Source: Deltaproteobacteria bacterium
GTDB lineage: Bacteria; Desulfobacterota; Desulfovibrionia; Desulfovibrionales; Desulfovibrionaceae
Assembly: GCA_031266055.1 (NCBI GenBank)
Contig: JAISBT010000003.1
Span: 1 to 35,477 of the forward strand
DNA: 35,477 nucleotides
Reading direction: 5' to 3'
Shown: positions 1-35,477 of the stretch, piece after piece
How the letters are laid out: each line of letters begins with the position of its first letter
Numbering within the stretch: position 1 is the first letter of the stretch
Translations under genes and position numbers: made by a program
Notes under the pieces: generated by a model
Told to the model about the DNA's origin: nothing
Seen by the model: the letters and a program-made list of their open reading frames with translations, nothing else
Databases searched by the model: none

Positions 1-573
1 GCGGATTCTGCCGATAACAGCGACGCCAGCCTGAATGCGGCTCCGTCATCAGATGAATTTTACAGCCGTTTCGGCCCGGCTCCGGACGCGTCCGGCGCTA
101 GGCCGTCCGCATCCGCCCCAAGAACGACCGTCAGACCTGATCCGCCGAAGATGACCGATTTACCGGGCGGCATACCTCCGGCGCCGGCGGAGCAGGGAGG
201 ACGGCCCGCACTGCCGGGGCAAGCGTTTCAGCGAGGTTCGGGAGGTTCGGCCGGGCGGGACGCTTCATATATACCGCCCATAGGCAGGGTCATTGCTCCG
301 ATTGTTTCCGGCGCTCCGCCGGAAATTTCAGAGGATCAGGGTGATGATTCTTTTGACGCTTTGAGTGCTGCGGGTTTGCGGGATACGCAAACTCCGACGC
401 AGCGCTTCGGCTCCGCCATACCTTCTTTTGCGGCGGAACAGGCTGAATCCGGCGCGGGCGGGGGCAACGGTTCCGGCGGAGCGGACAGATCGGGCGGCGA
501 AACAGTCTACATTCCGCCGCCCAACATAACAAGCGGCAGGCCCAGAGGCCCGGCCGGGCAAATGGGACAGTAG
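1..573 (+). CDS. C-terminal part of an unrecognised low-complexity protein (5' end outside window)
   Basis: The reading frame is open from the first base of the window to a TAG at 571-573, so this is the last 190 or so residues of a longer protein; the first internal ATG is at 151. The translation is rich in Pro, Gly, Ser and Ala, with no membrane segment and no recognisable domain. The tripeptide core YIPP occurs twice (near 268 and 508, as SYIPP and VYIPP), each time before a short Pro/Gly/Arg stretch, which suggests a degenerate repeat. Composition suggests a disordered tail or linker of a surface or periplasmic protein, but this is only a guess. A 138-base gap separates it from the next gene. 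Confidence 0.55.
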   Translation, partial: ADSADNSDASLNAAPSSDEFYSRFGPAPDASGARPSASAPRTTVRPDPPKMTDLPGGIPPAPAEQGGRPALPGQAFQRGSGGSAGRDASYIPPIGRVIAPIVSGAPPEISEDQGDDSFDALSAAGLRDTQTPTQRFGSAIPSFAAEQAESGAGGGNGSGGADRSGGETVYIPPPNITSGRPRGPAGQMGQ

Positions 574-711
574 CCGGCTGCGGCGGAAGCCTCAAGTTCT
601 GCCTTGCCTTCGCGATGCTTCGCATTTCTGCGTGGCATCCTGTCATGCTTCTCCATTTCCGGATCAAAATTATAGCAATTTACCTGGAAAAAGAATTATA
701 AGGATTTTACC

Positions 712-1641
712 ATGGACACCCGCGTTCCGCTGAGCGGAAATTCCTCCGGTTTGACGCGTTCTCCGGCTGTAGCCGGGAGATTTTACCCTCAGGACGCCGC
801 CGTCCTCGCCAAAGCCGTCCGCGATTATCTGCGGGAGGCCGAACAACAGCCGTGCGCGTGCGCGCAGGACAAAATACTGGGGTTTATGCTTCCCCACGCC
901 GGGTATGTTTTTTCCGGCGCTGTAGCCGGCCTGACTTTGGGGCAAATCCTCAAGCAGCCGGTGCTGCCTGAAAAAATTGTTCTGCTGGGGCCAAGCCATA
1001 CCGGGCAAGGCGCGCCATTGTCCGTATGGCCGCATGGCGTCTGGAGCACGCCTCTTGGCGAGTTGCAGGTGGACGCCGGTTTCTGCTCCGAACTTGTCCA
1101 GGCGTCGCAAAGCTCCGGCGCGAAGTTTCTGGCGGATACCAAAGGGCATCTGGGTGAACATGCTTTGGAGGTAATTGCGCCGTTTTTGCAGGCGCTTGAC
1201 CCACGGATCAAAATTATTCCTGTAACTGTGCGGAATTACAATCTGCAGCAGTTGCAGGAGGCGGGAGGGCTTCTTGCCGGAATAATTGAACGGGGCACGC
1301 GGAAAGGCGAAAAAATTTGTATGATTGCAAGTTCAGACATGAACCATTTTTTGCCCCATGAAGAAAATATGAAAATAGACGAGCTTGCTCTGGAACCGTT
1401 GAAAAATTTGGATCCGGTAAACTTGTTCAGAACGGTGGCGGTAAATAAAATAAGCATGTGCGGTTTTGCCGCGGTCACGCTGATGCTGTTTGCCGCTAAA
1501 GCTCTTGAGGCGGATAAATGCTGTATTACGGCTCATACCAGTTCAGGTTTGACCGGCAAGGCTTTTGGAGCGGATATGCATAGAGTGGTCGGATATGCCG
1601 GCGCGGTTATTGCCGCTGGCGGAGCAAAAAGCGCGGGCTGA
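712..1641 (+). CDS. amrB: MEMO1 family / AmmeMemoRadiSam system protein B
   Basis: This 309-residue protein belongs to the MEMO family (AmmeMemoRadiSam system protein B). The family has a fold related to class III extradiol dioxygenases and is usually encoded with an AMMECR1 protein and a radical SAM protein; neither partner is in this window. Visible family marks are RSPAVAGRFYP near the N-terminus, the metal-site-type histidines in LPHAGYVFSGAVAG and LLGPSHTG, the IASSDMNHF motif in the middle and a late MCGFAAV cysteine motif. The length is normal. The ATG at 712 follows an AAGGA-like stretch at 699-703. The biochemical role of bacterial members is not settled. A tRNA gene lies about 110 bases downstream. 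Confidence 0.85.
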   Translation: MDTRVPLSGNSSGLTRSPAVAGRFYPQDAAVLAKAVRDYLREAEQQPCACAQDKILGFMLPHAGYVFSGAVAGLTLGQILKQPVLPEKIVLLGPSHTGQGAPLSVWPHGVWSTPLGELQVDAGFCSELVQASQSSGAKFLADTKGHLGEHALEVIAPFLQALDPRIKIIPVTVRNYNLQQLQEAGGLLAGIIERGTRKGEKICMIASSDMNHFLPHEENMKIDELALEPLKNLDPVNLFRTVAVNKISMCGFAAVTLMLFAAKALEADKCCITAHTSSGLTGKAFGADMHRVVGYAGAVIAAGGAKSAG

Positions 1642-1751
1642 CGCCGGATCGCGGAGCCGGAATCACCTGCGCGGGGGTTCGGGTTTAATCGGAGCTTGAC
1701 AGGGCGACGCGCAGAAGTTATTAAATCTGTCTTGTTTCTGGCTGAACGGAT

Positions 1752-1828
1752 GCGCAATTAGCTCAGTTGGATAGAGCGACAGCCTCCGAAGCTGTAGGCC
1801 GTGAGTTCGATTCTCGCATTGCGCACCA
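1752..1828 (+). tRNA. tRNA-Arg (anticodon CCG), CCA encoded
   Basis: A full cloverleaf can be folded. The acceptor stem is GCGCAAT (1752-1758) with ATTGCGC (1818-1824), the anticodon stem is ACAGC/GCTGT, and the seven-base loop CTCCGAA has anticodon CCG at 1786-1788, reading the Arg codon CGG. A T-arm with the TTCGA loop is present, and the discriminator A1825 is followed by genomically encoded CCA. About 10 bases downstream a GC-rich hairpin (AGCGGGC at 1838-1844 with GCCCGCT at 1874-1880, plus an inner CCCC/GGGG stem) may help termination or processing. A toxin-antitoxin pair follows, which is a common arrangement beside tRNA genes, but I see no repeated tRNA 3' end that would mark an integrated element. 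Confidence 0.95.
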
Positions 1829-1973
1829 AGAAAATCAAGCGGGCATATTCCCCTTTTGGAGGGGATTCTATTAGCCCGCTCCCGGCCGTGAGGGTTCGGC
1901 TGTTCGCCCCGGTGGATCAGACCAGGGCTCAGGGCGGGAAATTTGGCTATTCTTCGAACAGATCCGCGTGCGT

Positions 1974-2219
1974 TCATGTTGCTTCCAAAAATAGAACGCC
2001 ATCATCCGCCAGATAGATGAGCAACCAATCCGTTTCTATGTGAGCGTCCCAATGCGGCTTCCATGAACCCTTGAGCGGATGTACCTTATAGAATGCCGGC
2101 AATGGCTGTTCCGTGGCGAGTAAGTCCACCAGATCCTTGAGCTTGTCCATATTCTTGCCGCGCCTCTGAATGCGCTTTACATCGCGGCGAAAACGGGTCG
2201 AAGGGGCAAGGCGCAGCAT
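1974..2219 (-). CDS. YafQ-type toxin, C-terminally truncated by an in-frame TGA
   Basis: The product resembles YafQ/RelE-superfamily ribosome-dependent mRNA interferases of type II toxin-antitoxin systems. HPLKGSWK, WDAHIETDWLLIY and the N-terminal FRRDVKRIQRRGK helix are typical of the family. The frame stops at a TGA (1976-1974) after FLEAT. Reading on in the same frame gives THADLFEE and a TAG at 1949-1947, which matches the usual YafQ ending (TGTH.DLF). The TGA therefore sits where the family normally has a glycine codon (GGA to TGA is one substitution). The lost tail contains the His that is catalytic in E. coli YafQ (His87), so the product is probably inactive unless the TGA is read through. 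It starts two bases after the antitoxin stop, as in an operon. Confidence 0.8.
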   Translation of the reverse strand: MLRLAPSTRFRRDVKRIQRRGKNMDKLKDLVDLLATEQPLPAFYKVHPLKGSWKPHWDAHIETDWLLIYLADDGVLFLEAT

Positions 2220-2221
2220 GG

Positions 2222-2653
2222 CTATATGTCCAAGTCTTTATACATGGCCCCCAGGCTGTCATAGATCTGCCTTCCGTCTTCTCCGGCTCCGTTCATGGCG
2301 GCAATGGTTGCTGCGTTGGGCGTCATAAAATGGCCTGGAATGCCGTTCAGTAGCCCGGCCAGCTTTTGCGCGTGCTTGTAAGGTATGGTTCGGCGGTTAC
2401 TTTCAAACGCGGAGACGTGGCTTTGCGGCAACCCCAGAGCGGAAGCTACGCTTTTTTGCGTCATTCCGGCCCTAAGCCGAAGCGCCCGTAACATCTTCCC
2501 TCCGCGCTCCATTTCCGGCATGGGGGAAGCAGGGGAACCCTCCAAGGCATAATCGGTCACGTTGCCGCCAAGACGGCCAATCAAATCAACCAACAGAGGA
2601 AGGCAATCGGCAGGAATGGCAATGCGGGCATGGGTAAGTCCTGTTGTTTGCAT
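2222..2653 (-). CDS. XRE-family helix-turn-helix antitoxin
   Basis: This 143-residue protein has a helix-turn-helix of the XRE/Cro-CI class in its middle (about residues 53-108: LRALRLRAGMTQKSVA, then LPQSHVSAFESNRR). An N-terminal segment of about 45 residues and a short C-terminal helix (GRQIYDSLGAMYKDLDI) may contact the toxin. It precedes the YafQ-like gene with two bases between stop and start, the usual antitoxin-first order, and probably represses its own promoter. The ATG at 2653 is preceded by AAGGAGAA (2665-2658), a good ribosome binding site. The antitoxin is intact although the toxin is truncated. An XRE partner differs from the DinJ (ribbon-helix-helix) partner of E. coli YafQ. 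Confidence 0.85.
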   Translation of the reverse strand: MQTTGLTHARIAIPADCLPLLVDLIGRLGGNVTDYALEGSPASPMPEMERGGKMLRALRLRAGMTQKSVASALGLPQSHVSAFESNRRTIPYKHAQKLAGLLNGIPGHFMTPNAATIAAMNGAGEDGRQIYDSLGAMYKDLDI

Positions 2654-2670
2654 CTCATTCTCCTTACTTG

Positions 2671-2700
2671 ATATGGATATTTTATACCATAATATACCAT
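2671..2700 (-). promoter_or_regulatory. Candidate operator/promoter of the toxin-antitoxin pair
   Basis: Directly upstream of the antitoxin lie two exact copies of TATACCAT (2683-2690 and 2693-2700), one helical turn apart, and a related ATGGATAT in opposite orientation at 2673-2680. The stretch is AT-rich and on the minus strand contains TATAAA-like sequence suited to a -10 element. Repeated half-sites over the promoter are what autoregulating antitoxins usually bind. This is inferred from position and symmetry only. Confidence 0.4.
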
Positions 2701-2866
2701 GCGAAGCAAGACAATCATACCAGTTGTTTTTTCCGGAAAGGGATCCCCGTAGCCTTTTCCCCGCTCACCCCCTGAAAGATGTCCCCGGCCTGTGAAACTT
2801 GGGTTGCCTGAAAAATATCAGCTTTTTTCGCGCGCGCTCAGGAGCTTTTTGCGGATTTTGCATGCG

Positions 2867-2902
2867 AAAACCCCGCAAACAAACTATGTTTTGCGGGGTT
2901 TT
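2867..2902. terminator. Bidirectional rho-independent terminator
   Basis: AAAACCCCGCAAA (2867-2879) pairs perfectly with TTTGCGGGGTTTT (2890-2902) around a 10-base loop. The stem has A runs on one side and T runs on the other, so it can work in both directions. It lies about 80 bases past the flagellin stop and is most likely the flagellin terminator. No gene is seen between it and the antitoxin promoter. Confidence 0.8.
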
Positions 2903-2984
2903 ATGCCCAAGGTAATATGAGCGGCCCATAAAAAGGCATGGCCGGTTTTTCATGCAAGCCGGCAATCAAGCTTGTTGGCTGCGG

Positions 2985-3875
2985 TTAACCTCCGATGAGC
3001 TGCAGGGCCATCTGCGGCAGGGAGTTGGCTTGTGAAAGCATGGCTATGCCGGCCTGGCTGAGTACCTGGTTGCGCACAAATTCCGTCATTTCCGTGGCTA
3101 CGTCCACATCGGAAATGCGGGATTCCGCCGCCTGGATGTTTTCCGCCTGGGCCTGCAGGTTGGAAATGGTGTTTTCCAGGCGGTTCTGCAAAGCGCCAAG
3201 GTGAGCGCGAATCTTGTCTTTGGAGATGATGGCCTGATTAAGCGCTTCCAGAGCTCTTTGCGCGGCGGCCTGGGTGGAAATGCTGAACCCGTCGTCTTCC
3301 ACCGACTGGTTGCCCACGCCCAGAGCGGAAGCTGTGGCGGTGCCGATCTGGATATAGTAGTAATCTTCAGAACAATCGTTGCCCGCGCCGAAGTGGATCT
3401 TCATCTTGCCGGTGGATTCCAGCCCTTCGCCGTTATGGACGCTGCTGGAAAGGTTGCCGTTGAGCAGATGTACGGAGTTGAAATCGGTGGAATTGGCTAT
3501 ACGGGTAATTTCCGACGCCATGGCCTGATATTCCGATTCGATCATCAGGCGCTGATCCGAGTTGTAGGTGCCGGTGGCCGCTTGCTCGGCAAGTTCTTTC
3601 ATGCGGATGAGCTTTTCATCAATGATCTGCAGAGCGCCGTCCGCGGTCTGGATCATGGAGATGGCGTCACTGGCGTTGCGTACGCCCTGGTTGAGGGAAG
3701 CGATGTCGGCACGCATCAGTTCCCGGATTGCCAGGCCCGCGGCATCGTCGGCGGCCGTGCTTATGCGCAGGCCGGAAGAGAGTTTGCGGACGGAATTTTC
3801 CAGCCTTCCGTAAGAAACACCTAGGTTACGGGCGGCATTCATTGCCATCATGTTGTGGTTGATAATTAACGCCAT
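2985..3875 (-). CDS. fliC: Flagellin
   Basis: This 296-residue flagellin is the building block of the flagellar filament. The conserved N-terminal D0/D1 region (MALIINHNMMAMNAARNL, then KLSSGLRISTAADDAAGLAI) and C-terminal D1/D0 region (ISDVDVATEMTEFVRNQVLSQ, ending NSLPQMALQLIGG) are both complete. The central variable region is short, with GNDCSEDYYYIQIGTATASA, a segment I associate with Desulfovibrio flagellins. There is no cleaved signal, as expected for flagellar type III export. A strong ribosome binding site (AGGAGGA) precedes the ATG. The gene stands alone, followed by a bidirectional terminator. I could not identify a convincing sigma-28 or sigma-54 promoter; a repeat element starts about 105 bases upstream. 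Confidence 0.95.
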   Translation of the reverse strand: MALIINHNMMAMNAARNLGVSYGRLENSVRKLSSGLRISTAADDAAGLAIRELMRADIASLNQGVRNASDAISMIQTADGALQIIDEKLIRMKELAEQAATGTYNSDQRLMIESEYQAMASEITRIANSTDFNSVHLLNGNLSSSVHNGEGLESTGKMKIHFGAGNDCSEDYYYIQIGTATASALGVGNQSVEDDGFSISTQAAAQRALEALNQAIISKDKIRAHLGALQNRLENTISNLQAQAENIQAAESRISDVDVATEMTEFVRNQVLSQAGIAMLSQANSLPQMALQLIGG

Positions 3876-3980
3876 GATATTCCTCCTGAATATTCGGCTT
3901 TCCGGGCGGAGCGTGCTGCATCCACATCTGTGGAAATACCGCCCCGCGTTGCCTGATTCATCCTGGCAACGCTGTGGTAA

Positions 3981-4230
3981 TTAGAGCATTTTAACATTGA
4001 AAATGTTGAAATGCTCTGGCGGCGGGCACCGCCGCCCGCCCCGCAGGCGTTGGCGAAACTTGCTTCAGCCGTTGCTGCGCAGCAGCTTACGGATGAAGAC
4101 AGCAGCGATGTTTCGCCGTCAAGCGCTTTAAGGGAGCGTCTCAAAGTTAAATTGCCTTAGTATCGCGCAATGCTTGCAGACGGGCGAAAGTTCGCCGTTA
4201 AGCAAGCATTTCAATGTTAAAATGCTCTAA
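3981..4230. repeat. MITE-like element with perfect 20-bp terminal inverted repeats
   Basis: The left end TTAGAGCATTTTAACATTGA (3981-4000) is the exact reverse complement of the right end at 4211-4230. The left terminus continues into a mirror copy so that 3983-4017 folds into a hairpin. The interior holds further GC-rich hairpins (GGCGAAAC/GTTTCGCC; GGCGAA/TTCGCC near 4177-4190) and no sizeable reading frame of its own. Shortened or diverged copies occur near 14224, 20666, 27269, 28899, 30164 and 32975. I see no clear target-site duplication. It fills most of the flagellin-uvrA gap (3876-4371). Confidence 0.75.
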
Positions 4231-4311
4231 AGTGAAAATGCTGTAGAGCAATTTTTTCTCCATTTCCTTGCGCTTGAATTAATGCAAGTTTCGGGCCAAT
4301 GCCTGAAAATA

Positions 4312-4352
4312 TGCCAAAAGCCTTGCAAACACTGTTTGCAAGGCTTTTGGCA
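4312..4352 (-). terminator. Terminator downstream of uvrA
   Basis: A perfect 19-base inverted repeat (4312-4330 with 4334-4352, loop of three bases) lies 20 bases beyond the uvrA stop. The stem includes AAAAGCC/GGCTTTT and is followed on the minus strand by TATTTT. Strength of the stem and position make it the likely end of the DUF554-uvrA transcript. Confidence 0.75.
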
Positions 4353-4371
4353 GGCGCGGCAAAAAAAATGA

Positions 4372-7272
4372 TTAAAACTTTTTTGTCAGAGTATCCGTTC
4401 TTTCCCGCAGCAGAAAAGAGCCGGTAATGGAAGCCGGGTCATGGACAATTTCCTCCGGGCTTCCGCTGGCCACGATTCGCCCGCCGTTTTCGCCGCCGCC
4501 CGGGCCCAGGTCAATTACATAATCCGAGGCGCAGACAACGTCGGTATTATGTTCTATGACCACCACGGTGGCGCCTTTTGCCGTAAGTTTATGCAATACT
4601 CCAATCAGTTTGCCCACTTCATGCATGTGCAGCCCGGTAGTGGGTTCATCCAGGACATAGATGGTTCCGGGCAGGTTTTTTTTGCCGAGTTCCCTGGATA
4701 TTTTAATGCGCTGCGCTTCTCCTCCGGAAAGCGTGGGTGCGGGCTGCCCCAGCCGCAGATAATCCAGGCCTACTTCTTCCAGTACCGCCAGGCGCCGTTC
4801 CAGGCCCTGATAATTGGAAAAAAATTCTCTGGCTTCGCTTACCGTGAGATCCAGCACTTCGGCTATGTTGAGGCCCTTGTACCGTATTTCCAGGGTTTCG
4901 TGGCTGTAGCGCCTGCCCTTGCAGATATCGCAAGTGACAAAAATATCCGGTAAAAAGTGCATTTCAACGCGAATCTGCCCGTCGCCGGAACAGGCTTCAC
5001 AGCGCCCTCCCTTGACATTGAAGCTGAAACGCCCGGCGGCGTAGCCGCGTTTTTTGGCGTCCTGCGTCAGAGCGAAGATTGAGCGCACCTCGTCAAAAAT
5101 TTTGGTGTAGGTGGCCGGGTTGGAACGCGGCGTGCGTCCAATGGGCGTCTGGTCGATAATCACCACATTGTCGATGGCCTGCAAGCCGGCAATGCCGTCA
5201 ATTTGCCCCGGCTGTTCAACTTTTATGCCTTGGGCGAGAGCCAGATGTTTATATAGCGTGTCAATAACCAGAGAACTTTTGCCGGAACCGGAAACCCCGG
5301 TCACGCAGGTCATGACGCCCAGAGGAATACGGCAGTCCGGAATGTTCAGATTGTTCGTGCGGATGTTTTTAAGGATAATTTCGCCGCTGGGGAGGGTGCG
5401 TTTACGGGGCACAGGTATGGTTAAATCCCCGCGCAGATATTTGGCCGTGAGGCTTTGGGCGCTTTTAAACAATTTTTCCACGCTGCCCGCAAACACCAGT
5501 TCTCCTCCCTGCGCGCCGGATCCCGGCCCCAATTCCAGAATGGTATCCGCCTCTTTTATGGTCGCCGCGTCGTGTTCAACCACAAGCACGGTATTGCCTC
5601 TTTTTTGCAGGCTGCGCAATGTTTTGAGCAGGCGTTCGTTGTCTTTGGGGTGCAGGCCGATGGAGGGTTCATCCAGCACATAAATAACGCCTACCAGTCC
5701 GGAACCGAGCTGCGAGGCAAGACGGATGCGCTGGGCTTCCCCGCCGGAAAGCGTGAGCATGTTGCGCCCCACGGAAAGATATTCCAGCCCTACATTAACC
5801 ATAAAGGCCAGGCGATGCTCCAGTTCTTTAAGGAGCGGCGCGGAAACGGCCAGTTGCCGGCCTTTGAATTTACGCTCGCGCAGCCAGTCCAGAGCGCGGG
5901 TTATGGAAAGGGCGCAAAAGGCGGAAATATTCAAATCATCCACTCTTACGGCCAGGGCTTCAGGTTTTAAGCGCTCCCCGCGGCAATCCGGGCAGTTTGT
6001 GGTCTGGCGGTAACGGGAAAGATGTTCTTGCCAGGCTTCGCCGTACTGCATGCCTTTTTCCAGCAGGGCGATTACACCCGGCCATAGGGCTTCGGAAGCC
6101 GCGTTTTTCCCGCTGCGTTTTTTTATCAGGCGGGAACCGCCGAACCAGTTGCGCCGCATGTTTGTGCCGGGTTCCGCGGGAGAGCCGTCTTCGCGCTCTC
6201 CGTTAAACAGGGCGTTTAAGGCGGCGGGGCTGAATTCCTTCAGGGGAGTGGAAAGATCAAAACCCCAGCGTTTGCCGAGCCTGGCGAGATCCGTCCGGTA
6301 ACGCTCCATTACCTTGGTGTTTTTCCAGGGCAGGAGCGCTTCGTGTTCCAGAGAAAGCCCTTTGTTGGGCGCAATCAAAGCAGGCTCAAAGTATTCCACG
6401 CTGCCCAGCCCGAGGCAGCGCGGGCAGGCTCCCTGCGGGCTGTTAAAGGAAAAAAGCTGCGGAGTCAGGTCGGGCAGGCTGATGCGGCAAGTCGGGCAGG
6501 CGGATTCAGTGCTGAAGACAGTTTCGGAAATTTGCCCGGTATTTTTATCCTCGGGCAAGGTCGCCACAATCAGGCGGTTTGCGCCGTACTTCAGGGCAAG
6601 TTCCACCGATTCGGCCAATCGGCCGCGTAAACCTTCGCGTATGACCAGCCTGTCCACCACCAGTTCGAGGTTGTGTTTTTTGTTTTTATCCAGCAGGGGA
6701 GGTTCGTCCAGAGAATGGATTTCCCCGTTTACCCGAATTCGCGCGAAGCCTTCGGATTTGAGCTTTTTAAAACGCTCCTGGTGCGTGCCTTTCTGCTGTT
6801 CAACCAGCGGAGCCAAAATCATGAAGCGGGTATTTTCCGGAAATTCCAGGATATCGGCTATAATTTCATCCAGGGTGCGTGAAGCGATGGGTTTGCCGCA
6901 TTTGGGGCAGTACATGGAGCCAAGGCGGGCAAAGAATACGCGCAAAAAGTCGTAAACTTCGGTAACTGTGCCCACCGTTGACCGGGGGTTGCGCGCGGAA
7001 CCCTGCTGTTCCAGTGAAATAGCCGGAGAAAGCCCCTCTATTTTATCGACCAGGGGTTTGTCCATTTGCGGCAGAAATTGCCGGGCGTAGGCGGAAAGCG
7101 ATTCCACGTAGCGGCGCTGCCCTTCGGCATACACGAGGTCAAAGGCCAGGGTGGATTTGCCGGAACCGGAAGGGCCGCAGATAACCACAAGCTCGTCTCT
7201 GGGTATGTCCAGGCTGAGGTTTTTAAGATTGTGCTGCCGGGCGCCTTCAATATGGATGAAATTTTTGCTCAT
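4372..7272 (-). CDS. uvrA: UvrABC system protein A (excinuclease ATPase subunit)
   Basis: UvrA is the DNA-damage recognition ATPase of nucleotide excision repair; it loads UvrB at lesions. At 966 residues it is slightly longer than the usual 940 or so. Both ABC modules are visible: Walker [11 protein letters not shown] near residue 33 and GVSGSGKSS in the second half, with signature motifs [16 protein letters not shown] and [16 protein letters not shown]. Zinc-binding cysteine clusters are present ([13 protein letters not shown] followed by [16 protein letters not shown] with CDICKGRRY). Characteristic runs [10 protein letters not shown] and [14 protein letters not shown] confirm the family. 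It lies 15 bases after the DUF554 gene and is probably co-transcribed with it. Confidence 0.97.
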
Positions 7273-7287
7273 GCGGTGTATTTCGGG

Positions 7288-7980
7288 TTAAATCAGCTTT
7301 ATCACAAAGACCAGCAAAGGGGCGCAAAGTAAGGCCGGCAACAGGTTGAACAGTTTGAGCGCGGTTATTTCCAGCAGATTCAGGCCGATGCCCAGAATGA
7401 GGACTCCGCCGGTTGCCTGCAGTTGCGCAAGCATATCCGGCGTCAGCACGGGCTGGATGTATACGGCGAAAACAGTCAGCGAGCCTTCGATCAGCAGGGT
7501 CGGAAAGGCGGCAAAAATAACTCCCAGGCCCATGGCGGCGGACAGAGCCATGGACGTAAAGCCGTCCAGCAACGCTTTGCTCAGAATAATGGAGCGGTCG
7601 TTGTGCAGGGCTTCTTCCAGCGGGCCGAGTATGACCATGGAACCTATGCAGAAGAGCATGGAAGCCGTGACGAAACCTTGCGTAAAAGAGCTGTTTTTTG
7701 TCCGGAGCCTGCGTTTGAGATAATCTCCAAGTCGCGCCGCCGCGCCTTCCAGGTCAAGGAGCGTACCCAGAATGCCGCCTGTAAGCACGCTGAACATGAC
7801 TACCGTAACGTCGGGCGTGGGTATGGCCATGCGCAGCCCGATAATGATAGAAGAAAGGGCAATGCCTTGAAAAATGACGGTTCGGAGGCCGGAGGAAAGG
7901 TTGTTGCCCAGAACCAGGCCCAGGGAACTGCCGATAATGATGGTTCCGAAGTTGATTAAACTGCCCGTGGGTATAAGCAT
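7288..7980 (-). CDS. DUF554 family (YqgA-like) integral membrane protein
   Basis: This 230-residue protein has about six or seven predicted membrane segments. It starts with [20 protein letters not shown] and contains the [36 protein letters not shown] and [13 protein letters not shown] motifs that typify the DUF554/YqgA family. The family is thought to be transporter-like but its substrate is unknown. The stop lies 15 bases before uvrA, suggesting an operon with uvrA. It is divergent from the HesB-like gene, with about 180 bases between the two starts. Confidence 0.85.
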
Positions 7981-8045
7981 GGTGCCTTCTGCAATATATT
8001 TTTTTTCCGCTTAAGGCAATTGTAAGTGAATAATTATTTATGGCC

Positions 8046-8074
8046 TTGCTTATGGGCCGGGGCTGCGCTATAAT
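8046..8074 (+). promoter_or_regulatory. Sigma-70-type promoter of the HesB-like gene
   Basis: TTGCTT (8046-8051) and TATAAT (8069-8074) are separated by exactly 17 bases. The -10 box is a perfect consensus and the -35 matches 4 of 6. Transcription would begin near 8081, giving an 80-base leader before the ATG at 8161. Confidence 0.7.
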
Positions 8075-8160
8075 CTTACATGGATAAAGCCGGTTTGAAC
8101 TGCTCTGGCGGTTTAAGGCCGTAACACTTAAAAATGCGCGTTTTTATTGCGGAGGTTCAT

Positions 8161-8478
8161 ATGTTCACCGTTACCGAGGAGGCCAGACAGGAGTTGGAAT
8201 CTTTCTTCTCCGATAAAGACAAGGCGTCCGTGCGTATATACATGGCGGCCGGAGGGTGTTCCGGTCCGCGCCTGGCTTTGGCTTTGGACGAAGCCTGCGC
8301 TTCGGACAGTATTTTTGACGAAAAAGGTTTTACCTTTTGCATGGAGACGGAACTTTATAACAAGGCCCAGGATATAACCATTGATTCCGGCTATATGGGC
8401 TTCATTGTCCAGTCCGCTGTTCCTCTTGCTCCGGAGGGCGGTGGTTGCAGTTGCTGCAGCGGCGGCTGCGGTAATTGA
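8161..8478 (+). CDS. HesB/IscA-like protein with a cysteine-rich tail
   Basis: This 105-residue protein resembles A-type iron-sulfur carrier proteins (HesB/IscA/ErpA), which hold or deliver Fe-S clusters or iron. The N-terminal TEEARQELESFF and the core MAAGGCSGPRLALALDE (Cys33) match the family, as does the ITIDSGYMGFI region. The usual C-terminal CGCG-x-SF ligand motif is absent; instead the tail carries C96, C98, C99 and C103 between serines and glycines. The start at 8161 is preferred over an in-frame ATG at 8134 because GGAGG lies just upstream of it. A terminator at 8498 separates it from prmA. The exact role of this subfamily is not known to me. Confidence 0.75.
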   Translation: MFTVTEEARQELESFFSDKDKASVRIYMAAGGCSGPRLALALDEACASDSIFDEKGFTFCMETELYNKAQDITIDSGYMGFIVQSAVPLAPEGGGCSCCSGGCGN

Positions 8479-8497
8479 AAATACGTACAGATTGCTT

Positions 8498-8523
8498 AAC
8501 AGCCCTCGACAGAGGGCTGTTTT
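8498..8523 (+). terminator. Rho-independent terminator after the HesB-like gene
   Basis: AACAGCCCTC (8498-8507) pairs perfectly with GAGGGCTGTT (8512-8521) around a four-base loop and runs into TTTTGCTT. It lies 20 bases after the stop and 22 bases before the prmA start. Confidence 0.85.
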
Positions 8524-8544
8524 GCTTAAAAGAGTTTTAATATT

Positions 8545-9399
8545 ATGCCGAAGTTGCAGCGTATGGAAATTACGGTTTCTTCCCCGGACGAGGCCGAGGC
8601 GCTTGCGGGCCTGCTGTATATGATCGTTAACCATGGCTGGGAAGAAGAAGAGCGTCCCGGCGGCAAAATGATGTTTCGCGTCTATGCACCCAATAAAGAC
8701 TTTATTCTGGAGCTTGCGGAGGAAATCAAACAACGCCTGCCCAAGTTGCAAGTTGTTGCGGAAGCGGTGGAAGAACAGAACTGGGTGGAAAGCTGGAAGG
8801 AATTTTTCACTCCGGTGGAGGCGGGGAGCCGTTTTGTGGTGCTGCCTCCCTGGATGGAAGAACAAAAACGGACAACCGGCCGCATCCCGATCGTTATTGA
8901 GCCTAAAACAGCCTTCGGCACAGGGCATCACGCCAGCACGGCCCTTTGCCTTGCCGCCCTGTCGGATCTGTTTGACGCCGGACGCATCTCGCCCGGACAA
9001 AGCTTTCTGGATTTGGGCACCGGTTCGGGAATTTTAGGAATTGCCGCCGCAAGCCTAAAGTTAATCGGAGAAGGTGTCGATCCTGATCTTATAGCGGTGG
9101 AAAATGCTTTGGAAAACAGAGCCGTAAACAATATCGCGGCGGAAAGTTTCGCGGTGCGCCGAGGCAGCCTGGAAGCTGTGCAAGGCAAATCTTTTGACCT
9201 TGTCATGGCGAATATTCTGGCCGGGCCGCTTGTGGACATGAGCGCCGGGATTATGCAAAGGGTGAATAAAGGGGGAGCGTTGGCGCTGTCGGGAATTTTG
9301 ACCGTACAGTGCGCAAGCGTAAAAGCCGCCTATGCTTCCCTGGGGGTTCCACGGCTGTTTACGCGGGACGAATGGGCGTGTCTCGTATGGGCGGGTTAG
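8545..9399 (+). CDS. prmA: Ribosomal protein L11 methyltransferase
   Basis: PrmA uses S-adenosylmethionine to methylate ribosomal protein L11. The 284-residue length is normal. The N-terminal half is the L11-recognition domain (WVESWKEFFTPVEAGSRFVV is typical). The C-terminal half is a class I methyltransferase with FGTGHHASTALCL, the SAM-binding motif DLGTGSGILGIAA and VMANILAGPL at the catalytic loop. The ATG at 8545 lies just past a terminator, so its own promoter probably overlaps that region. The endonuclease III-like gene follows 9 bases later, which suggests a transcript running on through envC. Confidence 0.93.
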   Translation: MPKLQRMEITVSSPDEAEALAGLLYMIVNHGWEEEERPGGKMMFRVYAPNKDFILELAEEIKQRLPKLQVVAEAVEEQNWVESWKEFFTPVEAGSRFVVLPPWMEEQKRTTGRIPIVIEPKTAFGTGHHASTALCLAALSDLFDAGRISPGQSFLDLGTGSGILGIAAASLKLIGEGVDPDLIAVENALENRAVNNIAAESFAVRRGSLEAVQGKSFDLVMANILAGPLVDMSAGIMQRVNKGGALALSGILTVQCASVKAAYASLGVPRLFTRDEWACLVWAG

Positions 9400-9408
9400 C
9401 GAATTATC

Positions 9409-10059
9409 ATGCCGACGGCAACGGAACTTTGCATTTATTATGAGGCTTTGCGCAGTTATTATGCCGGGCGGGCGCCGGAACGGAATGAAAATTCGCCGCC
9501 TTTTGAGCGCGTTCTGCGGGTTATCGCGGGCTTCGGCAAAGCGGATGCGGTGCTCGGGAATTTGCGGGGCGGCCTTCCGGCGGGGGAAGTTTTAACTCCG
9601 GCTGCGCTTGCCGCGATGCCGGATGTGGCGCTGGAGCGGGCTTTGCGCCCGGCCGGGCTTGCCGGAAGCAAGCTGCGCAAAGTACGCGGGCTGTTGAATG
9701 TTTTGGCGGGGGGCGCAAGCATGGCGGATGTTCCGGCATTCAGGCGGGAACTCGTTTCCATGCGGGGGTTTGGCCGGGAGAGCGCGGACGCCGTAGCGCT
9801 GCATGCCCTGGATTATCCTGTTTTTGCTGTAAACGCGCGGACGTACAGGCTGCTTAAAAGGCATGGCTTTGTGGGAGAAGACGCCGGATACGCCGAGATG
9901 CAGGATCTTTTCCAGGGTGTCTTGCCGGAAGAAGCAGGGGTTTACAAGGAATATTATCATTTGATCAGGCAACTGGCGGCCGATTTCTGCCGGGCGGCGA
10001 AACCGCTCTGTGCCGGGTGTCCCCTGAAGGGATATATGGAATATGAACCTGATGATTAA
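9409..10059 (+). CDS. Endonuclease III-related HhH-GPD protein with altered catalytic and Fe-S positions
   Basis: This 216-residue protein belongs to the endonuclease III-related branch of HhH-GPD DNA glycosylases (MagIII/COG2231 type). It has the helix-hairpin-helix run LVSMRGFGRESADAVALHAL (115-134); the Glu124 in place of the bifunctional lysine is normal for this branch. The position that should hold the catalytic aspartate (VVDAYT in relatives) reads AVNART, giving Asn142. The C-terminal iron-sulfur motif has three cysteines (C194-x6-C201-x2-C204) but Met210 where the fourth cysteine is expected. It may be a DNA-binding protein without normal glycosylase activity. It overlaps envC by 17 bases. 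Confidence 0.75.
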   Translation: MPTATELCIYYEALRSYYAGRAPERNENSPPFERVLRVIAGFGKADAVLGNLRGGLPAGEVLTPAALAAMPDVALERALRPAGLAGSKLRKVRGLLNVLAGGASMADVPAFRRELVSMRGFGRESADAVALHALDYPVFAVNARTYRLLKRHGFVGEDAGYAEMQDLFQGVLPEEAGVYKEYYHLIRQLAADFCRAAKPLCAGCPLKGYMEYEPDD

Positions 10060-11233
10060 CAAGACATCAATATGCTTGAAGGCTGCCGGGCGGCGGTTGC
10101 GGGCCGTTTTTCGCCCGCGCGCCGGGTATGTTTTTTGCGCCGTTTTCCTGGCTGCGCTTTTGTGCGGGCAAACCCCGCGCGTTTTCGGGGTTCAGTTTTC
10201 CGAAAAAGAACTGCTTGCCGGCTTGAAAGCCGAGGAAAACCGCGCGAATATCCGTAAAGATACCTTAAACCGTCTTACTCAGGATGAACGTAAAGCTTAT
10301 TCTTCTCTTGCCTCAGTCGAAGACAATATTTTGCGCATAGAAAAAAATATGGCCGAGCAGAGGGAGAAACTGGTGTTGTTGGCTAAATCGGGAGCGGAGG
10401 CGCAGGCCGAATATGAAAAAATATCCGCCGAACGTAATAAGTCCGAAATAGCCATGCGGGAAGTATTGCGTACCGTATGGGAATTGCACAGCCGCAAACA
10501 GAGTATAGGCGGGCGGACTCTGGACGAATGGCCGGTGGTTGATCGTGAATATCGCTGGTCAACGGAAATTTTTGCTTCTTTGGATGTATACCACGGGCAA
10601 ATCCTGGAGCGGGAAGAACTGTTGAAGGAAATCAACGGGCGCAGGGCAGGGTTGGCCAGGGCGATTACCGCCAGTCTGACGGAATTTGAAAATGAAAAAT
10701 CCGTCATCCTGGCGGACAGGATCAAGTACGAGCAGCATTTGGCCGAAATACGCAAGAATAAGCAGAGCGTCCAGGAAGAACTGGACGTAACGGTCAAATT
10801 GATTTCCGATTTGAATTTCAATCTGCAATCCGTGCGTATGGCTTCGGCTGATATCGACCATTCCAAGGGGTCTTTGGTCTGGCCGGCCCAGGGCAGAATA
10901 GTCCAGCGTTTCAAGCCGCCGGTGCAGGGCATAGGCATAGCCACGGTGAATGGAGCGCCGGTATGCGCGGTGCACGCCGGCACGGTGATGTATAATGATA
11001 CCATGCGCGGCCTGGGCCGGGTGGTGGTGGTGCAGCATGGGGGGGCATATTTTACGGTGTACGCTTTCTTGTCGGACAGCGCCGTGAAGCAGGGGCAGAC
11101 GGTCAGCCGCGGACAAAATATCGGTAAAACCGGGTATTATCCGGTTCTGAAATCCAGCGGCGTATATTTTGAATTGCGCCACCATCAGAAAACAGTTGAT
11201 CCTGAACCCTGGCTCGCGCGGATGAGCGGGTGA
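10043..11233 (+). CDS. envC: EnvC-like murein hydrolase activator (degenerate LytM/M23 domain)
   Basis: This 396-residue secreted protein has an N-terminal hydrophobic segment (about residues 28-45), a long coiled coil (about 50-260) and a C-terminal LytM/M23 domain (about 285-390). EnvC proteins activate cell-wall amidases at the division septum. The zinc ligands of active M23 peptidases are not preserved: the expected H-x3-D region reads GIATVNG and the HxH motif reads YAFLSD, while the late ELRHH is retained. This fits EnvC-type non-catalytic activators. The ATG at 10043 overlaps the previous gene by 17 bases. Gene order envC-ctpA-divergent deacetylase is common in proteobacteria and points to cell-envelope remodelling. 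Confidence 0.85.
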   Translation: MNLMINKTSICLKAAGRRLRAVFRPRAGYVFCAVFLAALLCGQTPRVFGVQFSEKELLAGLKAEENRANIRKDTLNRLTQDERKAYSSLASVEDNILRIEKNMAEQREKLVLLAKSGAEAQAEYEKISAERNKSEIAMREVLRTVWELHSRKQSIGGRTLDEWPVVDREYRWSTEIFASLDVYHGQILEREELLKEINGRRAGLARAITASLTEFENEKSVILADRIKYEQHLAEIRKNKQSVQEELDVTVKLISDLNFNLQSVRMASADIDHSKGSLVWPAQGRIVQRFKPPVQGIGIATVNGAPVCAVHAGTVMYNDTMRGLGRVVVVQHGGAYFTVYAFLSDSAVKQGQTVSRGQNIGKTGYYPVLKSSGVYFELRHHQKTVDPEPWLARMSG

Positions 11234-11307
11234 TTTTTTACATTTTAGCTTGCATGTATATGAATTGAAGCCTAATAATTATCTATTCAAATGCTGATAT
11301 CCGCATT

Positions 11308-11406
11308 GAAAAGTAAACTTTTCCCTGCGGAGGATCGCCAACCGAAAAACGTGGTTTTCGGTTGACTCTTGCCGCTTCGCGGCGACATCAGCTGGACGGC
11401 TGATGT
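11308..11406. repeat. Multi-hairpin element upstream of ctpA, related to the one at 26421
   Basis: Four consecutive stem-loops can be drawn: GAAAAGT/ACTTTTC (11308-11323), AACCGAAAA/TTTTCGGTT with hexaloop ACGTGG (11340-11363), GCCGC/GCGGC (11371-11383) and ACATCAGC/GCTGATGT (11385-11406). GATCGCC precedes the second one. The same order of hairpin, GATCGCC, hairpin with ACGYGG loop and GC hairpin is found at 26421-26511 with compensating base changes. It lies in the ctpA leader and could be a structured RNA or a mobile repeat. Confidence 0.5.
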
Positions 11407-11459
11407 TCAGGTTTCCATGCGGAAATCTGTAAATTACCGATTTTGCCAGGAGTTTTTTC

Positions 11460-12764
11460 ATGCGTCCTATGTTGACAGCCTTTGCGCTACTGTTGTTTTG
11501 CCTGCTTTCCTTATGCCCTGTATCCGGGTTTTCGGCCGCGCCCGCCAACGGCGATTACGCTCATCTTAAACGCTACAGCCAGGTATATGAATTAATCCAG
11601 CATTATTATGTCCGGGATGTGACGAATGAAGAGCTGACCGCCGGCGCCCTCAAGGGTATGCTGCAAAATCTGGATCCGCATTCCACTTTTCTGGATGAAA
11701 AAGAATATAAAGAAATACGCGAAAATACCGCCGGAGAGTTTTTTGGCGTGGGCATAGAAATTTCCCATGAAAACGGCCAGGTTATTGTGGTCAGCCCGAT
11801 TGAGGACACTCCCGCCCATAAGGCCGGAATTTTGGCCGGAGATATTATTCTTGCGGTGGATGGAGTTCCGACGCAGGATTTGAGCTCACAGGAAGTTGTG
11901 GGGAAAATACGCGGGCCCAAAGGCAGCGCGGTTGAACTGCTGATTTTGCATAAAGATTCCAGAAATCCGTTCACGGTCAGCATAAAGCGCGACGCTATTC
12001 CGGTGATCAGCGTAAAGGCCCGCTATCTGGAAGAGGGTTATCTCTGGATACGGCTGACCAGATTCAGCGAGCGCACCAGCCAGGAGCTGGTGGACGCCAT
12101 GAAAAAAGCCGTGAAACAGATTGCCCTGAAGGGGATTATTCTGGATTTGCGCAATAACCCCGGCGGCCTTCTGGATCAGGCGGTCGCGGTTTCGGATTTA
12201 TTTCTTTATGACGGCCTGATTGTTTCCATGCGCGGCAAAATTGCCAACCAGGACAGAGACTTTAAAGCCGGACGCGATAAAAATAAAATTACCGAGCCTG
12301 TGGTGGTGCTTGTAAATTCCGGCTCGGCTTCCGCTTCGGAGATTGTGGCCGGCGCGCTTCAGGATCGTAAACGCGCCGTGCTTCTAGGCGAGCGCACTTT
12401 CGGCAAAGGCTCGGTGCAGCAAATAATGCCCATACCCGGCACTTCCACCGCCATCAAAATGACCACCGCCCTTTACTATACTCCCAACGGGCGTTCCATT
12501 CAGGCGCAGGGCATTGACCCGGATCTGCTGGTTCCGTATGAAACTCCCTACAAGCCGGAGACGGATGCGCCGAAATTCAACGTGCGGGAGCAGGATCTTT
12601 CCAAGCATCTGGAAAATGACAATGCCGGCCGGAGCAAGGTGGAAACCGGCAACGGAGTTGACCCGGAGGCCAAAAGTTTTTTGGAGCGGGATAACCAGTT
12701 GCGGATGGGCCTTGAGCTGGTAAAAAGCCTGCCCGCGCTCCAGACGCTGCAGCGTCCGGAATAA
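11460..12764 (+). CDS. ctpA: Carboxy-terminal processing protease (S41 family)
   Basis: This 434-residue periplasmic serine protease is of the CtpA/Prc type and cleaves near the C-termini of exported proteins. It has a signal peptide (residues 1-26 or so), a PDZ domain (about 85-170, GVGIEISHENG through VELLILHK) and the S41 protease domain. The catalytic serine lies in NSGSASASE (near residue 290) and the lysine in ERTFGKGSVQ (near 315). GIILDLRNNPGGLLDQAV is also typical. The ATG at 11460 follows a CCAGGAG stretch. The next gene starts 21 bases downstream. In many bacteria this protease works on cell-wall enzymes, consistent with the envC neighbour. Confidence 0.95.
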   Translation: MRPMLTAFALLLFCLLSLCPVSGFSAAPANGDYAHLKRYSQVYELIQHYYVRDVTNEELTAGALKGMLQNLDPHSTFLDEKEYKEIRENTAGEFFGVGIEISHENGQVIVVSPIEDTPAHKAGILAGDIILAVDGVPTQDLSSQEVVGKIRGPKGSAVELLILHKDSRNPFTVSIKRDAIPVISVKARYLEEGYLWIRLTRFSERTSQELVDAMKKAVKQIALKGIILDLRNNPGGLLDQAVAVSDLFLYDGLIVSMRGKIANQDRDFKAGRDKNKITEPVVVLVNSGSASASEIVAGALQDRKRAVLLGERTFGKGSVQQIMPIPGTSTAIKMTTALYYTPNGRSIQAQGIDPDLLVPYETPYKPETDAPKFNVREQDLSKHLENDNAGRSKVETGNGVDPEAKSFLERDNQLRMGLELVKSLPALQTLQRPE

Positions 12765-12785
12765 ACGTTTTGCTTACCGCAATCT

Positions 12786-14009
12786 ATGCGGAGTAAACTG
12801 ACTAAAGCTAAAACCAACCTTACGGCAATATTTGCGCTGCTTGCGGCGCTGTTGTCGTTATACCTGCTGTTCGGCGCGGACTGGCCTAAACAGCCCGCGC
12901 CCGCGGGAGAGCCGCGCTCGGTCGCGTCCGGCGCGCCCAGTGAAGTGCCTTTTTCAAGCGCGCTGGATGAAGACGTTTTGCAGGTTGATTTTGCTCTGGC
13001 CCAGAGTTGCGGGCGTCTGCAGTGGTCAACGGCGCATATGCGGATCACGCTGGATGAATTGCGTGAACGGCGCGGAATTTCCTACCATTATAAAAGCATT
13101 GATATTTACGCGGGTGACCGCGCTTCCCTGTTTATTCAAACTTTGCGTGACGCGTTGCTGGCCTGGGCGGAAAAAGCACGGCTGGAGCCGGACGGCGGGG
13201 GCGGAACCTGGAATATCGTCCTGGACGGCATGGTAACGCACAGCCTGCATATTTTTGACCGGGAGCCCGGACGGGCTTCAGACCTTCCGGATCGGCAGGG
13301 GGAGGACGGAGGCGGAGTTCAGCCCGGTATGCCGCCAGGGCGCAAGTTGAAGCTGGTTATTGTCCTGGATGACCTGGGTGAATCCGTCCGGCAGGCCGAG
13401 TTTTTGCTCGCTCTGGACTATCCGGTCACCTTCGCGGTCTGGCCGCGCAGCACGCATGCCGGCGAAGTGGCCGGGCTTGCCACAAGACGCGGGATGGAGC
13501 TGATTATTCATCAGCCCATGGAGCCTGTGGGTTATCCCAAAAATAATCCGGGGGCCGGCGTATTGCTCAGCCGTATGCCGGACAGCGAATTTATGGCGGT
13601 GTTGCGGGAGAATTTGCAACTTGTCCCCCAGGCCAGCGGGCTGAACAATCATATGGGTTCGTGGCTTACCCAGAATTCCACGCTTATGTCCATGGTCGCC
13701 CGCGAGCTGAAAGAACGGAATATGTTTGCGCTGGATAGTCTGACCCACCCGCGGAGCCGGTTTGCCGGCGCGGCAAGGCGGGAGGGCGTAACGGCCTATA
13801 GGCGCGATATTTTTCTGGATGTCCGGCCGGACAAGGAATATGTTCTCGCACAGCTCAAAAAAGCGGAAAATATCGCCGAACTCAAGGGGCAGGCCATAGC
13901 CATAGGACACCCTTTGCCGGAGACGCTGGAGGCGCTTGCGGAGTGGCAGCGCTTGCGTAACCCCAAGGTTGACATCGTGCGGCTGCGCGATTTGAAGCCT
14001 ATGCGATAA
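12786..14009 (+). CDS. Divergent polysaccharide deacetylase family protein (YibQ-like)
   Basis: This 407-residue protein has an N-terminal membrane anchor (about residues 13-33), a variable middle with no recognised motif, and a C-terminal divergent polysaccharide deacetylase domain (about 190-395). Family marks are KLVIVLDDLGES, VTFAVWPRSTHA, GMELIIHQPMEP, GLNNHMGS and AIAIGHPLPETLEAL. The family is related to NodB-type deacetylases but its substrate is unknown. It is usually the third gene after envC and ctpA, as here, so a role in cell-wall metabolism is inferred. No terminator is obvious in the AT-rich stretch that follows. Confidence 0.85.
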   Translation: MRSKLTKAKTNLTAIFALLAALLSLYLLFGADWPKQPAPAGEPRSVASGAPSEVPFSSALDEDVLQVDFALAQSCGRLQWSTAHMRITLDELRERRGISYHYKSIDIYAGDRASLFIQTLRDALLAWAEKARLEPDGGGGTWNIVLDGMVTHSLHIFDREPGRASDLPDRQGEDGGGVQPGMPPGRKLKLVIVLDDLGESVRQAEFLLALDYPVTFAVWPRSTHAGEVAGLATRRGMELIIHQPMEPVGYPKNNPGAGVLLSRMPDSEFMAVLRENLQLVPQASGLNNHMGSWLTQNSTLMSMVARELKERNMFALDSLTHPRSRFAGAARREGVTAYRRDIFLDVRPDKEYVLAQLKKAENIAELKGQAIAIGHPLPETLEALAEWQRLRNPKVDIVRLRDLKPMR

Positions 14010-14243
14010 GTAGTCGGCCCTTAAAAAGTATATAATATATTTATATCATTACATTCTCATCAAAGACATACGGACTGTTTTGGATTGAGTTGGTATATTG
14101 AAGTCTCCGTTGCAGCGGGCTACGCAGCGCTGGAAAACGTTGTGCGGTAGAAATTCCATGACCTGTGAAAAAACAATTTTTCCTGTTACATGAACTTTTT
14201 ACTCAAACGTTGGGACACCAGTGATTGAAAATGTTGAAATGTT
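14010..14243. other. Convergent intergenic region with a repeat remnant
   Basis: This 234-base gap lies between two convergent genes and holds no gene that I can support. It starts AT-rich (14028-14060). Positions 14224-14246 read as the right half of the dispersed TTAGAGCATTTTAACATTGA repeat in reverse orientation (TTAGAACATTTCAACATT on the minus strand). Confidence 0.5.
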
Positions 14244-15557
14244 CTAAAACCGCGCTCCAAAAAGCAGCAATAAACAACTCCAGGCAATGCCGTAAGCCAT
14301 CTCCGTGGATACAAGAGCCAGAAGTTTACGCCAGATTTCCGCATAGGTGCTTTTAAAAAAATCGCAGGTCAGAGCCAGGCAGACGTGCAGCGGCGTAAGC
14401 AGCATGCCTGCGTTACCCGCGATCAGAGCCAGAACCACCAGGGGCACTGTATATTCCTGCAATCCGCTTTCCGCGATGAGGGCCAGCAGAATGGGAAAAC
14501 ACGCGCCCACATATCCGACCATAATGCCTATGAGCAAAGCGCAGGCCAGCGGCAGCAAAATAAACAACAGCACGATGAGCCATGTGCTGTTGCTGATATG
14601 GCTCATATCGGCCACCAACCCGGTCAGCCCGATGATGTCTTTAAATACGAAAATGGAATAGACCAGCAGGAGGAGCTTCAGCAGGTTCAGGTTGAAAAAA
14701 ATGCGGATTAAAGGGGTGGAAAGATGTTTGTATCCCTGGGCCAGGGCAACAATAATTCCGCAGGCCACAGACAGTACAAAAGCCAGTTGGGACGGCGCGT
14801 CCGGAACAACCCGGCTCAAGATGAGGCTGAAAAGAGCGGCGCCGAGCAAAGTTACGGTTATGGGCAGGGATTCATAAAAAATTGTTTTAAGCGCGGCTCT
14901 GCTTGTGGCTTTGTTTTCCGCGCCATGCGCGTTCGCCCGGGCTGGAACGCGAATGTCCCGCATCAAAAAAAACCAGCCGGTGATGAAGTAAAAAATTACC
15001 AGCGGAAAAGTATATTTTAATATGGCCAGGAGAGAGACGCCCAGCAGGGAACTGGCCAAAATATAGCCCGGATAAAGGGGCCAGGCCAGCTCCCACATGT
15101 GCCTGAACCAGTAGTTGATCAGGCTTTTACGTTTCGGGCTGAGGCCAAGGTCGTGGGCGGCCGCTTCCAGCATGGGGCAGGAAAAAAGCGCTCCCCCCGG
15201 CATGGGCAGAAAGCCTATAAGCGCCGGGAAAAACACCAGACGTATGCGGGGGGATTTTATGCAGCGCTCCATTCCTTCCACCAGCCGCGCGCTTTGTCCG
15301 GTAGCGTTTTGCAGGCCGGAAAGCACCATAATGCCGAAAATCATGACTTCCATAATAAGAAAATCGCTTTGCGTAAAAGTCGCCAGTGCTGCGGCAACCC
15401 ATTGCGGCGGAGGCAGGCCGCTGAGCAGGGCAATAGCGGCGCATCCGGCAAAAATGGTTATCCAGAGAGGCACTTTAAACCGCAGCAGCAGCATTATACA
15501 GCCAAAGGCAAGGACAAGTTTGCCGAAGGCCAGGGTGGAAACAGAAAATTCCGGCAT
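14244..15557 (-). CDS. DUF401 family integral membrane protein (probable transporter)
   Basis: This 437-residue protein is very hydrophobic, with about ten predicted membrane segments. The run FFPALIGFLPMPGGALFSCPMLE followed by INYWFRHMWELAWPLYPGYIL is characteristic of the DUF401 family, which resembles gluconate/citrate-type (ion transporter superfamily) permeases. The substrate is unknown. Its stop codon lies inside the repeat remnant region at 14244. It starts 240 bases beyond the end of the respiratory cluster on the same strand; I see no strong terminator between them, so read-through is possible. A ribosome binding site-like AGGCGG precedes the ATG. Confidence 0.85.
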   Translation of the reverse strand: MPEFSVSTLAFGKLVLAFGCIMLLLRFKVPLWITIFAGCAAIALLSGLPPPQWVAAALATFTQSDFLIMEVMIFGIMVLSGLQNATGQSARLVEGMERCIKSPRIRLVFFPALIGFLPMPGGALFSCPMLEAAAHDLGLSPKRKSLINYWFRHMWELAWPLYPGYILASSLLGVSLLAILKYTFPLVIFYFITGWFFLMRDIRVPARANAHGAENKATSRAALKTIFYESLPITVTLLGAALFSLILSRVVPDAPSQLAFVLSVACGIIVALAQGYKHLSTPLIRIFFNLNLLKLLLLVYSIFVFKDIIGLTGLVADMSHISNSTWLIVLLFILLPLACALLIGIMVGYVGACFPILLALIAESGLQEYTVPLVVLALIAGNAGMLLTPLHVCLALTCDFFKSTYAEIWRKLLALVSTEMAYGIAWSCLLLLFGARF

Positions 15558-15797
15558 ATAAACCGCCTGTGTAACTGGTTATGCTAAAAAATTTGCGTCA
15601 GGGGGGCATTTGGAGGATATTGCGTCTGCTTTTTATTCACGACGCCATTTTACCCTGTTTTCCGTATGCAATGAAGAATAACCCGCAAACCGGATCTGAG
15701 GAAATTGTTAATAGCATAGCGGCAGGCCGGAGTAAAGAAGGTCTTTTTGCTGCCCATGGAAGTCATGATTTTCAGCCGCACTGTGTATCGCTGATAT

Positions 15798-16937
15798 TTA
15801 TTCGCCGCTGCGGATTGCCGCGTAAGGCTCCAGCCTGGACGCGATCAGGGCCGGATAAAGCGCCGTCAGGATGCCTACGGCCACGGTCACAGCCAAAGTT
15901 ACGGCCAGCTTGCACAAAACAGAGCCAAGAAAGGACAGGGAGGATAATTCAGCGGAAACAAAGCCGGTATTGCTTAACATCAGCCATATTGCCGAAAGCG
16001 CTATACCCAGGACTCCCCCTATGCCCCCAAGCATGACGGCTTCGCAGATGATCAGCCTGAAAACGAAGCTGTTTCCGGCGCCCATGGCCTTGAGCAAGCC
16101 GAATTCCCGCCTGCGCCCGTGCACCATCAGGGCAAACAGGGCGCCTGTAATCAGCAGTACGCCGATGACCACCAGCAAAGCGGCAATATTGGCGCTCCCG
16201 CCCTGAAGCAGCCCGTAAAGCTGGTCGTTGATGGTTTTGAGCAATTCCGGGCGGGTGATTACTTCAATTCCGGCGATGTTTGCCTCCAGCCGGTTGACCA
16301 CGGCATCCAGAAAGGCGCCGCGTTGGAGGCGCAGTAAAATCCAGGAAGGTTCGGCCATTTGCCCCGCAGGCAGCGGAATAAACACCGAGGTGTCCGGAAA
16401 AGCGCCGGTTTCTTGCATACGTCCGGCAATCAGCAAATTTTCGCCGTTTAGTTCCAGCTTGTCACCGGGGGCCTTTCCCACGGCAACCCGCGCCCCCAGC
16501 ACCACCCCGGCGGAGCGTTCCCGGAAGCCGGGAGAACTTTTCTTATCCAGCCAGGGTTGAACCACAAAATCCGTCGCCGGTTCATAGCCGGTAAGCTTTA
16601 CCCGGACGTTTCCCACAACCGCGCTGCCGAGTTGCTTCTGGACGGCCACCGCTTCAATATCGGAAAATTGCGCCAGTTGTTCCGGCACGCCCGAAGGTAC
16701 CGCGCCTTGCGCCGGAGGCCCCTGGGTCAAATGAAGCTGCCCGCTTTCCTTTGTTCCGCTTGGAACAACCGCCAAATCCGGCTCCTGCAGGCGGCGGGTG
16801 TTTTCCAGTTCGTTCTGCACGCCGCCGGTCATGAAAGCGGCCGCAAACACCATGGTTAAAGCCAGAGCAACGGCGAAAACAATAATAACGTTGTACGCCT
16901 TGTGTCCTTGTATATTTTTCAGCGCCAGATGCCGCAT
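15798..16937 (-). CDS. FtsX/MacB-type ABC transporter permease (second of the cluster)
   Basis: This 379-residue permease has one N-terminal membrane segment (about residues 17-37), a periplasmic MacB-core-like domain (about 40-235) and three C-terminal membrane segments typical of FtsX-like permeases. The cytoplasmic coupling motif HGRRREFGLLKAMGAG and the ending EPYAAIRSGE match LolC/MacB relatives and its paralogue at 19436-20644 (EPYEAIRRGE). Type VII ABC systems of this kind use ATP for mechanotransmission or export across the periplasm rather than classical uptake. Only one ATPase is encoded nearby, so the two permeases probably form a heterodimer on it. An AAGGAT ribosome binding site precedes the ATG. 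It is the last gene of the cluster. Confidence 0.88.
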   Translation of the reverse strand: MRHLALKNIQGHKAYNVIIVFAVALALTMVFAAAFMTGGVQNELENTRRLQEPDLAVVPSGTKESGQLHLTQGPPAQGAVPSGVPEQLAQFSDIEAVAVQKQLGSAVVGNVRVKLTGYEPATDFVVQPWLDKKSSPGFRERSAGVVLGARVAVGKAPGDKLELNGENLLIAGRMQETGAFPDTSVFIPLPAGQMAEPSWILLRLQRGAFLDAVVNRLEANIAGIEVITRPELLKTINDQLYGLLQGGSANIAALLVVIGVLLITGALFALMVHGRRREFGLLKAMGAGNSFVFRLIICEAVMLGGIGGVLGIALSAIWLMLSNTGFVSAELSSLSFLGSVLCKLAVTLAVTVAVGILTALYPALIASRLEPYAAIRSGE

Positions 16938-16964
16938 GACTTGATCCTTGTTTTTTAAGGATAT

Positions 16965-18131
16965 TCACCAGACAGGGCGTCCGGATTTTTGCACCGCTCT
17001 TTTTCTTTTCCTCCGGAGCCAAAGCAACCCTGCAAGCGCCAGCGCGACAACTCCGGCCGCTCCGTAGCGGATACCCCGCGATGCGCCGGAGTCTTTGTGC
17101 CGCAGTTTTTCCAGCCGCGCGTCGGTATAAGACAACAGTCCAAAGGTTGTGCCCGCGAGAATAACGGGCGGAACCGAGGGTATAACGAAAATTTTATGCA
17201 AAAAGGCGTTGTCCAGCCCCTCGTTCAAGTCCACCCAGGATTCGCCCCTGTCCACACTCCTGTAAGCCCCGCCCCAGGCTCCGGTATAAACCACTTCCGG
17301 GTATTCGGGAGCCGCGGCAAAAGAAAAAATGGTCACCGTCAGCAAGGTGGTCTCATTCCACGTTCTTCCGCCGTCCGAAGTCCTGAATACCCCTCCGTTG
17401 GCCTCACCGACGTAAAAATCCGTCGGCGTTGCCGGGTGATAGGCTCCGGCCAGCACAATGTCCGGATTTTCCGGGTCAATATGCAAGGCGGTAATGCTCA
17501 GGCTGCTTAACCCCTGATTGATGTCTATCCAGGAAACCCCGCCGTTGCCGCTTTTAAAAACCCCGGCGCCTCCCGTACCCGCGTATAAAAACTGCGGGTT
17601 TTTAGGGTCAATGCTGACCGCGTTGACATTGACCGTGCGTTTGAAGCCGGAAGACATGTGCCAGAGCTTGCCGCCATTGGTGCTGATTGCCACCCCGCCC
17701 ATGATTCCTATGTACAGGAGATTGGGGTCTTTCGGGCTGATGGCCATGCAGCGGACGGACAGGTTGGGCAGCCCCTCGTTCATGGCCTGCCAGGTATTTC
17801 CGCTGTCAGAGCTTTTAAAAATACCCCTGCCGTCATAACTCACATACAATTCTTTGCTGTTAAGCGGGTTGACCAGCACAGCATTCGGGAAAGCATCCTC
17901 CGGTAAATTTCCGCCAAGCTTCGCCCAGGTGCTTCCGTTGTCCATGCTCTTTTGCACGCCCACGGAAGTAGCTGCGTACAGAGTGGAAGGGCGGGCGGGA
18001 TCGCTGGTCAGGGAAACAATATGCACTTTATCCAGGGCGATTTTATGCCAGACGTTTTCCCCGGCCCATGCCGGCGCAATGACGGAACACCATAAACCTG
18101 AAATCAAGAATACGCTGAATATCCTGGCCAT
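16965..18131 (-). CDS. Secreted, membrane-anchored BNR/YCF48-like beta-propeller protein
   Basis: This 388-residue protein has a signal peptide (ending near PAWA), about seven repeats of the BNR/sortilin type (SxDxGxTW: MDNGSTW, SDSGNTW, TNGGKLW, GNGGVSW, SDGGRTW, VDRGESW) and a C-terminal membrane segment followed by the basic tail RRKRKR. It is therefore a periplasmic propeller anchored by its C-terminus. Propellers of this type act as assembly factors in some systems (YCF48/HCF136 in photosystem II), so a scaffold or maturation role is possible. It lies between the two ABC permeases. An in-frame GTG sits just upstream at 18134; the ATG at 18131 is chosen because AAGGA lies six bases before it. 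Confidence 0.75.
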   Translation of the reverse strand: MARIFSVFLISGLWCSVIAPAWAGENVWHKIALDKVHIVSLTSDPARPSTLYAATSVGVQKSMDNGSTWAKLGGNLPEDAFPNAVLVNPLNSKELYVSYDGRGIFKSSDSGNTWQAMNEGLPNLSVRCMAISPKDPNLLYIGIMGGVAISTNGGKLWHMSSGFKRTVNVNAVSIDPKNPQFLYAGTGGAGVFKSGNGGVSWIDINQGLSSLSITALHIDPENPDIVLAGAYHPATPTDFYVGEANGGVFRTSDGGRTWNETTLLTVTIFSFAAAPEYPEVVYTGAWGGAYRSVDRGESWVDLNEGLDNAFLHKIFVIPSVPPVILAGTTFGLLSYTDARLEKLRHKDSGASRGIRYGAAGVVALALAGLLWLRRKRKRAVQKSGRPVW

Positions 18132-18309
18132 CACTTTTCCTTATATAGTTGATGCTGAAAAAGTCGGGAACCGACTTTTTCAGAAAGGCACGCCGGCTCC
18201 AAGCGCCGCTACGCGGACGCCGCAAATAAATTGCTGCTCGCTTTTCGCCGCGCCCGGTCGATTGCATCGACCGGGTCAGTCGGCCGACAACATACACCTT
18301 GCCGGCCGG
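18132..18309. other. Intergenic region with two perfect hairpins inside the cluster
   Basis: CTGAAAAAGTCGG (18155-18167) pairs with CCGACTTTTTCAG (18171-18183), a perfect 13-base stem with a three-base loop. CCCGGTCGAT (18253-18262) pairs with ATCGACCGGG (18266-18275) around TGC. The first one lies about 20 bases upstream of the propeller gene and could act as a partial terminator or an mRNA stabiliser that lowers expression of the last two genes. No reading frame is supported here. Confidence 0.55.
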
Positions 18310-18726
18310 TTACGGGTGAATAATTTTCCATTCCCGTTTGACGCGCGCGAGATCCATGTTTGAATCGGAACTGTACGCGCCGAACTGCAAAGGCACCACC
18401 ACCCTGGCGTCAACAACGGCCGTATCGTTTTCTATGCTTTCCCCTTTTATTTCCAGCAGCATCTCCGGCGAATACATGGAAACCCTGTCAATAAACTGGT
18501 TGTAGGAATTGTTGTAATGCCGCAGGCTTACCAGGGAGTAGGCTTTTTGGTAATCCCGGTTTTTCACGGCCGCGAAATATTGCTCGACCACCTGCCGGGG
18601 AGAAACTTCCGGCAGTTTGATGTTGTCAAGATAATACTGGCTGCCTGCAAATCCAATTCCCGCCAGAAGCAAAAAAAGTATCGTCCATACCGCTTTCTTT
18701 TTAAGCGCTTTCCTGTTGGCCGTCAT
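18310..18726 (-). CDS. Small membrane-anchored NTF2-like protein of unknown function
   Basis: This 138-residue protein has a basic N-terminus, one membrane segment (AVWTILFLLLAGIGFAGS) and a soluble periplasmic domain starting SPRQVVEQYFAAVKNRDYQKAYSL. That stretch is typical of NTF2-like/DUF4878-type folds, in which a helix is followed by a curved sheet. The function is unknown. The ATG at 18726 is one base after the ABC ATPase stop (TAA-C-ATG), so translation is probably coupled; an in-frame upstream ATG at 18780 would overlap the ATPase gene by 53 bases and is less likely. Its place within the transporter genes suggests that it is an accessory subunit. Confidence 0.65.
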   Translation of the reverse strand: MTANRKALKKKAVWTILFLLLAGIGFAGSQYYLDNIKLPEVSPRQVVEQYFAAVKNRDYQKAYSLVSLRHYNNSYNQFIDRVSMYSPEMLLEIKGESIENDTAVVDARVVVPLQFGAYSSDSNMDLARVKREWKIIHP

Positions 18727-18727
18727 G

Positions 18728-19429
18728 TTACAATTCCCCTTCCCCGGCACAGCTTCCGGAAGCGACTTCGCTTTCTTCATACGGCATCAACCGGCTGTTT
18801 TTCAAGGTATAAGCCAGGCCGGATTTGACGTAGCCCAATGCGTGGGTCACCATGATCACCGTTGTGCCTTGTCCGTTAATCCGCTGGAAAAGGCGCATGA
18901 TCTCCTCTTCGGTTTTTTCGTCCAGATCACCGGTCGGTTCATCGGCCAGCATAATGGACGGCCGGTTGATCATAGCTCTGGCTATGGCCACTCTGCGCTG
19001 CTGCCCTCCGGAGAGCTGCGAAGGGGAATAGTCGTCTTTCCCGGTTACTCCCACCATTTCCAAAAGCGAACCGGCAAATTCCCGGTCTTCAACATTGGGG
19101 TTTCTGCCGCTGAAGGCAATGGGCAAAAGAACATTGTCCAATACATGCAAGGTAGGAATCAGGCTGGGAAACTGAAAAACAAAGCCCAGTTTCCGGTTCC
19201 TGAGAGTGGCCAGCTCCGGCTCGGGCAGTTGCCAGATGTCCGCATCGTCAATGAACACCTTCCCTTCGCCCGGTCTGGTCAAACCGCCCACAATGCTGAG
19301 CAGGGTCGTTTTCCCTCCGCCGGAACGTCCCGTGACAATGACAAAAGCGCCGTCTTCCACCCGCCAGTTTATCCGGTTCAGCACATCCACGCCTTTATAT
19401 TGCTTGCTGAGGGTTTCCACTCGGATCAT
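18728..19429 (-). CDS. ABC transporter ATPase (LolD/MacB type)
   Basis: This 233-residue ATPase has Walker A GRSGGGKTTLL (about residues 34-44), Q-loop FVFQFPSLIPTLHVLDNV, signature LSGGQQRRVAIARAM, Walker B IMLADEPTGDLD and the switch histidine in MVTHALGYV. It is closest in style to LolD/FtsE/MacB-type ATPases that energise FtsX-like permeases. It starts six bases after the first permease stop and ends one base before the NTF2-like gene. The single ATPase must serve the permeases on both sides (19436-20644 and 15798-16937). In canonical nos clusters the ATPase is NosF with an ABC-2-type permease NosY; this one belongs to a different transporter class. Confidence 0.92.
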   Translation of the reverse strand: MIRVETLSKQYKGVDVLNRINWRVEDGAFVIVTGRSGGGKTTLLSIVGGLTRPGEGKVFIDDADIWQLPEPELATLRNRKLGFVFQFPSLIPTLHVLDNVLLPIAFSGRNPNVEDREFAGSLLEMVGVTGKDDYSPSQLSGGQQRRVAIARAMINRPSIMLADEPTGDLDEKTEEEIMRLFQRINGQGTTVIMVTHALGYVKSGLAYTLKNSRLMPYEESEVASGSCAGEGEL

Positions 19430-19435
19430 CGCGGT

Positions 19436-20644
19436 TTATTCTCCTCTTCTGATGGCTTCATATGGTTCACAACCGCTGATACGGCATGCCGGATAAAGGC
19501 CGCCCAGTATCCCGGCCAGCAGAGACGCGGCCATGCCGGTTAAAGCGGTTTGCAAAAAATAGCCGGTATCCGGCCACATATATAAATTGCCGATCATGTC
19601 GGTTATAATGTCTTTACCGAAATAGACCGCGGCAAACCCCGCCAGGATGCCGAAAAAGCCGCCGATCCCGGCAATGCAGACAGCCTCCAGGACAATCAGC
19701 TTGAAAACCAGACTCCGCCCGGCTCCCATGGCCCTGAACAACCCCAACTCCCGCATCCGCTGCCGCACCGACAAGGCAAACAGGTTGCCCGCCAAAATAA
19801 GCGCCAGAAGGCTGAAGATTCCGCCGGCCACAAAAAGCGCGTCCACCAGATTTTGTAACTGCCGGCTGAAAGAGCGCGTCAGCTGATTGGCCGTCACCGC
19901 TTTGAGTTCCGGAATATTTTGCTCAATGCTTTGGGCTACCAGCGCAGGGTCTGTCCCTGCGTCCACTTTGACCAGAATGGTGGAAATTTGATCCCTTTTC
20001 ACCGGCACAGGGTACAGCGGCGATTCTTCGGTCATCCGATAGGCCATATCCATGGTAAGAAAGACGGTATAATCCGTTCCGAGACCGGTCGGCTCCAAAA
20101 TCGTGGCCACGGTGAAAGGCTTGCCCATAAACATCAGCCGTTGCCCGATGGCCTTTGCGGGGGTGCCGACTACCGCTGAAATAACCTTCGCCCCCACAAT
20201 GAGCTGGTTATTTTGCAACGGTTCCGCGGTTTTTTGCAATACCCAGGGGTTTATGGTAAAGTCCCGTTCCGGGTCAAAACCGACCAGAGCCACCTGCACA
20301 ACGCAACACGCCGCGTCCAGGCTGCGCAGGTAAACTTGCGCGCAAGTTTGTTGCACCCCGCGCGTTTTTCGCACCTTCTCCTCCAGAGACAGCGGCATGT
20401 AAAAGGTACTGGGACTGCCCGAAATCAAGGCCGACAGCGCTTCTTCCCGCGCATCGGCGGGCACGGCCACAATATCGGCTCCAAGACGTTCACCGGCGGT
20501 TTGCAAGGTATACTGAATCCCTTTGGAGAGTATTGCCGCCGTAAACAGGGTGGCGCAGGCCAGAAAAATTCCGCCGATCATAAGCCAGGTGCGGAACGGC
20601 TTGCGTTTCAAATTTTGCCTGACCAGGTAAAAAATCTGTCGCAT
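19436..20644 (-). CDS. FtsX/MacB-type ABC transporter permease (first of the cluster)
   Basis: This 402-residue permease has an N-terminal membrane segment (about residues 20-40), a large periplasmic domain (to about 270) and three C-terminal membrane segments. SVRQRMRELGLFRAMGAG is the cytoplasmic coupling motif and the ending EPYEAIRRGE is shared with the second permease. Both permeases share NPWVLQK/QPWLDKK-like stretches in the periplasmic domain, showing that they are paralogues. The periplasmic domain contains neighbouring cysteines (AACCVVQ) that could bind metal or form a disulfide, which is only a suggestion. It lies six bases before the ATPase. A repeat hairpin (20666-20706) sits just upstream of its start. 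Confidence 0.9.
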   Translation of the reverse strand: MRQIFYLVRQNLKRKPFRTWLMIGGIFLACATLFTAAILSKGIQYTLQTAGERLGADIVAVPADAREEALSALISGSPSTFYMPLSLEEKVRKTRGVQQTCAQVYLRSLDAACCVVQVALVGFDPERDFTINPWVLQKTAEPLQNNQLIVGAKVISAVVGTPAKAIGQRLMFMGKPFTVATILEPTGLGTDYTVFLTMDMAYRMTEESPLYPVPVKRDQISTILVKVDAGTDPALVAQSIEQNIPELKAVTANQLTRSFSRQLQNLVDALFVAGGIFSLLALILAGNLFALSVRQRMRELGLFRAMGAGRSLVFKLIVLEAVCIAGIGGFFGILAGFAAVYFGKDIITDMIGNLYMWPDTGYFLQTALTGMAASLLAGILGGLYPACRISGCEPYEAIRRGE

Positions 20645-20665
20645 CGGTGCTGTGCCTTATCCGGG

Positions 20666-20706
20666 TTAGAGCATTTTACGCTTGAAATGCTTGCCTGCAA
20701 GCATTT
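20666..20706. repeat. Copy of the dispersed intergenic repeat inside the cluster
   Basis: TTAGAGCATTTTACGCTTGA (20666-20685) differs from the element end at 3981 at only a few positions. It runs into a perfect hairpin, AAATGCTTGC (20685-20694) with GCAAGCATTT (20697-20706). The copy lies between the YtkA-like gene and the first permease, splitting the transcript into a redox part and an ABC part. Confidence 0.65.
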
Positions 20707-20741
20707 CGCGGCAAGGAAGCGAAGGGGGCATCCATGTAATT

Positions 20742-21188
20742 TTAGGGCTGATTCGCTATATCCAGGTCAAAGGATTGCTGAAACAGCCGGTCGTTGTCAT
20801 CTTTGAACTGCGCCTTGACCTGCCAAAAGCCGCCATGCCCGTATTGCGCCAGCGCAACGTATTCTCCGTCTTCCGCTTCTTTAAATTCCAGGGCCAGGGG
20901 GTACCCCGGCATCGGCATTTCGGGCATCCACACTTCGCCCGTCACTGACCGCTGTTTAACCGGGCTGCCTCCGGCATGGCGCAAAAACAGGCTGATTTGA
21001 ACCAACCCCGGCTTGCCGGGCGTTTTCAATATCCAGGTATACTCCGGAGATTTTTTTTCAACGGTTATTTCCGGAATATTTTGACCGGATGAAGCCGGAA
21101 AAACCGGCCCGGCCTGAAGACCGGCCGTAAACCAACAAAGAAGACCGAAAATGACGGAAAAAAATTTAATCCTCGCGCAGCAGATCAT
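20742..21188 (-). CDS. YtkA/FixH-like secreted protein
   Basis: This 148-residue protein has a signal peptide or anchor (IKFFSVIFGLLCWFTAGLQAG) and an immunoglobulin-like domain with WMPEMPMPGYP and YGHGGFWQVKAQF. Both are typical of the YtkA-like/FixH family; a methionine-rich PxMPMxG turn and a later GHGGxW motif are its signature. FixH relatives assist copper-containing oxidases (cbb3) and YtkA-like domains occur beside copper proteins, so copper handling for the neighbouring reductase is a reasonable inference. The ATG at 21188 is chosen because GGAG lies six bases before it; an ATG at 21200 would add four residues. It follows the second cytochrome module by about 50 bases. Confidence 0.7.
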   Translation of the reverse strand: MICCARIKFFSVIFGLLCWFTAGLQAGPVFPASSGQNIPEITVEKKSPEYTWILKTPGKPGLVQISLFLRHAGGSPVKQRSVTGEVWMPEMPMPGYPLALEFKEAEDGEYVALAQYGHGGFWQVKAQFKDDNDRLFQQSFDLDIANQP

Positions 21189-21239
21189 TCCAAGCTCCAT
21201 GCAGTTGATATTTCTGGTGCCGGCTTGCGTAAAAGCCGC

Positions 21240-21812
21240 TTACCAGCTCGGAACATCGGCATCCATCATCCAGAAATATTGCGGATACCGATAGTGAAGA
21301 GCCAGCCATTTATTGTCATAGCGGCTTGAGAAATCGGCCAGCATACGCGGAGGATTGGCCATGGCCTGGCCGAAACCGCTTTTGTGGCAGCTCGCGCAGC
21401 TCCATATGGGCGTCGTACTGCAAGTATGCGCGGTAACTACCGCCAAGGCCAGAAAAATCGCGAGGCCAAAGCCGCCCGCCAGCCGTTTGAGCCATTTTTT
21501 ACGGGCTCCGCCGCGGTCAAGCCGCGATAATACGCACATTCCCACCAAAACGAATGCCGGAAGCCAAAAAACGCCGACCATTTCCAGGCTGTCCTGAAAA
21601 TAGCGGGTCACCTGGAAGATCAGCATAAAAAGCCAGTCGGGCTGAGGAATGGAGGAAACGGTTATCGGGTCGGCGGTGCTGTGTTCCTGCATCCCGAAGG
21701 CCGCCAGCCCGAAAAGCAAAAGCAGCGTGCAAGCTGCCGCAACCGCTGTATGCGCGAATTGTCTGAATCCGAAGGGCTCGGTTTCAGCGGGATCGTATTT
21801 TTGTGCTGCCAT
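21240..21812 (-). CDS. Subunit IV-like/cytochrome c protein of a second bc-type module (divergent)
   Basis: This 190-residue protein has three predicted membrane segments and a C-terminal c-type heme site CASCH (near residue 140). The segment SSIPQPDWLFMLIFQVTRYFQ corresponds to the PEWYF Qo-site stretch of cytochrome b6f subunit IV, but the key PEW is PDW and the following YF is LF. After CASCH a Met of MANPPRM or WMMD could be the second heme ligand. Compared with the first module's protein (24426-25127) it is about 40 residues shorter. The changed Qo motif and the lack of a second Rieske gene suggest a simple quinol:cytochrome c electron path rather than a full bifurcating complex; this is inference. 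Confidence 0.75.
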   Translation of the reverse strand: MAAQKYDPAETEPFGFRQFAHTAVAAACTLLLLFGLAAFGMQEHSTADPITVSSIPQPDWLFMLIFQVTRYFQDSLEMVGVFWLPAFVLVGMCVLSRLDRGGARKKWLKRLAGGFGLAIFLALAVVTAHTCSTTPIWSCASCHKSGFGQAMANPPRMLADFSSRYDNKWLALHYRYPQYFWMMDADVPSW

Positions 21813-21883
21813 ATCCGCCCTACATCAAAAAAATATAAATAAAAATATAAAAAATATAAATGCCAAGGATACACTGATTAATT

Positions 21884-22013
21884 GGGGCTCCGCCCCAAAC
21901 CCCGCCGGGGGAAATGATTTCCCCCGAACCCCCTCATTATATCTCATTGCAATAACAATGAGAGTGCAGGGGAATCATTTCCCTGCCGGGGGAGTCTGCG
22001 GAGGGCAAAGCCC
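21884..22013. repeat. GC-rich inverted repeat between the second cyt b and cyt c genes
   Basis: This stretch holds nested hairpins: GGGGC/GCCCC at 21884-21896, GGGGGAAA/TTTCCCCC near 21906-21925, a central TCTCATTG/CAATGAGA (21942-21963), and then an inverted, imperfect version of the first arm (GGGGAATCATTTCCC to GGGCAAAGCCC, ending at 22013). Overall it is a 130-base palindrome-like intergenic repeat. It fills a 253-base gap in an otherwise tightly packed gene set and is followed by an A/T-only run at 21827-21859. No gene is supported here. Confidence 0.6.
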
Positions 22014-22065
22014 ACTCAAGGAAATAAATCAGCGTTTCCATAAATTCCTGCATTTTTCCGGACTG

Positions 22066-22707
22066 TTACATGGGTTTGGCAACGCCGAGCCTGCGTACCA
22101 TCAGGAAATGCCCGACAAGAAAAACCCCGGTCAGCGCGGGAAGCACAATGGCATGTATGGAAAACCACCGGCCAACCGGCACCACGCCGTCGGGCGCATC
22201 GGAAAACAACAGCCATTTCAGCGCGTCCGCGAACAAGGGCAGGTTTTCAAGCCAGTTGCCGATGGTTTTTACCGTCCAATAGGAGCGGAAATCCCACGGC
22301 AACAGGTATCCGGTCGCCGCGAACGCCAGGGTAAGCAGCAACAGCGCAACGCCGCTGATCCAGTTCAACCCGCGCGGGGAGCGGTAAGCGCCATGATAGA
22401 GAATACGCAGGACATGGATGATCAGGAAAAGCACCATGATCAACGCGCCCCAGCGGTGAAGCGAACGGCAGAATCCGCCCATCCGGACGTTTTTTTCAAT
22501 AAATTCAATGCTTGTCCAGGCATCCGCCGGAGTCGCCTGAAAAAACATCGCCAGATAAATTCCCGATAAAACCTGGAGTAAAAAGACTATAAAGGTCAAA
22601 CCGCCAAAACAGTACAGCCAGTTCACCCATTTGGGCACCGGGCCGAACAGTTGTTTGAAACCCAGTTTGTCCGCGCACCGTTGATAAAAATTTTGTCCAG
22701 CTTGCAT
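22066..22707 (-). CDS. Cytochrome b (b6-type) of the second bc module
   Basis: This 213-residue protein has four membrane segments and the four heme-b histidines in b6 spacing: SLHRWGALIMVLFLIIH (H-x13-H) and SIHAIVLPALTGVFLVGH (H-x14-H). LYCFGGLT in the first helix carries the cysteine that, in cytochrome b6 and Firmicutes QcrB, covalently holds the extra high-spin heme c(n)/c(i). TGYLLPWDFRSYW is the usual Qo-side motif. It follows the reductase gene by 63 bases, including a hairpin, with AAGG near the ribosome binding position. No Rieske gene accompanies it. It is a paralogue of the cytochrome b at 25144-25812 and probably passes electrons from menaquinol to the neighbouring cytochrome c protein. 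Confidence 0.9.
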   Translation of the reverse strand: MQAGQNFYQRCADKLGFKQLFGPVPKWVNWLYCFGGLTFIVFLLQVLSGIYLAMFFQATPADAWTSIEFIEKNVRMGGFCRSLHRWGALIMVLFLIIHVLRILYHGAYRSPRGLNWISGVALLLLTLAFAATGYLLPWDFRSYWTVKTIGNWLENLPLFADALKWLLFSDAPDGVVPVGRWFSIHAIVLPALTGVFLVGHFLMVRRLGVAKPM

Positions 22708-22729
22708 AAAGTATCCGGCCTTGAATAGT

Positions 22730-22753
22730 CATAGGGGGCCGCAGCCCCCTATG
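22730..22753. other. Perfect hairpin just after the reductase gene
   Basis: CATAGGGGGC (22730-22739) pairs with GCCCCCTATG (22744-22753) around a four-base loop, 17 bases after the reductase stop codon. No T-run follows on the minus strand, so it is more likely an mRNA 3'-end stabiliser or partial terminator than a strong terminator. It would let the reductase be made in excess over the downstream genes. Confidence 0.55.
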
Positions 22754-22770
22754 CAAACTCCGTACGTACG

Positions 22771-24330
22771 TTAAGCTTCAACAACAAACCATCCGCGCAT
22801 TTCCAAATGCAGCGGTCCGCAGAAATAGGAGCAGAACATGGCGAATTTTCCGGGTTTGTCCGCGACAAATTCAAAAATGACCGACTTGCCTTGCGGAACG
22901 CCCCAGTTGGTTTGCAGACCGTATTCGTTAATGATGAAGCCGTGAACCGGGGCCGGGTCATTGGTCAGCCCGGTGGCTTTGTCGATATTGGTCAGAATGA
23001 CGCGCACCTTGTCGCCCTGTTTCACCGTAACCGTGTCCGGCTTGAAGCCGTAGCTGAATTCCTGCAGGCGGATTTCCACCACCCCGTCGCTGGTCTTCGT
23101 CACGCCCGGGGCTCCTTTATCTTCCGGAACCAGCTTGGCGGCCACACTGGGGTCTCGGTGCGGCGCATAGATGGAAGCGTGTCCTTCAGGAGGCAGCTTG
23201 GCGTTCAGGTACCCCAGCACAGCGTCCGCTTTGATTATTTTGGCGTTATGCGGCTCAGGCACAGTGGGCGCTCTGGCGATCACTTCCTCTGTAGCGAGGT
23301 CGATCAGTTCGACGTTGGTCGGATCCTGGTTGGAAATGGAGCCGGCAAAAAGCCCGGTGGAGTATTTGTTCCAAACGGTGATGTATTTGCTGTCGGGCGT
23401 GATTTGCAGATGGCCGGGACGGTAATGGACGGGAATCTTTTTCACCAGTTCCATTTTTTCCAGGTCGATCTTGGCCACGGCGTTGTCCACAAACAGCGTT
23501 GTGTAAGCCCATTTTCCGTCATTGGTAAATACGGTGTGCAAGGGGCCGGGCGCGGCGCTCTTCTGGAAACCCGGGACAGCCGGCGTAAGGTCGATCTCCT
23601 TGATCACTTCCATTTTGCTGATGTCGATAACCGGTATGTTTCCGGAAAGTTTGCCGGCGACAAAAGCAAGTTTTCCATCCATGGTCAGATCTATGCCGTG
23701 CGGATTTTTTCCGGCGGGAATAAACTTGACCCGTTTAAAGCTGTCCACTTCTATAACATGCACACCGGAACGGTAGTAATCGGTGGCCAGGCAATATTTT
23801 CCGTCATGCGTGACGAGCAGGTAGTCCGGGGCCGATTCCTGCCCGTCCGATACGTCAATAACCTCGACCTTGCCGCTGGCGATGTCGATTTTGGCCATTT
23901 TGCCGGACAATTCGCCGGTGGCGAAAAGAGTTTTTCCGTCAGGCGTCAGGGCGATGTGGTGAGGGCCGAACGGCGCGGGAATATTGATCTTGCGCACCAG
24001 TTCCTGGGTGGAGATGTCCACTATGCCCACCGATGAGTCGCCTTTGTCATTGATGTAGACATATTTGCCGTCAGGGGTTCCGTTGGTTCCGGGCTGATTG
24101 GTGCCGGAAAATACCGGCTCGTGGGTATCCACGCCCACAGGAATCAATTTGATGGTTTGCAGACTGGGCAGGCCGATGACCTGCAGCGTCCCGGAAATGC
24201 CTCCGGAAGCGAAAATAACATACTCGTCCTTGGCAACGTTCAACGGAGCGGCGCCAGCCTCAAAACCCGCCGCCATCACCATGAACAGCGCCAGCAATTT
24301 GGCGGCCGTCCGCAGGATTCTTTTGTCCAT
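22771..24330 (-). CDS. Divergent nitrous oxide reductase-like protein (YVTN beta-propeller + CuA cupredoxin)
   Basis: This 519-residue periplasmic protein has a Sec-type signal peptide (cleavage near AGA-APL), a seven-bladed YVTN/lactonase-like propeller (about 35-395) and a C-terminal cupredoxin (about 415-519). The CuA site is complete: H463 in VHGF, then C500-x3-C504-x3-H508-x2-M511. NosZ-like stretches include GPLHTVFTNDGKWAYTTLFVD, VHYRPGH, YINDK and PTVPEPHN. Canonical NosZ has DxHH and a GPLHPEN histidine; here these are DTHE (E71) and SISNQDP with no His. Instead one His lies near the start of each blade: H70, H124/125, H175, H211, H265, H307 and H361. A CuZ-like cluster with a different ligand set is inferred. 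The ATG at 24330 has AAGGAGG eight bases before it; an upstream in-frame ATG at 24393 is rejected. The substrate is probably N2O but unproven. Confidence 0.8.
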   Translation of the reverse strand: MDKRILRTAAKLLALFMVMAAGFEAGAAPLNVAKDEYVIFASGGISGTLQVIGLPSLQTIKLIPVGVDTHEPVFSGTNQPGTNGTPDGKYVYINDKGDSSVGIVDISTQELVRKINIPAPFGPHHIALTPDGKTLFATGELSGKMAKIDIASGKVEVIDVSDGQESAPDYLLVTHDGKYCLATDYYRSGVHVIEVDSFKRVKFIPAGKNPHGIDLTMDGKLAFVAGKLSGNIPVIDISKMEVIKEIDLTPAVPGFQKSAAPGPLHTVFTNDGKWAYTTLFVDNAVAKIDLEKMELVKKIPVHYRPGHLQITPDSKYITVWNKYSTGLFAGSISNQDPTNVELIDLATEEVIARAPTVPEPHNAKIIKADAVLGYLNAKLPPEGHASIYAPHRDPSVAAKLVPEDKGAPGVTKTSDGVVEIRLQEFSYGFKPDTVTVKQGDKVRVILTNIDKATGLTNDPAPVHGFIINEYGLQTNWGVPQGKSVIFEFVADKPGKFAMFCSYFCGPLHLEMRGWFVVEA

Positions 24331-24425
24331 ACTCAGATCCTCCTTGCTCCAATAAAACTGGAAAGTAACATTTTTTCGGAAACAATGACTCACGCCCTGA
24401 CGCTGGTACCATGTAGCGCTTAAAA

Positions 24426-25127
24426 CTACTTCTTTCTCGAAAGATATGCGGATACCTCGTGCCGTTCCGCGTCGCTGAGGGGAATTACCGACATGATCGT
24501 TGCCTGGTTCACAATTTGCGGGTCGATAATAACCTGCTCAATATAGGCCCGGTTCGCCCGCGCGCCGATCTGCGTCAAATCGGGCGCCATGAACCCGCCT
24601 TTTCCGTCAACGGAATGGCAGATCTGGCAGAACCTGCCGAAAATTTCTTCTCCCGCGGCAATTTGTTCGTCGGTAACCGGCGGCAAATCCATGGTGTAGA
24701 GATGCGACTCGTCCTCCAGCACAGACAGCGCGGTCAGCGCGGCAATGCACAATACGCTTGCCAGGGCGAGCGCCGCGGTCAAAGGTCTTTTTCTTATGCC
24801 GGTGGCCGCGCTCCGGTCAAGAAACGGCAGGAGGACAAGCAGCGCCAGCGTCAGAGCCGGAAGTACGACAATGGCGACAACAGCCAGGGAACCTTCAAAA
24901 TATTTCAGCAGTTGGAAATAAAATAAAAAGTACCATTCCGGCCTGGGCACATACGCTGTATCGCCGGGGTCGGCCATTTCCTCCAGCGGAACCTGCCAGA
25001 CAAAAGCAATCAGCACAATGACCAAAAAAACCGCTATGGCGGCAACGCCCTCGACAAACAGATGATCCGGATAAAAAGGGGTAGGGTTTTTATCCGTGGA
25101 GCCAGGAAGAGAAGAAATGCCGCTCAT
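24426..25127 (-). CDS. qcrC: Fused subunit IV/cytochrome c of a menaquinol-cytochrome c reductase
   Basis: This 233-residue protein joins a cytochrome b6f subunit IV-like part (three membrane segments, residues 1-140 or so) with a C-terminal monoheme cytochrome c (CQICH near residue 168, with Met candidates in TIMSVIPLSD). FYPDHL at the start and RPEWYFLFYFQLLKYFEG contain the Qo-site PEWY motif in intact form. This fused design is known from Firmicutes and other menaquinone users (QcrC type). The gene starts 16 bases after the cytochrome b stop. With the Rieske and cytochrome b genes before it, it completes one bc complex. The reductase gene follows after a gap of about 95 bases, so the c domain or a soluble carrier could feed CuA. 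Confidence 0.88.
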   Translation of the reverse strand: MSGISSLPGSTDKNPTPFYPDHLFVEGVAAIAVFLVIVLIAFVWQVPLEEMADPGDTAYVPRPEWYFLFYFQLLKYFEGSLAVVAIVVLPALTLALLVLLPFLDRSAATGIRKRPLTAALALASVLCIAALTALSVLEDESHLYTMDLPPVTDEQIAAGEEIFGRFCQICHSVDGKGGFMAPDLTQIGARANRAYIEQVIIDPQIVNQATIMSVIPLSDAERHEVSAYLSRKK

Positions 25128-25143
25128 ATCGTCCAGAGCCTCA

Positions 25144-25812
25144 TCATAACGGGCGGGAAATGCCCTGGCGGCGAATCATGAAGAAATGGGCCGCCAGAAA
25201 TATTGTCAGCAACGCCGGTAACACCATGACATGAATGACGAAAAAGCGCGTCAAAGTAAGCGCTCCGACTTCGCTCCCGCCCCGGAGCGCGTCAGCCAGA
25301 AACCCGCCGATCAGAGGAATGCCCGCAATCATATTCACGCCGACAGTGGTCGCCCAGTAAGCTTTTTGATCCCAGGGCAGCAGATATCCGGTAAAACTGA
25401 ACCCCGCGACGAGCAGTAAAAGAAAAACGCCGACAACCCAGTTCAATTCACGCGGGTTTTTATACGAACCGGTAAGAACAACCCGCAGCATGTGCAACAT
25501 GACCATAACCACGGCGGCGCTCGCTCCAACTCTGTGTACACTCTGGAGCAGGCCGCCGAAGGCGGTCTCCTGCCGGATATAGGTGACGCTGGCATACGCG
25601 TGGTCAGGGGAGGGCACATAATAGAACATCAGAAAAACGCCGGTCAGGACTTGCAGCAGAAGAATGAAAAAAACCATGCCGCCGAAACAATAAATTATTG
25701 CCTTGGGAGTTTTCAAAAGGTTGGCGTGATCTGGAACCGGGTGGTTCGCTATTTCGCTGATCAGCGGGCCAAGATGCAACCGTTCGTCTATGAACTGGTA
25801 AATCCGGTTCAC
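25144..25812 (-). CDS. qcrB: Cytochrome b (b6-type) of the complete bc complex
   Basis: This 222-residue protein has four membrane segments and heme-b histidines in VHRVGASAAVVMVMLH (H-x13-H) and IHVMVLPALLTIFLAAH. IIYCFGGM carries the cysteine expected to bind heme c(n)/c(i), and TGYLLPWDQKAYWATTVG is the Qo-side signature. The start is a GTG at 25812-25810, two bases after the Rieske stop, giving VNRIYQFIDERLHLG; the longer upstream reading would overlap the Rieske gene completely and is rejected. It forms a menaquinol:cytochrome c oxidoreductase with the Rieske protein and the fused subunit IV/c. Confidence 0.9.
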   Translation of the reverse strand: MNRIYQFIDERLHLGPLISEIANHPVPDHANLLKTPKAIIYCFGGMVFFILLLQVLTGVFLMFYYVPSPDHAYASVTYIRQETAFGGLLQSVHRVGASAAVVMVMLHMLRVVLTGSYKNPRELNWVVGVFLLLLVAGFSFTGYLLPWDQKAYWATTVGVNMIAGIPLIGGFLADALRGGSEVGALTLTRFFVIHVMVLPALLTIFLAAHFFMIRRQGISRPL

Positions 25813-25814
25813 GG

Positions 25815-26315
25815 TTAAGCCTCGTTTATGAAAATTTTGTTTGCTTCCACTTTGACCGCCAACTGGGCCAGCGGTTTCGGCGGAGGCCCTTCCAGCACTT
25901 TTCCCTGCGCGTCGAATACCCCGCCGTGGCAGGGGCATTTGAACCGCCGCGCGGCGGGATCCCAGGTCACCCCGCAGCCAAGATGCGTACACCGGTTGGA
26001 AAAGGCCGCGATATTGCCGTCCGCCTGTTTCAGCACAAAGGCCGTTTTGCGGATTTCCGACATTTCCCAACCGTCCTTACGGGCGTATTTATAGGTTATT
26101 CCAACGGGCTCTCCGGCTGTAAGCGCCGGAACATCCGCTATTTCAATCCAGCCCGGCGCGTTTTTTTTCAGTACCGGCGAAATGAAAAACCCGGCCAGCG
26201 GAATGCTCAGGCTCAACCCGAAAAAGCCGACGACAGCTTTAATCCCGTTGATAAAAAATTTGCGTCTGGGCAGGTTTTTCTTTTCTTCTGAATCCACGCG
26301 CAATACCCTCATCAT
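25815..26315 (-). CDS. qcrA: Rieske iron-sulfur protein of the bc complex
   Basis: This 166-residue protein has an N-terminal basic stretch and one membrane anchor (VVGFFGLSLSIPLAGFF), followed by the Rieske domain. The [2Fe-2S] ligands are in CTHLGC and CPCHGG (about residues 109-132), with the usual FNA/VLEGPPPKPL proline loop after them. The N-terminal PRRKFF resembles a Tat motif with the second-position RR, as Rieske proteins often use Tat export. It is the first gene of the minus-strand cluster. The stop is two bases before the GTG of cytochrome b. The only Rieske gene in the cluster, it may serve one or both cytochrome b proteins. Confidence 0.95.
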   Translation of the reverse strand: MMRVLRVDSEEKKNLPRRKFFINGIKAVVGFFGLSLSIPLAGFFISPVLKKNAPGWIEIADVPALTAGEPVGITYKYARKDGWEMSEIRKTAFVLKQADGNIAAFSNRCTHLGCGVTWDPAARRFKCPCHGGVFDAQGKVLEGPPPKPLAQLAVKVEANKIFINEA

Positions 26316-26366
26316 GGTCAGGTTAACAACCCGGATTTATACGCTATAATAGCAGTCAAACCGTAA

Positions 26367-26380
26367 AAAAGCTAGCTTTT
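26367..26380. promoter_or_regulatory. Palindrome upstream of the respiratory cluster
   Basis: AAAAGCTAGCTTTT is a perfect 14-base palindrome about 50-65 bases before the first start codon of the cluster. TTGACT and TATTAT/TATAAA-like sequences lie between it and the Rieske gene on the minus strand, but their spacing is not a good sigma-70 match. It may be an operator for the cluster; the regulator is unknown. Confidence 0.35.
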
Positions 26381-26420
26381 ATAGAAAAATAATCAACCCA
26401 GTTGCAACCGGTACAATGTC

Positions 26421-26511
26421 ACACTTGAAACTTCATTTCGTTGCGTTTGAAGTGTGAAGATCGCCGAACAAAAAAACGCGGTTTTTTGCCTGGCTCACGC
26501 CGTCCGCGGCG
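26421..26511. repeat. Multi-hairpin element related to the one upstream of ctpA
   Basis: ACACTTGAAAC (26421-26431) pairs with GTTTGAAGTGT (26445-26455) with one mismatch. Next come GATCGCC (26459-26465), CAAAAAA/TTTTTTG with hexaloop ACGCGG (26469-26488) and CGCCG/CGGCG (26498-26511). Order and loop match the element at 11308-11406 although the stem sequences differ, so base pairs are kept while bases change. The gap of 396 bases between the Rieske gene and 26712 holds this element and a further GCTGCC/GGCAGC hairpin near 26552-26584. A 77-codon minus-strand frame crosses it but I do not regard it as a gene. Confidence 0.5.
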
Positions 26512-26721
26512 GCGCGGCGCAGGTCTGCCCGCATCCGTTTTTGCCCGGTAGGGCCGTCGCTGCCGTCCGTAAAAAGGGATGGCAGCGGCATTGACCCACT
26601 GGCGCGAGACGGGTAATGTCGAGGTGTGAACTGAAACGTCAACCGTCCGCAAAATACTTTTGCCAACTTTTCTTGGGGTAGTCAACAAAAAATCTACTCT
26701 CAAGTGCAAGTTTGTTTGCAA

Positions 26722-26753
26722 TTTTGTATTTTGCGAATAAATTTTTGTATTTG
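26722..26753. promoter_or_regulatory. Direct repeats before the XRE regulator (candidate operator)
   Basis: TTTTGTATTT occurs at 26722-26731 and again at 26743-26752, exactly 21 bases (two helical turns) apart, directly before the regulator's start codon. A third copy (TTTTTGTATTTAA) lies at 27442-27454, before the TolC-family gene. This pattern would suit autoregulation and control of tolC by the encoded protein. AT-rich sequence makes chance matches possible. Confidence 0.4.
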
Positions 26754-26756
26754 AGT

Positions 26757-27230
26757 ATGTTAAAACAAGACAAGTCCTCCAAGAGCGTTTCCGGGAAAAC
26801 TTCCAAGCCCAGGGATAAAACTTCAAAAGATCCCGCGTTTGCCGAACGATTGAAAGGCAAACGCAGAGAGCTTGGTTTAAACCAGGAAAGCTTGGCAAAA
26901 ATGACCGGCGTCAGCAACACCACTTTGCAAAATTATGAATCAGGGCAGTACCCGAAAGGAGGGCATGCCATTGCCCTGGCTCAAACCCTTGCCTGCTCGT
27001 TGGATTGGCTTTTGATGGGGAAGGCGGCGGAAACTGCCGCTGTGGTCGATTTGAAAACAAAGCTGGCGGAACTGGAAGCCAGGAACGCGCAACTGGAGGC
27101 GGAAAACAAAGCCTTGCTCAAGGAAGCGTTACGCGTGTACAGGATCGCCTTGGCCCGTGATTTGAAAGAGGAATCCGCCCTTTCCGGCGCGCCTTCCGCC
27201 CCCTCGACCGGTCTGGACAATGACGCGTAG
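26757..27230 (+). CDS. XRE/CI-type transcriptional regulator with coiled-coil tail
   Basis: This 157-residue protein has a lysine/serine-rich N-terminal segment (about 1-28), a Cro/CI-type helix-turn-helix (about 30-90: LKGKRRELGLNQESLA, then VSNTTLQNYESGQYPKGG) and a coiled coil (DLKTKLAELEARNAQLEAENKALL) with a short variable tail. It resembles small phage-type or stand-alone XRE regulators that dimerise through the coil. The ATG at 26757 is preferred because it avoids a hydrophobic N-terminal extension encoded from the in-frame ATG at 26712, but no strong ribosome binding site is visible for either. It is not adjacent to other phage genes. Targets are unknown; the shared repeats suggest itself and the next gene. 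Confidence 0.75.
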   Translation: MLKQDKSSKSVSGKTSKPRDKTSKDPAFAERLKGKRRELGLNQESLAKMTGVSNTTLQNYESGQYPKGGHAIALAQTLACSLDWLLMGKAAETAAVVDLKTKLAELEARNAQLEAENKALLKEALRVYRIALARDLKEESALSGAPSAPSTGLDNDA

Positions 27231-27268
27231 CTTTGCTTTCCTACAGGCGGCAGAGCGGAGTATAAAAC

Positions 27269-27298
27269 AGAGCATTTTAACATTGAAATGTTGAAATG
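27269..27298. repeat. Copy of the dispersed intergenic repeat
   Basis: AGAGCATTTTAACATTGA at 27269-27286 is identical to the element end at 3983, followed by a short mirror image (AATGTTGAAAT). Only the terminal hairpin is present. It lies 38 bases after the XRE stop. The remainder of the gap to tolC (27299-27484) is AT-rich and holds no gene that I can support. Confidence 0.65.
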
Positions 27299-27484
27299 GC
27301 ATAAGGCGCGCGGGCTAATGCTTTTTTTTGAACTGCCGATTATATATTTGAGGCCGTATTACCGCTGAATCGGTTTTGAATGCCGGGTAACCGCATATTT
27401 TTGTTGCAATTGTTTATTTTATGTGCTTATGTAACAGAAAGTTTTTGTATTTAACCGCGTTGCGTAATAAAAGAAGAGCATTCC

Positions 27485-28867
27485 ATGAGAATTTTCATAA
27501 AATTGCTGCTTGCCGCAAGTGCGCATGCCCTTGTTTTCGGCGGTATCGCCGTTGCCGCGGATTCTGCCGTTCCCCTGGCCGGCGGAGGGGCATATACCCT
27601 TAAAGACACTGTAGATATTACACTCAAACACAACCCTAACCTCAAATCGTTGCAGGAGTTCCGGCAGTCTTCCAGTTTTGACCGCAACACCGCGCGCAGC
27701 GGATTTTTTCCCTCTCTTGACGCTGACGCCGGAATAGGGTTTGAACAGTGGAATGACACAACCACGCGCAGCGGCACCCCGGGCACGCAGAACAGATATA
27801 CCTACCACAAAAGGGCGGATGTCACGGTAAGTCTTGCCCAGACCATCTGGGACGGGTTCGGCTCCTGGAGCTTGTACCGCATGGCGGACGCGAATCTTGT
27901 TTCCGCCGAACACCGTTTGTTCGACAACGCGGAAGGCTTGGCTCTGGCCGCGGTTACGGCGCACATGGAAGTGTTGCGCCAGCAGAAAATGGTGCAGCTT
28001 TCCGAACTTAACCTGAGCAACCATCAGCGTATTCTCGGTTCGCAGCTGGAGCGGGAAAAAGCCGGCGCATCCACCCATGCCGATGTGACGCAAACCCAGG
28101 CGCGTACGGCCAACGCGGAAACTGCCCTGGTTGAATCCAAACTTGCTTATGAATCGGCGCTCTACAGTTACAAAAGACTGACCGGGCAACTTCCCGGCCA
28201 GCTCATGCCGGCAACGGCTCCCAATGAGACTTTTTCCAGTTTGAACAATATCATTACCGGCAACCTTGGCAATAACTCCCAAATTCTTGCCAAACGCGCC
28301 GATCTTGATTCCGCTTCCGCCCGGTACGATATGGACAAATCAGCTTTCCACCCGAGGATTTATCTGGAAGCTACCTATAATTACAGCGATCAGGCTCAAT
28401 CCAGCCCCGATTTTTCCTGGGGTTCGGCTTTTATGCTGCGCGGCCAGTGGAATTTGTTTAACGGCACCTATGACTGGTATAACATCAAGGCGAGCGACGC
28501 CCGCTACCGCCAGCAAGGTATGGAACTGATAGCCCTGCGGGATAACCTGATCAAGGAGACTTCCTCCACCTGGAGCGAATGGCAGGCTCTTATACAACAG
28601 GTGACCTTCCTGAACAACGCCGTTGTCTACAACACCCAGACCCGCGATATGTACATGCAGCAGTTCAATGTGGGCAGCCGTTCCCTGCTGGACGTGCTGG
28701 ATTCTGAAAACGAACTTTACACCACCTCCATGCAGCTGGTATCCGCGCAACAAAACGAAATAGCGGCGCAATACCGCCTGCTTACCCTGGCCGGCAGAAT
28801 TCTGGATGCGTTCGCGGTGGACAGAAAAAGTCTGACCCCCGAAACGCAGGACACCGAAGACAATTGA
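27485..28867 (+). CDS. tolC: TolC-family outer membrane efflux/type I secretion protein
   Basis: This 460-residue outer-membrane channel protein has a signal peptide (ending near AVAADS) and two TolC/OEP repeats. YTLKDTVDITLKHNPNLKSL marks the first, LVESKLAYESALYSYKRLTGQLPG the hinge, and FNVGSRSLLDVLDSENELYTTSMQLVSAQ the second. It is of the TolC/LapE-like type I secretion class. No inner-membrane transporter or adaptor gene lies in this window next to it, so the partner is encoded elsewhere. AAGAAGAG lies just before the ATG. A perfect 14-base hairpin belonging to the repeat family follows 34 bases after the stop. Confidence 0.9.
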   Translation: MRIFIKLLLAASAHALVFGGIAVAADSAVPLAGGGAYTLKDTVDITLKHNPNLKSLQEFRQSSSFDRNTARSGFFPSLDADAGIGFEQWNDTTTRSGTPGTQNRYTYHKRADVTVSLAQTIWDGFGSWSLYRMADANLVSAEHRLFDNAEGLALAAVTAHMEVLRQQKMVQLSELNLSNHQRILGSQLEREKAGASTHADVTQTQARTANAETALVESKLAYESALYSYKRLTGQLPGQLMPATAPNETFSSLNNIITGNLGNNSQILAKRADLDSASARYDMDKSAFHPRIYLEATYNYSDQAQSSPDFSWGSAFMLRGQWNLFNGTYDWYNIKASDARYRQQGMELIALRDNLIKETSSTWSEWQALIQQVTFLNNAVVYNTQTRDMYMQQFNVGSRSLLDVLDSENELYTTSMQLVSAQQNEIAAQYRLLTLAGRILDAFAVDRKSLTPETQDTEDN

Positions 28868-28898
28868 GTATTTCCTGAATCATCCCGGTTTCCGGGGG

Positions 28899-28932
28899 TA
28901 GAGCGGTTCAACATTGACAATGTTGAACCGCT
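28899..28932. repeat. Repeat-family hairpin between tolC and recA
   Basis: AGCGGTTCAACATT (28902-28915) pairs perfectly with AATGTTGAACCGCT (28919-28932) around GAC. The sequence is a variant of the TTAGAGCATTTTAACATTGA family in which both arms have changed together (GCATTTTAAC to GCGGTTCAAC). This suggests that the stem-loop itself is maintained. It may work as a tolC transcript end, though no T-run follows. Confidence 0.65.
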
Positions 28933-29080
28933 TGGCGCATTCCGCAGCAAATTCCGGTTGCCTGAAACATCTCCTTCTGTTATTACCGCAGTTGCGTCGC
29001 CATTGACGGACAGCAATGCGCTTTCCGGCGCAAGCTTGCCGTGCTCTTATTATTTTTTAATTATTTTCCGGAGTTTATCC

Positions 29081-30193
29081 ATGGCCAAAAAGCCCGCTGT
29101 TTCACCTGTAGATGCCCGGCTGGAAGCGTTGCAGACAGCTTTGACCACCATAGAGCGCAAATACGGCCAGGGTTCGGTGATGCGTCTGTCTGACGACGCC
29201 CATGTCGCCGTGCCCGTTGTTCCCACCGGTTCCATCGGACTTGACCTGGCTTTGGGCGTCGGCGGCCTGCCGCGCGGCCGGGTTTCCGAAATCTATGGGC
29301 CGGAATCCTCGGGCAAAACCACCCTGGCCCTGCATGTTATCGCCGAAGCCCAGAAAATCGGCGGAGTATGCGCCTTTGTGGATGCCGAGCATGCGCTGGA
29401 CATAAGCTACGCCAGGCGGCTGGGCGTAAAAACCGATGAACTGCTTATTTCACAGCCGGATTACGGCGAACAGGCTCTGGATATCGCCGATATGCTGGTG
29501 CGTTCGGCAGCGGTGGATCTGGTAGTCATAGACTCGGTCGCCGCCCTTATTCCGCAAGCCGAGCTTGAAGGAAACATGGGCGAAATGCAGGTGGGCGGCC
29601 AGGCCAGACTGATGTCGCACGCCTTGCGCAAGCTTACGGGAACTATCCATAAATCGCGCACAGCGGTTATTTTCATCAACCAGATACGCATGAAAATAGG
29701 CGGGATGCCGGGTGGTTACGGCAACCCGGAAACAACCAGCGGAGGCAACGCGCTTAAATTTTACGCTTCCGTGCGTATGGATATACGCAAGATTCAAACC
29801 CTCAAGGACAAAGAAGAAGTTTTCGGCAACCGCGTCCGGGTAAAAGTTGTTAAAAACAAAGTTGCGCCGCCTTTCCGCGAAGCGATTTTTGATGTGCTGT
29901 ACGGTCAGGGAATTTCCCGCACCGGAGAAATTCTGGATATGGGCGTTGAGGCCGGGGTGGTGGATAAAAGCGGCGCCTGGTTTGCCTTCAAGAGTGAGCG
30001 GCTGGGCATGGGCAAGGAAAATGTCCGGGCCATGCTGGACGACAACCTGGAATTGCGCAAAAGCATAGAAGATGCGCTCATGGCCCACCTTGGCCTGCAT
30101 CCTGAACTTGCCGCCGGCGCCGCCAAACCTGATGAGGCTGAGGAAGACGCGGAAGGCGCCGCCTTAGAGCGTTTTAACATTGAAAATGTATAA
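29081..30193 (+). CDS. recA: Recombinase RecA
   Basis: RecA forms filaments on single-stranded DNA, drives homologous recombination and triggers SOS cleavage of LexA. The 370-residue protein has Walker [11 protein letters not shown] (near residue 72), the MAW-type [10 protein letters not shown], the L1 loop [18 protein letters not shown] and the L2 loop [14 protein letters not shown]...[18 protein letters not shown]. The ATG at 29081 with CGGAG upstream is chosen over an in-frame ATG at 28958. The last codons, encoding LERFNIENV and the stop, lie inside a repeat copy (30164-30193), so the acidic native tail ([11 protein letters not shown]) has been extended or replaced by repeat-derived sequence. 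alaS follows. Confidence 0.97.
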
Positions 30194-30291
30194 AGCGCTC
30201 TGCAAGGATTTGCAGGCAAATCCTTGCCGCGGGATTGTCGCGAGGCGAACTTGCTTCGCCGTTAAGCGACAATCTCAAGCGTAAAATGCCA
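30164..30291. repeat. Repeat element covering the recA 3' end and the recA-alaS gap
   Basis: TTAGAGCGTTTTAACATTGA (30164-30183) matches the 20-base end at 3981 at 19 of 20 positions. Inside are perfect hairpins: CAAGGATTTG/CAAATCCTTG (30203-30226) and GATTGTCGC/GCGACAATC with inner GGCGAA/TTCGCC (30233-30274). TTCGCCGTTAAGC is shared with the interior of the 3981-4230 element. The right end CAAGCGTAAAATGC resembles the inverted TTAGAGCATTTTACGCTTG variant at 20666. The element fills nearly the whole gap before alaS. Confidence 0.7.
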
Positions 30292-30323
30292 TAGTTGATT
30301 AGATTAAGCATGGACTATATATA

Positions 30324-32978
30324 ATGCTGACAACCACTGAGATACGCCGCCGTTTTCTGGCTTATTTTCAAGCCAGGGGGCATGAAATTGTACGTTCGTC
30401 TTCGTTGATCCCCAAAGATGACCCCAGCCTGCTTTTTACCAACGCCGGCATGGTGCAATTCAAAAAAATTTTTCAGGGACAGGAAAAACGCGTCCACACC
30501 CGCGCGACTACCGACCAGAAATGCCTGCGCGTGGGCGGCAAGCACAACGATTTGGAAAATGTCGGGCGCACGGCGCGCCACCACACTTTTTTTGAAATGC
30601 TGGGCAATTTTTCCTTTGGCGACTATTTCAAGGCCGACGCCATCAAATTTGCCTGGGGTTTCATAACGGAAGAACTGGGCCTGCCTCCAGACAAGCTTTA
30701 TGTGACTGTCTACGAAGATGACGATGAAGCCATTGAGCTGTGGCTGCGAAATTCCGGCATCCCCAGGGAACGCATCTTGCGCATGGGCGAAAAGGACAAC
30801 TTCTGGAGCATGGGGGATACCGGCCCCTGCGGCCCCTGCTCGGAAATTCTTATCGACCAGGGCGAGCGGATGAGCTGCGGCCCGGACTGCGGCATCGGCA
30901 AATGCGACTGTGACCGCTTTCTGGAAATCTGGAATCTGGTCTTCATGCAGTATAACCAGATTGAGCCGGGCAAACGCGAACCTCTGCCCAAGCCCAGCAT
31001 TGACACGGGCATGGGCCTGGAACGTGTGAGCGCGGTCTGCCAGGGCGTGTATTCCAATTATGACTCCGACCTGTTCCGCTCCATTATTGATTACACCGCC
31101 GCTCTGGCCAAGGTGCGGTACAGCGGCAGCGCTCCGGACACCAACGACGTGGACACGGCCCTGCGCGTTATCGCCGATCACAGCCGCGCCATGGTTTTTA
31201 TGATCGCGGACGGTATTATGCCTTCCAATGAAGGGCGCGGTTATATTTTACGCCGCCTGATTCGCCGGGCTTACCGCTTTGGCCGCCAAATCGGCATGTC
31301 CGGAGCTTTTTTGCACCTTACCGCCTTGAAAGTGGCGCAAGTCATGGAGGAAGATTTCCCGGAACTGGCCGGGGCCAAAGTCTTCATGACCCGCATGATC
31401 AAAGAGGAAGAGGAGCGTTTCGCCGGTACGCTGGAAAACGGTCTGCATCTTATGTCCGAGGAAATGGAAAAGCTTGCGGAGCGCGGCGAAAGCGTTGTCT
31501 CCGGAGCGGTTGCCTTCAAGCTTTACGATACGTTCGGCTTTCCTCTGGATATAGTCAATGATCTGGCGGGAAAAAAAGGGTTCCGCGTGGATGAGACCGG
31601 CTTCGGAAAGTTGATGGATGAACAAAAACAACGTTCAAAGACCCACTGGAAGGGTTCGGGGGAAATTGACCCGGCCGGGCGCTTTGCCGCGCTGCTGGAA
31701 GAAGGTCTGCACTCGGAATTTACAGGCTACGCGTCCACCGATGCCCGGAGCCGTGTCACCGCCTTGTTGAACGGGCAGGGGGAGAGGGTTGCCTCCTTGC
31801 CGGAACAAGCCACAGGCTGGCTCGCTTGCGGCAGAACTCCCTTTTACGGGGCGTCCGGCGGGCAGACCGGCGATACCGGCGAAATTAAAACCGCGCTGGG
31901 AGAAGCCCGCGTGCTGGAGACGGTGAAGGCTTCGCCCGCGCTTACCATGCACCGGGTGCAAGTACGCTCCGGCGCGCTGCACCTGGACGCGGAAGCGGAA
32001 CTGGCGGCAGATCCTATCCTGCGCCTGAACACGGCCCGTAACCACACCTGCACCCATCTTTTGCACGCCGCGTTGCGTTCCGTGCTGGGCGGGCATGTAC
32101 GCCAGGCGGGTTCCCTGGTCGCGCCGGATCGTCTGCGTTTTGACTTTACCCATATAGCGGCCGTGACAGCGCAGGAACTGCTGGCGGTTGAACGTCTGGT
32201 CAACGCCGCCATTATGGCCGACAGAGCTGTCTCCACGCGGGAAATGCCTTATCAGGAGGCTGTGGCCGCCGGCGCCGCGGCCCTGTTCAGCGAAAAATAC
32301 GGCGATATTGTCCGCTGCGTGAGCATTGATCAGGAAAGCCTTGAGCTTTGCGGCGGCACACATCTGGAACGTAGCGGACAGGCCGGTTTTTTTGCCGTTT
32401 TGTCTGAAAGCGGCATTGCCGCGGGCACAAGACGCATTGAGGCCGTAACCGGCTGGAACGCGCTGGCTCTGTTCCACAACCAGCGCGATGAACTGAATGC
32501 CGCCGGTGCGCTGCTCAAAGCCGGGGGCGGAAATATGGCGGAAAAAGTACGCGCGTTGCAGACAGAACTGCGCTCCGCGCGCAAAGATCTGGAAAAAGCC
32601 GGCGCTCGCGCCGCCTCCGGTCAAAGCCAAAGCTTTATGGATAAAGTGCGTGAAATTAACGACCTTAAAATACTGGCCGCCCGTACTGAAGCGCCGGATA
32701 TTAAAAGTCTGCGGGAAATTGCCGACGACATCCGCTCCAGAATGCCCTCCGGGATAGCCTGCCTCAGTTCCGTGGAAACCGGCAAGGTAAACCTGATCAT
32801 AACTGTATCCAAAGATCTGCACAGCCGTATAACAGCTTCGGCGCTGATTAAAGAGGTGGCCGCGAAAATCGGCGGTTCCGGCGGGGGCAGGGCGGATCTG
32901 GCTCAGGCCGGCGGGACGGACGCCTCTGGTCTGGAAGCGGCCTTCAAGACGTTTATGGAAACGGTCTCGCGGGTTTAG
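30324..32978 (+). CDS. alaS: Alanine--tRNA ligase
   Basis: AlaRS charges tRNA-Ala and edits misacylated Ser/Gly. The 884-residue length is normal. The catalytic domain starts [21 protein letters not shown], with [23 protein letters not shown] and [20 protein letters not shown]. The editing domain has HTCTH (near residue 573) and C-x3-H in ELCGGTHLE (near 675), the zinc/editing site. The C-Ala domain with coiled coil follows and ends with the [15 protein letters not shown] motif. No clear ribosome binding site precedes the ATG at 30324; the leader is a repeat element. The stop codon TAG overlaps another repeat-like stretch. Confidence 0.98.
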
Positions 32979-32998
32979 GCATTTTAGTATTGAAAATA

Positions 32999-33931
32999 AT
33001 GAGAAAACTTGTTGCCCTGGCCTTGCTTCCCTGGCTGTTGCTTTCCGGATGTTCCGGCGACGAGGCGGAACAGCAAAAGTCCGGATCTGCCGTTCTGCGG
33101 CTCGGCGTCATGCCGTCCATGGATTATCTGCCCCTTGCCGTGGCTCAGCGGGAAGGCCGGCTGAGCGGCAGGATCAAGATCGTCAGGTTCTATTCGGCCA
33201 ATGAGCGGGATTCCGCGCTGCAAAGCCGTAATATTGACGGCACGGTCACGGATCTCACCGGCGCGATGCTGCACAAGGCGGGCGGCTACGATTTGCGGAT
33301 CACTTCTCGTTGTGACGCTCCTTTTTATATTGTGGCCGGCGCCGGAACAGGCATTACCGCCCTGAAGGAACTGAAGGGGCGCAGCATCGCGGTCTCCGGG
33401 CATACGGTCATTGACTTTTGTGTGGATGCGGCTCTGCTGCTGGCCGGTCTGACGCCTGAAGACGTGGAAAAGGTGGAAATCAACAAAATTCCCCTGCGGT
33501 TCGAAATGCTGCGCAACGCCAGGGTGGACGCCACGGGACTCCCCGACCCGTTGGCCACGATGGCCCGCGTGGCCGGGGATCATATCCTGACCGACAACAG
33601 AAGCATGGGTTTTTCCGTTACCGGCATTGTTTTCTCGCAACAGGCCATTGACGCCAAAGCGGATTTGATCGGCGAACTGTATCAGGGGTATAATTATGGC
33701 GTGGAGTATCTGAAAAAGCACACGGTTATGGATGTGGCCGATATTTTGAAGGCGGAAATGGGTTTCACCGACGATATTTTGCCGCATAGCAGCCTGACGG
33801 ATTACGCCCGGGCCGCCGCGCCGGAGGAGAAGGATCTGCATATGGCCGCTGTCTGGCTGAAGCGCGGCGGGCTTATCCCTCAGGATTTCGATCCTTCGCT
33901 CATGGTGGATGCCCGTTTTGTCCGGCCTTGA
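32999..33931 (+). CDS. ABC transporter substrate-binding lipoprotein (NMT1/SsuA/TauA-like)
   Basis: This 310-residue protein has a lipoprotein signal with lipobox LLSG-C (Cys near residue 18) and a type II periplasmic-binding fold of the NMT1/SsuA class: VLRLGVMPSMDYLPLAVAQREG, then VTDLTGAMLHKAGGYDLRIT, LKELKGRSIAVSGHTVIDF and EMLRNARVDATGLPDPLA. Such proteins bind small organic molecules (sulfonates, nitrate, thiamine precursors); the substrate here cannot be told. The ATG at 32999 is chosen to give a proper signal; an in-frame TTG at 32990 is possible. The leader, from 32975, looks like a diverged repeat end. It overlaps the ATPase gene by 23 bases. Confidence 0.85.
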   Translation: MRKLVALALLPWLLLSGCSGDEAEQQKSGSAVLRLGVMPSMDYLPLAVAQREGRLSGRIKIVRFYSANERDSALQSRNIDGTVTDLTGAMLHKAGGYDLRITSRCDAPFYIVAGAGTGITALKELKGRSIAVSGHTVIDFCVDAALLLAGLTPEDVEKVEINKIPLRFEMLRNARVDATGLPDPLATMARVAGDHILTDNRSMGFSVTGIVFSQQAIDAKADLIGELYQGYNYGVEYLKKHTVMDVADILKAEMGFTDDILPHSSLTDYARAAAPEEKDLHMAAVWLKRGGLIPQDFDPSLMVDARFVRP

Positions 33932-34664
33932 CGCGATTCGCATTGAAAACCTGTGCGTCCGTCTGGGAACGGCCGATATATTGCGAAACCTCTGCCTGAC
34001 GCTGGATGTCGGCCGCATCCATGCCCTTATCGGGCCGTCGGGCTGCGGTAAATCCACCCTGCTCAAAGTTTTGGCCGGCGTCTGCAAACCCCGCTCCGGC
34101 GCGCTGCTTTTTCAAGGGGTTCCCCTTGGGCGGAGCGGCATCCGCATAGGCTATGTGCCGCAAAATTACGGTTTGTTGCCCTGGAAGACCATTGGGCAGA
34201 ATGTTTCTCTCCCCTTGCGGGTGGGCCCGCCTGCGTTGCGTCCTCCCGCTGCCGGGAGCGCGGGCATTATCCGGGCTTTGGGCCTGGATTGCCTGCTGGG
34301 CAAATATCCACGCCAGATCAGCGGAGGACAACAGCAACGGGCGGCCCTGGCCAGGGCGCTCATCATGAAACCTGACCTGTTGCTCATGGATGAGCCTTTT
34401 TCCGCTCTGGACGCCTTCACCGCGGCCGCGTCCATATCGCTGTTCCTTGAAATATGGGAGGAATACCGGGTGACCACCCTGTTCATAACCCACAATATGC
34501 GGGAAGCGGCCGAGGTCGGGCAGACCATTCTGCTCATGGCGGAGGGCAATGTCGCCGCCCGGCTGGATAATCCATGTTTCCGGAACGCCTGTGCCGAAGG
34601 GGAAAAAGAACGCCTGCTCGGCCGCATGGCGGATTCCCTGCACAAGGTTCTGCCTCATGCCTGA
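33909..34664 (+). CDS. ABC transporter ATPase (SsuB/TauB type)
   Basis: This 251-residue ATPase has Walker A GPSGCGKSTLL (near residue 42), Q-loop YVPQNYGLLPWKTIGQNV, signature ISGGQQQRAALARAL, Walker B LLLMDEPFSALD and the switch histidine in LFITHNMREAAEVG. The Q-loop style with LLPWKT is typical of the nitrate/sulfonate/taurine importer family. It overlaps the binding protein gene by 23 bases and the permease gene by 8 bases (ATGCCTGA), showing a tightly coupled operon downstream of alaS. Confidence 0.92.
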   Translation: MPVLSGLDAIRIENLCVRLGTADILRNLCLTLDVGRIHALIGPSGCGKSTLLKVLAGVCKPRSGALLFQGVPLGRSGIRIGYVPQNYGLLPWKTIGQNVSLPLRVGPPALRPPAAGSAGIIRALGLDCLLGKYPRQISGGQQQRAALARALIMKPDLLLMDEPFSALDAFTAAASISLFLEIWEEYRVTTLFITHNMREAAEVGQTILLMAEGNVAARLDNPCFRNACAEGEKERLLGRMADSLHKVLPHA

Positions 34665-35442
34665 AGCCGCCCGGGATTCCGGAAGCGCCCGGCAAAGCGC
34701 AGGGCGTTATTTGTGGTGCGCCGCGGAGGGTCTTCTCGTCTTTCACGCCCTGTGGTATGTTCTCAGTCTGGCTCTCGGGCTGGCCGCGCTGCCTCTGCCC
34801 CATGAAGTGTATCTGGCCTTCCCCGACGCTCTGGAACAGGGCATAGGCCGGCATTTAAGCGCCAGTCTCGGCCGGGTGGCAGCCGGAGTGGCCATTTCCC
34901 TGTCGCTCGCCCTCCTGCTGGGCATCCCCCTGGGCTACAAGCGCAGCGTCAGCCACGCGCTCAGTCCTCTGGTATATCTCTGCTATCCTGTACCCAAACT
35001 GGCTCTGCTGCCCATAATCATGATTTTGCTGGGCATTGGCGAAGCCGCCAAAATCTCCGTGCTGGTTATGATTATCTTTTTTCCCCTGCTTTTGTCCGTG
35101 CGCGACGCGGTTCGGGCCGTGCCTGAAGAAGACTGCGCCGTTCTCGTCTCGCTGAACGGGCGTTTCCGCGACAAGTTGCGGCACATCATCCTGCCGGCCT
35201 GTCTGCCCGCCATCCTGTCTTCGTTGAGGGTTTCCGTCGGCATCGCTTTTTCCGCCCTGTTCATCACGGAAACTTTCGGCACGGACACGGGCCTTGGCCT
35301 GTATGTCAACGATTGCTGGATGCGCCTGGATTACGTCAGGATGTATTTCGGCATCGCGCTGCTAGCCTTTGTCGGCGTCGGCCTGTTCGTCCTGATTGAC
35401 GTCGGCGAGCGCGTGTTTTGCCGCTGGCAGAACACGGCTTAG
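34657..35442 (+). CDS. ABC transporter permease (SsuC/TauC type)
   Basis: This 261-residue protein has six predicted membrane segments and the binding-protein-dependent permease signature (EEDCAVLVSLNGRFRDKLRHIILP, the EAA loop) followed by ACLPAILSSLRVSVGIAFSALFITETFG. LSPLVYLCYPVPKLALLPIIMILLGIGE is typical of the SsuC/TauC/NrtB family. The start at 34657 overlaps the ATPase stop as ATGCCTGA; a frame open further upstream (from 34549) lies inside the ATPase gene and is rejected. The 35 bases after the stop contain GTAACACTTAAAA, also found before the HesB-like gene (8121-8133). Confidence 0.92.
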   Translation: MPEAARDSGSARQSAGRYLWCAAEGLLVFHALWYVLSLALGLAALPLPHEVYLAFPDALEQGIGRHLSASLGRVAAGVAISLSLALLLGIPLGYKRSVSHALSPLVYLCYPVPKLALLPIIMILLGIGEAAKISVLVMIIFFPLLLSVRDAVRAVPEEDCAVLVSLNGRFRDKLRHIILPACLPAILSSLRVSVGIAFSALFITETFGTDTGLGLYVNDCWMRLDYVRMYFGIALLAFVGVGLFVLIDVGERVFCRWQNTA

Positions 35443-35477
35443 TAAGCTAGTACGCTGTAACACTTAAAAGTTCGTAT

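Follow-up and report, generated by a model that had tools for sequence, protein, structure and literature searches.

Whether a protein that departs from the canonical histidine set of nitrous oxide reductase (NosZ) could still carry a catalytic CuZ-type cluster, and which systems would supply that cluster with electrons and copper, is the question raised by a gene in a 35,477-nucleotide stretch of Desulfovibrionaceae DNA (contig JAISBT010000003.1, hereafter the window). Among known enzymes, N2O reductase is the main sink for N2O, a greenhouse gas, and a third family of the enzyme in anaerobes outside classic denitrification would make this sink wider. Such a family, the clade III or lactonase-type N2O reductases (L-NosZ), has been described by He et al. 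(2025, Nature 646:152), which we cite as represented in papers that refer to it. Sporomusa acidovorans and Nitrospirota were among the taxa in which lactonase-type nosZ-like genes had been noted earlier (PMC11033732). Clade III reads were excluded from at least one large metagenome survey (PMC12569097).

The window encodes a lactonase-type N2O reductase with a complete CuA motif

The gene occupies positions 22771..24330 on the minus strand, where a sequence-only reading had placed it, and the open reading frame was confirmed. Translation gives a product of 519 amino acids with a plain Sec-type signal; a ribosome site, AAGGAGG, lies upstream of the ATG at 24330, and a GTG at 24393 is a possible alternative start. 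Two relatives, L036 and L038 (Sporomusa and Desulfosporosinus), carry lipoprotein-like signals at their N-termini (LAGC and LGGC). Profile searches matched the window protein to the NCBIfam model NF052460, an equivalog named 'clade III lactonase-type nitrous-oxide reductase' with a curated cut-off of 700 bits, at 880 bits over model positions 1–479 of 480. Against the canonical NosZ models TIGR04246 and TIGR04244, both with a cut-off of 625 bits, it scored merely 238 and 185 bits, respectively. Since the first match stands above its cut-off and the canonical models fall far below theirs, the family concerned is L-NosZ as already described, and by sequence comparison we assign the protein to it with high confidence. 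The kinship with divergent lactonase-type N2O reductases that the sequence-only reading had raised as a possibility was therefore right. By analogy with the published family, the protein is predicted to reduce N2O to N2; clade III NosZ is treated as catalysing acetylene-sensitive N2O reduction in a paper that cites He et al. (2025) for this (PMC13274427).

Matches to PF10282 and PF13473, together with structure models, reveal a seven-bladed propeller of the lactonase type followed by a cupredoxin, and residues 199–518 match NosZ structures at 1e-42 in sequence searches. The CuA motif (22798..22944, minus strand) is complete by alignment and conservation, comprising H463, C500-SYF-C504, H508 and M511. 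The fusion of a YVTN/lactonase propeller to a cupredoxin with an intact CuA site, as first read from the sequence, is borne out, and the residue numbers and the NosZ-like runs reported with it (GPLHT..AYTTLF, VHYRPGH and EPHN) were all correct. Three second-sphere residues, K322, E359 and F503, are invariant in an alignment of 34 sequences and match K454, E492 and F621 of Pseudomonas stutzeri NosZ, a proposed conduit between CuA and CuZ (PMC11573801). At the H463 position, the larger of the two L-NosZ subclades has Met in 31 of 32 rows and a gap in the last, with the other CuA ligands kept (for example, L065:265-2016 and L040:9890-11629).

Fold and phylogenetic placement

Models of the window protein were predicted from a 7-sequence alignment (mean pLDDT 74) and from a 34-sequence alignment (mean pLDDT 82). 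Whole-chain superpositions by Foldseek gave rmsd values near 16 Å, probably reflecting a cupredoxin placement in the monomer model that differs from that in the NosZ dimer, and propeller-only alignments were used instead. The propeller of the deeper model superposed on NosZ crystal structures with Z scores of 40–41 and an rmsd of ~2.6 Å over ~322 residues, at 33% identity. The non-copper YVTN protein 1l0q, at Z 41.3, tied with NosZ, so the fold alone is not decisive for function, and we base the functional assignment on sequence, the CuA site and the histidine set.

A contig scan of genomes recovered 68 loci, of which ~45 encode L-NosZ. In terms of best-segment identity, the closest belong to Desulfovibrio and deltaproteobacterial metagenome-assembled genomes (MAGs; 87–94%); Sporomusa acidovorans reaches 80% and a Desulfosporosinus MAG 76%. 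The remoter L-NosZ sequences, at ~39–52%, come from Nitrospirota, Gallionella, gammaproteobacteria, Mariprofundus and deltaproteobacterial MAGs. A 70-sequence tree sets L-NosZ apart from canonical NosZ and places the window protein among the Desulfovibrio and Sporomusa rows (SH-aLRT 99). We take these two points and nothing else from the tree: the row L060 is misplaced on a branch of length 10, probably through a frameshift or misjoin, and the YVTN proteins, which form a group of their own, attach to L-NosZ through long branches. A grouping with non-copper YVTN proteins or with cytochrome oxidase subunit II, which would have spoken against an N2O reductase, was looked for and did not appear.

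L-NosZ gave no match above cut-off in the 14 other genomes sampled from the same family, and two further genomes gave only weak matches. Because a Bacillota sequence falls inside the Desulfovibrio clade and L-NosZ is missing from the sampled genomes of the same family, this distribution suggests horizontal transfer of L-NosZ, with the operon moving as a whole.

A probable shift of the CuZ histidine pair between blades II and III

In Marinobacter nauticus NosZ, the CuZ ligands are H132, H133, H181, H323, H378, H429 and H490, and canonical enzymes take two consecutive ligands from blade II and none from blade IV (PMC11573801). Six of the seven have a histidine counterpart in the window protein. 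By alignment, H70 corresponds to P. stutzeri H129, H124 to H178, H211 (23698..23700) to H326, H265 (23536..23538) to H382, H307 (23410..23412) to H433 and H361 (23248..23250) to H494, all encoded on the minus strand. The position of P. stutzeri H130 is taken by Glu71, which gives blade II the motif D-x-H-E in place of the canonical D-x-H-H (H70-E71, 24118..24123, minus strand; conservation in 42 L-NosZ and 26 canonical NosZ sequences). In blade III, H124 is followed by a second histidine, H125 (23956..23961, minus strand), which aligns with P. stutzeri G179 and whose position in the 26 canonical rows is filled by Cys, Ser, Gly, Val or Ala.

Across the 42 L-NosZ rows, H70, H124, H125, H211, H265, H307 and H361 are each absent from at most one covered row. 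Glu71 is present in 10 of 10 close homologues and in 29 of the 30 other homologues covered, the single exception being a Tyr from the set that includes the long-branch row L060. In the cleaner alignment of 34 sequences, all seven histidines and Glu71 are strictly invariant. Histidines occur at this register in ordinary YVTN repeats as well. Chance is excluded here by the score of 880 bits against a cut-off of 700 and by the strict invariance of the set in the 34 sequences. These alignments support a shift of the double histidine from blade II (HH to HE) to blade III (H to HH). We have good confidence in a CuZ set made up of these seven histidines and moderate confidence in H125 as a predicted copper ligand. 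The shift may already stand in He et al. (2025); papers citing that work do not give ligand details.

The sequence-only reading had likewise predicted a variant CuZ with a non-canonical set of seven histidines, and that set is supported, although by another route and with one member exchanged. It had counted two classic ligands as missing. The replacement of the second His of DxHH by Glu71 holds, but the histidine of GPLHPEN (P. stutzeri H467, as counted from the alignment) lies outside the seven published ligands (PMC11573801), and for this reason only one classic ligand is missing. It had also offered H124 and H125 as alternatives: a ligand from blade III is upheld, with both residues near-invariant and H125 the one that canonical NosZ lacks.

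Conservation leaves some room for another assignment of the seventh position. Glu71 stands at the place of ligand H130 and matches H125 in conservation, so that a CuZ with six histidines and one carboxylate, in which Glu71 ligates copper and H125 is only structural, can be envisaged. We regard this as unlikely, since H125 is present in the very sequences that lack H130 and an adjacent pair of histidines already serves as CuZ ligands in canonical NosZ (PMC11573801).

A second departure from the seven-histidine reading concerns the metal centre itself. The hub of the propeller might hold a smaller site, for instance three coppers as in thiocyanate dehydrogenase, with an activity other than N2O reduction. 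Thiocyanate dehydrogenases are seven-bladed propellers whose hub binds copper through histidines; the window propeller aligns with them at Z 31–33 and matches them in sequence at 5e-6. NosD and NosL were not detected (see below), and in P. stutzeri NosZ the CuZ site was no longer metalated when any one of six of its seven ligands had been replaced (PMC11573801), points that speak for a smaller site. However, NosZ is favoured by both sequence and structure: the propellers are 33% identical and the CuA domain is complete. The six other CuZ histidines are conserved, as are the equivalents of K454, E492 and F621, and the number of histidines still comes to seven. The activity published for the family (He et al., 2025, as cited in PMC13122619) points the same way, and we judge a smaller site to be quite improbable.

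Lastly, the sequence-only reading had proposed one inward-facing histidine per blade, which would make H175 of blade IV (23806..23808, minus strand) the seventh ligand. The window protein shares H175 with 9 of its 10 close relatives, the tenth having Lys; in the distant homologues the position is Lys in 29 of 32 and Lys or Arg in 31 of 32, the remaining one being a gap. In the predicted models H175 sits two residues past the inner strand of blade IV (168–173), within the A-B hairpin, and only one residue ahead of a DGK turn, compared with 6–7 residues ahead for H124, H211, H265 and H307. With H175 unconserved, 5–6 residues out of register with the other propeller histidines and made superfluous by the near-invariant H125, we give this arrangement scarcely any credence. 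Blade IV of L-NosZ is, like that of canonical NosZ, without a CuZ ligand.

An operon encoding a Rieske/cytochrome b/cytochrome c complex

The gene forms part of a minus-strand operon, described here from 26315 downwards. The first gene in this order encodes a Rieske iron-sulfur protein of 166 amino acids (25815..26315; PF00355; CTHLGC...CPCHG) and is followed by a first cytochrome b (25144..25812; 222 amino acids; PF00033) and by a cytochrome b C-terminal subunit fused to a monohaem cytochrome c (24426..25127; PF00032 and PF00034), whose haem motif, CQICH, is conserved in 11 of 11 sequences. Downstream of L-NosZ lie a second cytochrome b that is syntenic in the subclade (22066..22707; 213 amino acids; PF00033) and a 190-residue protein (21240..21812) with a CxxCH haem site (CASCH), also conserved in 11 of 11 sequences; a Pfam search with the latter gave no hit, and its sequence suggests a cytochrome b C-terminal-like subunit. 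The operon then continues with a YtkA/FixH-like exported protein (20742..21200; PF13115), a syntenic MacB/FtsX-type ABC permease (19436..20644; PF02687 and PF12704), an ABC ATPase of the FtsE/LolD-like type (18728..19429; PF00005), a small DUF4829-like exported protein (18310..18780; PF16111 just under cut-off), a Sortilin/BNR-repeat propeller protein with a C-terminal hydrophobic stretch (16965..18134; PF15902) and a second MacB/FtsX-type permease (15798..16937; PF02687 and PF12704).

The longest open reading frame for the first cytochrome b, with a TTG start at 26070, overlaps the Rieske gene in a different frame, and translation probably starts instead at the GTG at 25812. An operon without a Rieske protein was considered and rejected, the Rieske gene being the one that overlaps this over-extended reading frame.

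As far as the contigs extend, the gene order is kept in close relatives, including Sporomusa acidovorans and, in part, Desulfosporosinus. L-NosZ, two cytochrome b genes, two haem c proteins and the ABC transporter are shared by the Desulfovibrio MAGs and Sporomusa acidovorans. Relatives of the DUF4829-like gene follow L-NosZ in the other subclade too. In most loci of that larger subclade (L039–L071), L-NosZ is followed by one or two propeller proteins resembling virginiamycin B lyase (for example, L054:14809-15795).

Searches of the genome that contains the window and of the Sporomusa acidovorans genome gave one Rieske match apiece, located within the L-NosZ operon in both cases. No haem-copper oxidase or nitric oxide reductase (PF00115) was found in the 7 genomes tested and hence, in these, no other CuA enzyme of that type would compete for electrons. 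We consider it very likely that the window protein is a periplasmic clade III N2O reductase, in which a CuA site fed by the Rieske/cytochrome b/cytochrome c complex serves a variant seven-histidine CuZ that includes H125. Electrons would pass from menaquinol to the operon-encoded complex and from there, in the direction that we infer, to CuA in the C-terminal cupredoxin. CuA would in turn reduce a copper-sulfide cluster of the CuZ type placed on the axis of the propeller, a predicted Cu4S2 cluster bound by H70, H124, H125, H211, H265, H307 and H361. Position 125 in blade III would supply the seventh histidine, the second blade II position being Glu71, and N2O would be reduced to N2 at this cluster.

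Cluster assembly may proceed through a MacB-type transporter

In the systems known so far, CuZ comes together with NosD and NosL; in canonical systems, NosL acts as a copper chaperone dedicated to CuZ (PMC6530538). Searches of the window genome (91% complete) and of 10 genomes of the subclade detected neither NosD (TIGR04247) nor NosL (PF05573), and both were found in Pontibacter, the positive control for these searches. The MacB-type ABC transporter and the YtkA-like and DUF4829-like proteins might, with low to moderate confidence, replace NosDFY and NosL in maturation. The alignment of the YtkA-like protein shows conserved methionines (M92..M95.M97), making it a candidate copper carrier; no YtkA match was found in the Sporomusa acidovorans operon, which weakens its proposed role. 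Some loci of the other L-NosZ subclade carry an ABC-2 type transporter, and at L042, L055, L070 and L071 a NosD-like right-handed beta-helix fused to a cytochrome c is encoded near L-NosZ (for example, L071:10521-11948). Taken as one proposal, a relocated seventh histidine with an invariant Glu in the vacated place, in a CuZ-type cluster built by a MacB-type system independently of NosD and NosL in the Desulfovibrio/Sporomusa subclade, mostly with a YtkA-like protein, is tentative, and we put its chances at slightly below even.

If true, a seven-histidine cluster with one ligand moved would show which parts of CuZ are interchangeable, and maturation free of NosD and NosL would allow cluster assembly to be compared across two machineries.

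Comparison with known systems

The L-NosZ family was already known, and the variant ligand set is supported here in corrected form. With published L-NosZ the window protein shares a full-length match above the cut-off and the combination of a lactonase-type propeller with a CuA cupredoxin, and Sporomusa acidovorans, for which such genes had been noted before (PMC11033732), belongs to its subclade. The literature that we searched on N2O reduction by termite-gut Desulfovibrio held nothing relevant. Within L-NosZ, the operon of the window's subclade combines a MacB-type ABC transporter with a Rieske protein, in place of which loci of the other subclade carry an ABC-2 type transporter and Vgb-like propellers; the canonical CuA histidine of the former subclade (H463) is Met in the latter. 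Unlike non-copper YVTN/6-phosphogluconolactonase propellers, the window protein has a CuA domain and an invariant set of histidines. Its match to thiocyanate dehydrogenase is weaker than that to NosZ in both sequence and structure. To our knowledge, thiocyanate dehydrogenase has no CuA cupredoxin domain. Compared with canonical NosZ of clades I and II, the window protein has a shorter propeller, DxHE instead of DxHH in blade II, and a blade III pair HH where the canonical enzymes have H followed by Cys, Ser, Gly, Val or Ala; it scores far under both canonical cut-offs and comes from a genome in which NosD and NosL were not detected. It nevertheless shares with the canonical enzymes the fold, the CuA motif, six of the seven CuZ histidines and the second-sphere Lys, Glu and Phe.
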